DNA of 64,000 nt from Bacteroidia bacterium (GTDB lineage: Bacteria > Bacteroidota > Bacteroidia > J057): positions 62,001-126,000 of the forward strand of contig JAWPMV010000001.1 in the NCBI GenBank assembly GCA_033391075.1, given 5' to 3'. The notes under the pieces are model-generated. The model saw only the letters and a list, made by a program, of their open reading frames with translations, ran no database searches and was not told the DNA's origin. Position 1 is the stretch's first letter. Each line of letters starts with the position of its first letter. Positions 1-64,000 of the stretch are shown piece after piece. Both the position numbers and the translations under genes were made by a program.

Positions 1-1
1 T

Positions 2-391
2 ATGTATGAAAACTTCCAGGAAGTTGATTACAAGCAGAATGAAAAATTACGGAAGGTTAAGAAAAAAAGCAGGATAAAAAAAAATAAGCGAGCAAGAACC
101 TATGATCCGCAATCAGAATTTCGGCGAGCTTCCTTATTTAGCTGGCTAAGTGTGGTCGCTGCTTCTATTACAATTTTTATGGCGAGTTCAGGTGGCTTTG
201 CTATACTTGCTTTGCTCGCTATTGGCTTTTATGTGGCGTCCTTAGGAATCTCCATAAAAGTCTTGAGGTATGTCAAAAAGCACGAGCCAAAACTTCTGCG
301 AAAAGCTCGTTTGCGATTCATTTGGGTATTGATCGCTCCCTGGATAATCTGGTCTTTGGTGGGAACTATTTATTTGTTGAGCTGGTTTTAG
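2..391 (+). CDS. small membrane protein of unknown function
   Basis: A 129-residue protein with a strongly basic N-terminal tail (residues about 10-40, rich in K and R) and two or three hydrophobic segments (about 46-85 and 107-129), so probably an inner-membrane protein with a cytoplasmic basic tail. The composition resembles the small DUF4190-type membrane proteins common in Bacteroidota, but I see no diagnostic motif. The ATG lies one base inside the window edge, so an upstream in-frame start cannot be excluded. Function not recognised. Confidence 0.6.
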   Translation: MYENFQEVDYKQNEKLRKVKKKSRIKKNKRARTYDPQSEFRRASLFSWLSVVAASITIFMASSGGFAILALLAIGFYVASLGISIKVLRYVKKHEPKLLRKARLRFIWVLIAPWIIWSLVGTIYLLSWF

Positions 392-582
392 GAAATAAAA
401 AAGGACTGTGGGAAGATGAGGGTTTTTGCGTGGCAAGGATCTAAATTCTGACAGAACTTTCTTTTAATAGCCGGATCTTCTCATATGTTCCCTTTTTCCT
501 AAGAAAAGTCTGTAGATTTTATAAGAATTTGTGGATTGAGAAATTTTTTACGATCCTTAAATAAAACCTCAATCACATACTT

Positions 583-1059
583 ATGAAAACACAATTCATT
601 CTTCCATTAATTCTATTTTCATTTTTGTTGTTTTCCTGTAAAGGAAGCAAAAATCTCCAAAGTTCAAGTTCCAAGGTCAAGTCAGGGAAGCTTGTTAAAC
701 CAACTCTTCAAAATTCCAATGCTTTTAAGCTTTTCGGCATTTCTGAAGATGGGACCTATGGCTATTCCGAAAAGAATCCAATAAAGGTAGGCGGAGCAAC
801 AAATAGCGAAGGGCCTAAAAACGAGCAGAGATATCTCAATGCCCTGGCTGGTCCAAATGGAGAAGAGATTTCTTATAAACGCTTAGGTAGCTGTTGCGCC
901 TTTAAAACTGAAAACGGTTTCATGGGCGGCGGCCTCCTGGATCGCTATGAGGTGAAATGGAAAGGAGGCAAAAAACCTGTGATTATCTTTATCAATATGT
1001 ATGACATGGATGATAAAGAATTGAAGGCCCCGAAAGGATTGACACTTAATGAACTCTAG
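583..1059 (+). CDS. predicted lipoprotein, unknown function
   Basis: A 158-residue protein with a signal peptide ending in the lipobox LFSC (Cys19), so an SPII lipoprotein. The mature part has a spacer rich in S and K, then a compact domain containing paired cysteines (GSCCAF) and a glycine-rich stretch. Proteins of this kind are frequent in Bacteroidota, and as I recall some are labelled 2-dehydro-3-deoxyphosphooctonate aldolase in databases; nothing here (no aldolase motif, lipoprotein export, small size) supports that activity. A strong hairpin follows 3 bases after the stop. Confidence 0.75.
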   Translation: MKTQFILPLILFSFLLFSCKGSKNLQSSSSKVKSGKLVKPTLQNSNAFKLFGISEDGTYGYSEKNPIKVGGATNSEGPKNEQRYLNALAGPNGEEISYKRLGSCCAFKTENGFMGGGLLDRYEVKWKGGKKPVIIFINMYDMDDKELKAPKGLTLNEL

Positions 1060-1062
1060 ATG

Positions 1063-1099
1063 AAAAAGCCCTGATAGTAATTTACTATCAGGGCTTTTT
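1063..1099. terminator. bidirectional intrinsic terminator
   Basis: An 18-bp perfect inverted repeat (5' arm 1063-1080, 3' arm 1082-1099) flanked by A and T runs on both sides, between the stop codons of the convergent lipoprotein and subtilase genes. It can serve both strands. Confidence 0.9.
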
Positions 1100-1112
1100 A
1101 ACAAGTAATCTC

Positions 1113-4100
1113 TTATTGTCTGATCAATTTGATGCTATGCGTCAATTGACCCACTTGAACTTGCATGAAATAAATTCCTTTGGGATACTTTCGGAGATCA
1201 ACTTTCCGCTGCAATTCGCCTTTCCAGGGAGCCATTTCGAACTCTACCAATCTTTGTCCCTGTAGATTCATCACCGTGAAGTCCATTTGTTCGATCCTTT
1301 CTGCTCCTTCCAACTTCAATCCAAATAAGCCATCACCCGGATTTTGCTGAATCTGTATATCCAAACCTGGGTATAGGTCAGCAAGACCTACATTTGAGAT
1401 GTCCAATTGCTGTACACTCGTATCATTTCCACAGCTATTTGTTGCAATCATCTGAATGCTGTAGTTGCCGTTGACGGTATAGGTATGGGTAACGGGGCTA
1501 CCTGTGGCAGTAGTTCCATCTCCAAAGTCCCAGCTGACCTGATCCGCATTCTGAGCCTGGCTGGTGAAGGTGAAGGCCTGATAGCTGGTGTCAGGTTCCA
1601 GGGCAAACTGGAAGGCAGAAACAACCTCTGGCAAGACCTCTACTTCCAGGGTGTCAATGCTCGTTCCGCTGCTGTTGCTAATACTCAGGATTATCTGTTT
1701 GATGCCGGGAGTATTGAACTGAACCTGATGAGGTCCGGGGAGAATCGCAGCATTGGGTGTCGCATCGGCCCCGAAATTCCAGGAATAATCCAGGTTGTTT
1801 CCTGCAGAAGTATCCGAGAAGGTAAAGGATTCACCAGGACAAATCATAGGCACATCAGAGGTGAGAGCTGCAACGGGATTGACTTCTTGCAAATCCTGGA
1901 TCAGAATGTTGTCGAGGAACATACTGTTTCCATTCCCATTAATATTTACAAACTGAATGGCAATGACATCTCCTATGAAAGCGCTCAGATCAAGATTCAC
2001 CTGATCCCATTGAGTCGAGGAGGGCGTCCAGAAGCTTAGTTGGTTGCCACCAGTTAGAAGGGCGGATTCAGATCGGTTGAATATTACCTGGCTAAAGCTT
2101 TCCCCACAATTATTAGAAATCAAAATCTCCAATTCTTCTGACTGTGTTGTGGTCTGGCGAGCATAGGCATACTCAAAGATGAGATATGGTTCTATGGCAG
2201 TAGAGAGATCAACTACCCAACTATTCAATCCGTCGCGGCTACCGGATGCATTGTAGTTGAAGTTGTCTACGAATGCGGCTCTGCTAGGCTGTCCATTACT
2301 TCCTGTTACTACCCGACTTTCCCAGGTATCGCGTAGGTCTGGATTAAAGAGTGACCATTGGTCCGGAGGGAAATTGATACTTTCAAAATCTTCTGAGAGG
2401 GGCAATTGCTCTCCATCTCTTACACGGATAAATTGTTGCTTCACAATGCTATCTGAACCATAAGGATTGCTGATGCTCAGACTGACAGTATAGAATCCAT
2501 AATCCTGGAAGATTACTGCAGGATTCTGCGATCCACTATTCGTGGCATTTGTGAAGCTAAAGCTTGCAGGGCTGATGGACCAGTTCCAGCTATTGGGATC
2601 AAGATCACTTGCATCAGTGAAGTTGACCAAGCCTCCCGGGCAAACTGTGCTAAAATCAGAAACAAACTCAGCAGTCGGTGTGGCTGCTGCTTCAAAGATA
2701 CTAAAGTCATCTATCGCCATATCGCCCTTGAAATCAATATCCGTAATCCCTCTTATCTGTATACTGACCGTACTATCTGCATAGGTATCCAGAGGAATTT
2801 GTATCTCTCTCCATGCATTGCCCTGATTTCCGGAAACGAAGGCTATACTTTCCGTCCAGTCAGATCCATTGAATACATCAACATGGAGTTCTCCCATATC
2901 CTCTCCATACATGTGGTACCAGAGACTCATAGTAGGTTTTGTCATACCGCTGATGTCGATACAGGGACTGAGCAATTTTGCTTCACGGAAGTTACAGCCA
3001 CCTGAGGATTCCAGATATAGATAGCTGCCTCCGGGATTTCCAGGGGCATGGTCTTCTGAGGGTCCTGTAAAGACACTGGGGGTTGACCCTGAATTAACCC
3101 TCCAGTCAATGCTATCAGCAAGTCCGTTTTCTGCATTGGTCCAGCCGTTACCAAGTGGGCAAACGGTACCCCCACAATCTATAGTTGTTGCACAGAGTGT
3201 ATAGGATTCAAAGTCCTCAGTATAAGGACCGGCAAAGGAGCTATTACCGTTGATAGTTAGGGTATGATCGACAAAGTTGTTAGCGGTATTCTGGTCCCCA
3301 AATACACTCAGACTGGAGCGGAATACATAGGTGCCTGCTGCCTGTGGAGGTGAAAAGGGAGTAGTAAATCGGTAGGTTTTTATTTCTCCCGGATCCAGGG
3401 TATCGGTAAAGGTTTCATTTGTATTGTTGGTGCCAATGATGCGGTAGCGAACCGTGAAATTTGTTTGGGTGAAAATACCCGCATTGAAAAGGGTGATTTC
3501 TACCGGAACATCATTAGAACAAGCCGGATATCCTGCCTGTAAGGGAGTATTTATGGATAGAACCTGAAGATCATTTCCATTGGGGCAATTGAAAACACCT
3601 CCTATCTGCTCAATAGCTACGGTTCTCCTTCCGATGATATCATTAGACCTTGCACGTACAGCAATCCAATAGTCAGCAAATGCATTGCTAATCGGAATAT
3701 CAAATACCGTGGAGCTGGTTGTTCCTATGGAATCCATAGTCACCGCTCCCAATAAGAAGACATCATAATCGGTAGCACCTGCAACGCTATCCCACTGGAT
3801 TTTGATATTGGTATTACAAGTCTGAATGATATTCAAATCCTGCGGTATGCTCAAAACATGGAAAGGGAATTCACTTTGACCTGCTTGACTTCCGCGACTC
3901 ACCCGAATCAACCCTTTAGCGGTAATATTAGCGGGTACTTGCCAATCATATACGCGTAAATAGCCTGCCACTTGATTGTCAACCAGATTCCAGCTTGCCC
4001 CTTCATCCTCAGAATATTCGATAATGAAATTGCCCTGATCGCCAGCGGCTCCCCAATGAATACGAACATCCTCTCCCGGTACGAGATTTTCACCCCCAAT

Positions 4101-6023
4101 CGGATGGGTAACAGTAATATCATCCAGCACATACATATACACCACATAGTATTCCTGAGGTCCTTGAGCGAGGCTGTGTCCATGAACTTCCAGGACATAA
4201 TTTCCAGCGGCGGGATTTTCAATCGTTACCTGCTCGACATTATTGAGCGAATCTACTCCCCGTATAGCCGGATTATTCAGATTAGATGGATTAGGATTTG
4301 AGTCCAAAATCCAGGGATCAAGACTACTTCCGGATGGCAGATTCAATTTTGTATTCAAATCATTTACCAGGGCTGTACTAGCAAGGGTACTTGCTGCAGG
4401 ATCCATCCAATAGGTCATGACCCGCATTTCTTTTACCCCCGCAGGCACTTTCAATAAATGTGTATTGCTACTATCCTGCTCAATGCTGGAAGAGAGCCAG
4501 GTCCTGTTTTCCAGGATTCGTACAGCTCTGAAAGCATTGATTCTTCCCCAACCAAATCTAAAGTCAGGTCCTTTATTTCCAAGATCATCTGCTGAGTTGA
4601 GCATGACGGCCTTTATCAAACCAGATTTGGGTAAGGTGTCAGCATTCAATTCTCTGTAGGCATGGTAAAGCTGGGTAGCTACTCCTGCTACACCCGGAGC
4701 TGCTCCTGAAGTTCCCCCAAAGGGAGAATAAGCATTTCCGGGAGAAGTTGAGAGGTGATTGTTGCCATTTGCAGCCAGGTCAGGTTTGATGCGGCCATCT
4801 GAAGCTGGGCCACGGCTACTGCTAGCCATGAGCGAACCATCTGTATCCAGGTTGGCCGTAGCAATCACATTCTTGGCGATCTTATGACCCCCGGTTATAT
4901 TTCCCCATCTGGCCCCTGCTCCATATCCACAATCAGAGTTGCCGGAATTACCTGCTGAAAAGACATGTAAAAGAGATTGCCCGGTACTGCTGAGGGTTTG
5001 AAATTCTACTGTTTCGGTTGTGGAGGTATATCCATCATTACAGCCATCGCTATAAGAAGAGTTTGTGATAACTACTCCCTGATTGAAATGGAGATTATTC
5101 ATTTCAATGAAGCTCGGAGAATATCGAGAAACGTAGAGATCGGAACCAGACGCCATACCTTGTGCCTGAGGATCGAGGTTTCCTGAGCCAGCCATAATTC
5201 CTGCTACCCCATCTCCATGTGTTCCATCAGCTCCACCAGTAAGAAATTGACTGTTTAATCTGCCCTGAAAATCGATATGAGGACCTAGTGCACCATCATC
5301 TCTGACCAGAATGCTGATCCCTTCGCCATCATATTTTCTGCCCATAGGCGCGAGACTATTAATAGCATTGGCTTTATGAAGGGCTCTTCCTCGAAAATCT
5401 TCTGCCACAGGAGGAGAAGGAATGGGTTCTATAAAGGTGATATAAGGAAGCGCTTCCAATTGAGGATAAGCTTGAATATCAACTTCAACCTCAATGTATT
5501 TGCGCCCCCTTTCCTGACTGGATACAGCAATGCCTGCTTGCCTTAACTCATTCTTGGCCCAACTTAGAGAAAGGTCTGAAGGAATATGCAGGATTAAAGC
5601 AATCTTATTCCCATTCAAGGCATAAGAAGGAAGGTCTCCGGCCCTTAGCCTTGAAGATATTTTTTCTCCAAATCCGGGTTTCAAAACACTCCTGATACCA
5701 AGTCCATTCAACAAAAAGGAAGGATTTGCATTGGAAGGGAGAGATGCGAGGTAAACTTTGTTCGGGATATAATCCAGGAGTTTTATGCCCCGACTTTGCA
5801 TTTGGTTTCTCTGTTGACTGTTCGGGATTTTATAGAATTGCAGATAGCGATATGTCCTGCTACCAACCTGATCCTGGTCCAAATCTCCTGTCTGAAGATA
5901 GGTCTGGATGTTTTCAGGGAAATTTACCTGGGTAGACTGAAAGTTAACTGTGAAATTGTCTTGGGGAAAAGCTAGTAAAAAGTGGCACATTGCCAGCACT
6001 AGCAAGGGTAGAAGTTTGCGCAT
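1113..6023 (-). CDS. secreted S8 (subtilisin-like) protease with PKD-type domains and T9SS sorting domain
   Basis: A 1636-residue secreted serine protease. A Sec signal occupies residues 1-20, a propeptide-like segment runs to about 200, and the peptidase S8 domain covers about 230-505 with a plausible triad D242 (RDDG), H269 (THGDGVAG) and S439 (GGTSGAAPG). It is followed by beta-rich regions, including jelly-roll or MAM-like segments and at least three PKD-like repeats with WNF/WDFGDG signatures at about 1100-1200, 1380-1450 and 1460-1540. The last 80 residues form a type A T9SS C-terminal domain (NPGDGLF ... GIYFMQV ... HSIKLI), so the protein is expected to cross the outer membrane through the T9SS and be surface-bound or released. 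It is transcribed alone, divergent from the sigma-54 activator. Family assignment is secure; the substrate is unknown. Confidence 0.95.
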   Translation of the reverse strand: MRKLLPLLVLAMCHFLLAFPQDNFTVNFQSTQVNFPENIQTYLQTGDLDQDQVGSRTYRYLQFYKIPNSQQRNQMQSRGIKLLDYIPNKVYLASLPSNANPSFLLNGLGIRSVLKPGFGEKISSRLRAGDLPSYALNGNKIALILHIPSDLSLSWAKNELRQAGIAVSSQERGRKYIEVEVDIQAYPQLEALPYITFIEPIPSPPVAEDFRGRALHKANAINSLAPMGRKYDGEGISILVRDDGALGPHIDFQGRLNSQFLTGGADGTHGDGVAGIMAGSGNLDPQAQGMASGSDLYVSRYSPSFIEMNNLHFNQGVVITNSSYSDGCNDGYTSTTETVEFQTLSSTGQSLLHVFSAGNSGNSDCGYGAGARWGNITGGHKIAKNVIATANLDTDGSLMASSSRGPASDGRIKPDLAANGNNHLSTSPGNAYSPFGGTSGAAPGVAGVATQLYHAYRELNADTLPKSGLIKAVMLNSADDLGNKGPDFRFGWGRINAFRAVRILENRTWLSSSIEQDSSNTHLLKVPAGVKEMRVMTYWMDPAASTLASTALVNDLNTKLNLPSGSSLDPWILDSNPNPSNLNNPAIRGVDSLNNVEQVTIENPAAGNYVLEVHGHSLAQGPQEYYVVYMYVLDDITVTHPIGGENLVPGEDVRIHWGAAGDQGNFIIEYSEDEGASWNLVDNQVAGYLRVYDWQVPANITAKGLIRVSRGSQAGQSEFPFHVLSIPQDLNIIQTCNTNIKIQWDSVAGATDYDVFLLGAVTMDSIGTTSSTVFDIPISNAFADYWIAVRARSNDIIGRRTVAIEQIGGVFNCPNGNDLQVLSINTPLQAGYPACSNDVPVEITLFNAGIFTQTNFTVRYRIIGTNNTNETFTDTLDPGEIKTYRFTTPFSPPQAAGTYVFRSSLSVFGDQNTANNFVDHTLTINGNSSFAGPYTEDFESYTLCATTIDCGGTVCPLGNGWTNAENGLADSIDWRVNSGSTPSVFTGPSEDHAPGNPGGSYLYLESSGGCNFREAKLLSPCIDISGMTKPTMSLWYHMYGEDMGELHVDVFNGSDWTESIAFVSGNQGNAWREIQIPLDTYADSTVSIQIRGITDIDFKGDMAIDDFSIFEAAATPTAEFVSDFSTVCPGGLVNFTDASDLDPNSWNWSISPASFSFTNATNSGSQNPAVIFQDYGFYTVSLSISNPYGSDSIVKQQFIRVRDGEQLPLSEDFESINFPPDQWSLFNPDLRDTWESRVVTGSNGQPSRAAFVDNFNYNASGSRDGLNSWVVDLSTAIEPYLIFEYAYARQTTTQSEELEILISNNCGESFSQVIFNRSESALLTGGNQLSFWTPSSTQWDQVNLDLSAFIGDVIAIQFVNINGNGNSMFLDNILIQDLQEVNPVAALTSDVPMICPGESFTFSDTSAGNNLDYSWNFGADATPNAAILPGPHQVQFNTPGIKQIILSISNSSGTSIDTLEVEVLPEVVSAFQFALEPDTSYQAFTFTSQAQNADQVSWDFGDGTTATGSPVTHTYTVNGNYSIQMIATNSCGNDTSVQQLDISNVGLADLYPGLDIQIQQNPGDGLFGLKLEGAERIEQMDFTVMNLQGQRLVEFEMAPWKGELQRKVDLRKYPKGIYFMQVQVGQLTHSIKLIRQ

Positions 6024-6235
6024 AGCCTAAAGTAATAGTTGTAGATCGAATGACGACTTGAGCGACGACGTTAAAAAATAAGCTACAAGCTAAGGAATAA
6101 TCTTTGTATTAGCATAAACCTATATCCTCCTTATTTAGAAATAATATTCAAAAAATCGAATATCCTCAGCTTTGTCAGGGAAAGAAGAAGCTTTGACTAA
6201 GAAATCATCAATTTTAATCGCATTTTTACAGCATT

Positions 6236-7618
6236 ATGAATCATCTGGCCAAGGTCATAATCATAGGAGCCGGTAAAGGCGGAACTGCTTTGTTGGAACT
6301 CTTTCATGAAGATCCCAGCATTGAAGTCCTGGGGATGGTAGATAGAGATACCAAAGCTCTGGGAATGCTGAGGGCACAGGAAATGGGCTATCCGGCTGCC
6401 CGGGATCTATCTGTTTTTCTTTACGATCCCCAATTTGATCCCAATATGATCGTAAATGCCAGTGGGAGTCAGGAGATTTGGGAAGAACTGGAAAAGATCG
6501 ATGATCCAAGCATTCGTGTGATTGGAGGTGTGGCGGCAAAGTTTATCTGGGCTCTGCTGGAGGCAAGACAGGAAAAGAAATTTCTCGAGAAGAAATACCA
6601 ACAACTCAAATCCAGCATAAACCTCTCCGGAGGCAATCAACTGATTTTTGGCTCCAATCCGATCATGAAACAGGTGGACCAAATGATCAAACAAGTAGCA
6701 CCTACTGATTCTACGGTTCTGATTGTAGGTGAGACAGGAACGGGGAAAGAGGTGATTGCCCAGGCTCTTCAATCTTTGAGTGCCTATCGGGATCAGGCTT
6801 TTTTAAAAATCAATTGTACTGCCTTTTCTCCGCAATTACTGGAAAGTGAACTCTTCGGCTATAAAAAAGGCGCATTTACGGGAGCCGTACAGGATAAAAT
6901 TGGCCTGCTGGAAGCTGCAGATGGGGGTACTATTTTTCTAGATGAAATTGGAGACATAAGCCTGGAAATGCAGGTGAAACTTTTACGGTATCTTCAATTT
7001 GGAGAAGTCAGGCCAGTGGGTTCGACGGAAACCAAGATCGTGAAAACACGAATCATTGCTGCCACCAACCGGAATCTGGAAGAGCAGATTCAGGAGAAGA
7101 CCTTCCGCGAGGATTTATTCTACAGACTCAATACGTTTACCATAGAACTTCCTCCTCTCAGACAAAGGAAGGAAGATATACCTCTACTCACCCATCACTT
7201 TCTCAAAAAAGCTGTAATCAAACTCAACAAAAAGGTGAGCGGAATCGAATCCTATGCTGTCGAACTCCTGAGTGCGTATCATTTTCCCGGAAACCTGCGT
7301 GAGCTTCAAAGTGTGATCGAAAGGGCGGTGATCATGTGTGAGTCGGATATGATTATGGCCATCCATTTGCCTGCTTTCGTCCAAAATGTAAAGACTCCTT
7401 TCCAATTGCGAGATGGCTTGATTCAGAGTAGGGAAAAGATGGTGGCGAACTTCGAAAGAAAAGCTTTACTCCAATACCTGGCTGAAGCAAATGGGAATGT
7501 GAGCCAGGCTGCTATGAAAGCCAAAATTTCACGAAAAACTTTTTATCGGCTCATGGAAAAATACTCCATTTCCAAAGAAAGCCTTCCCTCTCAACTCCTG
7601 GATAAGCAGGAAAAATAA
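6236..7618 (+). CDS. sigma-54-dependent transcriptional activator with N-terminal Rossmann-type domain
   Basis: A 460-residue bacterial enhancer-binding protein. Residues about 5-110 form a nucleotide-binding Rossmann-like domain (GAGKGGTAL at 11-19, acidic MVDRD at about 34-38), where NtrC relatives usually carry a receiver, PAS or GAF domain. A short coiled linker (112-128) leads to the AAA+ domain with Walker A GETGTGKE (165-172), the sigma-54 contact loop GAFTGA (212-217), Walker B GTIFLDE (231-237) and a conserved FYRLN segment. The C-terminus carries a Fis-type helix-turn-helix (about 428-450). It should activate RpoN promoters by ATP hydrolysis; the sensor domain suggests control by a dinucleotide or redox metabolite, which is inference. 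A palindrome array just downstream is the natural candidate target. Confidence 0.92.
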   Translation: MNHLAKVIIIGAGKGGTALLELFHEDPSIEVLGMVDRDTKALGMLRAQEMGYPAARDLSVFLYDPQFDPNMIVNASGSQEIWEELEKIDDPSIRVIGGVAAKFIWALLEARQEKKFLEKKYQQLKSSINLSGGNQLIFGSNPIMKQVDQMIKQVAPTDSTVLIVGETGTGKEVIAQALQSLSAYRDQAFLKINCTAFSPQLLESELFGYKKGAFTGAVQDKIGLLEAADGGTIFLDEIGDISLEMQVKLLRYLQFGEVRPVGSTETKIVKTRIIAATNRNLEEQIQEKTFREDLFYRLNTFTIELPPLRQRKEDIPLLTHHFLKKAVIKLNKKVSGIESYAVELLSAYHFPGNLRELQSVIERAVIMCESDMIMAIHLPAFVQNVKTPFQLRDGLIQSREKMVANFERKALLQYLAEANGNVSQAAMKAKISRKTFYRLMEKYSISKESLPSQLLDKQEK

Positions 7619-7622
7619 GCAC

Positions 7623-7788
7623 TGTGTCATGTATGACACACTCTCCGCTGTATTTCTCCTATTTTGCTGCCTTTAAATTCAATATGTGTCATGTGTGATA
7701 CACTTATCTTGTTGGTTTACAGGGATTAATATTCTTTTTGATCATAATTTCTTTGTTTTTATTGCAATTGTGTGTCATGGATGACACA
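7623..7788. promoter_or_regulatory. three copies of an 18-bp palindromic operator (candidate activator sites)
   Basis: The 362-bp gap between the sigma-54 activator and the thioredoxin-like gene holds three copies of TGTGTCAT-N2-ATGACACA: 7623-7640 (perfect), 7685-7702 (two mismatches in the right half) and 7771-7788 (perfect). Centres are 62 and 86 bp apart, close to whole helical turns. The arrangement matches upstream activator sequences bound by enhancer-binding proteins and ends about 100 bp before a sigma-54-like promoter candidate. Binding by the adjacent activator is inferred from position only. Confidence 0.7.
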
Positions 7789-7885
7789 TTTTCGGACTTT
7801 CTTCAAATTACCTAAAGGAATATTTCGGGCATAAGTACTTGTTTTATAGGGGTTTATGTGGAGGTATAGGATTGCCTCCAAATAA

Positions 7886-7902
7886 TTGGCACAAAACTAG
7901 GA
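7886..7902 (+). promoter_or_regulatory. possible sigma-54 promoter (-24/-12), imperfect
   Basis: TTGGCAC at 7886-7892 matches the -24 element; at the correct distance lies TAGGA instead of TTGCA, so the usual GC of the -12 element is GG here. It lies about 100 bp downstream of the third palindrome and 78 bp before the next start codon. The poor -12 box keeps confidence low. Confidence 0.35.
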
Positions 7903-7980
7903 TAGCAAATTCAGGCACTAATAAAGATTACATCTATCCAATTTAGGACCGTGCTAAAAACACTTTCTAAATATTAAACA

Positions 7981-8328
7981 ATGATCAAGCGTATTTCTTA
8001 TCCAGAATTCACAAACCTGTACAATAGCGATAAAGCTATTTTGGTACATTTTTATGAAGAGGGGAATCATGATTCTCTCAGATTAAAGAGGCATTTGGAC
8101 AGGTATATGAAATCAGGAAAAGCTGGAATTTCTGTGCTTCATCTACAAGTAGGCGAGCACCGTTCTATTGCTGATTTTCTGGGAAAAGAAAGAGAAGCTG
8201 GACTCTATCTAATCAAGGAACAAAAATGTGTTCGTGAGTTCAAATTAGCTCCTATCTCTTATCATTTGTTCGAATACCTGATCGAAGAATATGCAAAAGC
8301 CAGTCAGGAAATTCCTTATGCTGTATAA
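7981..8328 (+). CDS. thioredoxin-fold protein lacking the CxxC motif
   Basis: A 115-residue cytoplasmic protein whose pattern follows thioredoxin: a beta strand ILVHFYE, an active-site-like turn EGNHDS where WCGPC would be, a helix with a basic face, and a C-terminal segment GLYLIKEQKCVREFKLAP resembling the PT-hhhFKxG strand pair. Both redox cysteines are absent; the only Cys (in EQKC) is in a different place. It therefore cannot be a classical disulfide reductase and may be a binding or regulatory member of the fold. It is the first gene after the palindrome array and may be a target of the upstream sigma-54 activator. The fold assignment is from pattern only. Confidence 0.65.
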   Translation: MIKRISYPEFTNLYNSDKAILVHFYEEGNHDSLRLKRHLDRYMKSGKAGISVLHLQVGEHRSIADFLGKEREAGLYLIKEQKCVREFKLAPISYHLFEYLIEEYAKASQEIPYAV

Positions 8329-8386
8329 ATAATTCAATCGGATCAGCCCTGCTCTAGGCAAATCCAAACATTTCTACAAAACAAAA

Positions 8387-8434
8387 GGCTCATCTACTCG
8401 CGTGTTACCCTTCTATATAGATGGGCCAAATTTT
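8387..8434 (+). terminator. intrinsic terminator after the thioredoxin-like gene
   Basis: Arms GGCTCATCTA (8387-8396) and TAGATGGGCC (8418-8427) form a 10-bp stem with one G-U pair, followed by a T-rich tail. The 232-bp gap shows no other obvious feature. Confidence 0.6.
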
Positions 8435-8560
8435 ATTTACATAGGTTCTTCATGGGTTGAAGCCTCTATCTTTCTATCAAAAATTGTTAAGTATCCATTA
8501 GCAAGATGCATCTTTAAAGCAGATTCACTTTATTGAACTCTCTTTGAAGACGATTGATTT

Positions 8561-9562
8561 ATGCTAATGGATACTCCCTTCTCTTTACCTTCCCATCCAA
8601 ATGTCAGGCGGATTGGCCTGGGGCTCGCAGCTCTGGGAAGACCTGGATATATTAACCTGGGTCATGCTGAAGACCTCCAGAACAATTATGATCAGGCATT
8701 TATGGAACATCATGCCCATGAGGTGTTGGATCTCGCCTGGAAAGAAGGCATTCGACATTTTGATACTGCCCGTTCCTATGGCTTGGGAGAATTGTTTTTG
8801 GGGAATTGGTTGAAGAATAAAGGCTTACCAAAGGATCAGGTATTGATCAGCTCTAAATGGGGATATACCTATACGGCAGATTGGCAGATTCAGGCGGAGC
8901 ATCATGAAGTCAAAGAGCATAGTCTGGGGGTTCTGGATAGGCAGTGGAAAGAGAGTCAGGAGATTCTGGGGGAATACCTGGATTTATACCAGATACATTC
9001 AGCTACCCTCGAAAGTGGAGTATTGGAAAATACGGAGGTGTTGAATCGACTGGCAGAATTGAAAGCTCAGGGAACTTCTATTGGGCTTTCGACAAGTGGG
9101 GCAAATCAATCAGAAGTACTGCGGAAGGCGATGGAAATTGAAGTAGATGGAAAACCGCTTTTCGATAGCTTTCAATCCACCTTTAATCTTCTGGAAAGAT
9201 CGGCAGGCCCATTATTGCAAGAAGCCTCCGAAGCTGGCAAGGCCATTATCATCAAAGAAGCCCTGGCCAATGGAAGATTAACTGCCCGAAATCAGCAGCC
9301 GGAATTCAAAGAAAAATTTCAACTATTAGCGAAGATATCTCAAAACATCAATACAAGCATTGATGCCCTTTCTCTGGCTTTTATTCTCAAGCATAGCTGG
9401 GTGGATCAGGTGCTAAGCGGAGCGGCAAATACAGAACACCTCCTGTCAAATATGGAAGCTGCCAAACTGGAACTTTCCGAAGAAATTTTGAATGAGCTAG
9501 AAGGTCTGAAAGAAGATCCACAGAAATACTGGGCAAAACGTAAGAGCCTGGCCTGGAATTAG
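8561..9562 (+). CDS. aldo/keto reductase
   Basis: A 333-residue NADPH-dependent oxidoreductase with a TIM-barrel pattern. The catalytic tetrad is visible: D68 and Y73 in HFDTARSYGLGE, K99 in ISSKWG, and H146 in LYQIHSA. No signal peptide, so cytoplasmic. The start at 8561 (MLMDTP) could also be 8567. It heads a same-strand run with the LamG lipoprotein, a Gfo/Idh/MocA dehydrogenase and a lactonase, so a sugar or polyol substrate is likely; the exact substrate cannot be read from sequence. Confidence 0.9.
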   Translation: MLMDTPFSLPSHPNVRRIGLGLAALGRPGYINLGHAEDLQNNYDQAFMEHHAHEVLDLAWKEGIRHFDTARSYGLGELFLGNWLKNKGLPKDQVLISSKWGYTYTADWQIQAEHHEVKEHSLGVLDRQWKESQEILGEYLDLYQIHSATLESGVLENTEVLNRLAELKAQGTSIGLSTSGANQSEVLRKAMEIEVDGKPLFDSFQSTFNLLERSAGPLLQEASEAGKAIIIKEALANGRLTARNQQPEFKEKFQLLAKISQNINTSIDALSLAFILKHSWVDQVLSGAANTEHLLSNMEAAKLELSEEILNELEGLKEDPQKYWAKRKSLAWN

Positions 9563-9638
9563 GATGCGCGCTTTCTCTACCTCCTTTAGCATTGCCTATC
9601 AGAGAGAAATGCCTAAATTCAGTTAAATTTTAAATGAC

Positions 9639-10529
9639 ATGCTAGCTTTCAAAAACTACTACCCTATAACTTTCCTATTGATTGTTTCCCTTCTCTCTGC
9701 TTGTGGGGAAAAAACCACTCAACAAGAAGAAAAAGAAGATCCTGCAATAGCCGCTTTAAAGTCTTCCCTGACCCTCGCCGCTAATTTTGATCAGGGGTAT
9801 GATGCAAACTTTGCCGCTGGAGATCCTAAAATCTATACAGGCATTAAGTACGATAGCCTGGATGCGCCTACTGCCGGAATGACAAGTGCAGAAGTTGGAC
9901 TACTTGAAGGCAAAGGAAAGTCCGGCAATGCCTTGCAATTCAAAAGCAAAACCGAGCCGGTGATTTTCTATAAATCAGAAAAAAATATCGACTATAGTTC
10001 GGAGAACTGGAGTGGAACCGTATCTCTATGGCTCAGTCTCAATCCGGAAGAGGATTTGGCACCTGGATACACTGATCCCATTCAAATAACAGATCAGGGC
10101 TATGATGATGCTGCTATTTGGGTAGATTTCTCGAATAAGAATCCCCGTTCTTTCAGGATGGGTGTGTATGGAGACGTAGATGTATGGAACCCGGATAATA
10201 TAGGACCGGATGAAAATCCTGCTTTCAACAGCCGACTCCTTCCTGCAACTGACAGGCCTTTTACACGAGAAAGCTGGACCCATGTAGCGGTAAGTTTTTC
10301 GGGCCTGAATACCCAAAATGGCAAAGCCGAATTTTTCATCAATGGAAAATCTCAGGGAAGTCGGGATATCAGCGAGCCTTATACCTGGGAATTGGAGAAA
10401 TCCAGAATCTTTTTGGGACTCAATTTCGTCGGTCTGATGGATGAGGTAAGTATCTACAAGAAAGCCTTGACCGCAGATGAAATAAAAGTCCTTTACGAAT
10501 TACCAGCTGGACTGATTGATCTCCTGTAA
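9639..10529 (+). CDS. LamG/concanavalin-like domain lipoprotein
   Basis: A 296-residue lipoprotein (lipobox LLSAC, Cys22) with a short E/K-rich spacer and a single LamG-like jelly-roll domain at about 45-290. Typical signatures are WSGTVSLWL, WTHVAVSFSG, AEFFINGK and FVGLMDEVSIYKKALTADEI near the end. Such domains bind carbohydrates or act beside glycoside-processing enzymes on the cell surface. Its stop is four bases before the next ATG, so it is co-transcribed with the dehydrogenase. Confidence 0.85.
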   Translation: MLAFKNYYPITFLLIVSLLSACGEKTTQQEEKEDPAIAALKSSLTLAANFDQGYDANFAAGDPKIYTGIKYDSLDAPTAGMTSAEVGLLEGKGKSGNALQFKSKTEPVIFYKSEKNIDYSSENWSGTVSLWLSLNPEEDLAPGYTDPIQITDQGYDDAAIWVDFSNKNPRSFRMGVYGDVDVWNPDNIGPDENPAFNSRLLPATDRPFTRESWTHVAVSFSGLNTQNGKAEFFINGKSQGSRDISEPYTWELEKSRIFLGLNFVGLMDEVSIYKKALTADEIKVLYELPAGLIDLL

Positions 10530-10533
10530 AGAC

Positions 10534-11583
10534 ATGAAAAATTTTGGAATCATAGGAGGTGGGTCCATTGCCAATCTTCATGCTGATGCTATCCGGGACA
10601 TGAGGGGTGGGCAGTTAATTGCTGCTTTTGTCCGAAATCCTGAACGAGCCCGGATATTTGCTGAAAAGCATAAGTGCGAAGTTTATACAAAAGAAGAGGA
10701 ACTCCTGAAGGATGACCGCATTGATATTGTGGTGATTGCTACGGCTTCGGGCGTACATCTGGAGTCCACCATTTTGGCAGCTAAAGCAGGAAAGCATATC
10801 ATTTGTGAGAAACCCCTGGAAGTGACTCCTGCTCGCGTCCAGCAAATGATAGAGGTCTGTGATGAGCAGGGAGTAATGTTAGCGGGAATTTTTAATCGGC
10901 GTTTTACTCCTGCAGTAGATTATCTGAAAAGTGCCATTGAAAGTGGGCGCTTTGGACGATTGACGCTCTGTGATGCCTATGTGAAATGGTATCGAGATCA
11001 GGCCTATTATGATTCCGGAGCCTGGAGAGGGACCTGGGAATTGGATGGGGGAGGAGCCCTCATGAATCAATCCATCCACAGCATAGATCTACTCAATTAC
11101 CTGGCAGGGGACATCAAAAGGTTAAGTGCATCTACGACCACTTTAACCCATAAAAACATAGAAGTAGAAGATACAGCTGTAGCCATTCTCGAATTTGAGC
11201 ATGGAGGTCGAGGCGTAATTGAAGGTTCAACTTCTTGTTGGTCCTCGGAAGGCTTACCAGCAGAGATTCATATTTCCGGGGAAAAAGGGTCAGTCTTTCT
11301 GAGAGATGAGGTCTTTCGGGTCTGGGATTTTGCAGAGGAAAGGGAAGAGGATGCCTATATCAAGGAAAATCTTATGTACAGCGGGCAAGCAGCTCAGGGC
11401 GCCAATGATCCCAAAGCGATCAACTATATGGGGCATTTGCGAAATTTTGAAGATGTGGTGGAGGCATTGGAAAGTGGTCGCCCGCCCAAAGTAACGGGAG
11501 CCGAAGGAATCAAAGCCATCAAAATCATAGATGCCATTTACCAAAGTTCCCGAAAAAAGGGAGAATGGATAGAACTTAGCTAA
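10534..11583 (+). CDS. Gfo/Idh/MocA family NAD(P)-dependent oxidoreductase
   Basis: A 349-residue protein with an N-terminal Rossmann fold (FGIIGGGSIANLHADAI) and the family signature ICEKPLEVTP, in which the lysine of EKP is the usual catalytic residue. The C-terminal alpha/beta domain contains GGGALMNQSIHSIDLL, with the expected histidine. These enzymes oxidise or reduce sugars, inositols and related compounds. I chose ATG 10534 because MKNFGIIGGG gives the usual short lead to the glycine motif; the frame also opens at a TTG at 10516 that overlaps the preceding gene. A lactonase gene follows after 14 bases, consistent with dehydrogenation followed by lactone opening. Confidence 0.93.
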   Translation: MKNFGIIGGGSIANLHADAIRDMRGGQLIAAFVRNPERARIFAEKHKCEVYTKEEELLKDDRIDIVVIATASGVHLESTILAAKAGKHIICEKPLEVTPARVQQMIEVCDEQGVMLAGIFNRRFTPAVDYLKSAIESGRFGRLTLCDAYVKWYRDQAYYDSGAWRGTWELDGGGALMNQSIHSIDLLNYLAGDIKRLSASTTTLTHKNIEVEDTAVAILEFEHGGRGVIEGSTSCWSSEGLPAEIHISGEKGSVFLRDEVFRVWDFAEEREEDAYIKENLMYSGQAAQGANDPKAINYMGHLRNFEDVVEALESGRPPKVTGAEGIKAIKIIDAIYQSSRKKGEWIELS

Positions 11584-11597
11584 GCAAAAAATATATT

Positions 11598-12500
11598 ATG
11601 AAGAAATTCCTGATCTCATGTTTGGGATATTTAATTCTCTTATCCCCCAACTCCTTTGCCCAGGAAGGAATGCCCTCCAAACTCATCGAGAAAGGGGCGA
11701 CAGTAAAACAGCTGTCCTCCGAGTATAGCTTCACCGAAGGGCCTGCGGTCGATAAGGAAGGAAATGTCTTTTTTACCGATCAACCCAATAATCGTATCCT
11801 CAAATGGTCTACTAATGGTAAACTTAGTGTTTTCATGGAAGATGCCGGAAGATCCAATGGCCTGTACTTCGATCATCAAGGGAATCTGCTTTCCTGTGCA
11901 GATGAGAAAAACCAATTGTGGAAGATCGGTCCGGACAAACAGGTAGAGGTCTTGATCAATGATTTCGAAGGAAAGAAATTCAACGGTCCCAATGACCTTT
12001 GGGTGGACCCACAAGGAGGTATATACTTTACCGACCCCTTTTACAAAAGGCCCTGGTGGGATCATGAAGAAGCGGAACTGGAGCATCAGAATGTCTATTA
12101 CCTTTCTCCCGATAAAAAAGACCTGCGAATGGTCGCAGATGGATTTACCAGACCCAACGGGATCATCGGTTCCAAAGATGGAAAAAAACTTTTCGTAGCC
12201 GATATCGGAGCCAATAAAACCTATGTCTATGATGTGGCCGCAGATGCCAGTTTATCTAATAAAAGTCTTTTCGCAGAACTGGGCTCTGACGGAATGACCC
12301 TTGACCATAAAGGGAATCTATATTTGACCGGAAAAGGAGTAACGATTTTCAATAAAAAAGGACAACAGATTGGACATATAGCTATACCCGAGGATTGGAC
12401 TGCCAATGTTACCTTCGGCGGGGAAGATCAGGATATTCTCTTTATTACTGCAAAAAAATCTCTCTTTAGCCTGAAGATGAAGGTGCATGGGATTCGCTGA
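11598..12500 (+). CDS. SMP-30/gluconolactonase/LRE family protein, exported
   Basis: A 300-residue protein with a Sec signal (cleavage near SFAQ, about residue 21) and a six-bladed beta-propeller of the SMP-30 type. Family hallmarks are FTEGPAVDKEGNVFFTD (metal-ligand Glu), RSNGLYFD, NGPNDLWVDPQGGIYFTDP and RPNGIIGSKDGKKLFVAD. It probably hydrolyses a sugar lactone in the periplasm, using a divalent metal. It ends the run starting with the aldo/keto reductase. Confidence 0.92.
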   Translation: MKKFLISCLGYLILLSPNSFAQEGMPSKLIEKGATVKQLSSEYSFTEGPAVDKEGNVFFTDQPNNRILKWSTNGKLSVFMEDAGRSNGLYFDHQGNLLSCADEKNQLWKIGPDKQVEVLINDFEGKKFNGPNDLWVDPQGGIYFTDPFYKRPWWDHEEAELEHQNVYYLSPDKKDLRMVADGFTRPNGIIGSKDGKKLFVADIGANKTYVYDVAADASLSNKSLFAELGSDGMTLDHKGNLYLTGKGVTIFNKKGQQIGHIAIPEDWTANVTFGGEDQDILFITAKKSLFSLKMKVHGIR

Positions 12501-12509
12501 TATTTTTGT

Positions 12510-13523
12510 CTATCTATAGGGATAATTGGCAGCAAGGGCCCGTATTTCATCTGGACTGGCTGAACCCGTTTCTCTCAATTTCTGAACCGATACCGCTGCT
12601 GCAAGATTGGCAATATCCATAGCTTCCGGGATGGCGATTTTTATTCCCATACAAGCGGAAAAAGCTGCCAGACAGGCATCTCCTGCACCCGTAATATCGA
12701 GAGGACCTTTTAGCGGAATGCCCGCTACTTTGTGGCTTTGATGTTGATCGATATAGACCAGCCCTTTTTCTCCGGCTGTCATCAGGATAGGGGATTGGCT
12801 ATGTAAATGGGCTTTCTTTGCAATTTCCATTAGGCTATGTGCCTTAAGATCATCAAAGGCTTTTCCAATACGGTTGATTTCTGAAATATTTCCCTTTAAT
12901 ACACCATAATGAAAGGCCCCGCTACTATCCCGTAAGTCAGAAATAACAAAACATAGTGGGAAGGCCTCAAGGATGTTTTTCAGACTAGTCAGGTTTTCGA
13001 CTGAAGTAAGCCCATTTTCGAATTGCTGGTTCAGGATCAATACATCTAGCCTAGGTAAAGTTTCTGATAAGAAGCCCTGAATTTGTTGAAAGTCATGGGG
13101 ACTGTGAGGATTCTTGCTCCCAAAATCTATGCGATTACTCTCAATTCCATTTACATGGGGTTTGCTATACACATATGTTTCCCATCCTTTCCCGGCCTGG
13201 AGAATACCCTGGGTGTTTGCTCCTTTTTGTTCCAACAAATAGCACAATTCCCGCCCGAACAGATCATTCCCAACCATGCCAAAGCAGCGTACATCACCTA
13301 CTCCCAATGCGATAAGGTTATTAACTATGGTTCCTGCTCCTCCCGGTACAGGGCGAGGCTCAGAAGCATGAAATACGCTTTTATTAGTTTCCAGAGATTC
13401 TTCTCCCGTTTCCGTATTTAGCTGGTAATAAAAATCCAATGCGAAGTCTCCGAGGACTCCAATGCTTAAATTTTTCAGATCGGAAAAAATCTCATGAAGT
13501 CTTTCTCTGTTCATATTCTCCAA
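12510..13523 (-). CDS. PfkB-family carbohydrate kinase
   Basis: A 337-residue ribokinase-fold kinase. The N-terminal part has the PfkB-like glycine-rich stretch (PVPGGAGTIVNNLIALG) and the C-terminal signature LDITGAGDACLAAF, with the catalytic Asp in GAGD. It is closest in feel to the RfaE/HldE-type ADP-heptose or sugar kinases, but substrate is not determinable. Its stop lies 10 bp from the stop of the convergent lactonase gene. An alternative start is 13514 (MNRERL). Confidence 0.88.
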   Translation of the reverse strand: MENMNRERLHEIFSDLKNLSIGVLGDFALDFYYQLNTETGEESLETNKSVFHASEPRPVPGGAGTIVNNLIALGVGDVRCFGMVGNDLFGRELCYLLEQKGANTQGILQAGKGWETYVYSKPHVNGIESNRIDFGSKNPHSPHDFQQIQGFLSETLPRLDVLILNQQFENGLTSVENLTSLKNILEAFPLCFVISDLRDSSGAFHYGVLKGNISEINRIGKAFDDLKAHSLMEIAKKAHLHSQSPILMTAGEKGLVYIDQHQSHKVAGIPLKGPLDITGAGDACLAAFSACMGIKIAIPEAMDIANLAAAVSVQKLRETGSASPDEIRALAANYPYR

Positions 13524-13646
13524 AGGCAGAAATTTAGGGATGCTTTTACAGGATCATTTCAAAAATGAAGGTAAAATAAAGTTTTCATCCATTCATTTTG
13601 TAATTTCTCATTTGTCTAGCTTAAGATGCTGATCTAACCTTAATTT

Positions 13647-15347
13647 ATGAGAAAGCTACTTTTATTTATCCCTTTTATCTTCCTGATCACTATGAGTTCA
13701 GCTCAAGACCGATTGACAGGCAAAGCCTTCACAAGCCGCTCAGAGGTGTTGGCAAGAAATGGTATGGCTGCCACAAGCCAACCTTTGGCCACTCAGACAG
13801 CGATTGACATTTTGAGAAATGGCGGAACAGCCATGGATGCCGCGATAGGCGCCAATGCAGTTTTGGGCTTGGTGGAACCAGCCAGTTGCGGAATTGGAGG
13901 CGATATCTTTGCCATTGTTTGGGATGCCAAGGAACAAAAGCTCTACGGCTTCAATGGAAGTGGAAGAGCCCCAAAATCTCTAACTAGAGAATATTTTATT
14001 GAAAATGATAAGGAATATGTTCCTTATCTGGGAGCCTTACCGGTTTCTGTGCCGGGTTGTGTGGATGGGTGGTTTGAATTGCATAAGAAATTTGGCGAAA
14101 TGCCGATGGCAGATATTCTACAACCAGCGATCAATTACGCTCGCGAAGGCTTTCCGGTATCAGAAGTGATTGCTTTCGAAATGTCCGGGAGCTTTGAGGC
14201 CCGACAAGAGCTTCCGGGTTTCCGTGAGACCTATATGCCCAATGGAAAAAGGACACCTGCCAAGGGGGAAGTATTCAAAAATCCGGGATTGAGCAATACC
14301 TATGAAGCCCTTGCCAAAGGTGGCAGAGATGCTTTTTACAAAGGGGAAATTGCCCGAACGATAGATCGATATATGAAAGCGAATGGAGGCTTTCTGTCCT
14401 ATGAAGACTTGGCCAGCCATAGCTCTGAATGGGTAGAACCCATCAGTACCAACTATAGAGGCTATGATGTCTGGGAGCTTCCCCCCAATGGGCAGGGAAC
14501 CGCAGCTCTACAAATCCTCAATATCCTGGAGGGATATGATATTCGATCTATGGGCTTTGGCTCAACAGCATATCTCCATGCTCTGACAGAAGCCAAGAAG
14601 CTGGCATTCGAAGATCGAGCTAAATTTTATGCTGATCCTGCCTTCAATAAATTGCCCATCGATGAACTGATTTCTAAAGAATATGCCGCTAGAAGGAGAG
14701 CGTTGATTGATCCAACTGAAGCTGCCAGAAGCTATCCAGCAGGAGATGCCGAGATCGAAATGGGAAATACCACTTATTTGACCGTAGCTGATAAGGATGG
14801 GAATATGGTGTCCCTGATTCAGAGCATCTATACAGAATTTGCTTCGGGTATGGTTCCGGATGGATTGGGTTTCGTCCTCCAAAATCGCGCCCAACTTTTC
14901 AATGTCAAAGATCCGGATCACTTCAATGTATGGGAAGCCGGCAAACGACCTTTCCACACCATCATTCCTGCCTTTATCACCAAAGATGGCAAACCCTGGG
15001 TGAGCTTTGGCTTGATGGGAGGCTCTATTCAACCTCAGGGGCATGCCCAGATCGTGGTAAACCTCATTGATTTTGATATGAACCTTCAGGAAGCCGGGGA
15101 CGCCCCTCGTATGCGTCATGCCGGTTCCTCTCAACCGACGGGCTCTGTCATGACCAATGGAGGCACCCTCAATCTCGAATCCGGCTTTGATCCCGAACAA
15201 GTCCGCGAACTCCGAAAACTCGGACATAGAATCGCTACTTCGATCGGGATATATGGCGGATATCAGGCCATCATGTTCGATGCAGAGAATCGAGTTTATT
15301 ATGGAGCTTCCGAATCCCGCAAAGACGGACAGGCGGCGGGATATTAA
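13647..15347 (+). CDS. ggt: gamma-glutamyltransferase (GGT) family protein
   Basis: A 566-residue periplasmic or secreted Ntn-hydrolase with a signal peptide (cleavage near SSAQ). It follows the whole GGT family: GMAATSQPLATQTAIDILRNGGTAMDAA near the N-terminus, GIGGDIF, and the autocleavage site GNTTYLTVADKDGN with the predicted nucleophile T375. It should be processed into large and small subunits and remove or transfer gamma-glutamyl groups from glutathione and other peptides. It opens a region rich in peptide and acyl-amino-acid hydrolases. Confidence 0.93.
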   Translation: MRKLLLFIPFIFLITMSSAQDRLTGKAFTSRSEVLARNGMAATSQPLATQTAIDILRNGGTAMDAAIGANAVLGLVEPASCGIGGDIFAIVWDAKEQKLYGFNGSGRAPKSLTREYFIENDKEYVPYLGALPVSVPGCVDGWFELHKKFGEMPMADILQPAINYAREGFPVSEVIAFEMSGSFEARQELPGFRETYMPNGKRTPAKGEVFKNPGLSNTYEALAKGGRDAFYKGEIARTIDRYMKANGGFLSYEDLASHSSEWVEPISTNYRGYDVWELPPNGQGTAALQILNILEGYDIRSMGFGSTAYLHALTEAKKLAFEDRAKFYADPAFNKLPIDELISKEYAARRRALIDPTEAARSYPAGDAEIEMGNTTYLTVADKDGNMVSLIQSIYTEFASGMVPDGLGFVLQNRAQLFNVKDPDHFNVWEAGKRPFHTIIPAFITKDGKPWVSFGLMGGSIQPQGHAQIVVNLIDFDMNLQEAGDAPRMRHAGSSQPTGSVMTNGGTLNLESGFDPEQVRELRKLGHRIATSIGIYGGYQAIMFDAENRVYYGASESRKDGQAAGY

Positions 15348-15440
15348 ATGTTTTGAGAGCTGTTGTTGTATGTAGTGCGGCAGTGTCCAATATTTAAAAC
15401 CAACAACACTAAAACAAAAAAACACATCAAAACTATTCCT

Positions 15441-17060
15441 ATGAAAAAACTACTGATCCTACTAACAAGCATTTCCTTTTTCCTTCCTCTTTCGGCCCAG
15501 ATGTCTCAAAAGAAGATCGACAAACTGAAAGCAGAAGTTGCAGAAAAAGTGGAATCCAAAAAGAAACTTGCCCAGGTAATGGTGGATAAGGTATTTAGCT
15601 TTGCCGAACTGGGATTTCAGGAAGTTGAAACCTCCAAATACATTACAGGCATTCTGGAGAAAAATGGTTTCAAAATAGAATATGGAATTTCCGGAGTACC
15701 AACGGCCTGGATGGCAAGCTGGGGTTCGGGTAAACCAGTCATTGCCATTGGCTCAGACCTGGACTGCATACCCAAGGCTTCTCAAAAACCGGGCGTTGCT
15801 TATCACGATCCCTTAGTTGAGGGGGCACCTGGACATGGCGAAGGGCATAATTCCGGGGTTCCGCTGAACGTGGTTTCAGTTTTAGCAGTGAAAGAAATAA
15901 TGGAAAGAGAAGGCATACAAGGGACCTTGGTCATGTGGCCGGGAGTAGCTGAAGAACAATTAGGAACCAAAGCCTATTATACCCGAGATGGCTATTTTGA
16001 TGAAATAGATATGTGCATTTTTACCCATGTTTCCAGCAATATGGGCGTTTCCTATGGAGCGGCAAGGGGGACAGGCATGATTTCAGTCGAATACACCTTT
16101 GAAGGAGAGTCTGCACATTCTGCAGGAGCTCCCTGGAGAGCGAGAAGCGCTGCAGATGCAGTAGAACTGATGAATATTGGTTGGCAATATGCCCGCGAAC
16201 ACATACATCCCCTGGGGCGCTCTCACTCGGTTATCAATAATGGCGGCGATCAGCCCAATGTTGTCCCAAGCAAAGCTTCTATTTGGTACTACTTCAGAGA
16301 AATCACCTATCCCGGGATCATGGAAGTTTATGAGCGTGCCAATGAAATCGCAGAAGGAGCCGCAAAGATGACCCGTACCAAAATGACAAAGAGAATTCTC
16401 GGAACCGCCTGGCCCCGTCATTTCAATAAAGTGATAGCCGAAACTATGTATGAGAATATCAAAGTTGTGGGTTTGCCCGAATGGAGCGAAGAAGATCAAA
16501 TGCTGGCAAAGGCCGTTCAGATGGAAGTGAATTCGCCGAGAGGAGCCAGAGGCTTAGCTACAGAACTCAATAAATTGGGACTGCCAGTAGTGAATCCAGT
16601 GAGTGGAGGATCGGATGATATTGGTGATATTTCCTGGAAAGTTCCCACAGTTACCCTGCGCTTCCCATCAAATGTACCCGGCCTTCAAGGACACCACTGG
16701 TCAAATGCTATTGCCATGGCTACACCTATTGCACATAAAGGAGTTGTAGCCGGGGCTAAAGTGGAAGCAATGACTTTACTGGACTTCCTATTGAAACCCC
16801 AATTGGTAGATGAGGCATGGGAGTATTACAGAAAAGAGCAAGTCGCCAACCAACAGTACATTCCTATGGTGGGAGAAAATGACGAACCCGCGACTTACCT
16901 CAACAAAGGGATCATGGAGCGATACCGTCCCCAATTAGAAAAGTTCTATTATGATGAGACCAAATACGATTCTTATCTCGAACAATTGGGTATCAGCTAT
17001 CCGACCTTAAGGATAGATCAGAAGAAAAAAATCGAAACATCATCGGATGGAGAGAATTAA
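15441..17060 (+). CDS. secreted M20-family metallohydrolase (amidohydrolase) with variant metal motif
   Basis: A 539-residue M20D-like hydrolase. ATG 15441 gives a clear signal peptide (MKKLLILL ... LSAQ); the frame is open further upstream without a plausible start. The metal motif reads GHGEGHNSG where close relatives have GHxCGHN/H, so the metal-binding cysteine is replaced by glutamate. The second-site glutamates (GVAEEQLG) and the dimerisation-domain segment SAHSAGAPWRARSA are conserved. The C-terminal extension of about 60 residues is longer than in AbgB-like enzymes. It probably hydrolyses an N-acyl or peptide-like amide in the periplasm. Confidence 0.9.
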   Translation: MKKLLILLTSISFFLPLSAQMSQKKIDKLKAEVAEKVESKKKLAQVMVDKVFSFAELGFQEVETSKYITGILEKNGFKIEYGISGVPTAWMASWGSGKPVIAIGSDLDCIPKASQKPGVAYHDPLVEGAPGHGEGHNSGVPLNVVSVLAVKEIMEREGIQGTLVMWPGVAEEQLGTKAYYTRDGYFDEIDMCIFTHVSSNMGVSYGAARGTGMISVEYTFEGESAHSAGAPWRARSAADAVELMNIGWQYAREHIHPLGRSHSVINNGGDQPNVVPSKASIWYYFREITYPGIMEVYERANEIAEGAAKMTRTKMTKRILGTAWPRHFNKVIAETMYENIKVVGLPEWSEEDQMLAKAVQMEVNSPRGARGLATELNKLGLPVVNPVSGGSDDIGDISWKVPTVTLRFPSNVPGLQGHHWSNAIAMATPIAHKGVVAGAKVEAMTLLDFLLKPQLVDEAWEYYRKEQVANQQYIPMVGENDEPATYLNKGIMERYRPQLEKFYYDETKYDSYLEQLGISYPTLRIDQKKKIETSSDGEN

Positions 17061-17134
17061 TTCTCCAAACGACATAAACCCTATATTTGTAGCTGGTGAT
17101 TCTTATTGCCAGCTATTTTTTTATCCCACAAAAA

Positions 17135-17632
17135 ATGAATGTAGATCTCCCCATATCTTTCAGAGAACTCCGGTATGAAGATCTTCCTTTCCTTAGGGAA
17201 ATGTTTTATGTATCTCTTTTTTCGGTCAAAGGAGAAAACGCTTTTCCGAGGGATATTATCGATAAACCACATTTAGCCAGATATCATCAGGATTGGGGAA
17301 AGGCAGGGGACTATGGAATAGTCGTTCATAATGAAAGAGAAAATATCGGCGCTATTTGGGTCCGCTTTTTTAGCAAAGAAAATCCGGGCTATGGATTCGT
17401 GGAGGCAGCTGCACCTGAAATGGGAATTGCTTTGAAAAAGGAGTTTAGGGGAAAAGGATTGGGGCGAAAGTTGATCGGGCAACTATGCGTTGATTTGAAG
17501 GCAAAAGGAACAAGCGCACTTTCTCTGAGTACCGATAGTCGAAATCCGGCAATGCATTTATATAAATCTTGTGGTTTTGAAGAAGTAGAACGGGAAGAGT
17601 ATTCGGTGAAGATGTACAAAAAACTTGAATAG
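17135..17632 (+). CDS. GNAT-family N-acetyltransferase
   Basis: A 165-residue cytoplasmic acyltransferase. The acetyl-CoA pyrophosphate loop appears as FRGKGLGRKL (motif R/QxxGxG/A), preceded by a beta strand and followed by SLSTDSRNPAMHLYKSCGFE, the usual C-terminal signature. ATG 17135 gives the domain-start SFRELRYEDLPFL; the open frame reaches a GTG at 17096, which would add a hydrophobic stretch that I do not think belongs. The acceptor is unknown. Confidence 0.85.
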   Translation: MNVDLPISFRELRYEDLPFLREMFYVSLFSVKGENAFPRDIIDKPHLARYHQDWGKAGDYGIVVHNERENIGAIWVRFFSKENPGYGFVEAAAPEMGIALKKEFRGKGLGRKLIGQLCVDLKAKGTSALSLSTDSRNPAMHLYKSCGFEEVEREEYSVKMYKKLE

Positions 17633-17759
17633 CTGCCTGAAAATTCCCTACCTTTAAGTTATTCCAATTGTCCTCACATAAACGCGGGATCGACCGATCC
17701 TTTTGAAGTCTTTCTCAGAAAGACCAACCATTTTTATATCCAATTTTAAAACAAGCATT

Positions 17760-18440
17760 ATGAAATGCTACATCCTTATTGGGGGATTACTTATAGCTAT
17801 ACTTTCCCCTGCCTATTCTCAAAATCAATCAGAGATGCAAGAACAACATAAATCCCTGGTACAGACTTTTTACAAGGAAGTGCTGGGAAATAGAAATACA
17901 GATATCATCGACGAACTTATCAGCGAGAACTATATCCAGCATAGTCCGATGGTGAAAGATGGGCGTGAAGGTTTACGTGAAGCCATCAATTTCCTCAAAC
18001 AAATGCCCGAACCTGAAGAGAAAAAATCTCCTATCCTCTTTATGATGTCGGAAGGAGAATTTGTCTGGGTTTTTCTGGAAGTAGACTTGATGGGGAAAAA
18101 GCTTGGCATCATGGAAATTTTCCGCATAGAAGGAGGAAAACTGACTGAACATTGGGATGCTACAGAAGAAATTCAGCAAGGCTTTAGCAAAGAGGAATTT
18201 CGCTCCGATCCAGGTATCGAAATAGCAAAGCTTGATGCAGAAAGTCTTTTCCCTGATAGAAAAATCCATCGCTTGCTCAAGGAAGGAAATTTTATCGGAA
18301 TCCAATCATCCGGAGAGATTGAGGGACAAAAGGCTGTCTTTTATGATTTGATCATGAAAGCTGCTGAGGGCATAGAAAATCGATGGACCATCAAGCAAAT
18401 CATCCCCGAACAGATGATGCACAATAATGGGATGTTGTAA
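17760..18440 (+). CDS. exported SnoaL/NTF2-like protein
   Basis: A 226-residue protein with a Sec signal (MKCYILIGG ... AYSQ). Residues about 25-140 match the SnoaL-like NTF2 fold of the short polyketide-cyclase type: YKEVLGNRNTDIIDELISENYIQHSPMVKDGREGL, then the strand pair ending in IFRIEGGKLTEHWDATE. A further 80-residue C-terminal part is not recognised. The start at 17760 was chosen over the longer frame because it creates the signal peptide. Substrate unknown. Confidence 0.8.
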   Translation: MKCYILIGGLLIAILSPAYSQNQSEMQEQHKSLVQTFYKEVLGNRNTDIIDELISENYIQHSPMVKDGREGLREAINFLKQMPEPEEKKSPILFMMSEGEFVWVFLEVDLMGKKLGIMEIFRIEGGKLTEHWDATEEIQQGFSKEEFRSDPGIEIAKLDAESLFPDRKIHRLLKEGNFIGIQSSGEIEGQKAVFYDLIMKAAEGIENRWTIKQIIPEQMMHNNGML

Positions 18441-18554
18441 TTAAATAAGGCGTGTTGCGCATGGAAAGGAGGTGGCTAGGTTTTTTCGTTTCGATTCTTT
18501 AGTCCTGAGATAGGCAAAGGATCTGCGACTTTCCTAAAATGTCGCGAATAAAAA

Positions 18555-19682
18555 CTAAGCCAATATTTCCTCTATAATTCCTATAAAAGTCTCCAGCCCT
18601 GTTTCAATGATTTCATCCGGAAAATCATAGTCATCATTGTGCAGGGCAGGGGTCTTTTCTCCTGATCCCAGGCCAAACATCGCTCCTGGAACTACTTGGG
18701 TAAACCAGCCAAAGTCTTCCCCAAATTTACAGCCCTGATCCACTTTTTTGAGTTTGCCGCCAATGCGATTTGTAGCTTTTTCAAGCACCTCATTGCAATA
18801 AGGATCATTGATTACGGCTGGAAAAAAATCAAACCATTCCAGTTCCTGCTTGAGCCGGTACTTATTGCTGATTTTGCGTACGCGAACTTTGAGCTTTTCT
18901 GTCAGGGCTTTCATATGGACCGGATACCAGCAACGTATGGTAAAATGTACTTCCCCAAATCCGGCAGAAATACCATATTCCTTTTGGCCCAAATTCATAT
19001 AGACAGGTGTCAATAAACCAAATTGCTTATGGCGAGGATCATTGAGTTCCAGTTCCGCAGCAGCTTGCAGAATTTCCGCCAAAGCCAGTGCAGGGTTCCG
19101 CCCATTTTCCGGCTCAGCAGCATGGGATTGTTTGCCACTAAGTTTTATGGCCACACTTTGTACAGTAGTACAAAATTGCCCATTGATTAGCCGTATTTCA
19201 TGCATCGGACGACCCGGGAGATTGTGTAAAGCAAAAACATAGTCTGGTGCCAATTCTTTGAAAACCTCACTTTCCACAACCTGTTTCGCCCCCTTTCCCG
19301 TTTCCTCTGCGGATTGAAAAAGTAATACAACACTACCACGCTTGATTGACTTTTCTGATAGCCATTGAGCAAGGCCTGCCACTATGCACATATGTCCATC
19401 ATGTCCACATTTATGTGAAATGCCTTTACGGGTCGATCGATGAGCAAAGGTGTTCTTTTCTTCTATGGGCAAAGCATCTAACTCACATCGAATAAGGACT
19501 CTCGGTCCCTTTTCTTCAAAATTATAAACGGCAGCCAATGAAGTACCCTTGATATTTTCTATCAGTTGATCTGGCTTGTAGGGGCGTATAAATTGGGCAA
19601 TCCGTTTGGAGGTTTCAAATTCCTGTCCGGACACTTCCGGGAATTGATGAAGTTGATAACGGAGTTGGATGAGGTCAAGCAT
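18555..19682 (-). CDS. M20D-family amidohydrolase (N-acyl-amino-acid/hippurate hydrolase type)
   Basis: A 375-residue cytoplasmic metallohydrolase, no signal peptide. The canonical di-metal motif HKCGHDGHM is intact, as are FQSAEETGKGA (metal-bridging Glu pair) and the dimerisation-domain segment KQSHAAEPENGRNPA. These enzymes cleave N-acyl amino acids such as hippurate or indole-acyl conjugates. It could work on products imported after the secreted M20 enzymes act. The downstream gap to the convergent gene is about 115 bp. Confidence 0.92.
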   Translation of the reverse strand: MLDLIQLRYQLHQFPEVSGQEFETSKRIAQFIRPYKPDQLIENIKGTSLAAVYNFEEKGPRVLIRCELDALPIEEKNTFAHRSTRKGISHKCGHDGHMCIVAGLAQWLSEKSIKRGSVVLLFQSAEETGKGAKQVVESEVFKELAPDYVFALHNLPGRPMHEIRLINGQFCTTVQSVAIKLSGKQSHAAEPENGRNPALALAEILQAAAELELNDPRHKQFGLLTPVYMNLGQKEYGISAGFGEVHFTIRCWYPVHMKALTEKLKVRVRKISNKYRLKQELEWFDFFPAVINDPYCNEVLEKATNRIGGKLKKVDQGCKFGEDFGWFTQVVPGAMFGLGSGEKTPALHNDDYDFPDEIIETGLETFIGIIEEILA

Positions 19683-19734
19683 AAATGCAAAAGCTTCTGG
19701 CTCTTAAAGATAAAAGCTTTTCTTTTAGAAATGC

Positions 19735-20352
19735 CTATCTGCGGACTGAGGGCAAGACAAATCCCATAGAAATTCCATATTGAACCCCATCTTCCAGCAT
19801 GATGCTGGGGCCAAATCTAAAATCACCCGAATGGCAGTCAAGCCTGACTCCCAAACCCAGAAAACCATAACCACTTCTGGTAAAAGAATACCTCATGATC
19901 AATCCCGGATTCAGGGAAAAGGATTCTTTCTTTTTAATTCGCTTGTGAAGAGAAATTCCCGGCCTGAGCCAGGCATCATAATAGTTTTGACTACCTCCTA
20001 GTTGAAAGCCACTAAAGACATTGAGGGTAAGGGGAGCATTGCCTAATCCTTCTTTGAGTACCGAAAAACTAAATTCTGAATTGAAAAACCACTGAATGGG
20101 AAGAATGATATCTCCTCCATTGGGTTTCTCAGTAAAAAGACCGACCGAAACATCAAAACGGCCTGCATGGGTATAGCCAAACTGAACGAGATTATTCCAT
20201 CCATCCGAACCTCCGAATCCGCTTCCATAATCAATTACATGGAAACTCCAGTCAAATTCATAGCCACTTTGGTCTTTTTCAAGCAAGTAGTTTTGGCTAT
20301 ACATGGAGGTAGAAAGAAAAAATGTCAGAGTGAGTAGAAGTAGTGTTCTCAT
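19735..20352 (-). CDS. predicted outer-membrane protein, unknown function
   Basis: A 205-residue protein with a Sec signal (MRTLLLLTLTFFLSTSMYSQ) and alternating short strands rich in G, Y and F (GYTHAGRFDVSVGLFTEKP, FGFGLGVRLDCHSG-like pattern), ending in GMSMGF-type strands and an aromatic-poor tail. The pattern suggests a small beta-barrel. It lies 52 bp upstream (on the minus strand) of the M20D gene and may share its transcript. No family recognised. Confidence 0.65.
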   Translation of the reverse strand: MRTLLLLTLTFFLSTSMYSQNYLLEKDQSGYEFDWSFHVIDYGSGFGGSDGWNNLVQFGYTHAGRFDVSVGLFTEKPNGGDIILPIQWFFNSEFSFSVLKEGLGNAPLTLNVFSGFQLGGSQNYYDAWLRPGISLHKRIKKKESFSLNPGLIMRYSFTRSGYGFLGLGVRLDCHSGDFRFGPSIMLEDGVQYGISMGFVLPSVRR

Positions 20353-20493
20353 TGTTTTTGGCTTATGAGGGAAATATTTGGCTTAGCTTTTTTCAGAAAG
20401 AACTACATTCAAATAGCTATTGCCCTTGATTTTGTACTTTCACAGATTAGACGAAATTTTTGCATATATCTAATCAACGATAATTATCTCCAA

Positions 20494-20895
20494 ATGGAAT
20501 CCTGTATCTTCTGTAAGATCATAGCTGGTGAGGCTCCTTCCTGGAAAGTAATGGAAAATGAGCATGCTTATGCCTTTTTAGATATCAATCCGGTGAGCCC
20601 TTACCATACCCTCGTTATTCCTAAAAATCATCACAGAGACATTTTTGATATCCCGAGAGAGAGTTTGCAGGAAGTGATTGGTTTATTGAAGGATGTCGTC
20701 AGCCTATATGAGGAAAAATTGGGCATGCAGCATCTTCAGGTCGTCAATAGCAATGGTCGCGAGGCTCAACAGGATGTCTTTCACATCCATTACCACATAG
20801 TGCCTCGGAAATTGGGGGATGGACAAAATGTGCGATGGAGAACCTATCCGGAAATGCGTCCTGAATTTGATCAGATGTTGGAAAAGTTGCGCTAG
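20494..20895 (+). CDS. HIT-family protein (histidine triad nucleotide-binding)
   Basis: A 133-residue cytoplasmic nucleotide hydrolase or transferase. It carries the zinc-site start CIFCKIIAGE and the histidine triad HIHYHIVPR. These proteins hydrolyse purine nucleoside phosphoramidates or similar adducts (HinT group). ATG 20494 is chosen because ESCIFCKI is the standard N-terminus; the upstream in-frame extension is not family-like. Confidence 0.93.
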   Translation: MESCIFCKIIAGEAPSWKVMENEHAYAFLDINPVSPYHTLVIPKNHHRDIFDIPRESLQEVIGLLKDVVSLYEEKLGMQHLQVVNSNGREAQQDVFHIHYHIVPRKLGDGQNVRWRTYPEMRPEFDQMLEKLR

Positions 20896-20975
20896 TAAAA
20901 ATATTTTTTGTTTTAGGGTTACATTTTGAAAGCCATAGGGAACTATAGGTAAAGAAACATCCATAGCTATTCCTT

Positions 20976-21425
20976 ATGTGCACACGAATCTTTACTGTGA
21001 TCAGCCTTTTGTTGATTTTCTATACCTCTTCGCTCTCCGCCCAAAATACTACGCGAGACATAACTGACAAATTCTTTCAATTATATACAGAAGATCCTGG
21101 CAAAGCTATCGATTATGGTTTTTCTACCAATAAATGGGTGATGGAGAAAAATATGGCGGCAGTGGAAAATGTTCGTTTGAAACTCCTCAACCTCATTAAT
21201 CTCATAGGCGACTATCGAGGCTACGAAATGGTCAATGAAAAGACCATCGGAGAAAGCCTCAAGCTCCAAAGTTACATGATGAAATACGATAGGCAGCCGA
21301 TCCGATTTACCTTCATTTTCTATCGGCCCTCGGATAGCTGGGTCGTACAAAACTTCCAGTATGATGCAAATCTTACAGATGAGCTCGAGGAACTGGGCAG
21401 AATTGCACCTCTGCCTAAAGAGTAG
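20976..21425 (+). CDS. exported protein of unknown function
   Basis: A 149-residue protein with a Sec signal (cleavage near SLSAQ). The mature part is mostly helical at first (DITDKFFQLYTEDPGKAIDYGFSTNKW) and ends in beta strands (IRFTFIFYRPSDSWVVQNFQYD). The layout is reminiscent of NTF2-like or DUF3887-like secreted proteins, but no motif decides. It is transcribed downstream of the HIT gene after 80 bp. Confidence 0.65.
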   Translation: MCTRIFTVISLLLIFYTSSLSAQNTTRDITDKFFQLYTEDPGKAIDYGFSTNKWVMEKNMAAVENVRLKLLNLINLIGDYRGYEMVNEKTIGESLKLQSYMMKYDRQPIRFTFIFYRPSDSWVVQNFQYDANLTDELEELGRIAPLPKE

Positions 21426-21504
21426 CTTTAAATTGTAATGCACTGTTTCCCCGCGAATTTCATTATTCCGGGGAATTTTTGTTTTATACAAAAAAGCTAT
21501 CAAT

Positions 21505-23061
21505 ATGCATCAAAAACGCTACTCCCTCATCCTGATTTTTTCCTTTTGGGCTTTGCTCGCCTGTGATTCACAGTTGCAGGAGATTGATATCCTGATCAAA
21601 GGAGCATTTGTCCATATAGGAAATGGCGAGGCTCCCAGTCAGATGGATGTAGGGGTTCTTGGAGAGCGCATTGTTTTTGTCGGTAAGAATGGTGTTGAAA
21701 AGCTGAAAGCCAAAAAAGTAATTGAAGCGGAAGGCTATCTGCTGAGTCCAGGCTTTATCGATGTACATACCCATAGCATTGATGATTTACTGAGTGAAAA
21801 GGCCAAATCGAATCTCAATTTCCTAAAGCAAGGAGTAACAACCCTTGTAACCGGTAATGATGGAGGGGGAAAGATCAATGTTGGACAAATGTTGGCGAAA
21901 ATGGACACTGAAGGAATAGGTACCAATGCGGCCTTGATGGTAGGACATGGACAGATTCGGAAACAGGTCATGGATATGTCAGATGCCGAGCCCACAGTGG
22001 CAGAAATGGATCAAATGAAAAATATCCTGAGTCAAGCTATGGAGGAAGGAGCATTTGGTATGTCAACCGGCCTTTATTATACCCCCGGAAATTTTGCGAA
22101 AACAGATGAAGTGATAGAATTGGCGAAATTGGCAAAAGAGAAGGGAGGAATTTATGATTCTCATATTCGGGATGAAAGTTCCTACAGTATCGGTCTGCTT
22201 GAAGCGATTAAAGAGGCTATAGAGATAGGGCGACAAAGTGGCATTCATATCAACATCTCGCATATCAAAGCCCTGGGAGTAGATGTATGGGGCAAAAGCG
22301 AGGAAATCATAGGCTTGATTGAATCAGCACAGCAAGAAGGAATCTCAATTTCTGCCGATCAATATCCATATCGCGCTTCGGGAACGAGTATTACCAATGC
22401 TTTGGTCTCCAGATGGGTATTTGCCGATGACTTTGAAGCTAATATGAAAAATTCGGAACTGTTGCCACGCATAAAAGAAGAAATGGCAGATAACCTTAGA
22501 AGAAGAGGTGGTCCTGATGCGCTTTTATTTACTGATGTAAAGAAAAAAGACTTATATGGTAAAACCCTGGAAGAAGTAGCAGAGGAAAGGGGCCAGGCAA
22601 TCATTCCGGCAGCTTATCTGATCATCATGTCAGGAGGATCCAGAGTTGCCTCTTTCAATATGAAGCCCGAGGATATGCACAATTTTATGCAGCAGGATTG
22701 GGTCATGACAAGTTCGGATGGCTCTACCGGGCATCCACGAAAATTTGGATCCTTTCCCAAGAAAATCCGGGAGTTTGTTAAGGAAAAAAAGGTGCTAAGT
22801 CTGGAGGAAATGATTCGTAAAAGTACTTCTCTACCGGCTCAAATTTTCCAGATACAAGAGAGAGGAGAAATTAAAGAAGGCTATTTCGCTGATATGATCT
22901 TATTTAAGTTAGAGGAAATACAGGATAAAGCGACCTATGCAAAACCAGATATACTGGCGGAAGGGATATGGACATTGCTGATAAATGGAGAAATCGCGAT
23001 AGAGAAAGGGAAGTATACGAATACCCTCGGAGGAAAGCCTTTGCGTATGAATAAGCAATAA
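21505..23061 (+). CDS. D-aminoacylase / N-acyl-D-amino-acid deacylase family lipoprotein
   Basis: A 518-residue amidohydrolase-superfamily enzyme carried as a lipoprotein (lipobox LLAC, Cys20). It shows the metal motif HTHSIDDLL, GVTTLVTGNDGG, TGLYYTPG and HIRDES, the second metal His region HINISHIKALG, and TSSDGSTGHPR near the C-terminus, which are hallmarks of D-aminoacylase and N-acyl-D-glutamate deacylase. It would release D-amino acids and fatty or acetyl groups at the envelope. It fits the surrounding set of acyl-amino-acid hydrolases. Confidence 0.9.
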   Translation: MHQKRYSLILIFSFWALLACDSQLQEIDILIKGAFVHIGNGEAPSQMDVGVLGERIVFVGKNGVEKLKAKKVIEAEGYLLSPGFIDVHTHSIDDLLSEKAKSNLNFLKQGVTTLVTGNDGGGKINVGQMLAKMDTEGIGTNAALMVGHGQIRKQVMDMSDAEPTVAEMDQMKNILSQAMEEGAFGMSTGLYYTPGNFAKTDEVIELAKLAKEKGGIYDSHIRDESSYSIGLLEAIKEAIEIGRQSGIHINISHIKALGVDVWGKSEEIIGLIESAQQEGISISADQYPYRASGTSITNALVSRWVFADDFEANMKNSELLPRIKEEMADNLRRRGGPDALLFTDVKKKDLYGKTLEEVAEERGQAIIPAAYLIIMSGGSRVASFNMKPEDMHNFMQQDWVMTSSDGSTGHPRKFGSFPKKIREFVKEKKVLSLEEMIRKSTSLPAQIFQIQERGEIKEGYFADMILFKLEEIQDKATYAKPDILAEGIWTLLINGEIAIEKGKYTNTLGGKPLRMNKQ

Positions 23062-23119
23062 GGAAATAAAACCTCAAGGCCCATAGAGCGTAGAAGGAGG
23101 GTTTAGCACCCACTTTCTT

Positions 23120-24031
23120 ATGAACTACAGACACTACAGCCTAATTCTCATTTTCCCCTTTTTGGTTTTAGCTCTCCCAGCTCAGAATTTTGATCGTTTT
23201 TTGAATGAGCAGGCGATTGAAACAGGGGAGGAAAGCATCAATGAGAATATCCGATATTTCCTGAACCCCCGTCAGAAAAAGCAAGTCAATCAATGGTATG
23301 AAGGTGAAGTTGTAACAAAGGATGGTAGGATTTTTAAAGATATTCAGCTAAAATTCAATACCTATAGCAATACCGTTTTTATTCAGACGAAAGGGCAGAT
23401 TTACAGCCTCTCAACCACTTCATTATCTGAATTCAGCTTAGTAGATGAGGGAAAAAGCCGACGATTTGTCAATGGTTTTGGTAAACTCAGTTCATACCAG
23501 CTCAATGCCCATATGAAGCTTAGTCCCAATGGCTTTATGAGTTATGTGAGTGCTTATCCCTATTTATATGAGTTAAGCAGCAAGAAGATAGAATTAATGG
23601 AAACGGGAGAGGAAAGAAGTAGTTTGAAAATGGATTTTCTGGTTCCTCATAAAGATAAGGCGATTGCCCTGGTTCGCTTTTTGGAAGAACACCCGGAGAG
23701 TATTTTTGCCCAACTTCAATCCAGCGTTTCTCAATTCAATGAAAAGACTTTTTATGAAGTCATATATGAGGGAGAGGAATTCTTTTACCTCAAGCACAAC
23801 CAGGCTCGAGTAAGTAGCCATGATAGCAATGCCCTGGCTCGCCACAATAATGCGATATCTTTCGATGATAGTAGTTTTTATCTCTCTAATCGCCACCTCG
23901 AACTAAAAGAAATAAAGTCTACCCGGAAATCTATAAAAGAAGGACTGATGTTTACCGGAGCTTTTGACGATAAAAATGCGCCCTTACTAAAGACGACTCG
24001 CCAACTGGAACAATGGTTGGCTAATAAGTAG
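23120..24031 (+). CDS. exported protein of unknown function
   Basis: A 303-residue protein with a Sec signal ending at LPAQ. The mature sequence has two similar alpha/beta segments, each with a strand-turn-strand pattern (EGEVVTKDGRIFKDIQLKFNTYSNTVFIQ and FYEVIYEGEEFFYLKHNQARV), so it may contain an internal duplication. Family not recognised. An intergenic repeat element starts 3-4 bp after its stop. Confidence 0.65.
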   Translation: MNYRHYSLILIFPFLVLALPAQNFDRFLNEQAIETGEESINENIRYFLNPRQKKQVNQWYEGEVVTKDGRIFKDIQLKFNTYSNTVFIQTKGQIYSLSTTSLSEFSLVDEGKSRRFVNGFGKLSSYQLNAHMKLSPNGFMSYVSAYPYLYELSSKKIELMETGEERSSLKMDFLVPHKDKAIALVRFLEEHPESIFAQLQSSVSQFNEKTFYEVIYEGEEFFYLKHNQARVSSHDSNALARHNNAISFDDSSFYLSNRHLELKEIKSTRKSIKEGLMFTGAFDDKNAPLLKTTRQLEQWLANK

Positions 24032-24034
24032 GAG

Positions 24035-24104
24035 CTGTTCTGGTGTTCTCGTATTCATGTTCTCTTGTGATATTACCCAGAACACCAGAACACCAGAACA
24101 CATC
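24035..24104 (+). repeat. intergenic GTGTTC/CGTATT element, copy A
   Basis: An imperfect hairpin directly 3' of the preceding gene: GTTCTGGTGTTCTCGTATTC at 24037-24056, then a loop, then three tandem CAGAACAC units (24078-24101) that complement the first arm. The first 20 bases recur exactly in copy B (43869-43888). Confidence 0.7.
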
Positions 24105-24164
24105 TTAAAACATTTTGTCCCTCAGAGAATTTTTGCAAACTTCGTTTAAACTAATCTAGCTTAT

Positions 24165-25601
24165 ATGAACGTGCAGAAATTACTACTCATGATACTGTTA
24201 TCACTACTGATAACAACTGTGTCCGCACAGGGAAAAAAAAGTGTTGTCAAACACATAGAGAAAAACCAGGAAACCTATAAAGAAGTAGCCCATAAGATAT
24301 GGGAATACGCAGAGGTTGGCTACCAGGAGGAAAAGTCTTCGGCTCTCCTGAAATCTCAACTGGAAGCTGCAGGTTTTAGCATAGAATCCGGAGTAGCAGG
24401 TATTCCTACTTCTTTTGTAGCAACTTATGGATCAGGTAGCCCTACTATCGGCATACTGGCAGAATATGATGCCCTACCCGGTATTTCACAGGACAATGTA
24501 GCCGAAAGAAAAGTTCGGGTAGAAGGAGCAGCCGGACATGCCTGTGGTCATCACCTCTTTGGTACAGCATCCGTTGCAGCTGCTATTGCCGTTAAAGACT
24601 GGCTTTCCAAAAGCAAAAAATCCGGTACCATCAAGCTCTTTGGTACTCCAGCCGAAGAAGGAGGAGCCGGTAAAGTCTATATGGTTCGTGAAGGACTATT
24701 TGAAGATATAGATGCCGTACTACATTGGCATCCCGGGCAAGGAAATGGAGCTTCGGCTGCTTCCTCTCTCGCCAATAAATCTGCGAAATTTCGTTTCCAT
24801 GGTATCGCTTCTCATGCTGCAGGAGCTCCCCATTTTGGCCGCTCAGCTCTGGATGGAGTGGAAGCCATGAATTATATGGTCAACCTGATGCGGGAGCATG
24901 TTACGTCTGATACCCGTATTCACTATGTCATTACCAAAGGAGGAGAAGCACCTAATGTAGTACCCGAATTTGCCGAAGTGTTTTACTATGTCCGCCATCC
25001 GGAAACGGAGGGATCAAGAGAAACCTTTGAGCGGGTAGTGAAGGCTGCAGAAGCGGCAGCTATGGGAACAGGTACCACTATGGATTATGAAGTCATCCAC
25101 GGACTTTTCAACCTCATGCCCAATGAAACCCTGGGGAGAGTAGTTCATGGAAATATGAGTGAAATCGGAGGCTTTGACTATGATGCAGATGAAATGACTT
25201 TTGCTGAGGATATTCGCGAAAGTTTGCCTGAAAAAGCCAGGAAAGCCCTGACTACTACCAATGTAATTGAACCTTTTGAGGTAATAGAAAGAGGGCGTGG
25301 AGGATCCACCGATGTCGGAGATGTCAGTTGGGTAGTGCCTACGGCCGGATTGAGGACTGCAACCTGGGTGCCGGGAACTTCAGCACACACCTGGCAGGCG
25401 GTAGCAGCCGGGGGAATGAGCATAGGACATAAAGGAATGATCCTGGCAGCAAAAACTATTGCTACCTCTGCAGTGGATCTTTACAATGATCCATCCATCA
25501 TCCAAAGAGCCAATGAGGAATTGATGCGGAGAAGAGGAGCGGATTTTAAATATGAGCCTTTATTGGGAGATCGTAAACCTCCGCTGGATTATAGAAAATA
25601 A
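24165..25601 (+). CDS. secreted M20-family amidohydrolase (AbgB-like)
   Basis: A 478-residue exported metallohydrolase (signal MNVQKLLLMILL ... VSAQ). Canonical metal motif GHACGHHLFG, second-site glutamates PAEEGGAGK, and dimerisation segment SHAAGAPHFGRSALDG, as in aminobenzoyl-glutamate utilisation protein B and related peptidases. The gene begins a tight run: the RidA gene starts 3 bases after its stop, the PLP dehydratase follows, then a serine hydrolase. Confidence 0.92.
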   Translation: MNVQKLLLMILLSLLITTVSAQGKKSVVKHIEKNQETYKEVAHKIWEYAEVGYQEEKSSALLKSQLEAAGFSIESGVAGIPTSFVATYGSGSPTIGILAEYDALPGISQDNVAERKVRVEGAAGHACGHHLFGTASVAAAIAVKDWLSKSKKSGTIKLFGTPAEEGGAGKVYMVREGLFEDIDAVLHWHPGQGNGASAASSLANKSAKFRFHGIASHAAGAPHFGRSALDGVEAMNYMVNLMREHVTSDTRIHYVITKGGEAPNVVPEFAEVFYYVRHPETEGSRETFERVVKAAEAAAMGTGTTMDYEVIHGLFNLMPNETLGRVVHGNMSEIGGFDYDADEMTFAEDIRESLPEKARKALTTTNVIEPFEVIERGRGGSTDVGDVSWVVPTAGLRTATWVPGTSAHTWQAVAAGGMSIGHKGMILAAKTIATSAVDLYNDPSIIQRANEELMRRRGADFKYEPLLGDRKPPLDYRK

Positions 25602-25604
25602 TCG

Positions 25605-25979
25605 ATGAAAATCATCCAGAATGAATCTATGCCCAAAAGTAATGGGCATTATTCTCAGTGTATTGAACACAATGGGATTCTTTACCTCTCTGGCCAATTG
25701 CCCTTCAATCCGGAAGATCGCAGTTTGCCAGAGGGGATAGAGGCTCAAACCCTGCAGGTCCTGAAGAATGTTAAAAGTATCCTGGATGCTGCAGGAAGTA
25801 ATATCAATCAGATATTGCGTATGCGATTGTATATCCCGGATGTAAACCTCTGGGATCAGGTAAATCAGGTTTATAGCGAATTCTTTGAAGAGCATAAACC
25901 TGCCAGAGTAGTTATCCCAAGTCGAGAACTCCATTTTGGATGTTTAATTGAAGTAGAAACGACTGCCTATATTGACTAA
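25605..25979 (+). CDS. RidA/YjgF family enamine/imine deaminase
   Basis: A 124-residue cytoplasmic protein. Family features: a start with IIQNESMPKSNGHYSQCI, LYLSGQLPFNP, and PARVVIPSRELHFGCLIEVE containing the conserved arginine and glutamate that bind the substrate carboxylate. RidA clears reactive 2-aminoacrylate and related imines made by PLP dehydratases, exactly the type of enzyme encoded one base downstream. Confidence 0.92.
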   Translation: MKIIQNESMPKSNGHYSQCIEHNGILYLSGQLPFNPEDRSLPEGIEAQTLQVLKNVKSILDAAGSNINQILRMRLYIPDVNLWDQVNQVYSEFFEEHKPARVVIPSRELHFGCLIEVETTAYID

Positions 25980-25980
25980 T

Positions 25981-26913
25981 ATGAAAGAAGACCTCCTTTC
26001 CTGCCACGAAAAAATCAAGCCATATATCCATCGGACTCCCGTGATGAGTTCCCGTCTGTTGAATGAAATTTCAGGGGCAAATATCTATTTCAAATGCGAG
26101 AACTTTCAACGCATGGGAGCCTTCAAAATGAGAGGTGCAGCCCACGCGATTGCGAATCTTAGCGAGGAGGAAAAGGCGAGGGGAGTGGTTACCCATTCTT
26201 CTGGTAACTTTGCACAGGGAGTATCTTTGGCAGCGCAGTCTCAAGGGGTTAAAGCCTATATCGTGATGCCTTCCAATGCACCAGAAGTGAAGAAAGCTGC
26301 AGTGAGGGCTTATGAAGGTGAAATTATTATCTGCCCGCCTACTATAGAAGATCGAGAAGCAAATGCTCAGAAGATTGTAGAGGAAAAAGGCGCAACTTTC
26401 CTTCACCCGTCCAATAATACCGATGTAATTCTGGGACAAGGGACAGCTGCTCTGGAGCTTTTAGAAGATCATCCGGATTTGGAATACATTCTTACCCCCG
26501 TAGGGGGTGGGGGCCTGCTTGCAGGGAGTGCTTTAGCTGCTCATTTTTTCGGGAACAATTGCAAATGTATAGGAGGAGAGCCCCGGGAAGCTGATGATGC
26601 CTGGCGTTCTCTTCAAAGTGGCAAAATCGAGAAAAATGAGACTGCCAATACCATTGCTGACGGTCTGAGAACTCATCTGGGACACCTCAATTTCCCCATC
26701 ATCCAGCAATACGTAGAAGAAATCATCAGGGTAGAGGAGAGGGAGATTATAGAAGCTATGAAATTGATCTGGGAACGCATGAAGATCATCATTGAGCCTT
26801 CTTGTGCTGTTCCTTTCGCTGCTTTACTGAGAGAAAAAGAGAAGTTTGCCGGCAAAAAAGTGGGAATTGTGCTATCCGGAGGAAATGTGGACCTGGCAAA
26901 ACTTCCATTTTGA
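25981..26913 (+). CDS. PLP-dependent threonine/serine dehydratase or racemase (fold type II)
   Basis: A 310-residue protein with the PLP-lysine motif FKCENFQRMGAFKMRGA, SSGNFAQG, and the phosphate-cradle GGGGLLAG. The size, shorter than biosynthetic IlvA and without a regulatory domain, fits catabolic threonine ammonia-lyase or serine racemase. ATG 25981 (MKEDLLSC) is chosen; the frame also opens at TTG 25972, which overlaps the RidA stop. The pairing with RidA supports a deaminating reaction releasing an enamine. Confidence 0.92.
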   Translation: MKEDLLSCHEKIKPYIHRTPVMSSRLLNEISGANIYFKCENFQRMGAFKMRGAAHAIANLSEEEKARGVVTHSSGNFAQGVSLAAQSQGVKAYIVMPSNAPEVKKAAVRAYEGEIIICPPTIEDREANAQKIVEEKGATFLHPSNNTDVILGQGTAALELLEDHPDLEYILTPVGGGGLLAGSALAAHFFGNNCKCIGGEPREADDAWRSLQSGKIEKNETANTIADGLRTHLGHLNFPIIQQYVEEIIRVEEREIIEAMKLIWERMKIIIEPSCAVPFAALLREKEKFAGKKVGIVLSGGNVDLAKLPF

Positions 26914-26941
26914 TTTTACTTATCATTCACACCCTATCGCT

Positions 26942-28369
26942 ATGAAACATCTAAGCCTAAGCCTTATTGTTATTTTATTTTGTTTTTCCGGATTCAGTCA
27001 GGAAAATAAACAGGATATGAGCGAGGCCATCCAATTGATCGAAGTTTGGTTAGAAGCCCAGAAGGATTATGAAAAATTGCCGGGACTAACAGCCATTGCA
27101 GTTCATGATCAGGAAGTGATTTGGAAAGGGGCTTTTGGAACAGCTTCCCGTCAGCATAATATGGATGCAGCTGTTGATACCCGATTTAGCATTTGCTCCA
27201 TCTCCAAACTCTTTACCTCAGTCGCGATCATGAAGCTTTATGATGAAGGCAAATTGAGGTTGGATGATGAACTTAAAGACATCCTTCCCTGGTTCAAAGG
27301 CCTGGGGCAGAAGTATGAAGTAAGTGGGCCTATCACGATTAGAAGCCTGATGACACACTCATCCGGTTTACCCCGTGAAGCCGCCTATCCTTATTGGACT
27401 GGTCCCGAGTTCTATTTCCCGACAAAAGACGAAATCATTTCGAAGCTGGGAGAACAAGAAACTCTTTATCCTGCTTCTACCTATTTTCAGTATAGCAATC
27501 TCGGACTGACACTATTGGGACAGGTAGTAGAACAGATTTCCGGAGAGGACTATGATAGCTATGTTCACAAACATATTTTAATGCCTTTGGAGATGAAGGC
27601 GACTACTACAGAGATTCCCAAAGAACTTCTGGGAAAAGAACTCGCAGACGGATACGGAGCCTTAAACAGAGAAGGAGAAAGGGATCATGTACCCATTTTT
27701 CAGGCAAATGGTATCAGTCCGGCTGCAGGTTTTGCTTCTACGGTGGAGGATCTGGGGAAATTTGCTTCCTGGCAGTTTGAATTGCTGGATACGAATGAGA
27801 CAATTATTTTAAAGCCCGCTACCCTCAAATTTATGCAAAGAGTTCACTGGACTGATCCGGATTGGAACTTGAGCTGGGGATTGGGATTTAGTGTAAGAAA
27901 GTCTGGCTCTGAAACCTATGTAGGACATGGAGGTAGCTGCCCGGGCTATCGCTCTACTTTAACCCTCAACCCGAAAAAGAAAAATGCCTTCGCCGTCATG
28001 ATCAATGCCGGGGCAACAAATCCCGGGAAGTATGCATCAGCCATCGATCAAATTTTTGGAAAATATAAAGGAGCCAAAGAAGCGGAAGAGAAAAAGGACT
28101 TCTCTGACTTTACAGGATTTTATAATGGCCAACCCTGGGGCAGCGAATATTACATGGGAAGTTGGAAAGGAAAATTGGTGGGAATGCAATTACCTACAGA
28201 CAGACCTGCTCAGGCCATGACTTTCTTCAAGCATATCGAGGGAGATGTATTTCGAAGGATCAGAGATAATGGAGAACTTGGGGAGGAGCTGGTATTTGTG
28301 CGAGATGAAAATGGGAAAGTTATCAAAGGCGGCTCCCATGGAAATTTCCGGATGAAAATGGGTGAATAA
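26942..28369 (+). CDS. serine hydrolase of the beta-lactamase/PBP4 (class C-like) family
   Basis: A 475-residue exported enzyme (signal MKHLSLSLIVILF ... GFSQ). It has SxxK as SISK (in FSICSISKLFT), YxN as YSN (FQYSNLGLTLLG), and a third motif HGG (GHGGSCPGYRS). A C-terminal part of about 100 residues (DUF3471-like) follows. Such proteins are D-amino-acid amidases, DD-peptidases or esterases more often than true beta-lactamases. ATG 26942 gives the signal peptide; upstream extension overlaps the dehydratase gene. Confidence 0.9.
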   Translation: MKHLSLSLIVILFCFSGFSQENKQDMSEAIQLIEVWLEAQKDYEKLPGLTAIAVHDQEVIWKGAFGTASRQHNMDAAVDTRFSICSISKLFTSVAIMKLYDEGKLRLDDELKDILPWFKGLGQKYEVSGPITIRSLMTHSSGLPREAAYPYWTGPEFYFPTKDEIISKLGEQETLYPASTYFQYSNLGLTLLGQVVEQISGEDYDSYVHKHILMPLEMKATTTEIPKELLGKELADGYGALNREGERDHVPIFQANGISPAAGFASTVEDLGKFASWQFELLDTNETIILKPATLKFMQRVHWTDPDWNLSWGLGFSVRKSGSETYVGHGGSCPGYRSTLTLNPKKKNAFAVMINAGATNPGKYASAIDQIFGKYKGAKEAEEKKDFSDFTGFYNGQPWGSEYYMGSWKGKLVGMQLPTDRPAQAMTFFKHIEGDVFRRIRDNGELGEELVFVRDENGKVIKGGSHGNFRMKMGE

Positions 28370-28446
28370 TTCGGATTTTTGAACAATTTCACTAATTTAT
28401 GGAAGCTAGTAATAGCCTTCCCGCTTAAGCTTTTTCCTGATCTATC

Positions 28447-28470
28447 TTCAGCCTGACTATTTGGGCTGAA
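28447..28470 (+). terminator. possible weak hairpin terminator
   Basis: Arms TTCAGCC (28447-28453) and GGCTGAA (28464-28470) between the serine hydrolase and the caspase-like gene. No T-run follows, so it may equally be an operator or nothing. Confidence 0.3.
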
Positions 28471-28495
28471 TCATCCTATTAACCGAAGCCCGATT

Positions 28496-30619
28496 ATGCC
28501 AAGAACAAAAAAGCCCAAACTCTATGCTCTTATTGTAGGTGTCAATGATTATGAAAGTCCCAAGATCCGTGACTTAAGAGGATGTGTTGACGATGCGAGT
28601 CGAATCAAAGCTTATTTAGAGGAAGATTTTGTTGGGAGAAATTTTGCTGCCAATCCTTCCATTAGCCTGCTTACGGACGAAAAAGCTACCAAAAAAGCCA
28701 TTATAGAAGGCTTCGAGAAAAAGCTTTCTAAGGCAAAAAAAGGAGATTCCGTCATCTTTTATTTTGCCGGCCATGGATTGAGAGAAAAAACCGATATTGA
28801 GGTATTTACAGAAGATGAATTTGATGATCATATCGCTGCCATTCTCTGCCACGATAGCAATCCCTTTGAACATAAAAATGATCCCAGTGTAGCTTCTATT
28901 TCAGATAAAGAATTACGATTTCTGATTCATCAACTGGAAAAGAAAACAGGGGCGCATATTCTGACGGTTTTTGATTGCTGTCATTCGGGAGAAAATACCC
29001 GTAATATGCAGGCGACCGGAGGAGCTCCTGAGGCTTCCCGCCAATTGGAAAGAAATCCTTTGCCTGCCAGAAGTCAGAAAGGTTTCTATTTCGGGGGAAA
29101 GGAAAAGCAAATTTTGGGAGCCACGAAAAAGAACCTGAATCTGGCCTCCGTACTTCCTGAGGGGCCTCATGTCCAACTGGCTGCTTGTAAGGAAGTGGAA
29201 TTGGCAATGGAAACTCCCCCCAATGCCAGCGTCCGTAAAGGAGTTTTTACGACCACTTTGCTTGATGTTCTGCATCAATTTAAAGGAGACATCAATTATG
29301 ATGATCTACATTTACGGGTCCTCAATCGCATGTCTACCTACAAGCAGACCAATGATGCCCAGACACCTCAACTGTATATCAGCACGGACGATCCCAATCA
29401 GCGATACAAAACCTTCCTGACCAATGCGGCTTCTGACAAAACCCTGACTTGCGGAGTAGTGGTTGGAGGTCAGGAAGATGTTGAGAAAGAATGGAGGATT
29501 ACGGCTGGAGCCTTGCAAGCTATTCCCATCGATCAGAAAAAGGTACCCACAGAGGTCTTGGTGAAATCAACGAAAAACCGGCGGACCAAATGGAAGGCTG
29601 GAATAAAGAAGGTGTACCCCGGCTATTCAGTTATTGACTTTACAGACAAGGAACCTCCTGCAAATGATGCGACCCTTTTTGCTGAGATCGAAGGTGTAGG
29701 AATTGATCCATTAGGTATATACCTGGGGGGGAGCGATGAGGAGATGAAAAAGTTGGTAGCAAAAGAGTTGAAGAAACACATCAAGACCGCAGATATCAAA
29801 TATTATGAGCTACTTAAGAAAGAAGATGCGGCAAACTATACGGTTCATATTGAAGGAGGCTTGATTTCTATAAGTCTTCCCTTTCAGCCCAAAAAACCGG
29901 TAGTAGAGGGGATCATGGCCCTTAACAAACAGAAAAAATTCACCCCCAAGAGTGTAGAAGTGCTGGATGCCTACCTGGATCAAATGTCCCAATGGCACTT
30001 TTTGAGGAAGCTGGAATACAAAGAAAAACATGACCTCAGTACTCTCACTGATAAGGACAAAACCATGTATCCGGTGGAATTGAGGATGTATCAATATGAT
30101 CGAAATAAAGCAAGTGAAAAAAGGCTATTCCCCAATAAAAATGGAACGTTCACTTTCGACCTCACCCACAAAAAGGAAAGCCGAAATTTCCGTATGGAGG
30201 TGATCAACCACTCCGAGAATGATTATTATTGCAGTGTTTTGTATCTCCCCAACAATTACGAGGTCTTTACTAAAGCAATGAATAGTCCCCAATTGATGTT
30301 GGCACCTGAACAGGTCTTGGCTTCTCGTGGTTCTAAAAAAGAAAATGGAAAGCGATACATAACACTTTCATTGGCAGGAAAGGAGGATCAGTTTGTCCAT
30401 GATTTCAATCTGTCAGGGGTATCTTACTTCCTCAAACTGATTATAAGTAAGACTCCTTTCAATGTAGATTCGCTGGCTATGAAAGGTTTACCAAAACCCA
30501 AGGCTAGTCGATCACTAAATTTTGGAGATGATGAGGATTCATTTGACTACGATCCAGAAATTCCAGATATCCAGTGGGAGGTCCATACCTTTGAACTCTA
30601 TATCGTCAATCCGGCATAA
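28496..30619 (+). CDS. caspase-family (metacaspase-like, C14) protein
   Basis: A 707-residue protein without a signal peptide. Residues about 8-270 form a caspase-like p20/p10 fold: LYALIVGVNDYESPKIRDLRGCVDDA, catalytic His in FYFAGHG (H93) and catalytic Cys in DCCHSG (C162). The remaining 430 residues carry no motif I recognise; they include an alternating beta-rich segment with charged turns, perhaps a sensor or target-binding region. Bacterial caspase-like proteases range from stress-linked to immune effectors. The gene stands alone, with a 44-bp palindrome downstream and no partner typical of known defence caspase systems. Cellular location is probably cytoplasmic. Confidence 0.9.
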   Translation: MPRTKKPKLYALIVGVNDYESPKIRDLRGCVDDASRIKAYLEEDFVGRNFAANPSISLLTDEKATKKAIIEGFEKKLSKAKKGDSVIFYFAGHGLREKTDIEVFTEDEFDDHIAAILCHDSNPFEHKNDPSVASISDKELRFLIHQLEKKTGAHILTVFDCCHSGENTRNMQATGGAPEASRQLERNPLPARSQKGFYFGGKEKQILGATKKNLNLASVLPEGPHVQLAACKEVELAMETPPNASVRKGVFTTTLLDVLHQFKGDINYDDLHLRVLNRMSTYKQTNDAQTPQLYISTDDPNQRYKTFLTNAASDKTLTCGVVVGGQEDVEKEWRITAGALQAIPIDQKKVPTEVLVKSTKNRRTKWKAGIKKVYPGYSVIDFTDKEPPANDATLFAEIEGVGIDPLGIYLGGSDEEMKKLVAKELKKHIKTADIKYYELLKKEDAANYTVHIEGGLISISLPFQPKKPVVEGIMALNKQKKFTPKSVEVLDAYLDQMSQWHFLRKLEYKEKHDLSTLTDKDKTMYPVELRMYQYDRNKASEKRLFPNKNGTFTFDLTHKKESRNFRMEVINHSENDYYCSVLYLPNNYEVFTKAMNSPQLMLAPEQVLASRGSKKENGKRYITLSLAGKEDQFVHDFNLSGVSYFLKLIISKTPFNVDSLAMKGLPKPKASRSLNFGDDEDSFDYDPEIPDIQWEVHTFELYIVNPA

Positions 30620-30649
30620 TCTTGCCAGATTTGCGTCTTTTGGACTTTT

Positions 30650-30693
30650 AAATCGTCTTTGTAATATATAACTATATACTACAAAGACGATTT
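30650..30693. promoter_or_regulatory. 44-bp near-perfect palindrome before the amidohydrolase start
   Basis: Outer arms AAATCGTCTTTGTA (30650-30663) and TACAAAGACGATTT (30680-30693) are perfectly complementary, and the AT-rich centre continues the pairing except for one A/C mismatch and a 2-base centre. It begins 30 bp after the caspase stop and ends 3 bp before the next ATG. It can act as a terminator hairpin of the caspase gene or as a repressor operator. Confidence 0.6.
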
Positions 30694-30696
30694 TCT

Positions 30697-32196
30697 ATGT
30701 TAAAACGAATACTCCTACGCAGCCTTTTGTTGATCAGCGGTCTTGTGGCACTGATTGCTTTGAGCATTTTTATCCTTCTGCAACTTCCCTTGCCTGAAGC
30801 GCTCCAACCCAATCCTATAGAAGAATCTCTGCTTGTCAAAGGGGTTCATATCGTTGATCTGGAAGGTGACTCCCTTATTCAGGATCAAGCTATCTATATT
30901 CAAAATGGGCAGATTGTGGCTGTTGGGAAGCTGGATTCTATTGGAGAAGTAAATGAAGCAAAGGTGCTGAATGGAGAAGGGAAATATGTAATTCCTGCTC
31001 TTTGGGATATGCATACACACTGGATTTCCAGTCAGGCACCTCAATTGAATATGCCCCTCTTTATGGCAGCCGGTGTTACCCAGATCCGTGATCTCGGAGG
31101 TGGTACAGATCAGGAGATCAAAGACCAATGGCAGGAAGACATAAAAGCCGGGAAATTATTGGGACCCAGAGTAGGTTCACAAGCGGCATTTATTCTGAAT
31201 TATCTGAAGGATGAAGAAGAGGCCAGGGGAGTGAATGAACGAGTAGAAAATAAGGCACATTTTATCAAGACCTATAATGCTTTGCTCCCTCATCTCTATG
31301 ATATCATGGCAGAGGAAGCGAAAAAGGAAGGGATAGAATTCATGGGACATAAACCCCGGGCGATCAGTACGGAGCATTGCGTGAAGATGGGACATAAAAC
31401 CCTTGAGCATGCCCGGGTCTTTCTCTATGATTGCTTTCCCGGTTCTGCTGATTTGCAGGAGGAATACCGGGCACGAATTTCCGGGGAGAAGGAAGGGGGA
31501 GGTCCTATCATAGATACGAAGATGCGTCAGCGAATGGTGGATGAGCATGATCCGCAAATGTTTGCAGATTTGGTGGAAGTGATCAAAGCATACGGTTCCT
31601 GGTATGTCCCGACCCATTTGACCCGAAAAATGGATGCGATGGCCGATGATGAGGAATACCTCAATGATCCCCGCCTTAAATACATAAGTATGGCCCAGCA
31701 ATTTGCCTGGAGAGAAGATACAGAAGGCATGGTGAAGAGTGATCCCTCGCCCGAAGGGAGAAAAGCATTTATGGACTTTTATGAGAAAGGCCTGGAAATA
31801 TCAGGAGTTGGCTATGATTTGGGTTTGCCGATCCTGGCCGGGACAGATGCCAATGATACCTATTGTATCCCAGGCCTGGGATTGCATGAAGAGTTGAGGG
31901 AATTGGTGAAAGGAGGACTAGCTCCTAATGAAGCTTTGATTACAGCTACCCTAAATCCAGCCAGATTTTACGGATGGGAATCTGAAATGGGAACGCTTGA
32001 AGCTGGTAAAATTGCAGACTTCATTTTGCTCAATGAAAATCCATTGGAGGATATCAGGCATACTGAAGGAATTTTTAGCCTGATAAATCGTGGAGCTATT
32101 TACAGTCGTGAAGAACTGGATCAGATGCTGAAATATGTCGAAGAAAATGCAGGAAGTTTAAGTCTCAATGCAAAGCTGATCAAGGAGAAAATATAA
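30697..32196 (+). CDS. membrane-anchored amidohydrolase (imidazolonepropionase-like)
   Basis: A 499-residue amidohydrolase-superfamily protein with an N-terminal membrane anchor (residues 6-30) and no clear signal cleavage. Metal motif DMHTHWI, GVTQIRDLGGG, a conserved LEHARV, and GTDAND near the C-terminus, followed by ADFILLNENPLEDI, the closing strand typical of the superfamily. Probably a periplasmic dipeptidase, prolidase or lactone/amide hydrolase. Substrate not determinable. Confidence 0.88.
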   Translation: MLKRILLRSLLLISGLVALIALSIFILLQLPLPEALQPNPIEESLLVKGVHIVDLEGDSLIQDQAIYIQNGQIVAVGKLDSIGEVNEAKVLNGEGKYVIPALWDMHTHWISSQAPQLNMPLFMAAGVTQIRDLGGGTDQEIKDQWQEDIKAGKLLGPRVGSQAAFILNYLKDEEEARGVNERVENKAHFIKTYNALLPHLYDIMAEEAKKEGIEFMGHKPRAISTEHCVKMGHKTLEHARVFLYDCFPGSADLQEEYRARISGEKEGGGPIIDTKMRQRMVDEHDPQMFADLVEVIKAYGSWYVPTHLTRKMDAMADDEEYLNDPRLKYISMAQQFAWREDTEGMVKSDPSPEGRKAFMDFYEKGLEISGVGYDLGLPILAGTDANDTYCIPGLGLHEELRELVKGGLAPNEALITATLNPARFYGWESEMGTLEAGKIADFILLNENPLEDIRHTEGIFSLINRGAIYSREELDQMLKYVEENAGSLSLNAKLIKEKI

Positions 32197-32212
32197 GTTC
32201 ACTGCAAACACA

Positions 32213-32260
32213 AAAGGGAAGAGGCTGGGAGTCTATACTCCAGCCTTTTCCTTTATATTA
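32213..32260. terminator. bidirectional terminator
   Basis: Stem GGCTGGGAGT / ACTCCAGCC (with one bulge), extended by flanking AAGGGAAGA / TTTTCCTTT, between the convergent amidohydrolase and M1 genes; it overlaps the 3' end of the M1 gene. Confidence 0.7.
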
Positions 32261-34821
32261 CTTTTTCTTCCAAGCATATCAGCTGCCTGTAAAATCTTAT
32301 TCTTAAGCTTATAGGGATAACTTTCAGGTAAGTTTTCAATAAAATCCTCAACTATTTCCTGAGCCTCTGGACTGCTGTGTCCACTTAGCAAACTTAGGGT
32401 CCAGCTTTTCGGAAAGAATATTCCATTGGTTTTTTGCAATTCTTCAACCAGTTCTAATCCCGGTCGGAGATAGGCCTCTGATTCTTTCGCCACAAGGGGA
32501 TGATTGAGGTAAGCCAAAGCCTGGTTTACCCAGGGCTCTTTCTGTCGATTTTTTGGGTCTTTCAGGCTTTCAAAAAAGGAAGCTCGGGTGTTCGGATTTA
32601 ATGAGAGGGAAGGAGAGATGAAGTCCATGGCTTCTTTGCGGTCTGGATTCTCAATTCTCGCCTTTTGTTGTTTGAGAATCTCCTCACTATTTCCCAGTCC
32701 TCTTAATGCGAGTTCGTAAGCAAGGTTTGTAAAATCATTCTCGGATAACTCAAGGCCTTCGATAGATTCTTTTTTCTCCCAAATCTTGAGGAGTAGTCCC
32801 ACATCATTTACATGCATGGATACAGATACAAAGGCATCATAAAAACTTTTTTTCTTATCGCGATCCTTGCTGCTATCCATAAGTTGTCGGAGCTCTCCTG
32901 CTAGTTCTCTGGAAAGACTTTTACGCTGATTAGCATCCAAAAAGCCCCAATAGATACTTCGCAAATATCCCAGTCTGCTGGATAAGCCCAATTGCTCTTC
33001 TTCTTCAGCCAAACCTCTACGAATCGTTGTGAGTAGTTCCATGGGAGCTATATTCCCCCGCAACATCCCTTCCCACAAGGCTTGCCAGGCGACCAGTTTA
33101 CTAAAGGAGTCGGGCAGCTTCTCAATATGTTTTAACAGATAGCTTTTGCTTCTGTCATCCAGTTCAAAATAGCCATAGGCATTTTCACTATGGTTAGGTA
33201 AGACAAAATCAGGCGCAAATTTGCCTTCCAGGGCATCTAATGCATAGGTGTTTCCTCTTAGATTTATTGCAAACTTCTCCAAACTTTCTCCCCAGCCCAC
33301 GAACGCTTCGCTACTTTCTTCCCATAAGGAGCCTCCTGAGCTTTTATTTTGCAGCTTTAGGCTATAGGAACTTACTTTCCCTTCTACCAGTTCCATATCT
33401 GCTTTAAAATGAGGCATCCCTGATTCTTTTACCCAGGCTTTGCTCCATGCATAAAGATCTCTGTCAATTTTTTTATTCAGAATTCCAATGAGGTCATCCC
33501 AGGTGGCATTTCCCCAGGAAAATGTTTGCAAATACTCCTGCAAACCTTCTTGAAAAACCTCTTCCCCCATCATTGCTTCCAATTGCTTCATGACCACAGG
33601 AGCTTTCTGGTAAATGATTCTGCCATATAATAAACTTGCCTGATTGAGGTTGTCCAATTCCTGTTGGATAGGATGGGTTCCTTTAGACCGATCTTCTCCA
33701 TAAGCCGAGGGTTGATGCCTTTGCAGAAAACGCAGGCTATGATCTATTTCGGGGAAATTGGGATTGACCATTTTGGCTGCCATGAAATTGGCAAAGACTT
33801 CTTTAAGCCAAACGTCATTGAACCAATCCATTGTTACCAAATCGCCAAACCACATATGGGCTGTTTCATGGGCGATGAGGGAATTGCGGGACATTTTCTG
33901 ATTGATGCTTGCGTTTTTATCCAGGAAAAGGGATCGGTCTTTATAAAAAATTGCACCCGGATGCTCCATGCCACCAAATTGGAAAGCCGGAATCAACACA
34001 AAATCAAATTTCTCAAAGGGGTAAGGGATGCCGGTATATTCCTCCAACCAATCCAAAGACTTGGCATGTAGGTCGAAAACTTCCGGAGCATTTCGCTTGA
34101 TCTTCTCCTCATCCGTTTCCCGATGATAAAGGTTCATTTCTCTCCCATTGACCTCCTTGCTAATCTTTTGGAATTTTCCTGCTGCGAAAGCAAAGATATA
34201 GGTGCTGATAGGATCCGTTTTTTTGTATTGATAAACGCTTTTTGCTCCTTCCCTCGCTTCTGTTTTTTCCAAAGAATAATTTGCAACACTGGTCCATGAA
34301 TCAGGAATCTCCAAACTCAGTTTGTAGGAAGCTTTTATATTGGGTTGGTCAAAGCATGGGAAAGCAGTAGAAGCCTTGTCAGGAACAAAGAGGGTATAGA
34401 GATAGTCCTCATTTCGATTGAGGGCTTGTTCACCTGCTACAAATGCGACCTTGATCTGTTCTGCACCCTCGGTTAATTGCGAACCCTCAATAACAATATG
34501 TTGAGATTCTACCCGGTAGTTTAGTGCCTCTGCACCTTTCCATACACCTAGAACTTGTTCTGCTTCATTTTTGAAATCCAGAATCAGATCTTTTCCTTCT
34601 CCCTGCCATTGGAAGCTGATCTCATTTATTCCTTTTATCGGTTCGTCCTTTCGGTCAGGAATAGAAAAATGGAGACTGTAATGAACTTCACTAAGGTCGG
34701 ACTTTCGTTGGTCTGCGAGAATTTTACTCACACCATTTTCAAGGACTTCCTGATGAGATTCTCGACAGGCTATAATAAATACAGGAAATAGAAATAGAAA
34801 GGGGATGATGATCTTTGTCAT
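32233..34821 (-). CDS. M1-family metalloaminopeptidase, lipoprotein
   Basis: An 862-residue zinc aminopeptidase. Start 34821 gives MTKIIIPFLFLFPVFIIAC, a lipobox signal; the open frame extends 24 residues further upstream. Family marks: exopeptidase motif GGMEHPG, zinc ligands HETAH plus Glu in WLKEVFANF, and a catalytic Tyr region YGRIIYQKAPVVM. The C-terminal helical domain (ERAP1-C-like) is present, so length is full. It would trim peptides at the envelope, in line with the neighbouring peptide scavenging genes. Confidence 0.93.
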   Translation of the reverse strand: MTKIIIPFLFLFPVFIIACRESHQEVLENGVSKILADQRKSDLSEVHYSLHFSIPDRKDEPIKGINEISFQWQGEGKDLILDFKNEAEQVLGVWKGAEALNYRVESQHIVIEGSQLTEGAEQIKVAFVAGEQALNRNEDYLYTLFVPDKASTAFPCFDQPNIKASYKLSLEIPDSWTSVANYSLEKTEAREGAKSVYQYKKTDPISTYIFAFAAGKFQKISKEVNGREMNLYHRETDEEKIKRNAPEVFDLHAKSLDWLEEYTGIPYPFEKFDFVLIPAFQFGGMEHPGAIFYKDRSLFLDKNASINQKMSRNSLIAHETAHMWFGDLVTMDWFNDVWLKEVFANFMAAKMVNPNFPEIDHSLRFLQRHQPSAYGEDRSKGTHPIQQELDNLNQASLLYGRIIYQKAPVVMKQLEAMMGEEVFQEGLQEYLQTFSWGNATWDDLIGILNKKIDRDLYAWSKAWVKESGMPHFKADMELVEGKVSSYSLKLQNKSSGGSLWEESSEAFVGWGESLEKFAINLRGNTYALDALEGKFAPDFVLPNHSENAYGYFELDDRSKSYLLKHIEKLPDSFSKLVAWQALWEGMLRGNIAPMELLTTIRRGLAEEEEQLGLSSRLGYLRSIYWGFLDANQRKSLSRELAGELRQLMDSSKDRDKKKSFYDAFVSVSMHVNDVGLLLKIWEKKESIEGLELSENDFTNLAYELALRGLGNSEEILKQQKARIENPDRKEAMDFISPSLSLNPNTRASFFESLKDPKNRQKEPWVNQALAYLNHPLVAKESEAYLRPGLELVEELQKTNGIFFPKSWTLSLLSGHSSPEAQEIVEDFIENLPESYPYKLKNKILQAADMLGRKSNIKEKAGV

Positions 34822-34964
34822 AAGGGAAAAGAATGAAGCTTTCGATCCCACAAAATAGAGAATTTTTGCAAAGGTGTTTTCTGCTATCGACAAGCTTTAG
34901 GATATTTCCAGCATGAAAGGGGCATTATTCTATAATTTTTTAGCTGAAATACGTGGCGTAAAAA

Positions 34965-36059
34965 CTACTTTTTGTCAGCTAAAAACTCTTGCCAATCTCT
35001 TGAAAAAAGGCCAGATAAGGTGCTGATGTATACTTTGTCTCCCAATTTAGCCATGCTGGTGATATAGTCATTCTCCAACTCTCTGGGTTCGAGTTCAACT
35101 GTTTTAAACAAGCTTTCCGTAAACTCCTCAACCAGGACCAATTGACCATTCCAATGCCCCACCAATTCACCCTCTAATTCATAAAAGCTAGTAGCTGCCA
35201 AAGTGATTCCATCTGCTGTAAACCTTTGTATCCAACTCTGACCTCCGTCCGGCGATTCTATGATGAAGCTTTGTCCAAAAGAATCATACATCGCATATAG
35301 GCGTTCTTGATAGCTGAACACGCGAATAAAAATCTGATCCGAGATCTTCTGATAATTTCCATCCAGTCCCATTTTGTAGGTGCCATAGTTTGCGGGATCA
35401 TTACTCCCGATAGAAAATATAAATCCGTCCTCCAGGCTCCATTGGAGAAAAGTATAGTTAAGGATGGATACTCCCGGGAATTCGATTTTTTGGATGTTGC
35501 CTGGAAAAACACGGGCGTAGATACCTGTATTTTCTGTAAAGTCCATTTCAATCAGGGCAAGTTTGAGTTGCATATCAGCGCCTGTTGAATAAGGATAGAG
35601 TACATGTTGACCAGAAATCAAGGCATAGTTTTCCAGAAATTTGAGCTCGTAAAGAGGATTGGGATTTATGCCTACCTCAATAGAGTCATTTAATAAATTG
35701 GTACGCAATTGATCGGAGCAAATGCTACCACTCTTACTGGACCAGAATTGTAAAGATCTTTCTGTACTGTTTAGGTAAAAATCTTCGGTAATGGCTTCCT
35801 TATTTGCATCATTCCAAAAGAAGATACAATTGTCATGATCTCCAGATAAATTTATTTTTGCGATGCGCTTTTCTCCCTGAACCAGGATGCTTTCTCCTAC
35901 TCTCTGCATATTGAAGTAGCGCTGAAATACCCCTCTGGAGAACTCCAATTCTTCAAAATCCACCTCTCTGGGGACTTCTACTTCTTGTATAATGACTTCT
36001 GGCTCCCTACAGGAGAAAATGAGGGGAAGAAAGAGGAAAAGGAAGAGGAATTTTTTCAT
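34965..36059 (-). CDS. lipoprotein with propeller-like repeats, unknown function
   Basis: A 364-residue lipoprotein (MKKFLFLFLFLPLIFSC lipobox). The mature part is beta-rich with recurring SPDGGQSWIQRF-type (BNR/Asp-box) and WSLEDGFIFSIGS-type segments, which suggests a beta-propeller. No catalytic residues recognised. The start at 36059 was preferred over the frame's upstream ATG (36122) because it produces the signal. Confidence 0.7.
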   Translation of the reverse strand: MKKFLFLFLFLPLIFSCREPEVIIQEVEVPREVDFEELEFSRGVFQRYFNMQRVGESILVQGEKRIAKINLSGDHDNCIFFWNDANKEAITEDFYLNSTERSLQFWSSKSGSICSDQLRTNLLNDSIEVGINPNPLYELKFLENYALISGQHVLYPYSTGADMQLKLALIEMDFTENTGIYARVFPGNIQKIEFPGVSILNYTFLQWSLEDGFIFSIGSNDPANYGTYKMGLDGNYQKISDQIFIRVFSYQERLYAMYDSFGQSFIIESPDGGQSWIQRFTADGITLAATSFYELEGELVGHWNGQLVLVEEFTESLFKTVELEPRELENDYITSMAKLGDKVYISTLSGLFSRDWQEFLADKK

Positions 36060-36278
36060 GGTTTGAACGATTGTGTGTGCTTTATTTCTAATATATGACG
36101 TAAAGTGTCTGGATGTGATCATCTTTTCGCCGATTTTTTTTAGGGAAAAATAAATCTCTCTTTTAAATTAAAGACTCAGACTCGTCTGCTTAAGTATCTC
36201 ATTCCCTACATTTTACCCAACCAGATCCTCATTCTTTCGTCTAATAAGATATACACACCTAATCAAAACGCTTCACCC

Positions 36279-37289
36279 ATGAAGTTCCGCAAAAAAAATG
36301 TAATCTTCCTGCTTGGATCCATCCTGATCCTTTGGACTTTGTTTCGCAAGGATAAATCACATACAGCCGGTCAAATGATCCAAGTGGTATCGGAAAGCCG
36401 ATCCCTCAATTTTGCCGTAATGGGAGACTGGGGAGTAAGAGGGAAACTCCAACAGAAGGAAGTAGCCCAACAGCTCAATGCTTTTACACAAGCTAAGGGA
36501 TTGGATTTTATTGTTACGACTGGAGACAATTTTTATCCGAGAGGAGTGGAGTCTGTGGATGATGCTCATTGGAAGGAATCTTATGAAGATATATATCGAG
36601 GGGCTTCTATGAATATTCCCTGGTATCCGGTATTGGGAAATCATGACCATGGAGGAAATCTGGAAGCGCAATTTGCCTATTCTGAAGAAAGTAAAAGCTG
36701 GACCTTTCCAGGTAGATACTATGCAGTAGAATACAAAATCGCCAATGGACAACATATCCTGATGGCTTTTCTGGATACCAGCCCTTTTCATGATGCCTAT
36801 TTTGAAGAAAGAAATTATGAAGGCATAGAAGCCAGCGATTCAACGGCTCAGAAAAAATGGTTGGAGAAAGTGCTGAGTGAATCCAAAGCCGATTGGAAAT
36901 TGGTTTTCGGGCATCATCCTCTTTATACAGGTGGAATGAGAGCCAAGGATAAACCTTACGTTCGTATGCATCTAGAAGAATTGCTGCAAACATATGCAGT
37001 GGACGCTTATATCTGCGGACACGAACATGATCTTCAGCACATTAGTCCTCCCGGAGGCGTTGAATACTTTGTTTCCGGTGCGGCTGCAATGGTACGGCCC
37101 ACTGGCAAAATTAAATACACCAAATACAGTGTATCACAGCCCGGCTTCATGCTATTTAAGGTCGATCAGAATAGAATTGGGATGGAAGTGATTGACTATG
37201 AGGGAGCCGCTTTGTACCAAAGCTCTTTTAGCAAAGAAGAGCAAAAGCCTTCTCTTTTACACTATCTATACGAACTGATCGCAGCTTAG
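36279..37289 (+). CDS. metallophosphoesterase, tartrate-resistant acid phosphatase (ACP5) type
   Basis: A 336-residue protein with an N-terminal hydrophobic anchor (about 9-22). Di-metal centre motifs of purple acid phosphatases are in order: MGDWG, TTGDNFYPRG, VLGNHDH, FGHHPLY and CGHEHDLQ. Likely a periplasmic phosphatase anchored to the inner membrane. Its stop is 3 bp from the stop of the convergent SDR gene. Confidence 0.92.
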   Translation: MKFRKKNVIFLLGSILILWTLFRKDKSHTAGQMIQVVSESRSLNFAVMGDWGVRGKLQQKEVAQQLNAFTQAKGLDFIVTTGDNFYPRGVESVDDAHWKESYEDIYRGASMNIPWYPVLGNHDHGGNLEAQFAYSEESKSWTFPGRYYAVEYKIANGQHILMAFLDTSPFHDAYFEERNYEGIEASDSTAQKKWLEKVLSESKADWKLVFGHHPLYTGGMRAKDKPYVRMHLEELLQTYAVDAYICGHEHDLQHISPPGGVEYFVSGAAAMVRPTGKIKYTKYSVSQPGFMLFKVDQNRIGMEVIDYEGAALYQSSFSKEEQKPSLLHYLYELIAA

Positions 37290-37292
37290 CCA

Positions 37293-38042
37293 TTATCCTC
37301 TGCCAATGTAGGGCATTTTAGTTGCCATTACGGTTAGGAAGGGAACATTGGCTTCAGGAGGTAATTCTGCCATGTAGAGCAAGGTTTCGGTGACATTGTT
37401 CACATCCATAGTAGGTTCTATTTTTATTTCCCCATCTGCTTGCGGAACCCCTTTTTGCATTTTCTTTGCCATGGGTGTCAGGGCATTGCCTATGTCTATC
37501 TGTCCTACGGCAATGTTGTATTTTCGTCCATCCAATCCGCATGAACGAGTCAAACCTGTAACTGCATGTTTGGTGGCCGTATAGGGCGCAGAATTCGGGC
37601 GAGGAACATGGGCGGAGATGGAACCATTATTGATGATGCGACCACCCATGGGATTTTGAGTTTTCATAAGCTTGAAAGCTTCCTGAGAACAAAGAAACAT
37701 ACCCGTAAGATTGATATCTACTACGGACTTCCATTGCTCAAAGCTCAAATCTTCAAATAACACTCCGGGTGCACTTACTCCTGCATTATTGAAAAGTAAA
37801 TCCAATCTGCCATAGGCTATCTGGGTTTCTGCAAAAAGATGCTTGACCGAATCCGGTTGACTTACATCTGTTGAAACACAAATGCCCTCAACTCTTTCCC
37901 CAGCTAGCTTCAAACTTTCTTGTAAGGGCTCCAGTCTTCTTCCGGCCAAAGCGACCTGATATCCTTTTTTCAGAAGGGCGATGGCGAAATCCCGGCCTAT
38001 GCCTGAACCTGCACCTGTTATGATGGCAACTTTTGAATTCAT
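37293..38042 (-). CDS. short-chain dehydrogenase/reductase (SDR)
   Basis: A 249-residue classical SDR: cofactor motif GAGSGIGR near the N-terminus, NNAG at about 86-89, catalytic Ser in NNGSIS and Tyr/Lys in YTATK. Third gene on the minus strand after the GntP permease and DenD-like dehydrogenase, with about 150 bp to the latter. Substrate unknown; an oxidised sugar acid is plausible from the neighbours. Confidence 0.92.
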
Positions 38043-38126
38043 AGTAGGTAAATTCTACTGTTAAGGTAAAAACAAATCTTACTACTCCATTTCTTGTTTC
38101 CTGTTCATCCTATATTCTGGGTATAA

Positions 38127-38192
38127 AACGTATTGGCTCATATCTCTAATTTTATTCCCCCTACATCATCCTCAAGAACACAAGAACACTTC
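38127..38192 (-). repeat. intergenic GTGTTC/CGTATT element, copy E
   Basis: Read on the minus strand, directly 3' of the DenD-like gene: two tandem GTGTTCTT units, a 40-base middle, then CCAATACGTTTT. Same order and orientation relative to the upstream gene as the other copies. Confidence 0.55.
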
Positions 38193-39173
38193 TTATCTCC
38201 TCATATCATCCTCCATAAATATCTCTATCACTTCCTGAACAGAAGTGTCTTTTATAAATCCCAATTCATCAGCCCTTTCCGTTTTAAAATCTGTAGGAAA
38301 GGTCAGCACGACACTTTGGATAAATTCATCGGGCTCCCAGTCAATTCGATCGGCTACTTCTTTGCCAGCCATATCCTCCAGGGTATTGACCATATCGTTT
38401 ACGGTGGTCGTTAGGCCCGGCATGGTGAGGATTCGATTTTTCCCCAGTTTATCTGCAGAAAGTCCCGCTGCATGGATAAAGTTTTGGATCATTCTTCTAG
38501 GGGAAAGTATCCACACACGGGTAGCGCGATCAACGGGACATTTGGCCCTTTCTCCTTGCAAAGGTTCCCGAATAATCCCACTGATAAATGAGGTCGTTGC
38601 TGCATTGGCTTTTCCTCCTCTGACTACGATAGAGGGCAATCTTAAAATTCGCCCATCAATAAAGCCCCGTCTGCTAAAGTCATTCACCAATAATTCCCCC
38701 ACTACCTTTTGCATCCCATAGGAACTCATCGGAGTAGCTGCTGTTCCGTCTTCTATGACTCCTTTCGCCAGCTCTCCACCAAAAGCAGCACAACTACTTG
38801 AAAAGACAAATAGCGGCTTATAGGCAAATTCACGACAGAGCTCCAGCATTTGTAAGCTCGCATGGAAGTTTACATTCATCCCCAGATCAAAATTTTTCTC
38901 AGCCTCTCCACTTACCACCGCTGCCAAATGAAAAATCACATCTACGGGCTTTTCCAATAGAGCTCTTAGGCTGGATTCACTACAAATATCATCTGCGATC
39001 AACTTCAAACGAGGATCATCCGGAAATCCATCCGGTAAATATTTATCGAAAAGAATCAGTTCGCTGATTGCTTTGGATGCCGTGCCGTTTAGGGAAATGC
39101 TGCCTTCTTTCAGCAAGCGCAACGCAAGCTTTTTTCCCAGAAATCCGGCCGCTCCGAAGATGATGATGCGCAT
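38193..39173 (-). CDS. NAD-dependent epimerase/dehydratase, DenD (D-erythronate dehydrogenase)-like
   Basis: A 326-residue extended SDR: GAAGFLGKKLA at the N-terminus, HLAAVVSGEAE, catalytic SSCAAFGG and YGMQK. The VSGEAE and RLPSIVVRGGKAN segments are what I associate with the DenD/D-erythronate dehydrogenase group, which oxidises C4 sugar acids. A GntP-type permease gene directly upstream (100 bp) supports uptake of a sugar acid. Subfamily is from recall of pattern. Confidence 0.8.
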   Translation of the reverse strand: MRIIIFGAAGFLGKKLALRLLKEGSISLNGTASKAISELILFDKYLPDGFPDDPRLKLIADDICSESSLRALLEKPVDVIFHLAAVVSGEAEKNFDLGMNVNFHASLQMLELCREFAYKPLFVFSSSCAAFGGELAKGVIEDGTAATPMSSYGMQKVVGELLVNDFSRRGFIDGRILRLPSIVVRGGKANAATTSFISGIIREPLQGERAKCPVDRATRVWILSPRRMIQNFIHAAGLSADKLGKNRILTMPGLTTTVNDMVNTLEDMAGKEVADRIDWEPDEFIQSVVLTFPTDFKTERADELGFIKDTSVQEVIEIFMEDDMRR

Positions 39174-39177
39174 AGGG

Positions 39178-39270
39178 ACGTGTTGGTGTTTTTGTGTGTT
39201 AGTGTGTTAGTGTGTTGGGGTTCCTTCGGTCATTGACAACTCACGTACCCCAGCACACCAATACGTTTTT
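39178..39270 (-). repeat. intergenic GTGTTC/CGTATT element, copy D
   Basis: Lies directly 3' of the GntP gene (minus strand). On the minus strand it begins ACGTATTGGTGTGCTGGGG and ends with four AACAC units in about 30 bases; the arms can pair around a 25-base loop. Confidence 0.6.
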
Positions 39271-39272
39271 AC

Positions 39273-40658
39273 TTATTTAAAAGGCAATACATAAGAAAAT
39301 AGCATCACCTGAACCAATCCAATCAGCGAAAAGGTCGCAAGCACAAGCGTCCAGGTCTGCAAGGCTTCTTTCTCCGTAAATCCACTCATTTTAGATACTA
39401 CCCAGAAACCACTATCATTCATCCAGGAGATAAAACCGGATCCAAAACCAATGGCTAAGAAGACATAAACCATATGATATGGAAGCGCTGAGCCATCCCC
39501 TACCAGAGAAAGCATAATGCTGGCTGCTGTGATCATAGCTACCGTACTGGAGCCCTGAGCCGTTTTCATAACTGCTGCTATGAACCAGGCAAGTAAAAGA
39601 TAGTGTATGCTGAAGTTTTCGGTGGCCGCTTCAATGGCAGTGCCTATACCACTCAATTTGATCATAGAACCAAAAGCTCCTCCGGCAGCAGTAATAAGGA
39701 TAATCACGCCCGCAATTTCCAGAGGTTTTAAGCTAAACTCCCAGAGACTTTTGGAAGAGAGTTTTTTCTGTTTCGCCCATATCCAAAGTGCGATTCCTGT
39801 ACCCAGTCCCATGGCTATATTTTTATCCCCGAGAAAAGCGAGAATAGAAGGTAAGCTCCCTGTACTCAATTTGACAATAGAAGCCATAGCGATAAGTACG
39901 ATTGGGAGGAGGATAGGAAGCATGGAGAGCAAAAAGGAAGGCGGCGGAACATTGCTGTCTGAGGTGGGAACAGCTACCCGAATCGGTATATCCAGTTTTT
40001 GATTAAGTCTTTTGCCGAGGAAGGCGATGCCCAACGCTGGTAAGATTCCGAATCCCAGTCCTGCCATCATTGTTATGCCTAGTTCAATCCCTAATTGCTC
40101 AGATACAACAAGGGGTCCTGGAGTAGGAGGGACCATCGCATGAGTGATCACGGCACCTCCGGCTATAGCACAGACATAAAGCACATAGTTCTTTCCGGTT
40201 TTACTGGCTAAAGCGATCGCCAGAGGAATCAGGAGGAAGAATACCGTATCAAAAAATACTGGAATGGACAATACAAAGCCACTGATCAAAAGGGCTGCAG
40301 GAGCACGTTTCTCTCCCATGGTATCCAGTAAACCATTTACGATCCTTTCGGCAGCTCCACTTTCCATCATAGCTGTACCAATAATAGCCGCTAAAGCGAT
40401 TACCCATGCGATGCCTCCTGCCAGATTGCCAAAGGATTTCATCGTATGCTCAATCGCGGCCAAAATGGGATTGGCTGCGGCATTTTTTGAGAGGCCTTCT
40501 AAGGGCAGATCAGGAGAAATCAAGCCCACAAATATTGCCGCCAAAATAAGGGCAATAAAGGGATGAAACTTGAAACGGGTGATCATAAGTACAATGGCCA
40601 CAATGCCGAGTAATAAGACGGCAAACGGCCAGGAAGGAGAAGAAAGGAGCGAATCCAT
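39273..40658 (-). CDS. GntP-family gluconate/sugar-acid permease
   Basis: A 461-residue integral membrane protein with about 12 hydrophobic segments along its length. Family-typical segments: FKFHPFIALILAAIFVGL, SIPVFFDTVFFLLIPLA, MVPPTPGPLV and the C-terminal MNDSGFWVVSKMSGFTEKE. GntP proteins are proton symporters for gluconate and related acids. It is first on the minus strand before DenD-like and SDR genes and divergent from the phosphatase/FAD/HAD run. Confidence 0.93.
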   Translation of the reverse strand: MDSLLSSPSWPFAVLLLGIVAIVLMITRFKFHPFIALILAAIFVGLISPDLPLEGLSKNAAANPILAAIEHTMKSFGNLAGGIAWVIALAAIIGTAMMESGAAERIVNGLLDTMGEKRAPAALLISGFVLSIPVFFDTVFFLLIPLAIALASKTGKNYVLYVCAIAGGAVITHAMVPPTPGPLVVSEQLGIELGITMMAGLGFGILPALGIAFLGKRLNQKLDIPIRVAVPTSDSNVPPPSFLLSMLPILLPIVLIAMASIVKLSTGSLPSILAFLGDKNIAMGLGTGIALWIWAKQKKLSSKSLWEFSLKPLEIAGVIILITAAGGAFGSMIKLSGIGTAIEAATENFSIHYLLLAWFIAAVMKTAQGSSTVAMITAASIMLSLVGDGSALPYHMVYVFLAIGFGSGFISWMNDSGFWVVSKMSGFTEKEALQTWTLVLATFSLIGLVQVMLFSYVLPFK

Positions 40659-40820
40659 AGGTAGTAGTAAGTTAGTTCTAGAATTTTGATGTATCCGATT
40701 AGGGAAAGTATAGAAATTTGCTGCAAATTAGAAATTCCTGCTATCGAGATACAAAGTTTACGCCTGCTTAAAAAAAATTAAGGGAAATGCCTTTGTTAAG
40801 TAGTAAATAAGAACCCTACA

Positions 40821-41921
40821 ATGAGAATAAAAAACCTAAGCATCATTCTGGCCTTGATCCTGCTCTTGATGCACAGCAGCCTCTTCGGCCAACAAGACCT
40901 AAAGACGGAATATGTATTCTGGATAACCTATGATGGCCTTCGCTGGCAGGAGGTTTTTGGAGGGGTGGATAAAAAGCTGATGGATAATGAAGACTTTACT
41001 TCCGCTAAAGAAGAGATTGAAGCCCGATTTTGGGACGAAGATCCTCTGGAAAGTCGAAAAAAACTGCTGCCTTTTTTCTGGGAGGTGATCCTTAAGGAAG
41101 GCCAACTCTATGGAAACCGAAATCTGGGAAGTAAAGTGAATTGCAGCAATGATCAGCTCTTTTCTTATCCTGGCTACAATGAGATTTTGACAGGCTTTCC
41201 AGACTCGGAGATCAATAGCAATGACAAAAAATACAATAAGAATATTACCCTGCTGGAATTCGCCAATATGCAGGAAGCTTTTAAAGGGAAAGTTGCTGCT
41301 TTTGGCTCATGGGATGTGTTTCCCTTTATCATCAATGAACCCCGATCCGGCATTACAGTAAATGCAGGCTTTGACATTGCGGAAGAAGCTAATTTAAGCG
41401 ATAAGGAATTATTGCTAAATGAAATTCAGCCTCAAACGCCCAGTCCCTGGTCAACGGTTCGACTGGATGTTTTTACCCACCATTATGCCAAAGAATACTT
41501 GCGCAAATTTGAACCGCGACTTCTTTACATTGCCTATGGAGAAACGGATGATTTTGCGCATGGAGGAGATTATGATGCTTATTTGAAATCGGCCTGGCAA
41601 ACAGATGCATTTATTCGGGAACTTTGGAACTATGCTCAATCCCATCCCAAATACCGAGGGAAGACCTCTTTGGTTATTTCTACAGATCACGGTCGTGGAA
41701 CTGTACCAATCGATGCCTGGAAAAGTCATGGAAATAAAATAGAAGGGGCGGAAGAAATTTGGATAGCTGTCCTGGGTCCTGATACTCCGGCCCTTGGTGA
41801 AGTGAAAGAGGGACCCATTTTGTATCAAAAACAATTGGCTCAGACGGTAGCTCATCTGCTGGGAATTCAATATAAAAGCAATAAGCCTTCGGGAGAAAAG
41901 ATAAAGAGAGCTTTTAAATAA
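40821..41921 (+). CDS. alkaline-phosphatase-superfamily hydrolase, exported
   Basis: A 366-residue exported protein (signal ends SLFGQ). Metal and nucleophile positions of the alkaline phosphatase superfamily can be followed: WITYDGLRWQEVFGG (Asp), FSYPGYNEILTG (candidate nucleophile Ser), YGETDDFAHGGDY (Asp and His), ISTDHGRGT (Asp-His) and a late KSHGN His. Relatives include phosphodiesterases, phosphonoacetate hydrolases and phosphoglyceromutases; which applies here is open. It begins a plus-strand run with the FAD oxidoreductase (35 bp) and the HAD phosphonatase-like gene, so phosphorus acquisition is plausible. Confidence 0.8.
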   Translation: MRIKNLSIILALILLLMHSSLFGQQDLKTEYVFWITYDGLRWQEVFGGVDKKLMDNEDFTSAKEEIEARFWDEDPLESRKKLLPFFWEVILKEGQLYGNRNLGSKVNCSNDQLFSYPGYNEILTGFPDSEINSNDKKYNKNITLLEFANMQEAFKGKVAAFGSWDVFPFIINEPRSGITVNAGFDIAEEANLSDKELLLNEIQPQTPSPWSTVRLDVFTHHYAKEYLRKFEPRLLYIAYGETDDFAHGGDYDAYLKSAWQTDAFIRELWNYAQSHPKYRGKTSLVISTDHGRGTVPIDAWKSHGNKIEGAEEIWIAVLGPDTPALGEVKEGPILYQKQLAQTVAHLLGIQYKSNKPSGEKIKRAFK

Positions 41922-41956
41922 AAGCTTCAATAAGCAAAAGCGAATAGAAGAAATTT

Positions 41957-43117
41957 ATGTCTGAGAAAACATATGATCTTTTGATTGTAGGTGGAGGGAT
42001 ACTGGGAACATTTCATGCCTATCATGCCCTTTCAAAAGGGCTGAAAGTGGCCTTGTTGGAGAAAGATGCCAGACCTCGAGGAGCGACAGTAAGAAACTTC
42101 GGTCAGATTGTTCCTTCCGGAATGGATGCCAAATGGCAAGGCTATGGTAGGAGGAGCTTGGAAATCTACAAATCCATTCAGGCAAAGTTTGATATTACGC
42201 TTCGGCAAAATGGGAGCATTTATCTGGCTTCTGACGAAGAGGAAATGAACCTGCTTCATGAATTGAGCGAGATAAACGAAAAGCATAATTACGCATCAGA
42301 AGTTTGGGATGCTCAAAAGTGTCTGCATAACTATGAAGGCTTGCGAAAGGATTATTGTATGGGTGGATTGTTTTATCCGGAGGAAGTTACCCTGGAACCG
42401 GAGACGGCTATTCATCGCATCCTTGATTATCTGGTAGAGCAAAAAAACCTGGATTACTTTCCCTTACATGCAGTAAATGGAGTAGAAATAAAAGGGCAGA
42501 TCTGTCAAATTTTAAGTATTCAAGGCAAAAGTTTTCAGGCAGATAAAGTTATCCTGTGTAGCGGCGCTGAGTTTCACTTACTTTTTCCAGAGATCTTCAG
42601 AGAAAGCGATATGGAATGGGTGAAGCTTCAGATGCTGAAAACCTTTCCGCAAAAGCAACAAGTTATACAGGGATCGATTCTTAGCGGCCTAAGTATCCGC
42701 CGTTATGAAAGTTTTCGAGAATGTCCTTCTTATGCTCAGATAAAGTCCAAAGAAGATCCGGAAAGTTTTGCGCGCAAGTGGGGAGTTCATATCCTGTTTA
42801 AGCAAGCAACAGATGGTTCTGTGATATTGGGAGATAGTCATGAATACGCATTGGCGACGGAGGCCGGGAAATTGGACTATATGCTAAAGGAAGAAATCAA
42901 TAACTTCATCATCGAGGAGTCTAAAAAAATCTTTGATTTAGAAACCTATGAAATTGCCCATACCTGGTACGGAATTTACACCCAGTGCAAGCATAAAGAT
43001 ATTTTTCAATATACTATAGAAGATAAAATCCATATAGTCACCGGGATCGGTGGCAAAGGCATGACCGGAAGTGCTGGTTTTGCGGAGGAACATTTGGAAA
43101 AGGTGTTGGGGTTATAG
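41957..43117 (+). CDS. FAD-dependent oxidoreductase of the phosphonate-associated (DadA-like, TIGR03364) type
   Basis: A 386-residue amine-oxidase-like flavoprotein. N-terminal dinucleotide fold YDLLIVGGGILGTFHA with an acidic LLEKDARPRGATVRNFGQI; the RGAT-RNFGQ stretch is what I recall from the TIGR03364 group found beside phosphonatase genes. C-terminal FAD segment TGIGGKGMTGSAGFAEEH. These enzymes oxidise glycine-, sarcosine- or aminoethylphosphonate-like amines to aldehydes. Next gene encodes a phosphonatase-like HAD after 74 bp. Confidence 0.88.
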   Translation: MSEKTYDLLIVGGGILGTFHAYHALSKGLKVALLEKDARPRGATVRNFGQIVPSGMDAKWQGYGRRSLEIYKSIQAKFDITLRQNGSIYLASDEEEMNLLHELSEINEKHNYASEVWDAQKCLHNYEGLRKDYCMGGLFYPEEVTLEPETAIHRILDYLVEQKNLDYFPLHAVNGVEIKGQICQILSIQGKSFQADKVILCSGAEFHLLFPEIFRESDMEWVKLQMLKTFPQKQQVIQGSILSGLSIRRYESFRECPSYAQIKSKEDPESFARKWGVHILFKQATDGSVILGDSHEYALATEAGKLDYMLKEEINNFIIEESKKIFDLETYEIAHTWYGIYTQCKHKDIFQYTIEDKIHIVTGIGGKGMTGSAGFAEEHLEKVLGL

Positions 43118-43178
43118 TGTGTTGGTGTATTGGCGTTATCTCTGATTAACACCAGTACCCAAACACTCCAATACGTTC
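43115..43178 (+). repeat. intergenic GTGTTC/CGTATT element, copy C
   Basis: Begins within the stop codon of the FAD gene: TAGTGTGTTGGTGTATTGG, a short loop, then a complementary AACACC...AAACACT arm and terminal CCAATACG. Imperfect stem of about 20 bp. Confidence 0.65.
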
Positions 43179-43191
43179 AAAACTCAAAACT

Positions 43192-43860
43192 ATGATTAAA
43201 CTTTTCGTATTTGATATGGCCGGAACCAGCGTTGATGAAGATAACCTGGTTTACAAAACCATCCGCAAAGCAATAGCAGAAGCAGGACATGAGGTTTCTT
43301 TGGAAACTGTGCTTGAATTTGCAGCGGGCAAAGAAAAACTTCAGGCTATAACAGATGTGCTGACTCATCTTCATGGCGAAGCAGATGGAGCTCATGCCTA
43401 TCAAATCTTCCAGGATTTTCGGGCGAAATTAAAGGTGGCCTATGATGAAGAACCCGTGAAACCTATCAAAGATGTGGAGGAAGTATTTGAAGGATTACGG
43501 GCGAAAGGAATAAAGGTAGCCTTGAATACAGGATATGACCGAGCCACTGCGGAGAAGCTCATGGGAAAACTGGGCTGGACCCTGCCCGAAACGGTAGATT
43601 ATTTGGTAACTGCCAGTGATGTGGAAGCTGGAAGGCCGATGCCGGATATGATCTGGAAAGCTATGTATCAAGCAGGTATCAACGAACCTGAAGAAGTAGC
43701 CAAGATTGGAGACTCTGCCATAGATATAGAAGAAGGCCACAATGCTGGCTGTGGACTGGTATTAGGTATTACTACCGGAGCCCAGACCACTCAACAACTG
43801 GCAAAAGCAAAGCCGCATCAAATCCTTGATGCGGCAATAGAAATTTTAACTCTTGTATGA
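43192..43860 (+). CDS. HAD-family phosphonatase-like hydrolase (TIGR03351 type)
   Basis: A 222-residue HAD hydrolase with motif I DMAGTSVDED (nucleophile Asp), a cap segment GKEKLQAITDVL whose lysine could form the Schiff base used by PhnX on phosphonoacetaldehyde, motif II NTGYDR and motif III GDSAIDIEEGHNAGCG. It pairs with the preceding FAD oxidoreductase in a likely two-step amine oxidation then C-P cleavage route. The function is by family and context; a general phosphatase cannot be excluded. Confidence 0.87.
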   Translation: MIKLFVFDMAGTSVDEDNLVYKTIRKAIAEAGHEVSLETVLEFAAGKEKLQAITDVLTHLHGEADGAHAYQIFQDFRAKLKVAYDEEPVKPIKDVEEVFEGLRAKGIKVALNTGYDRATAEKLMGKLGWTLPETVDYLVTASDVEAGRPMPDMIWKAMYQAGINEPEEVAKIGDSAIDIEEGHNAGCGLVLGITTGAQTTQQLAKAKPHQILDAAIEILTLV

Positions 43861-43864
43861 TTTT

Positions 43865-43916
43865 ATGTGTTCTGGTGTTCTCGTATTCGGGAATATTCAG
43901 GAGAACACTTGAGCAC
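43865..43916 (+). repeat. intergenic GTGTTC/CGTATT element, copy B
   Basis: Starts 4 bp after the HAD stop: GTGTTCTGGTGTTCTC pairs with GAGAACACTTGAGCAC (13 of 16 positions), loop includes CGTATTC. Bases 43869-43888 are identical to 24037-24056 in copy A. It fills the gap to the convergent acyl-CoA synthetase and may terminate both. Confidence 0.7.
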
Positions 43917-43917
43917 G

Positions 43918-45588
43918 TCAATTTTCCCAAACAACTCCCACTCCACCATCATACCATTTCTCATAATGGATCTGATACTTATCGTCGATGGCTCCTCTTT
44001 TGATCTTGAGAGTAGGGGTGAGGATACTATTTTCTGGCGTCCATTCTTCTGAAACGATTACTGCTTTCTGCAGGCGTTCATGATGATCCAAATTCGGATT
44101 GAGGGCCTTGAGAGTCGCTTCTATGCTTTCTCCTACCTCATCTTTGGGTTTGGATTTGGCATCTTCGGACAATACAATCAAAGCAATGGGCTGAGGAATT
44201 CCTGTCCCCACTACACAGATCTGCTCTACCAACTCATTCTTGGAGAACTTCATTTCTATGGGACTTGGTGCAACGTATTTTGCTTTAGACGTTTTGAAAA
44301 TATCTTTTACACGTCCGGTAATCCTGACAAAACCTTCCGCATCCATTTCACCTTTATCTCCAGTGTGAAGGAAGCCATCACGAATCGTAGCAGCTGTTTT
44401 TTCTGGTTCGCGGTAGTATTCAACCATATTGGCCAAACTTTTAACGCAAATTTCTCCTTCATCTGTGATCTTCATTTCAACCCCAGGCATCGTCTGACCT
44501 ACCGTTCCGTATTTTTGTTTTCCGGGCAGGTTGGAATGAGAATAAGCAGCATTCTCGGTCATTCCATAAACTTCCAGGATGTTAACTCCCAGTTTGTCGT
44601 ACCATTCAAGGGTAGAAACCGGAATGGGTGCAGCACCCGTAAGGCAAATTCTGGCCTCACTAAGTCCCAAAGCTTCCTTGATTTTCTTTTTGATAATATT
44701 GTTGATCAAAGGAATGCTCAATAGGAGATTCAGGCGACTTGGTGGAAATTTAGCCAATACTCCCATTTGAAATTTGGTCCATATCCGAGGGACTCCCAAA
44801 AAGACTGTAGGACTACAGGTTTTTAAGTTATCCGCAAAAGTATCCAGGGACTGGGCGAAATGAATGGAACCTCCAGATCGCAGCGAGCCCATGGTGATCA
44901 GCATCCGTTCTGCTATATGCGAAAGAGGCAGATAAGAGAAGAATCTGTCCTCCGAGGAGAGGCTAAAGATTTTATGGAAAGTCTCGAAAGCATAAACAGG
45001 CGCTACGAACTTTTGAACCACACCTTTGGGAGTTCCTGTTGTCCCCGAAGTATAGATAATGGTCATTACTTCATCCAGATCTCTGGATGGGCTGTCAGCT
45101 TTAGGTTCATGTTCTCCACAGAACTCATCCCAAGTGGGATAATCTGCGTCAAGTCCATACATCCCATATTTTACACAAGGAAGATCTGCAGATACTCCCT
45201 GGCGCATCTCTGTCCAGTCATGGGTTTCGAGCTTCCCGACAAACATCATCTTTACATCACTATGATCAAGGATATAAGAAACGGTGTCTTGTTTTACATT
45301 GGGATATATAGGCACAGAAATATGCCCGGACATCATGATCGCTAAATCCGACATGATCCATTGTGCACAGTTTCTGGACAAAATTGCGATCCTGCTACCC
45401 GGCTCAAATCCCTGAGCTTCTATAGCTGCCGCCATCTTTCGAACGGCTGTTGCCGCTTCTCCCCATGTCCAGGTATGCCATTGTCCGGCTACCGGTTGAT
45501 GGAGAAAATTTTTATTGGCTTGTTGAGCTTCCCAGTGATACAGGCGCTGAAGAGGAGTTCTTAGGTGAGAGATTGATTCCGAAGACAT
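43918..45588 (-). CDS. AMP-dependent acyl-CoA synthetase (long-chain fatty acid CoA ligase type)
   Basis: A 556-residue adenylate-forming enzyme. P-loop-like motif IIYTSGTTGTPKGVV, adenine motif VYGMTENAAYSH, hinge region HTGDKGEMDAEGFVRITGRVKD, and a C-terminal lid. The eukaryotic-FAA1-like layout with YPNVKQDTVSYILDHSD at the N-terminus suggests long- or medium-chain fatty acids. No signal peptide; peripheral to the inner membrane. Confidence 0.92.
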   Translation of the reverse strand: MSSESISHLRTPLQRLYHWEAQQANKNFLHQPVAGQWHTWTWGEAATAVRKMAAAIEAQGFEPGSRIAILSRNCAQWIMSDLAIMMSGHISVPIYPNVKQDTVSYILDHSDVKMMFVGKLETHDWTEMRQGVSADLPCVKYGMYGLDADYPTWDEFCGEHEPKADSPSRDLDEVMTIIYTSGTTGTPKGVVQKFVAPVYAFETFHKIFSLSSEDRFFSYLPLSHIAERMLITMGSLRSGGSIHFAQSLDTFADNLKTCSPTVFLGVPRIWTKFQMGVLAKFPPSRLNLLLSIPLINNIIKKKIKEALGLSEARICLTGAAPIPVSTLEWYDKLGVNILEVYGMTENAAYSHSNLPGKQKYGTVGQTMPGVEMKITDEGEICVKSLANMVEYYREPEKTAATIRDGFLHTGDKGEMDAEGFVRITGRVKDIFKTSKAKYVAPSPIEMKFSKNELVEQICVVGTGIPQPIALIVLSEDAKSKPKDEVGESIEATLKALNPNLDHHERLQKAVIVSEEWTPENSILTPTLKIKRGAIDDKYQIHYEKWYDGGVGVVWEN

Positions 45589-45749
45589 GTTTTTTCGAGT
45601 AGTTTTAACTGTAACCTTCCTAACAAATGTTTTGTTGGAAATCGTTTAAAAATGCTGAAAAAAATCGGCTTTTACAATATGTCTTGTGTCAACTGCAAGA
45701 GCTCTGTTTTGGGGATTTTCCAGTTGACTTGAAACTTTTTTCATCCTTC

Positions 45750-45822
45750 TACGAATAATTTCGTAATTAAATTTGCAATTACGAACTCTTTCGTATATAA
45801 TTGTAGTACGAATTGTTTCGTA
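45750..45822. promoter_or_regulatory. three BlaI/MecI-type operator palindromes TACGAA-N4-TTCGTA
   Basis: Three perfect 16-bp copies at 45750-45765, 45780-45795 and 45807-45822 (start-to-start 30 and 27 bp) lie 64-136 bp upstream of the regulator start codon. This is the classical place and form of operators bound by dimers of BlaI/MecI/CopY repressors, so autoregulation of the operon by its own first gene is the simplest reading. No other sites of this sequence were noticed in the window. Confidence 0.8.
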
Positions 45823-45885
45823 GATAAAATTTCGAAATTTGATATCTGGTCAAACTTTTCTTTTACCCTCAACATCCTATAGACG

Positions 45886-46269
45886 ATGATACCTCAACCA
45901 ACCAATGGCGAACTGAAAATCCTCCGCATCCTTTGGAAGCAGGGGCCAAGTACAGTTCGTGAAATCAATGAGGTCCTTAATCTGGAACGTGAAGTAGGTT
46001 ATACAACCACACTTAAACTCATGCAGATCATGCATGACAAAGGTCAGCTCTCGCGAACCAAATCCGGTAAGACTCATATTTATACAGCTCTCCTGACCGA
46101 GCAAGACACCCAAAAACAGCTCGTAGACAAGCTTAAGGACAGCCTATTCCAGGGATCTGCCCTTAAGCTTGTAATGCAAGCTCTTGGCGATAAAAGCACT
46201 TCAGCGGATGAGCTTAAGCAAATACGCGACTACCTGGACGAACTATCCGACGAAAGCAAGAACGATTAA
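45886..46269 (+). CDS. BlaI/MecI/CopY-family transcriptional repressor
   Basis: A 127-residue winged-helix regulator. N-terminal winged helix TNGELKILRILWKQGPSTVREINEVLN and YTTTLKLMQIMHDKGQLSRTKSGKTHIY follow the family closely; the C-terminal helices form the dimer and carry the region cleaved in MecI/BlaI by an M56 protease. An M56 protein is encoded 23 bp downstream, and three operators lie upstream, so this is a complete BlaI/BlaR1-type circuit. Confidence 0.93.
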   Translation: MIPQPTNGELKILRILWKQGPSTVREINEVLNLEREVGYTTTLKLMQIMHDKGQLSRTKSGKTHIYTALLTEQDTQKQLVDKLKDSLFQGSALKLVMQALGDKSTSADELKQIRDYLDELSDESKND

Positions 46270-46292
46270 GCAAATAAGAACGAATAAAAGTC

Positions 46293-48545
46293 ATGCACCT
46301 ATTTGAAATCATAACTTCATCCGCTTTAGCCCAGGCATTTGGCTGGACTTTGTTTCACTCTTTGTGGCAAGGATTTATCTGGGTTTTGGCCTTGAGCCTG
46401 ATTCTGAGGTATGTGTCGCGACAAAAAGCACAACTCAGATATTTTGCCTCCCTGCTCTGTCTTTTCGGATTATTTGCCGGAAGTTTTGGCACTTTTCTAT
46501 ATGAATATCGCCTGATTTCCACTTCTACCTTTAGTTTAAGCTTAGGGGCTGATGCACACATCATCGTCAATCAGCCTGGCCAATTTACTGCTGCTGAAAA
46601 TTCCGGATTCCTTCAGCAAATCAGTATTAATGTGGAAAGCTGGGGCAGGTATTTGCCCTATGTGAGTATGATTTGGATGTTGGGGGTGCTCTTTTTTAGC
46701 GTACGATGGATAGGCAGTTGGGTGTATCTCCAGGATATTCGGAGAAACTCACATGAAGCGAAGTATAAATGGCAAAGTTGGGTCGATGAAATTGCACATG
46801 AAATGGGTATCCGAAAGTATGTGACACTTAAGGAATCCTCGCAAATTCAAAGCCCCATGGTAATCGGACATCTAAAACCGATTATCCTCCTGCCCCTGGG
46901 AATGCTGACTAACCTCAGTACTACCCAATTGGAAGCCATATTTGCCCATGAGCTTGCTCATATTCGACGCTATGACTTTTTGATCAACATGATCCAGTCA
47001 TTCATGGAGATCATCTTTTTCTATCACCCCGCTCAATGGTGGATATCTAACCAAATCAGAGATGAGAGAGAGCATTGTTGCGATGATGCTGCTGTTGAGA
47101 TCTGTGGTGATCCCCTCGCTTATGCAAAAGCATTGGCTGATCTGGAAGAAATACGTATGGTCCAGCTTCAATTGGCTCCTGCGCTTTCCGGTCGAAAACC
47201 TCATTTACTAAACAGAATTAAACGCCTGATGGCACCTGATATGTACGAATCTCCAAAAGAAACCCGTGTATACCTCATGAGTCTATTGATTCTTGGACTC
47301 GGCTTTAGCTTTATCATCAATCCCGGCTATGCAAAAAACAAAGTTGAAAAACTGATGGATGGCCTGGTGATGGAATTGGCTGAAGAACCTGAAAACGAAA
47401 TTCCTGTCCTGGCTCCTTTGGCCCTGAAGACAGAAAAACTGGAAGGTCAATTGGCCAGACTGGAAACCCGCATGAGAATTGCTCCTGAGCCTCCTATGGT
47501 AGCGCAAATCCCTCGCATCCAACCATTGCAGGCCAATTTCGAACTGGCGTTGGCAACGGTCAATGATACACCACCTCCGCCGCCCCCACCCATGCCTCCA
47601 GTACCACCCTCTCCGGTAGTACCTAGTATGAAAGGAATGCCAACACCTCCAAGTCCTCCTACGCCACCTGTGCCTATGATTGGATCTTTTGATATGGAAG
47701 ACAGTGTAGCTATGCGTGAGTTTGAGCTACAAATGGAGAAGTTTAGCAAAGAAATGGAAGTATGGGGAGAAAAGTATGGCAAACTGATGGAGGATTATGG
47801 CCAGAAAATGGAAGTATGGTCAAAATCTATGGAAGCGGATTGGGGAAAATGGGAGAAAGAATTTGAAGTGGAATTTAAGGAATGGGAAAAGAAATACGGC
47901 AAGCAATGGCAAAAGTGGGGAGAGGATTATGGAAAGGAAATGGAGAAATGGATCAAGGAGAATGAGCATAAGTGGGAAGATCTCGATCGGGAAGAGCGTT
48001 CAGAGTTAAGAGAAGAAATGCAAAGACTTCATGAAGAAGCGCGGCGCTTACATTCTGAAGAAAGACGCGAAGCACATCAGGAGCAAAGAGAAGTAATGGA
48101 AGAAGCCCGTGTTCAACTCAGAGAACTTCGCCAGCTGGCCCGTGAAAAAAAGGTAGGGGAAAAAGCTGAAATACAAAGAGAGATGGAGCAATTGCAAAGG
48201 CATTTGCAAGAGGTGCAAAGAGAACAAGCTACCCAATTGCGTGAAGTAGAAAGAGAGGCCCGAAGAGCTCAACGGGAAGCCAGAGTACAAATTGAACGTG
48301 CTGAAAGAGATCGCGAAAGAGCCCACAGAACCTCAAAAACCCTGACTGAGGAGTTGGTTAAAGACGGGATAATAGAGGAAGGAGCGAAGAAGCTCAAAGT
48401 AAGAATCACTGCAAAAGAAATGCGTGTCAATGGAAAAAAATTGAGCGATGCGCAGTTCAAAAAATATGTAGAACTATTAGAGGGTACAGGAGCTCGGATG
48501 CCGAAAGGAAATAGCACCAACTCCTACATACTCGAAAAAAATTAG
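46293..48545 (+). CDS. BlaR1-like M56 metallopeptidase with proline-rich linker and aromatic coiled-coil
   Basis: A 750-residue membrane protease. Four hydrophobic segments at about 8-35, 50-70, 120-150 and 328-350 surround the zinc site HELAH (219-223). The Glu ligand is probable in REHCCDDAA. After the fourth membrane segment come a proline-rich stretch (about 425-465), then about 230 residues of charged helix: first a W/Y-rich portion (about 478-565), then an E/R/Q-rich coiled coil to about 690, and a small C-terminal domain. No penicillin-binding sensor domain is present, so the inducer is not a beta-lactam by this route. It should cleave the upstream repressor when a signal reaches the extracytoplasmic helix. 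Confidence 0.9.
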   Translation: MHLFEIITSSALAQAFGWTLFHSLWQGFIWVLALSLILRYVSRQKAQLRYFASLLCLFGLFAGSFGTFLYEYRLISTSTFSLSLGADAHIIVNQPGQFTAAENSGFLQQISINVESWGRYLPYVSMIWMLGVLFFSVRWIGSWVYLQDIRRNSHEAKYKWQSWVDEIAHEMGIRKYVTLKESSQIQSPMVIGHLKPIILLPLGMLTNLSTTQLEAIFAHELAHIRRYDFLINMIQSFMEIIFFYHPAQWWISNQIRDEREHCCDDAAVEICGDPLAYAKALADLEEIRMVQLQLAPALSGRKPHLLNRIKRLMAPDMYESPKETRVYLMSLLILGLGFSFIINPGYAKNKVEKLMDGLVMELAEEPENEIPVLAPLALKTEKLEGQLARLETRMRIAPEPPMVAQIPRIQPLQANFELALATVNDTPPPPPPPMPPVPPSPVVPSMKGMPTPPSPPTPPVPMIGSFDMEDSVAMREFELQMEKFSKEMEVWGEKYGKLMEDYGQKMEVWSKSMEADWGKWEKEFEVEFKEWEKKYGKQWQKWGEDYGKEMEKWIKENEHKWEDLDREERSELREEMQRLHEEARRLHSEERREAHQEQREVMEEARVQLRELRQLAREKKVGEKAEIQREMEQLQRHLQEVQREQATQLREVEREARRAQREARVQIERAERDRERAHRTSKTLTEELVKDGIIEEGAKKLKVRITAKEMRVNGKKLSDAQFKKYVELLEGTGARMPKGNSTNSYILEKN

Positions 48546-48572
48546 AATAGGGATAGACTGAAACCATGTGTG

Positions 48573-48605
48573 ACCCCTTCTGCATTGCAGAAGGGGTTTT
48601 CTTTT
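48573..48605 (+). terminator. intrinsic terminator after the M56 gene
   Basis: Stem CCCCTTCTGCA (48574-48584) / TGCAGAAGGGG (48586-48596) followed by TTTTCTTTT. Very stable GC-rich lower stem. Confidence 0.9.
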
Positions 48606-48770
48606 GCCCGACTTTCGGTTTGTACAAGCGATAGAAAATTACTGGAAATAGTACTATATTGCATTTGCCAAACTTAAGGAATACCTTTTGTTTATTTTTC
48701 TTGCCCCTTCGGGGGCTTTTTTATTTTGCCTGCTTTTTCAACCCTCCTTATAAATTTCTATCTTTTACCT

Positions 48771-49304
48771 ATGGTATTCCAGAACGCAAGTATCGATACG
48801 AGGGAATTGCCCCGTGTAGAAGATGCTGAATTTAAAGGCATAGATCGTAGAGATCTATACATCAGTTTGGGTTGGTCCGCCTTCTTTTACCTCGTACTTC
48901 TGATAGGAGCTTTATCCATTATGTTCAATTCTCCTCTGCAAGAACATATGTGGGGACAAATCCTCTTGATCCTGGCTTGGCTGCTACTTTGCGGTTTTTC
49001 TTTGCTTGCCACGATCAAAGGCTTCTCTAATAAAAGATATGCCTTGCGTGAGCATGATATCTTATACCAGAAAGGATGGCTGTGGCAAAAATTGACAGCT
49101 ATTCCCTTCAACAGGATTCAGCATGTATCTCTGAGTCAGGGACCATTCGAAAGAAATTTCAAACTTTCCAGCCTTAATATCTATACAGCAGGAGGGAGTA
49201 GCAGCGACCTTTCCATACCGGGTTTACATATAGATGAAGCCCAGAGAATCAAAGATTTTATCCTAAGAAGAAGTGGAAATACATCCGACAGCGATCTCAG
49301 CTAA
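48771..49304 (+). CDS. PH-domain (bPH2/DUF304) membrane protein, YdbS-like
   Basis: A 177-residue protein: two membrane segments (about 35-55, 65-85), then a bPH2 domain with YALREHDILYQKGWLWQKLTAIPFNRIQHVSLSQGPFER and SLNIYTAGGSSSDLSIPGL, the family signatures. ATG 48771 gives MVFQNASID; further upstream the frame lacks a sensible start. The next gene overlaps its last 32 bases, so the two are translationally coupled, as in ydbS-ydbT of other bacteria. Confidence 0.88.
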   Translation: MVFQNASIDTRELPRVEDAEFKGIDRRDLYISLGWSAFFYLVLLIGALSIMFNSPLQEHMWGQILLILAWLLLCGFSLLATIKGFSNKRYALREHDILYQKGWLWQKLTAIPFNRIQHVSLSQGPFERNFKLSSLNIYTAGGSSSDLSIPGLHIDEAQRIKDFILRRSGNTSDSDLS

Positions 49305-50811
49305 TTTTCTGGCCGAGCCTCGCCGACAGTCGGGGATAGCGCTGGTCTTTTATGCACTTAAATTTTTGCGAACTTCCTTTCGCACCTTACTGCCCTTGAT
49401 ACTCATATATTTTGTGAGAAGGGGAGGGGAGAGTGAAGATTCCTTTTGGTTACCCATCATTTTGGGGATCGCTGGTTTTCAATTGCTTTCATCTGTGATC
49501 TCCTACTTTCGATTCTATTATTATGCGAAAGATGGAGAATTGATTATAGAAAAAGGAGTCTTCCAAAAAACTCGGCTGAATATTCCTTTTGAACGCATCC
49601 AGACCATCAATTTTAATCAAAATATCCTTCACCAGATCCTCAAGGTCTATGAAGTGAAAATTGATACAGCGGGATCAGCAAATACAGAGCTGAGCATCGA
49701 AGCTCTGGATAAGACGACTGCAGATGCCATCCGTGATTTTGTGATGAAGGAGCGGGCGCAAAAGATGGAGACGATGCAGGAAGAGGTCAATGAAGATGGG
49801 GAAGTCGTAAGTGTGCCGATTCAACAGGAAGAAGCAAAACTCCTCTTTCGCAGGAGTGAAAGGGAGTTATTGAAGATTGGGATAAGTGAAAACCACGTTC
49901 AGACTTTCTTTATTATCCTGGGATTCTTTTTTGGTTGGCTTCAATTCGGGGATGATTTTTTTGATGTGGATTATGGAGAGTTGGCAGTTGAAACCTATGA
50001 AATGGTGGGAAGCATGATGACTACCTTTTTACTGGGGGTAGGAATTGTGATGATGATTCTGACAATTATCGTTTCCCTTGTGCGTACTGTAATTCGCTAT
50101 CACAGATTGAGCGTTTTTGAAAGTGCAAGTGGCTTTAAGATCGTTGCCGGTCTATTTAATCGAAAAGAACAAGCCGCACCCTATCAGAAAATCCAGTTTA
50201 TGCAATGGTCAGTAAATCCCATCCAGAAATTGATGGATTTTCGAACCATCCGACTTTACCAGGCATCCTCCATGGCAGTTGCGAAGGCAAAAGCTTTACC
50301 CATCCCGGGTTCCAGTCTGGGCAATTTGGAGGCCATATTGAAAAACATTTTTCCAGAGCATGAGCGGCGTGGATACCATATTGAACATATAAGTTCCCTC
50401 ATTGTCCAGCGGAGGGTATTGTTTCTGGGTATAGTTCCCGCCTTGATTATGCTGGCTCAAGCCATACTTTCCGGGGAAATCAGCATCTATATTGTCGCCA
50501 TTCTCTGGACCCCTTTAGTTTGGCTATTGGCCAGACGATATTATCGTGGCTATGAGATTCATATCAATGATCAATTATTGGAATTACATCGAGGCGTATT
50601 TGGGCGAAAGTATACGATCCTCCGTTTGTTTAAAGTGCAAGCCGTTGAGCTGATTCAAAGTCCTTTCCAAAGGAGAAAAGGACTTGCCAATATGGAATTG
50701 CATACAGCTGCAGGGGTGGTGAAAATCCCCTATATGCCTTTGGAACAAGCCCGAAACATCCGGGATTATATCCTCTATGAAGTAGAAAGAGAAGAACGCG
50801 TCTGGATGTGA
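49273..50811 (+). CDS. PH-domain (bPH2/DUF304) membrane protein, YdbT-like
   Basis: A 512-residue partner of the preceding protein. Three bPH2 copies can be followed: DGELIIEKGVFQKTRLNIPFERIQTINF, SGFKIVAGLFNRKEQAAPYQKIQFMQW and DQLLELHRGVFGRKYTILRLFKVQAVEL, separated by pairs of membrane helices. The only available start upstream of the first membrane segment is GTG 49273, within the end of ydbS-like; an ATG does not occur in frame for about 150 residues, so GTG is preferred. Role unknown; YdbS/YdbT proteins have been linked to tolerance of envelope stress and antimicrobial agents. Confidence 0.88.
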   Translation: MEIHPTAISANFLAEPRRQSGIALVFYALKFLRTSFRTLLPLILIYFVRRGGESEDSFWLPIILGIAGFQLLSSVISYFRFYYYAKDGELIIEKGVFQKTRLNIPFERIQTINFNQNILHQILKVYEVKIDTAGSANTELSIEALDKTTADAIRDFVMKERAQKMETMQEEVNEDGEVVSVPIQQEEAKLLFRRSERELLKIGISENHVQTFFIILGFFFGWLQFGDDFFDVDYGELAVETYEMVGSMMTTFLLGVGIVMMILTIIVSLVRTVIRYHRLSVFESASGFKIVAGLFNRKEQAAPYQKIQFMQWSVNPIQKLMDFRTIRLYQASSMAVAKAKALPIPGSSLGNLEAILKNIFPEHERRGYHIEHISSLIVQRRVLFLGIVPALIMLAQAILSGEISIYIVAILWTPLVWLLARRYYRGYEIHINDQLLELHRGVFGRKYTILRLFKVQAVELIQSPFQRRKGLANMELHTAAGVVKIPYMPLEQARNIRDYILYEVEREERVWM

Positions 50812-51047
50812 GCTTAAGCCTTCCCCACAATCCCCGTTTCCCTTATTTTGTAAATAAAGAAAACAACCCACAATGCCATTTTATCTGTTAGCATTGCGTA
50901 CATTTCTCATATTCGCAGAAAAATAAAATGGGGATAAGCACGAAAGTCCTTCTTTTCTCTATTTTTTCCTGTTTTTTTTGTTACAAAGCATCTTCTCTTT
51001 TATACTAAGGGGAAAGGCTCTTCGAGCCATCTGTAAACACACATGCA

Positions 51048-52349
51048 ATGAAACAGGAAGAATTACTCCGCGCCTATATCGAAAAAATCCTCAATATTCA
51101 GGACGAGCAGCTAAGTGAGGAGCATTTAAAATCAGTTGCTTTCGAGTTAGGACTGGATGAAAGTGCATATCAGGAACTGAAAGAGGTATATCAGCAACAC
51201 CTCATACGTGGAAATACCTTTGCCGAACATAAGAATTGGGAAGAGGCTATAGCTGAATACAGACATGCGATAGACCTAAATCCTATGAACACGGAGGGCT
51301 TAATGGCCCAATCAACTGCTTATGAAGCATTTTGGAAGGAATCTGGGAAAAAACTCCATAAGAAGGAAGCTCTTTATTATGCGAAAAGAGCCTTGAAGTT
51401 TGATCCGGATATGCAAGAGGCAGTGGAAAGTATCGGTCGAATTCAGGAGCGTGCAGAAAAGCGTGTGGGTAGTATGCGTCTGATGGCTTTTATTCTCGTT
51501 GCTTTATTGGCAGGCCTTTCTCTCATCACCTATAATGCCCTGCGTTTCGATGATTTTCCTCCTCCAGAACCATATACTGAGCTTGAATCGGATAAAGCGA
51601 AAGAAGCAGAGGAGCAGGATTTCAGCAATTTGGAGGTTCCCATTCGTTTCAAGATGCCAGCTGATCCTCGATTTACATTTACTCCTACGGTTTCTAAATT
51701 GTCTGATCGCAAAGAAAATTTTTCTATGGATGTTCAGGGGCGTTTTATTGTAACTCAGGGAGAGATCAGTAAAATGAGTATTTACATGTCCATGATCATG
51801 GAGGATAGCAGTGTTTGGGCCACGCAAAAATTCAATGTATTGTATGCCTCTGTACCTATGCGAGTAGGTGACAGAATCCCCTATGGAGGTATCCTTTTTG
51901 AGGATAGACCCCTGGATAAAAAACTGGCTTATGTAGAAATAGAGCTTGCGGAAAGTACAGAGAGCAAGGGACCGGAATCCTATCCTCCCTCAAAGCCCAT
52001 TCCGACCGTTTATCAGGGGCGCGTACAGGAGGGCATAGACCTCATGCTTAAGCTGAGGACATATGAGTACAAACATTATTCAAAGGATTCCTATGTCTAT
52101 GTAGCTATCGAAGCTACCAATACCGGGGAAATTCCCTTAAGCGTGCTTGAATTCAGCATAGACCTCCTTGACAAGGCAGGCAAAAGTCTTTTTCAGGGCA
52201 AACAATATGCGATTGCTCCCTTTGAACCACCTCTGGAGCCTGGAGGGACCTATGTAAGTAGCCGTTCCTACGGTTTGGATGAGGTAGAATGGCGATCAAT
52301 AGAAAAACTGGAGGTGCGAATTGTAGAGGCTCGACCCTTCAAAAAATAA
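51048..52349 (+). CDS. TPR-containing membrane protein, unknown function
   Basis: A 433-residue protein. N-terminal helical portion with at least two TPR-like units (about 52-85, NWEEAIAEYRHAIDLNPMNTEGL, and ALYYAKRALKFDPDMQEAV), one membrane helix (about 144-163), then an extracytoplasmic beta-rich domain (about 190-433). The orientation would place TPRs inside and the beta domain outside. Family not recognised. The 236-bp gap upstream contains AT-rich inverted repeats but nothing decisive. Confidence 0.75.
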   Translation: MKQEELLRAYIEKILNIQDEQLSEEHLKSVAFELGLDESAYQELKEVYQQHLIRGNTFAEHKNWEEAIAEYRHAIDLNPMNTEGLMAQSTAYEAFWKESGKKLHKKEALYYAKRALKFDPDMQEAVESIGRIQERAEKRVGSMRLMAFILVALLAGLSLITYNALRFDDFPPPEPYTELESDKAKEAEEQDFSNLEVPIRFKMPADPRFTFTPTVSKLSDRKENFSMDVQGRFIVTQGEISKMSIYMSMIMEDSSVWATQKFNVLYASVPMRVGDRIPYGGILFEDRPLDKKLAYVEIELAESTESKGPESYPPSKPIPTVYQGRVQEGIDLMLKLRTYEYKHYSKDSYVYVAIEATNTGEIPLSVLEFSIDLLDKAGKSLFQGKQYAIAPFEPPLEPGGTYVSSRSYGLDEVEWRSIEKLEVRIVEARPFKK

Positions 52350-52371
52350 TTCGTGAAAACCTCTTTAGAAA

Positions 52372-52404
52372 TTTGGCGTAATCAGGAAAGGCATTGTATA
52401 TTTG
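52372..52404 (+). promoter_or_regulatory. Bacteroidota housekeeping promoter of tRNA-Met
   Basis: TTTG at 52372-52375 (-33) and TATATTTG at 52397-52404 (-7, consensus TAnnTTTG) separated by 21 bp, with the tRNA beginning 22 bp further on. Confidence 0.8.
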
Positions 52405-52425
52405 CCCTCGCTTTCAGAAAAGCCC

Positions 52426-52499
52426 GGCGCGGTAGCTCAGATGGTTAGAGCGCAGGATTCATAACCCTGAGGTCGGGGGTTCGACTCCCCCCTGCGCCA
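52426..52499 (+). tRNA. tRNA-Met (CAU anticodon)
   Basis: A 74-base cloverleaf: acceptor GGCGCGG pairs with CTGCGCC with one G-U; D-stem GCTC/GAGC, anticodon loop TTCATAA with CAT, T-stem GGGGG/CCCCC around TTCGACT; the discriminator is A and CCA is not encoded. One A/C mismatch closes the anticodon stem. Elongator or tRNA-Ile2 (lysidine-modified) cannot be separated from sequence alone. It immediately precedes a tyrosine recombinase, so its 3' end is the likely integration site. Confidence 0.95.
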
Positions 52500-52504
52500 C
52501 TAGA

Positions 52505-52547
52505 AAGTCGTAAAATATTGTTTTTCAATGTTTTACGACTTATTTTT
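52505..52547 (+). terminator. strong intrinsic terminator after tRNA
   Basis: A 16-bp stem (52505-52520 and 52526-52541), one G-U pair, loop TTTTT, then TTTTT tail at 52543-52547. Begins 5 bp after the tRNA end. Confidence 0.85.
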
Positions 52548-52554
52548 AAGGGCC

Positions 52555-52588
52555 CGGAGACAAATCTCGGAGACAAATCTCGGAGACA
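52555..52588. repeat. tandem 13-bp repeats CGGAGACAAATCT (two full, one partial)
   Basis: Full copies at 52555-52567 and 52568-52580, partial copy (CGGAGACA) at 52581-52588, between the tRNA terminator and the integrase gene. Tandem direct repeats in this place are often arm-type recombinase or excisionase sites; function inferred. Confidence 0.65.
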
Positions 52589-52625
52589 GGGCTTTTGACA
52601 TATCCACTGAATCGTTGATCAGCTA

Positions 52626-53720
52626 ATGCAGCATCTGCTGAAATTTAGTATGACAACGAATAAAAAAATTTATTCTCCAGACGAGCTTAAGGTGTATGAT
52701 GCAGGTGGTGATATCAGCAAACGCTGGTTTATCCATTACCAGGAGCTCGGCAAGCGCAAAAAGGTCTATGGCGATATCAATCGCTTCAAGAATGCCGAAG
52801 ACCGCTATGCAGCTATCCAAATCCTCAAATCCAAGCTCCTTCATCCCAATGCCAAACGAACAGCTGTAGCCTCCCTCCTCTACGAATACCTGGAACACAA
52901 AAAATCTACCTTGCGTCGCAAGACCTGGATGGATTATTCATCCAAGTTCAAAACCTTTGAGGAGTTCTATAAGGGAGGAGTATTTACTCCTTTGCATGCG
53001 GAAGAGTTCTCAGACTTTCTCTTAGAAGTTAAAAGTCTACACACCACTACCCACAATGATTACATCCGCTTGATGCGAGGAGCTTTTTCTTGGTTGGTCA
53101 AGCGTGGGAAGTTCAAGATCAATCCATTCAAGAATACGGATTACAAAAAATCAGTATCTACTCCTGCACTCTACTTCCAACCCTATCAGATTGAAGAATT
53201 ACGAGAAGCTATTTTGGAAAAAGATCCTGGACTCTGGCTCTTCGTTCAGTTTGTTTACTATTGCTTCGTTCGACCTGGTGAGCTACGTTTTATGAAAGCT
53301 TCTGATATTCTTTGGGAAGATCGGCTTCTCCTTATGCGTCCTGAAGTTTCCAAGAATAAGAAGCAACAATATGTCCGGATTCCAGATGCATTTTACCCAA
53401 AGCTTTATAAAGCCTTTCATGGATGTAAATCCGGTAATTATCTGTTTGGGAAGGATGGCTTACCTGGACCTGGGCATTTGAGCTATAATACAATGGGGAA
53501 TAGGCACAGGAAGATTCTAAGATCGCTCAAATACCCCAAGGGATATATGCTGTATAGCTGGAAGCATACGGGTGCTGTGATGGCTGTGAAAGCCGGAATT
53601 CATATTAAGCAATTGCAGATCCAGCTTAGGCATCATAGTCTGGACCAGGTAGATCAGTATTTAAGAGATTTGGGAGTTAGTGATTTATCGGATTTGGCTA
53701 GGAGTTTTCCTGGGATTTAG
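52626..53720 (+). CDS. tyrosine recombinase/phage integrase
   Basis: A 364-residue site-specific recombinase. N-terminal SAM-like core-binding segment (about 85-175), then the catalytic domain with R in CFVRPGELR, K in the beta hairpin (VSKNKKQQYVRI), H in SWKHTGA, R-H in LRHHSLDQV and the nucleophile Y in QYLRDLG. The layout is that of Bacteroidota island integrases that target tRNA genes. A second possible start is ATG 52650 (MTTNKKIYS). It is more GC-rich than the cargo that follows. Confidence 0.93.
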   Translation: MQHLLKFSMTTNKKIYSPDELKVYDAGGDISKRWFIHYQELGKRKKVYGDINRFKNAEDRYAAIQILKSKLLHPNAKRTAVASLLYEYLEHKKSTLRRKTWMDYSSKFKTFEEFYKGGVFTPLHAEEFSDFLLEVKSLHTTTHNDYIRLMRGAFSWLVKRGKFKINPFKNTDYKKSVSTPALYFQPYQIEELREAILEKDPGLWLFVQFVYYCFVRPGELRFMKASDILWEDRLLLMRPEVSKNKKQQYVRIPDAFYPKLYKAFHGCKSGNYLFGKDGLPGPGHLSYNTMGNRHRKILRSLKYPKGYMLYSWKHTGAVMAVKAGIHIKQLQIQLRHHSLDQVDQYLRDLGVSDLSDLARSFPGI

Positions 53721-53798
53721 CGTTGATTAGCTTCTTTTAGTTAGGTGAGGTTAATAGAACGATACCGGGAAACATTTATATTGTTGTAGTATTTAAAT

Positions 53799-53812
53799 CG
53801 TAAATTTGTTCT
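53799..53812 (+). promoter_or_regulatory. promoter -7 element shared with the ABC-TOPRIM gene
   Basis: CGTAAATTTGTTCT with the -7 box TAAATTTG at 53801-53808, 88 bp before the subtilase ATG. The same 14 bases occur at 57664-57677. A TTG at 53781 or 53784 may be the -33 box. Confidence 0.55.
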
Positions 53813-53895
53813 ATAAATTTATTAGGGCCTAACTTAGGTAAGTATTTGAAATTCAATTTACTGTTTCTGGCCCCTGATCTTAATAATATAGATAT

Positions 53896-56334
53896 ATGGC
53901 AGATAAGCCACATCTCAAACTTAACTCTGCTCAACAACTTGAAAGCTCAATTGAAATGAAATTTAACTATGGCTTTCCTGAGGAGGAGGAAAAAGATAAA
54001 AAAACAAAGGATACTGATTACGAATTTAAAATAGTTCCATTCAGGGGGTACCTAAGTCGAATTAATTCTGAAATTCAGCGTAGGAGATCAGAGAGGAATC
54101 TTTTATTACAAGTCCCTTCCCATATTAACTATGTTAAAATCTCGTTTGTGGGCCAATTTAATATAGAAAAGTACTATTCAGGCTGGATTAATGATTTTGG
54201 CTTGCTAGGTGTGAATTTTTCAAAGTTTAATAAAGAAGGATTATTTGCTGTGGCAGATGAAGAGAGGCTTCATAATTTTCTTGAAAATATTAACAATTTT
54301 ATTATAAAAGAGTCTGGGGTTAATACTAGTATCGAATACAATCGAAAAATCTTGTATGTAGATGAATTTGAACTACTTACAACTGAAGATATCATTAATT
54401 ATCAAGAAGTTGGTTCTTTAATGAACTTTCAATTAGTGAACTACCCAATAGAGTCTCCTGAGGGTAATCTGATTTTGAATCATCTGTATGGTTTTCTTGA
54501 AAGTAATCAGATTATTTATAGTTTGAATTCTGATTCCAATGTTCTTGAAATTGAAAGGGCTTCATCAGAAATAATTGAAGAAATAGTTCGGAATTTTGAT
54601 ATAATTTTGAATGTTACTTCTTCGATTTCCCCTGTAATTGGTCCTTCCTCCTTCAACATTCCTGAAAGGTCATATGGGTTCGTAGTGTCAAATCCTAATG
54701 ATGATTTGCCTATAATTGGAATAATTGATACAGGAATCAGCAACTCTACTCCGCTGGGTCCTATTATTATAGATGATGATTCTTTTAACCTGACAGATTC
54801 GAGTCCATTTATTGACACTGCTAATGATGGTTATGGGCATGGAACTGCTGTAGGAGCATTAGCTGCTTTAGGCCGTAAGGCCTACCAGGCAAATTACAGA
54901 GGGGATATTGCAGCGGATGCTAAGCTGCTATCTATGAAAGTTTTTGAAGGCGATAACGATTATTTGTCTCAAATTAAAGTCTTAAGTCTCCTAAAAAGAG
55001 CTAAATCAAAATATCCGGAAATTAAGATCTTTGTTCTTACAATTTGTTTCAAGGAAAATAAATTAACTAACCAGGATATTTCTACTTATGCATTCGAATT
55101 AGATAGATTTTCTCATGAAAATGATTGTTTAATATTTATAAGTACAGGAAATAATAATGAAGCTGCTAACCAAGCAAATTATGATTTAAGCTATTTTTTA
55201 AATGAGGAGACAAATATATGTTCGCCTGCGGAGAGCATGAATAATATTATTATTGGTGCTGCCGCTGGGAATATGAAAGACGGTGTTTTTAAGGGGATAT
55301 CAAATGGAATGGAATTCCCTACACTCTACACACGGAAGGGAAATATTGAACTAATACCTACGTATCCTAAGACTAAACAAAACAAAAACCTTTTCAAACC
55401 GGATGTAATTGAATTCGGAGGAGATTATGAAGTCTATGGTAGCTTTATTGTACAAGGTGAAGAGGCTTCTATTGAAGTCTTGTCTTCTAATCCGGCAGAA
55501 GGTTATTATAGTCATATAGGTACAAGCTTTTCAACACCCTTAGTGTCCAACATTGCTGCCCAAATTCTTAAACTATATCCATCTTTGAAGTCCCAAACTA
55601 TAAAAGCCTTAATTATTAATGCCGCTTCCTCGGATAAAATTCCTTTTGAAGATCAATTTTCTAAGCTAAGAAATAGACTAGTTGGCCATGGTCTTGTAAA
55701 CCCTTCCAGGAGCCTATTATCAAACGATAATCATATAAATTTCGTTATTGAAGACGAAATTTCTCCTGGAGAATTAAAGGTAATGCCAATAAATCTTCCT
55801 AGATATTTAACAGAAGATGATTTAGGGAAACGTAGAGGTTTATTAAAGGTTTCTTTAACACTTTGTTTTAGCTTTGATCCTGTATTTAATAACCATCTGG
55901 GGTATTGTCCTATTCATATGGCATTTTCAATTTTTCGAAATCATACTGCTCATCAAATCATTCAAAAAGAAGATGAAATCAAATCTAAATTAAAATCAGC
56001 CATTTCTTGGTCGCAGAATAATAGGTATAAACAAAGACCAATTCCTGCTTCTAATTCTCAGAAACTTCAATTTATGATTAATGTGAATGAATTATTAGAT
56101 GAAGATTCGATATTTAAATTAGCCGTTCATTGTTTTCTTAGTCCGCAAATACTCTCAATTGATAAGTATCAAATTAGCCATCCGTTTTCAATGGCTATTT
56201 CAATAGAAGAAAACTTGCCTGAATCCAGGCAAACTGGAAGGCTTTATTCGGAATTAATAGAAATCAATAATCTTGAAAGCATTTCCGAAATTGAAATTGA
56301 TGCTAATGAGTTGGGAGATCTTGAATTAGAATAA
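53896..56334 (+). CDS. S8 (subtilisin-like) protease, IetS-like antiphage component
   Basis: An 812-residue cytoplasmic subtilase: no signal peptide or membrane segment. Residues 1-260 are an unrecognised N-terminal part. The protease domain carries D278 (GIIDTGIS), H315 (YGHGTAVGA) and S544 (GTSFSTP), with a large insertion between His and Ser; the last 200 residues are beta-rich. A cytoplasmic subtilase next to a small AAA+ ATPase matches the IetAS defence pair, but here the two genes converge, stop to stop, with 23 bp between. Codon use is AT-rich compared with the core genes. The cellular target is unknown; protease activation by phage-triggered ATPase is inference. Confidence 0.82.
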   Translation: MADKPHLKLNSAQQLESSIEMKFNYGFPEEEEKDKKTKDTDYEFKIVPFRGYLSRINSEIQRRRSERNLLLQVPSHINYVKISFVGQFNIEKYYSGWINDFGLLGVNFSKFNKEGLFAVADEERLHNFLENINNFIIKESGVNTSIEYNRKILYVDEFELLTTEDIINYQEVGSLMNFQLVNYPIESPEGNLILNHLYGFLESNQIIYSLNSDSNVLEIERASSEIIEEIVRNFDIILNVTSSISPVIGPSSFNIPERSYGFVVSNPNDDLPIIGIIDTGISNSTPLGPIIIDDDSFNLTDSSPFIDTANDGYGHGTAVGALAALGRKAYQANYRGDIAADAKLLSMKVFEGDNDYLSQIKVLSLLKRAKSKYPEIKIFVLTICFKENKLTNQDISTYAFELDRFSHENDCLIFISTGNNNEAANQANYDLSYFLNEETNICSPAESMNNIIIGAAAGNMKDGVFKGISNGMEFPTLYTRKGNIELIPTYPKTKQNKNLFKPDVIEFGGDYEVYGSFIVQGEEASIEVLSSNPAEGYYSHIGTSFSTPLVSNIAAQILKLYPSLKSQTIKALIINAASSDKIPFEDQFSKLRNRLVGHGLVNPSRSLLSNDNHINFVIEDEISPGELKVMPINLPRYLTEDDLGKRRGLLKVSLTLCFSFDPVFNNHLGYCPIHMAFSIFRNHTAHQIIQKEDEIKSKLKSAISWSQNNRYKQRPIPASNSQKLQFMINVNELLDEDSIFKLAVHCFLSPQILSIDKYQISHPFSMAISIEENLPESRQTGRLYSELIEINNLESISEIEIDANELGDLELE

Positions 56335-56335
56335 C

Positions 56336-56358
56336 ATAATATCTTGTAAAGATATTAT
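56336..56358. terminator. short bidirectional hairpin between convergent protease and AAA genes
   Basis: Perfect 10-bp arms ATAATATCTT / AAGATATTAT with a 3-base loop, exactly between the two stop codons (last base overlaps the AAA stop). No clear T-run. Confidence 0.55.
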
Positions 56359-57380
56359 TACTCTGCGTCTAAAGCCCTTTTCTCTTCTTGAATTAATTCA
56401 TTCCAAATGGCGGTACTAATAATAGGGTGGGAAATACTTTTTTGGGATAAGATACTTCTCTTGATTGCCGTCACTAATGTTTTTTGGATACTATAATACG
56501 ATAGATTTTGAGCACCCTCAATTATTTTATTAACAGTTTTTGAGGATTTGTCAAATTTGAAAATTCCATCTTTAAGAGTGAGTGAAATTAATTCTTTGAT
56601 CCTTTTCGTATTAGGCAATTGAAACTCAATACTTAAGTCAAATCTACGCAAAAGAGCTTCATCTATCATTTTCTTCTGATTAGTCGCTGCAATGACAAGG
56701 CTGTCTTGAGGCAAATAATCAAATAATTGAAGAATTGTATTTACAACTCTTTTCATTTCTCCATGATCCTGGTCATAATCTCTTACTTTGCCAATAGAGT
56801 CAAACTCATCAAGAAATATTATACATTCTTCTGAAGATGATTTTCGAAAAATCTTTGCAAGATTTTTACTAGTCTCTCCAAGTTTAGAAGAGACTATTGC
56901 TCCCAGATTTACAACTACCATTAATTTTTCTAGCTCTCCTGCAATTACATAGGAAGTAAGTGTTTTTCCACATCCAGATGGCCCATGAAGAAGGATTTTA
57001 TTAGAAATTGGTAAATCATGTTGTCTTAATAGGTCGATGTTTTGGTGTTCTTGGATAAGAAATTGTAACTTTTCTTTAATGTTATCTTCACAAACTAAAT
57101 TGTTAAGTCGATAATCTGAGGTGAGTTTCTCTAAAATGAGATCTCCAAACTCTCTTTCATCAACCCTATTATAATATTCTTTCGTACCTACCTTGGTAAT
57201 TCCGCTTATTTGTTGCTGACGCAACGATTCTTTTAGGATAGACTGAAGTTGGACCGCGAAATTGACCTTTTTCGTTTTCTTAGAATGCTCAATAAGTTTG
57301 TTTAAGACATCCATTAGTCTTTCTTGATCATTTTCCAGACCATATTTTGCAATGTCTTTTATATAATCAAATTGGCTCAT
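56358..57380 (-). CDS. AAA+ ATPase, IetA-like antiphage component
   Basis: A 340-residue AAA ATPase. N-terminal helical part (1-100), Walker A GPSGCGKT (133-140), Walker B IIFLDE (187-192), sensor 1 N234 in AATN, and arginine finger in RRFD (R245/R246), so it belongs to the classical AAA (FtsH/proteasome-like) clade, oligomeric. It is short, lacking any C-terminal effector, and probably works with the convergent subtilase. In other known defence loci of this type, as I recall, the ATPase and protease genes are in one operon; here they are on opposite strands, so expression would be separately controlled. Confidence 0.82.
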   Translation of the reverse strand: MSQFDYIKDIAKYGLENDQERLMDVLNKLIEHSKKTKKVNFAVQLQSILKESLRQQQISGITKVGTKEYYNRVDEREFGDLILEKLTSDYRLNNLVCEDNIKEKLQFLIQEHQNIDLLRQHDLPISNKILLHGPSGCGKTLTSYVIAGELEKLMVVVNLGAIVSSKLGETSKNLAKIFRKSSSEECIIFLDEFDSIGKVRDYDQDHGEMKRVVNTILQLFDYLPQDSLVIAATNQKKMIDEALLRRFDLSIEFQLPNTKRIKELISLTLKDGIFKFDKSSKTVNKIIEGAQNLSYYSIQKTLVTAIKRSILSQKSISHPIISTAIWNELIQEEKRALDAE

Positions 57381-57691
57381 TCTGGTATTAAAGTAAGGAA
57401 AAAAATAGAAAGTGCTTTTGTTTTGCTAAAAAAAATTGCAAAAATTAAACAACTTGTATTAAAACAAACATTGATTCTTTAATAATACGATTTGGTTCTG
57501 CTATCAACTAATAATTGTTCTCTAAGACAAGTTGGGAAATTGTTGGAGTAATTAAAATTACTTATTCGCGTAATAATTACCATCTAATCCTTTGCTCCAA
57601 TTTATTTTTATACTCGTCCCACTTGCGCCTTTATCGGCATTGCCTCTTTGTGAATCTTTTTTCCGTAAATTTGTTCTCAATCAAAAACACC
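57381..57691. other. AT-rich 311-bp divergent intergenic region
   Basis: Between the AAA gene (minus strand) and the ABC-TOPRIM gene (plus strand). Contains the -7 box TAAATTTG at 57666-57673 for the latter. The open frame before 57692 on the plus strand has no family-like sequence, and no small gene or repeat was seen. Promoter of the AAA gene not identified. Confidence 0.6.
57664..57677 (+). promoter_or_regulatory. promoter -7 element of the ABC-TOPRIM gene
   Basis: CGTAAATTTGTTCT, identical over 14 bases to 53799-53812; TAAATTTG ends 18 bp before ATG 57692, so the leader would be very short. Confidence 0.5.
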
Positions 57692-59617
57692 ATGAAAATA
57701 AGATTACAAGGAAAATTTAGATCCCTATCTGATTTTGAAACTCCCGTGTTACCTAATCTTTGCATAATTACAGGGCTTAATGGATCTGGTAAATCACAAC
57801 TATTAAGTTTACTGAATAATCTAAATGATCGACAGGAAAAGGAGGTCTTCTATGACGGTTATAACTTTAAGATTGAAATTATTTCTGACTCCTATGTTCC
57901 TGGTAAAATTGCCAATTTTCACTTCAATGGAATAAGCTTTAGTCATGATCCTTCATTTAGAGAAACCCCTGAGGCAATTAAACACAGAATTAGTTCGAAT
58001 TTAAATACAATTCGATCAGGAAGCACTGGATATAAATACTCGAAAATAATTGAAAGTATTTCTAAGGCTTCTGGTAAGCCTCTAGACCAACTAACACAAA
58101 AGGATATTGTTGATTATGAAATTTCACCAAAAGACCTAATTGGAGATGAATTTTTTAGAGACCATATACACGAGGTTTTCTATTATTATTGCTGGATTAG
58201 AGAAGAAAATCAAGCAAAAAGTTACAGAAACGAAAAGTTTAGAACTTCCTTTGAGATTTTCTCAAATGAAGAATTCGATAAAAAGTACGAAGCACCTTGG
58301 ATATTAATCAACAAGTTCTTGGAGAAGATCAAATCGCACTATCTGGTTGAAGGAATTTCTGTAGAAGAGTTTTATAAAGACAAAAACTTTATACCTAAAC
58401 TCCGCCATAAAGAATCAAATGAGCTTATCCGATTTAACAGCCTATCATCTGGTGAAAGAGTTATGATGTCTTTGGCTGTAAGTCTATATAATTTTTATGT
58501 AAGTGGATCTCATACTTACCCTAGCATATTATTGTTAGACGAACCAGATGCGATGCTCCATCCCTCCTTAACCCGAGATTTTCTCGAAGTAATTCAGGAA
58601 GAAATTGTTAATAAGCGAAATATTAAAGTTTTCCTGACAACTCATTCCCCTTCGACAGTTGCTTTAGTAGATGAAAATTTTCTCTATGGGATGTCAGCAA
58701 CTGGCAAAAGATTTTTTAAAACTACAAAAGATAAAGCATTGTCTTTATTAACCTCAGGCTTGAATACTTTAAGTATTGATTATGAAAATAGGAGACAGAT
58801 TTTTGTAGAGAGCAAATATGACCAAGAGTTTTATGAGTTAATAGCTAGCAAAATAAAAGACCAACTCATTGAGGGCATTTCCCTGCATTTTATACCTTCT
58901 GGAATTGATAAGGTTCCTGTTTCAAACGAAGTGCCGGATGGCGATAGTAAACGTGTGCGTAATGTAGTAAAAGCGTTGTCTGAAGATGGCGGAAATAGAA
59001 ATATTTTTGGGATAATTGATTGGGACGGTAAAAATAGCCCAAGCATGAATGTCTTTGTTAATGGAAATAGTATTAGATACAGTCTTGAAAACTATATATT
59101 TGATCCCATAATATTGTCTGCCTTTTTATTGGATCTGCAAATTCTGTCAAGAGATCAATTAGGTTTAAGCGATAAAGAGAATTATACAGATCTAAAAACC
59201 TTCTCTGATTTAAGATTGAAGGGAATTTCTGATTTTATTTGCGAAAAGATTAAAGCTAATATAAAACTTGAAAATTTAATTGGTGGCACAAGTACAGTGC
59301 AATACTTAAATGGTAGTAGGATTGAAGTGCCTAAATGGTACTTAGAATATCCTGCCCATGAATTAGAGAATTCCGTAATTGATACATTTCCAAAATTAAG
59401 GTCCGAGTTCGGCCAAAAGGTGAATATGCCTAATAAGCAGAAATGTCTTGACAGCGATAAAAACCAATCTTCAAAGAAAGAAATTGAGGCGAAATTTGAA
59501 AATAGACTTAAACAGCTAATTAAAAGGAAGATTGTCACCAAAACTTTTGACAATCTTCCTGGATTTATTCCTGTCGAAATCAAGGATCTACTCTTGGGTA
59601 TTCAAAAAAAGAGCTGA
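57692..59617 (+). CDS. fused ABC-type ATPase and TOPRIM/DUF4435-like protein (PARIS- or OLD-like defence)
   Basis: A 641-residue cytoplasmic protein. N-terminal ATPase: Walker A GLNGSGKS (28-35), a long inserted helical region (60-245), signature LSSGE (251-255), Walker B LLLDEPDA (D283, E284) and H-loop TTHSP (H318). C-terminal half: acidic motif IFVES (E373), DxD as GIIDWDG (D443, D445) and ENYIFDP (E466), which matches TOPRIM/DUF4435 architecture. This combines in one chain what PARIS encodes as AriA and AriB; OLD nucleases have a comparable layout. ATG 57692 starts directly before the ATPase; the open frame upstream (to 57515) has no domain. AT-rich, likely acquired. It should sense a phage component and act through the TOPRIM part. 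Confidence 0.83.
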   Translation: MKIRLQGKFRSLSDFETPVLPNLCIITGLNGSGKSQLLSLLNNLNDRQEKEVFYDGYNFKIEIISDSYVPGKIANFHFNGISFSHDPSFRETPEAIKHRISSNLNTIRSGSTGYKYSKIIESISKASGKPLDQLTQKDIVDYEISPKDLIGDEFFRDHIHEVFYYYCWIREENQAKSYRNEKFRTSFEIFSNEEFDKKYEAPWILINKFLEKIKSHYLVEGISVEEFYKDKNFIPKLRHKESNELIRFNSLSSGERVMMSLAVSLYNFYVSGSHTYPSILLLDEPDAMLHPSLTRDFLEVIQEEIVNKRNIKVFLTTHSPSTVALVDENFLYGMSATGKRFFKTTKDKALSLLTSGLNTLSIDYENRRQIFVESKYDQEFYELIASKIKDQLIEGISLHFIPSGIDKVPVSNEVPDGDSKRVRNVVKALSEDGGNRNIFGIIDWDGKNSPSMNVFVNGNSIRYSLENYIFDPIILSAFLLDLQILSRDQLGLSDKENYTDLKTFSDLRLKGISDFICEKIKANIKLENLIGGTSTVQYLNGSRIEVPKWYLEYPAHELENSVIDTFPKLRSEFGQKVNMPNKQKCLDSDKNQSSKKEIEAKFENRLKQLIKRKIVTKTFDNLPGFIPVEIKDLLLGIQKKS

Positions 59618-59625
59618 AGCTTATT

Positions 59626-61113
59626 TTATTCAAAATTCAACCTCCTCCTCCTCTCTCTAACTCCCTCATTATACTTCTGAATCCTGCACTTCCTCGAACA
59701 AAACTTTGCCGATTTTCGCTTCATGATTGCCTGTTTCCCACAGTTCTGGCAAGTGATTTCATAGCCATGAATCTCCTTATTCTGCACAATAACTTTCTCA
59801 ACTACCTTTTCAATGATATCGGGGTTTTTGGGTGCAGACGGGTCGTGTCTGCGTGTATGCGCATGCACTTTGTAGCCAATTTTTGAGGATTCCGGTTTTG
59901 ATTTCGGAGGAGCTTGTCCAGGGATTTGTGTAGGCTCAATTCCCGTAATTTGAAAGTTTCGAGATTGAAGAAAAGCTCCCAATCGCTGAAGCTGAATCTC
60001 ATAAGCTGTCTTATCTGAAGACGCTTCCAATGCTCCAAATTCAATTCCTTCGCGAGTTGACCTGGCTTTGTATACCCAACAGAATCTATGGCAAAGAATA
60101 TTAAGAATCTCAGCCAAAACAATAAAGAATACCGCTATCCATGCATTGCCACCTGCGAGCTCGTCGTTTTTCATGAGTGCTGTAGAGAGTTGTGATTGTG
60201 TTTGGCGGTTTTGACGTTCGCGATTGTCTCGGGCTTTGCTGAGTTCATTCTGCATTTTGTCTGATAAGGCAATGGCTTCATTGTTGAGCCGATCTCTGAG
60301 GGTACGGTATTTCTTAGGATCATATCGCTTGATGGATTCCCGCTTTTGGTCGATGGAGGATTGGTAGTTTTGGACAATGCGGAGGGAGTCGCTGGTCCAT
60401 GTGCTTTTAGTTGCCAATTGACTATTCTGAGCTCCGAGCTTTAAGTGCGCGGATTTGTCATTGATCTGATAGACCAGGAGGTATAATCCTAAACCACTTC
60501 CTACGATGGATAGGAGAGAAGTACCCACGGCCTGGTATAAAAGACTCGAACCTGCTTTCTCTTTTTTGACTTTGGCTTTGAAAAAGTCAGAGAGTGAACG
60601 GGTTTTGACGATCTCATTGAGAGATACCAGGCCTATGCACATAATGAGGCTAATGACTCCAATGATGCCATCTGTGAGGGTGATTCCTTCCTCTAAGATG
60701 CGGTTGATGTTGAAGGACAGGAATACTCTTAGAAACAGCAGGGTAATCCCTGAGAGGTAGGGGAAGAGCTGTTTAAAAGCATTGGAAAAAAGGAACTGCA
60801 TGCTTTTTCGATCCCGGTAGGTTACGGGAGCGAGGTCTTCTTGAAAACCTTCGTAATCGTCTTTGCGATCTGCGAGGGTTTGGCTGTCTTCGTAAATGTC
60901 TGTTCCCAGATATTCACGGGTGGAACGATTGAAAAATGGAATGCCCAGCCTTGATTTAGATATTTGGGCGCCAATAAATCCTGGTAGACTCTTCTGATCT
61001 TGGGTCTTTGGAGAGGAAGTCTGAGATTCAAACCCTCTGCTTTCCAGATCCGATAGATCTTTTTGTGATTCCAGCCATATCCCAGATTTCTTAGGTAATG
61101 GAAAACCATCCAA
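59626..61113 (-). CDS. membrane protein with C-terminal zinc-finger-like motif; 5' end disrupted by IS3 remnant
   Basis: The open frame (495 residues) includes about 60 residues read through the IS3 remnant in a different frame. Clear sequence of its own starts near FFNRSTREYLG (about 60935) and shows hydrophobic segments (about 115-135, 145-165, 195-215 and 320-345), a central charged coiled stretch (about 245-315) and a C-terminal CxxC...CxxxC motif (CQNCGK ... FCSRKCR). True start is uncertain: ATG 61113 lies in the IS remnant, and ATG 60801 (MQFLFS) is the first one inside the unambiguous part. Its stop is 8 bp from the stop of the convergent ABC-TOPRIM gene. Function not recognised; the family is likely carried on mobile DNA. 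Confidence 0.55.
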   Translation of the reverse strand: MDGFPLPKKSGIWLESQKDLSDLESRGFESQTSSPKTQDQKSLPGFIGAQISKSRLGIPFFNRSTREYLGTDIYEDSQTLADRKDDYEGFQEDLAPVTYRDRKSMQFLFSNAFKQLFPYLSGITLLFLRVFLSFNINRILEEGITLTDGIIGVISLIMCIGLVSLNEIVKTRSLSDFFKAKVKKEKAGSSLLYQAVGTSLLSIVGSGLGLYLLVYQINDKSAHLKLGAQNSQLATKSTWTSDSLRIVQNYQSSIDQKRESIKRYDPKKYRTLRDRLNNEAIALSDKMQNELSKARDNRERQNRQTQSQLSTALMKNDELAGGNAWIAVFFIVLAEILNILCHRFCWVYKARSTREGIEFGALEASSDKTAYEIQLQRLGAFLQSRNFQITGIEPTQIPGQAPPKSKPESSKIGYKVHAHTRRHDPSAPKNPDIIEKVVEKVIVQNKEIHGYEITCQNCGKQAIMKRKSAKFCSRKCRIQKYNEGVRERRRRLNFE

Positions 61114-61283
61114 AATCCCCAGGCGATGAATCTATTTGTTATCTGATGTAAAAGATCGGCTATGTACTGATCCACTTCTTCAGGCCGGTGGCCTTGTTTG
61201 CGACGATAGTAGGTCTGACGCCGAAAGCTCAGAACAACACACTTACGCCGGACACTTCGATCCGGCTTAATCTGATCTACCAT
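60935..61283 (-). pseudogene. truncated IS3-family transposase OrfB
   Basis: Only the N-terminal HTH_21 part is present (from MVDQIKPDRS to LNQGWAF). The catalytic rve (DDE) domain should begin right after NQxWxxDF; here the sequence departs at WAFHF, and the following codons belong to another gene. The frame is open until 60822 but the tail is not transposase-like. Overlaps OrfA by 7 bases with a slippery heptamer upstream. Confidence 0.8.
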
Positions 61284-61579
61284 TTCTTCCCTTTGTCCCG
61301 GGCCGAAATCTTTTTTGCGTATTCGTAGCCTTCTTGCAAAATCTCATGATCGATCTTCAGCTCTGCATACATTTTCTTGAGCCTAGCATTCTCTTGTTCT
61401 AGCTGTTTGATCCGGCGTTTGTCCTCATCCTGTTCTATGGCCAGGTCTTTTTTCCATTTGTAGAAAGTAGCTGGGCTAATCTGATGGACGCGGCAGATTT
61501 CGTCCACGCTTTGACCAGCATCGTGTTTGGCCAGAATGGCCATCCGTTGGGTCTCTGTGAATTTGCTCTTTTTCATCAC
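61277..61579 (-). CDS. IS3-family transposase OrfA (HTH/leucine-zipper)
   Basis: A 100-residue IS3 OrfA: TETQRMAILAKHDAGQSVDEICRVHQISPATFYKWKKD helix-turn-helix, followed by a leucine-zipper-like KRRIKQLEQENARLKKMYAELK. The A-AAA-AAG slippery heptamer for -1 frameshifting lies at 61310-61316 (minus strand), in the correct frame to read into OrfB. The product is probably intact but the element lacks a full transposase. Confidence 0.88.
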   Translation of the reverse strand: MMKKSKFTETQRMAILAKHDAGQSVDEICRVHQISPATFYKWKKDLAIEQDEDKRRIKQLEQENARLKKMYAELKIDHEILQEGYEYAKKISARDKGKKW

Positions 61580-61797
61580 TGCTTTTGTTGAATGTAAAAA
61601 TTATCCATGATTTTTTCTACTTTTCAACGGGTGCTCCGTTTGGGAAGAGGACAATGCTGCTCGTCCTGAAAACCTTTGGAATTTTGTTATGTTTAAACTT
61701 CCTGATCTTAAAGAAACAGTTCATGGGTTATTGGAAAGTAAATGATTGGTATTTAAGAATTTCTCTACTTAGAATTTCTAACAATATCAACCTATCT

Positions 61798-64000
61798 TTA
61801 TTTTGCCCAATACTTCTTTAAGGGGAGGAAACCAGAAACAGTTATACGTTTTTCAAGCAACATCTGTATATGATCATAATTCAACCTATCCTTGCCAGGA
61901 TCAACATAGTTAAGTTTTTTAAGTTTTAATAAAGGAGTAAGGTCAATGTCAGATGTATTTCCAAGGTAAATTGTCTCTAATTCTTGGAGGTTTGAAAGAG
62001 GGGAGAGATCCTTTACGGAAGAGTATACAAGATGTAATTCTTTTAATTGTTTCAACTCTGAAAGAGGAGATAGATCCTCTACCTCAATGGAATTAAGATT
62101 TAAATATTCAAGGTGTATAAGTCCAGAAAGGGGGGAAAGATCTCTTAATCGATAGAGGTAGGCATCTAAACTTGGTTCAAGTTCTAAGTGCCTTAAATTC
62201 TTAAGCTTAGAAAGGGTTGAAAAATTTTTTACTTTTGTATTATACAGGTTAAGGTATTGTAATTGTTCCATCTTTGAGAGGAAAGAAAGATCTATATATA
62301 CATCATCTACTAATGTTATTGTGACCCCTGAACCCTGCTTTCTTGTTTTCTTGTCTGCATCTAAAAAGCGAATATCTAAATGTTTAAGGTTATATAACTC
62401 TGATAAAGGGGAAATATCTAATACTTCTGTAAAAGATAGGTCTAATGATTCCAAATTTTGAAGATTTGAAATAGGAGAGATATCAAGCGTAAATTCGTGC
62501 GCAGCTCGCCTCAGGTCAAGGAGTTTTAATCCATTAAGTTCGCCTAATTTGGTCAGATCAAAAATTGGTGGCCGAATCACATTACTGTATCCACCTCGAG
62601 TGTAATGTTTCGCTTTTGCCCACTTCTCAGCTAGGTCCCAATTTTTAGGCTCCTTAAATAAGGGATAAAATTCTCCACCTTCAATATCTATCCCTTCAAT
62701 CTCAGCGTCAAGAATACTCCTATTTACTCTTGCATTAGTAATGGTAGCGTGCTTAAGATTGCATTTTCTTAAATCCGCAAAGATAAAATCAACATTTGGA
62801 AGATAAGCGTGTGATAGGTCTTCTCCAGCGAGGATATCAGGATCCATCTTTAGTAGGATATTTGCTGCATTGCTTCCCATCCATTTATATTTATCCTTCT
62901 TATTACTCTCTTTTATAAGCTCGAGGAGCTTGCCTTTTTGGGGATTCAATCCTCTAATAAAAACATTAAGTTCTTCTGTTAATTTAGTCCTAGAAAAATA
63001 GTCTAATTCTTTATTATTGATCTCCTTTACAAATTTTCTAGCAGTAAGGTAATCTCTGAAAGATTTATGTGAGATCCTGAAACGCTCATTGCCTTCATTT
63101 ATCAAAAACGAAAAGGTTAAAAATTCATTTAGGTATTTTTGATATTCCCACTCTCTTTTTATGTCAAAATAAGATTTTAATTCTAACTCATCTTCTAGTA
63201 GTGGCACTTCAAAATAAAGTGTATCGTTCATATGCATCCAAGCGGAAAGTTTCTCAAGAATTTCTATTCGTTCGCCTTGGGAAATTTTAAACGGGATTTC
63301 CGTATCTTTTCTATCAAGTTCAGAAGTGATTGCCTCCTCATATAAATCGGTTGCCTTTATAGATTCCTGGTCTTTCTTGTTTTTAATGGCGCCTTCTAAA
63401 TGATCAATAATAATCTGTAGTAAAACAGGGCGGGAGGCCAAATCTTTTAATCCTGGTATCTTTTGTATTTGTCTCCATCTTTCTTCTGGATTCTTATCAT
63501 GACTTTTTAAATACTGCCTGATTTGTTTATCATTAAAACTATTCAAATGAAGAAAGGGTAAATCTTTTTCTTGTTCCACTAAGAAGGTGTTCCAACGTTC
63601 TTTATCCGATGAAAAATATTCTTGTCTTACAGTCAAAATTATTTTTGACTTTGAATGGCTACTAATTAATCCCTTTATTTTAAGATAATTAGTACGTTTT
63701 TTACTACTATCAATCTCTTGGGTCATTTCATCAAATCCATCTAGAATAAGCAAAAACTCTCCAGAATTAAGTTTCTCTTTAAACCGATCCAAACTGAGAT
63801 CTTTGATAGCTTTATTGTTAAGCTGTTTAAGTATAAATCCGTCCATACTTTCCTCAAAGTCCCTCAGAGTGAAATAAAATGGAATCGGCTGCTTATAACA
63901 TTGAAATATTTGGTTCTCTCTATCTATCTCTAGATGATTATGAGCTAATTGATGGGTCAAATATTCAGAAAAAGTGGTTTTACCTGTTCCATATTCTCCT
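61798..64000 (-). CDS. NACHT-type STAND NTPase with pentapeptide-like and leucine-rich repeats (bacterial NLR-like), 5' end outside window
   Basis: The frame is open to the window end. The visible N-terminal part starts in Walker A GEYGTGKTTFSEYL (63998 downwards), Walker B LLILDGFDEMT, and the NACHT-type sensor region ILTVRQEY. A winged-helix and helical segment follows (LASRPVLLQIIIDHLEG, RISHKSFRDYLTARKFV). Then come pentapeptide-like A(D/N)L units at about 62670-62850 and, from about 62560 to 61830, at least six 22-residue leucine-rich repeats built on DLSPLSxLxxLxxLxL. Such proteins are bacterial homologues of NLR immune receptors. The effector domain at the N-terminus lies outside the window, so the killing mechanism cannot be read. 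AT-rich like the other cargo. Confidence 0.85.
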   Translation of the reverse strand, partial: GEYGTGKTTFSEYLTHQLAHNHLEIDRENQIFQCYKQPIPFYFTLRDFEESMDGFILKQLNNKAIKDLSLDRFKEKLNSGEFLLILDGFDEMTQEIDSSKKRTNYLKIKGLISSHSKSKIILTVRQEYFSSDKERWNTFLVEQEKDLPFLHLNSFNDKQIRQYLKSHDKNPEERWRQIQKIPGLKDLASRPVLLQIIIDHLEGAIKNKKDQESIKATDLYEEAITSELDRKDTEIPFKISQGERIEILEKLSAWMHMNDTLYFEVPLLEDELELKSYFDIKREWEYQKYLNEFLTFSFLINEGNERFRISHKSFRDYLTARKFVKEINNKELDYFSRTKLTEELNVFIRGLNPQKGKLLELIKESNKKDKYKWMGSNAANILLKMDPDILAGEDLSHAYLPNVDFIFADLRKCNLKHATITNARVNRSILDAEIEGIDIEGGEFYPLFKEPKNWDLAEKWAKAKHYTRGGYSNVIRPPIFDLTKLGELNGLKLLDLRRAAHEFTLDISPISNLQNLESLDLSFTEVLDISPLSELYNLKHLDIRFLDADKKTRKQGSGVTITLVDDVYIDLSFLSKMEQLQYLNLYNTKVKNFSTLSKLKNLRHLELEPSLDAYLYRLRDLSPLSGLIHLEYLNLNSIEVEDLSPLSELKQLKELHLVYSSVKDLSPLSNLQELETIYLGNTSDIDLTPLLKLKKLNYVDPGKDRLNYDHIQMLLEKRITVSGFLPLKKYWAK

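What the first reader, a model, noticed from the sequence alone, without database searches (positions are those of the whole stretch)
57692..59617. Single-chain ABC ATPase plus TOPRIM/DUF4435-like protein
The protein has full ABC motifs and, after the H-loop, a TOPRIM-like E...DxD...E set. PARIS splits these into AriA and AriB; here they are one chain with a 190-residue insertion in the ATPase. It could be a fused PARIS, an OLD-class nuclease, or a new member.
Basis: partly seen in the sequence, partly recalled or inferred. Interest (0 to 1): 0.7.

Follow-up and report, generated by a model that had tools for sequence, protein, structure and literature searches.

The report
Single-chain PARIS-like anti-phage ATPase-nuclease
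A bacterial gene on a small mobile defence island makes one protein that joins an infection-sensing ATPase directly to a nuclease shaped like the PARIS immune toxin AriB, which raises the testable question of how such a nuclease is switched on when it cannot be released.

Summary
Window 57692-59617 (+) encodes a 641-residue protein with a complete ABC ATPase (residues 1-~345) and a C-terminal TOPRIM nuclease (E373, D443/D445, E466 invariant in the relatives). A model of the C-terminal half alone (pLDDT 83.6) matches full-length AriB, the PARIS effector, at Z 12.7 and 12.1; OLD TOPRIM domains follow at 7.8 or less. Profile comparison agrees: 95.7% probability to nine AriB references, with E, DxD and RYSIEN aligned. 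I do not file it as PARIS: DUF4435, the published marker, is undetected in the protein, it is far from the known fused-AriAB models, and its ATPase lies in its own clade, apart from AriA and known fused PARIS. Relatives are rare, patchy, solo genes with no conserved partner, several beside known defence genes. The gene sits on a 12.5-kb tRNA-Met island with IetAS-like genes and a NACHT-LRR protein. Best reading: a stand-alone abortive-infection protein whose AriB-like nuclease, probably an RNase, is activated in place because it is covalently tethered. Function is inferred, not shown. New variant of a known kind.

The parts
57692..59617 (+). Single-chain ABC ATPase + AriB-like TOPRIM protein, 641 aa (P0001)
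57692..58726 (+). ABC ATPase half, residues 1-~345 (Walker A 28-34, signature 251-255, Walker B 279-284, H-loop 316-320), with the usual helical inter-lobe region 44-~237
   Evidence: Pfam AAA_21 7e-16; model vs PtuA Z 14.7, AriA Z 12.2
58727..58793 (+). Short hinge (about residues 346-367) between ATPase and TOPRIM, with invariant L353-T354
   Evidence: alignments; models
58794..59614 (+). AriB-like TOPRIM effector half, residues ~368-641 (E373; D443, D445; R462..E466-N-Y; D471-P472)
   Evidence: VIA-align vs AriB 8ux9_A Z 12.7, 8v46_D Z 12.1; hhalign to AriB references 95.7%
52426..52500 (+). Context: tRNA-Met gene; its 3' end (52486-52501) is the left attachment site of the island; the 16-bp copy lies 12,520 bp further right, beyond the window end (65006-65021 in window numbering)
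52626..53720 (+). Context: tyrosine recombinase (integrase) of the island; not part of the system
   Evidence: Pfam Phage_integrase 1.9e-7
53896..56334 (+). Context: IetS-like subtilase (neighbouring separate defence module, not part of the system)
   Evidence: PADLOC IetS 1.5e-45
56358..57380 (-). Context: IetA-like AAA ATPase (neighbouring separate defence module, not part of the system)
   Evidence: PADLOC IetA 3e-72

Best explanation
It is a one-gene anti-phage protein of the ABC ATPase-TOPRIM class that works like PARIS with sensor and effector in one chain. SHOWN by computation: an ABC ATPase half related to AriA/PtuA is joined by a hinge of roughly 20 residues to a half with the full-length fold of AriB, with the TOPRIM acidic set intact. 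INFERRED: the ATPase half assembles into an oligomer that holds the nuclease half inactive; a phage protein or another infection signal changes the ATPase assembly; two tethered TOPRIM halves then pair and cut RNA (tRNA is the leading guess, by analogy with AriB), stopping translation and aborting the infection. Because the nuclease is covalently attached through a short hinge, activation must happen in place rather than by release of AriB as in two-gene PARIS, unless a protease cuts the hinge.
For: C-terminal model (pLDDT 83.6, pTM 0.81) vs AriB 8ux9_A Z 12.7 (204 of 306 residues, chain 14-308) and 8v46_D Z 12.1; OLD TOPRIM domains at 7.8 and 6.4, other folds 7.1 or less. The full-length model gave AriB Z 13.1/12.1 for residues 355-638 and AriA Z 12.2 for 1-340. 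hhalign of twelve family C-termini vs nine AriB references: 95.7%, E 8.9e-9, aligning VES/VED, IDWD/IDGD and RYSIENY/RYCIENH; weaker for the OLD, GajA-type and other TOPRIM rows tested. Catalytic residues invariant. Stand-alone distribution in Bacteroidota, cyanobacteria and proteobacteria, with no conserved partner gene. Defence neighbours: AbiH, PD-T7-4, TIR genes, type I RM, IetAS. On a tRNA-Met integrative island. PARIS mechanism (sensor AriA, tRNase AriB, release and dimerisation) from PMC12409363.
Against: No function has been measured. DUF4435 (PF14491) is not detected in the protein and stays below its cut-off in relatives (22.2 and 18.4 vs 27 bits). The ATPase tree puts the family in its own clade, not with AriA or with known fused AriAB. 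Foldseek alone gave no C-terminal hit at E <= 0.001; the AriB match rests on the second-look alignment (13-14% identity) and the profile comparison. TOPRIM proteins of this class also cut DNA (OLD, GajA), so RNA as target is only an analogy. The hinge region is modelled with modest confidence (pLDDT about 50-67).
Confidence: 0.64

Rival explanations
1. It is a stand-alone OLD-like (class 1) nuclease or HEC-04/IbfA-type protein: an ABC-TOPRIM DNA nuclease that cuts or nicks phage or host DNA on infection.
For: Single gene, ABC + TOPRIM in one chain as in class 1 OLD (PMC10568477) and HEC-04/IbfA (PMC12111858). OLD TOPRIM domains are the next structural matches (Z 7.8, 6.4). IbfA aligns with the family profile through the ATPase and the first TOPRIM strand (97.2%).
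Against: AriB matches clearly better, over its full length (Z 12.7, 12.1), and the RYSIENY motif is shared with AriB. hhalign of the family C-terminus to the GajA-type (0.1%) and OLD-like (58.7%) C-termini sampled is weaker than to AriB.
Confidence: 0.22
2. It is a part of a multi-gene system on the island, for example working with the adjacent IetA/IetS-like pair (a subtilase could even cut the hinge to free the nuclease).
For: IetA is divergently transcribed 311 bp away, with IetS beyond it; a fused effector would be freed most simply by a protease.
Against: None of the relatives examined shows IetAS or any other constant partner; the modules are more simply separate cargo of one defence island.
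Confidence: 0.05
3. It is a housekeeping DNA-repair or chromosome-maintenance ABC-TOPRIM protein, like Cran1 in Sulfolobales, and not defence.
For: At least one OLD-family class acts in the cell cycle (PMC12796447).
Against: Rare and patchy (7 of 395 genomes of the class, 2 of 395 of the phylum, 3 of 398 in the phylum of the Comamonadaceae MAG G730), on plasmids and an integrative island, beside defence genes.
Confidence: 0.06

Closest known systems
PARIS, two-gene (AriA + AriB; OLD class 4)
   Same: ABC ATPase related to AriA; C-terminal half with the full-length AriB fold and aligned E / DxD / RY-x-IEN motifs
   Different: One chain with a short hinge instead of two proteins, so AriB release is not possible without proteolysis; ATPase in a separate clade (100/99 vs AriA 99/96); DUF4435 not detected in the protein
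Fused PARIS (single-gene AriAB; Rousset et al. 2022; PADLOC AriAB)
   Same: Same domain order in one chain; family profile aligns with five fused AriAB references over 391 columns including TOPRIM (98.3%)
   Different: References L048 and L053 score 634 and 466 bits to PADLOC model PDLC02982; this protein reaches 73 bits to the other model, PDLC02981, which relatives with a different TOPRIM reach too. Separate ATPase clade
HEC-04 / IbfA
   Same: Single-gene ABC ATPase-TOPRIM with shown anti-phage activity (PMC12111858)
   Different: Shorter (518 aa, R64 copy); its alignment with the family profile ends early in the TOPRIM domain
OLD class 1 and 2 (P2 Old, TsOLD, GajA) and retron I-B OLD (class 3)
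   Same: ABC ATPase followed by TOPRIM in one chain; PADLOC ATPase-Toprim_I-B 4.9e-22
   Different: No GajB helicase, no reverse transcriptase or known ncRNA nearby; OLD TOPRIM structures match less well than AriB
Uncharacterised OLD-family clades U1-U11 (PMC12796447)
   Same: May overlap one of them: deep, uncharacterised ABC-TOPRIM clades
   Different: Could not be compared: the dataset was not available here

Membership tests
PARIS, two-gene | ariA and ariB as separate adjacent genes | tested here: not met
   One intact chain; neighbours are IetA-like and a 495-aa ORF without a family
PARIS (published detection rule, Rousset 2022) | AAA_15 (>=32 bits) or AAA_21 (>=27 bits) domain | tested here: met
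   56.6 and 59.6 bits; rule read
PARIS (published detection rule, Rousset 2022) | DUF4435 / PF14491 domain (>=27 bits) | tested here: not met
   PF14491 absent in this protein at E<=1, 22.2 and 18.4 bits in two relatives
Fused PARIS (Rousset 2022) | Score over the authors' own AAA_15/21+DUF4435 fusion HMM thresholds (80 / 20 bits) | tested here: inconclusive
   Only PADLOC's models were available: 73 bits to PDLC02981, against 466-634 bits to PDLC02982 for reference fusions; which threshold applies to PDLC02981 is not known here
PARIS | Effector with AriB fold and TOPRIM acidic residues | tested here: met
   Z 12.7/12.1 to AriB over nearly its full length; E373, D443, D445, E466 invariant
PARIS | ATPase in the AriA clade | tested here: not met
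   Own clade 100/99; AriA clade 99/96; fused AriAB clade 100/100; long branches, limited sampling
PARIS | Triggered by anti-restriction proteins (Ocr and others); tRNase output | not testable with these tools
   Needs experiment
[quoted passage not shown]
   No helicase among the neighbouring ORFs
OLD class 3 (retron I-B) | Adjacent reverse transcriptase and ncRNA | tested here: not met
   No RT among the neighbours scanned against Pfam; no Rfam hit in the window but a tRNA
OLD class 1 | Solo ABC-TOPRIM gene with OLD-type TOPRIM | tested here: inconclusive
   Solo; TOPRIM closer to AriB than to OLD, but OLD is next best at Z 7.8
HEC-04 / IbfA | Match to HEC-04 profile over ATPase and TOPRIM | tested here: inconclusive
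   HEC-04 not among the 25 best of 104 PADLOC hits shown for this protein; IbfA aligns mostly through the ATPase

The most novel reading that the evidence does not exclude
A distinct lineage of single-chain ABC-AriB-like immune proteins in which the nuclease is switched on in place, without release from the sensor, unlike two-gene PARIS; and whose ATPase chassis has been paired with at least two different TOPRIM effectors (the window's AriB-like one, and an unlike one in L002/L015/L023, with the genome of the window carrying one of each).
Probability: 0.4. Interest if true: 0.6.

Novelty: new variant of a known kind. Interest (0 to 1): 0.42.

Why it matters
In two-gene PARIS the effector AriB is freed from the AriA hexamer to act. 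A natural protein with the same two halves joined by a short hinge would show whether release is needed at all, and would be a compact one-gene system for asking how ABC ATPases of this class hold a TOPRIM nuclease silent. It also shows that AriB-like effectors extend beyond what the DUF4435 model detects, so PARIS-like systems are probably under-counted. Fused PARIS was already reported and its status as a class was left open (PMC10568477); this family is a candidate to help settle that.

Tried and rejected
Direct phmmer against PDB sequences found mainly ABC transporters, Rad50 and one OLD protein at weak scores; the family profile then found retron PtuA and AriA. Foldseek on the C-terminal model gave no significant hit; VIA-align found AriB. 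Phage records and viral contigs: no relative. PF14491 in the own genome: none, so no DUF4435-type PARIS was detected there. Repeated swapping of the TOPRIM module: the tree leans that way (sub2 rows nested among family rows) but a single clade is not rejected (p-AU 0.129), so I do not claim more than one swap. First hhalign run used gapped sequences by mistake and was replaced. PADLOC AriAB hit as proof of PARIS: rejected, because relatives with a different TOPRIM score the same. IbfA plasmid record MW590592 not held; the homologue on R64 was used. The Deep et al. PARIS structure paper was not held.

Full report
Observation. Window 57692-59617 (+) is an intact gene for a 641-residue protein. 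The mechanical ORF begins at TTG 57515, but relatives align from the ATG at 57692. Pfam finds AAA_21 (7e-16) and AAA_15 (4e-15). AAA_21 aligns 25-323 of the protein to 3-303 of its 304 positions, so the '190-residue insertion' is the normal inter-lobe region of this ATPase class and not a special feature.

What the C-terminal half is. An AlphaFold2 model of the whole protein is moderate (pLDDT 68.7). VIA-align gave AriB (8ux9_A Z 13.1; 8v46_D Z 12.1) for residues 355-638, and PtuA (Z 14.7) and AriA (Z 12.2) for the N-terminal half. The C-terminal half folded alone with seven relatives is good (pLDDT 83.6, pTM 0.81). Its matches are AriB Z 12.7 and 12.1 over nearly the whole AriB chain, then OLD TOPRIM domains at 7.8 and 6.4 and other folds at 7.1 or less. 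Foldseek by itself did not reach significance, so the match rests on the second-look aligner plus profile evidence. The profile evidence comes from sequence alone: twelve family C-termini against nine AriB (DUF4435) proteins, eight of them taken with a full adjacent ariA and one with a shorter ariA ORF, give 95.7% probability, E 8.9e-9, with VES/VED, IDWD/IDGD and RYSIENY/RYCIENH in register. GajA-type, OLD-like and other TOPRIM rows gave lower values in the same test.

What the N-terminal half is. The family profile finds retron PtuA and AriA in the PDB. In an ATPase tree of 33 rows the family (with three relatives that carry a different TOPRIM) is a starred clade (100/99), apart from two-gene AriA (99/96) and from known fused AriAB (100/100). 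Branches are long and the deep order is not firm.

Membership. By the published rule for PARIS (AAA_15/21 plus DUF4435) the ATPase part is met and DUF4435 is not: PF14491 is undetected in the protein and reaches only 22.2 and 18.4 bits in two relatives (cut-off 27). Fused references found here score 634 and 466 bits to PADLOC's AriAB model PDLC02982; the window protein scores 73 bits to the other AriAB model, a score that relatives with a different TOPRIM also reach, so it is not diagnostic. I therefore describe the protein as PARIS-like in architecture and probable action, without filing it as PARIS. The other classes lack their marks: no GajB helicase, no reverse transcriptase, no known retron RNA.

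Distribution and context. Relatives were found in 7 of 395 genomes of the class, 2 of 395 of the phylum and 3 of 398 of the phylum of G730 (thresholds differ, and each count includes the genome used as the centre), and on plasmids of Planktothrix, Croceicoccus, Rhizobium and Caballeronia. These counts include a few relatives with the other TOPRIM (L015, L023). None was found in phage records or viral contigs. They are solo genes with no conserved partner. Several stand beside defence genes: PD-T7-4 directly upstream (L012; 282 bits), AbiH (L011), TIR genes (L008), type I restriction (L006). In the window the gene lies on an island: tRNA-Met 52426-52500, integrase 52626-53720, a 16-bp copy of the tRNA 3' end 12,520 bp to the right, G+C 35.7% against 43% outside. 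The island also carries IetA/IetS-like genes and a NACHT-LRR protein that runs past the window end.

Mechanism. In PARIS, AriA is the sensor and AriB a tRNase that AriA sequesters and, on infection, releases to dimerise (PMC12409363). Here the two halves are one chain with a hinge of roughly 20 residues that holds invariant L353-T354. Release is not possible without proteolysis, so the most economical model is in-place activation: the ATPase assembly keeps TOPRIM halves apart, a phage signal rearranges the assembly, paired TOPRIM halves cut RNA. The architecture is shown by computation; assembly, trigger, substrate and activation are inferred. A protease step using the neighbouring IetS is possible in principle but is disfavoured because relatives show no IetS beside them.

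Novelty. Single-gene PARIS fusions and single-gene ABC-TOPRIM defence proteins (HEC-04/IbfA, PMC12111858) are known. This family is a separate lineage with an AriB-like effector that the DUF4435 model does not detect. I rate it a new variant of a known kind. It may coincide with one of the uncharacterised OLD clades U1-U11 of PMC12796447, which could not be checked.

Noticed in passing
window 52426-64000, continuing to 65021 (L057:1021): A 12.5-kb integrative island at tRNA-Met with an integrase, a 16-bp att repeat (TCCCCCCTGCGCCACT) and low G+C; both ends carry several GGAGACAAA-type repeats that look like recombinase arm sites.
   Followed up: partly
window 53896-57380: IetS-like subtilase (+) and IetA-like AAA ATPase (-) are convergent, not an operon; both score well below the NCBIfam cut-offs (120.8 vs 900 and 206.7 vs 510 bits), so they are divergent IetAS.
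   Followed up: no
window 61798-64000, to 64809 in window numbering (L057:809): A 1003-aa protein with NACHT, pentapeptide and LRR regions that runs past the window end; probably an NLR-like defence protein.
   Followed up: no
window 59626-61579: A 495-aa ORF with likely transmembrane stretches and a C-terminal Cys zinc-finger-like motif overlaps, at its 5' end, what looks like an IS3-type transposase orfA/orfB pair (60822-61579); no family above cut-off.
   Followed up: no
L002 / L031 (own genome, C1 about 5.657 Mb): A second ABC-TOPRIM protein with the same kind of ATPase but a different TOPRIM (TEGITD...LLDFDxEGY), next to a 1330-aa NACHT protein and leucine-rich-repeat proteins; same type in L015 and L023.
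   Followed up: partly
L012:217-2793: A PD-T7-4 defence gene (DUF4145) abuts the ORF of a relative of the window protein, a possible two-gene unit or simple defence clustering.
   Followed up: no
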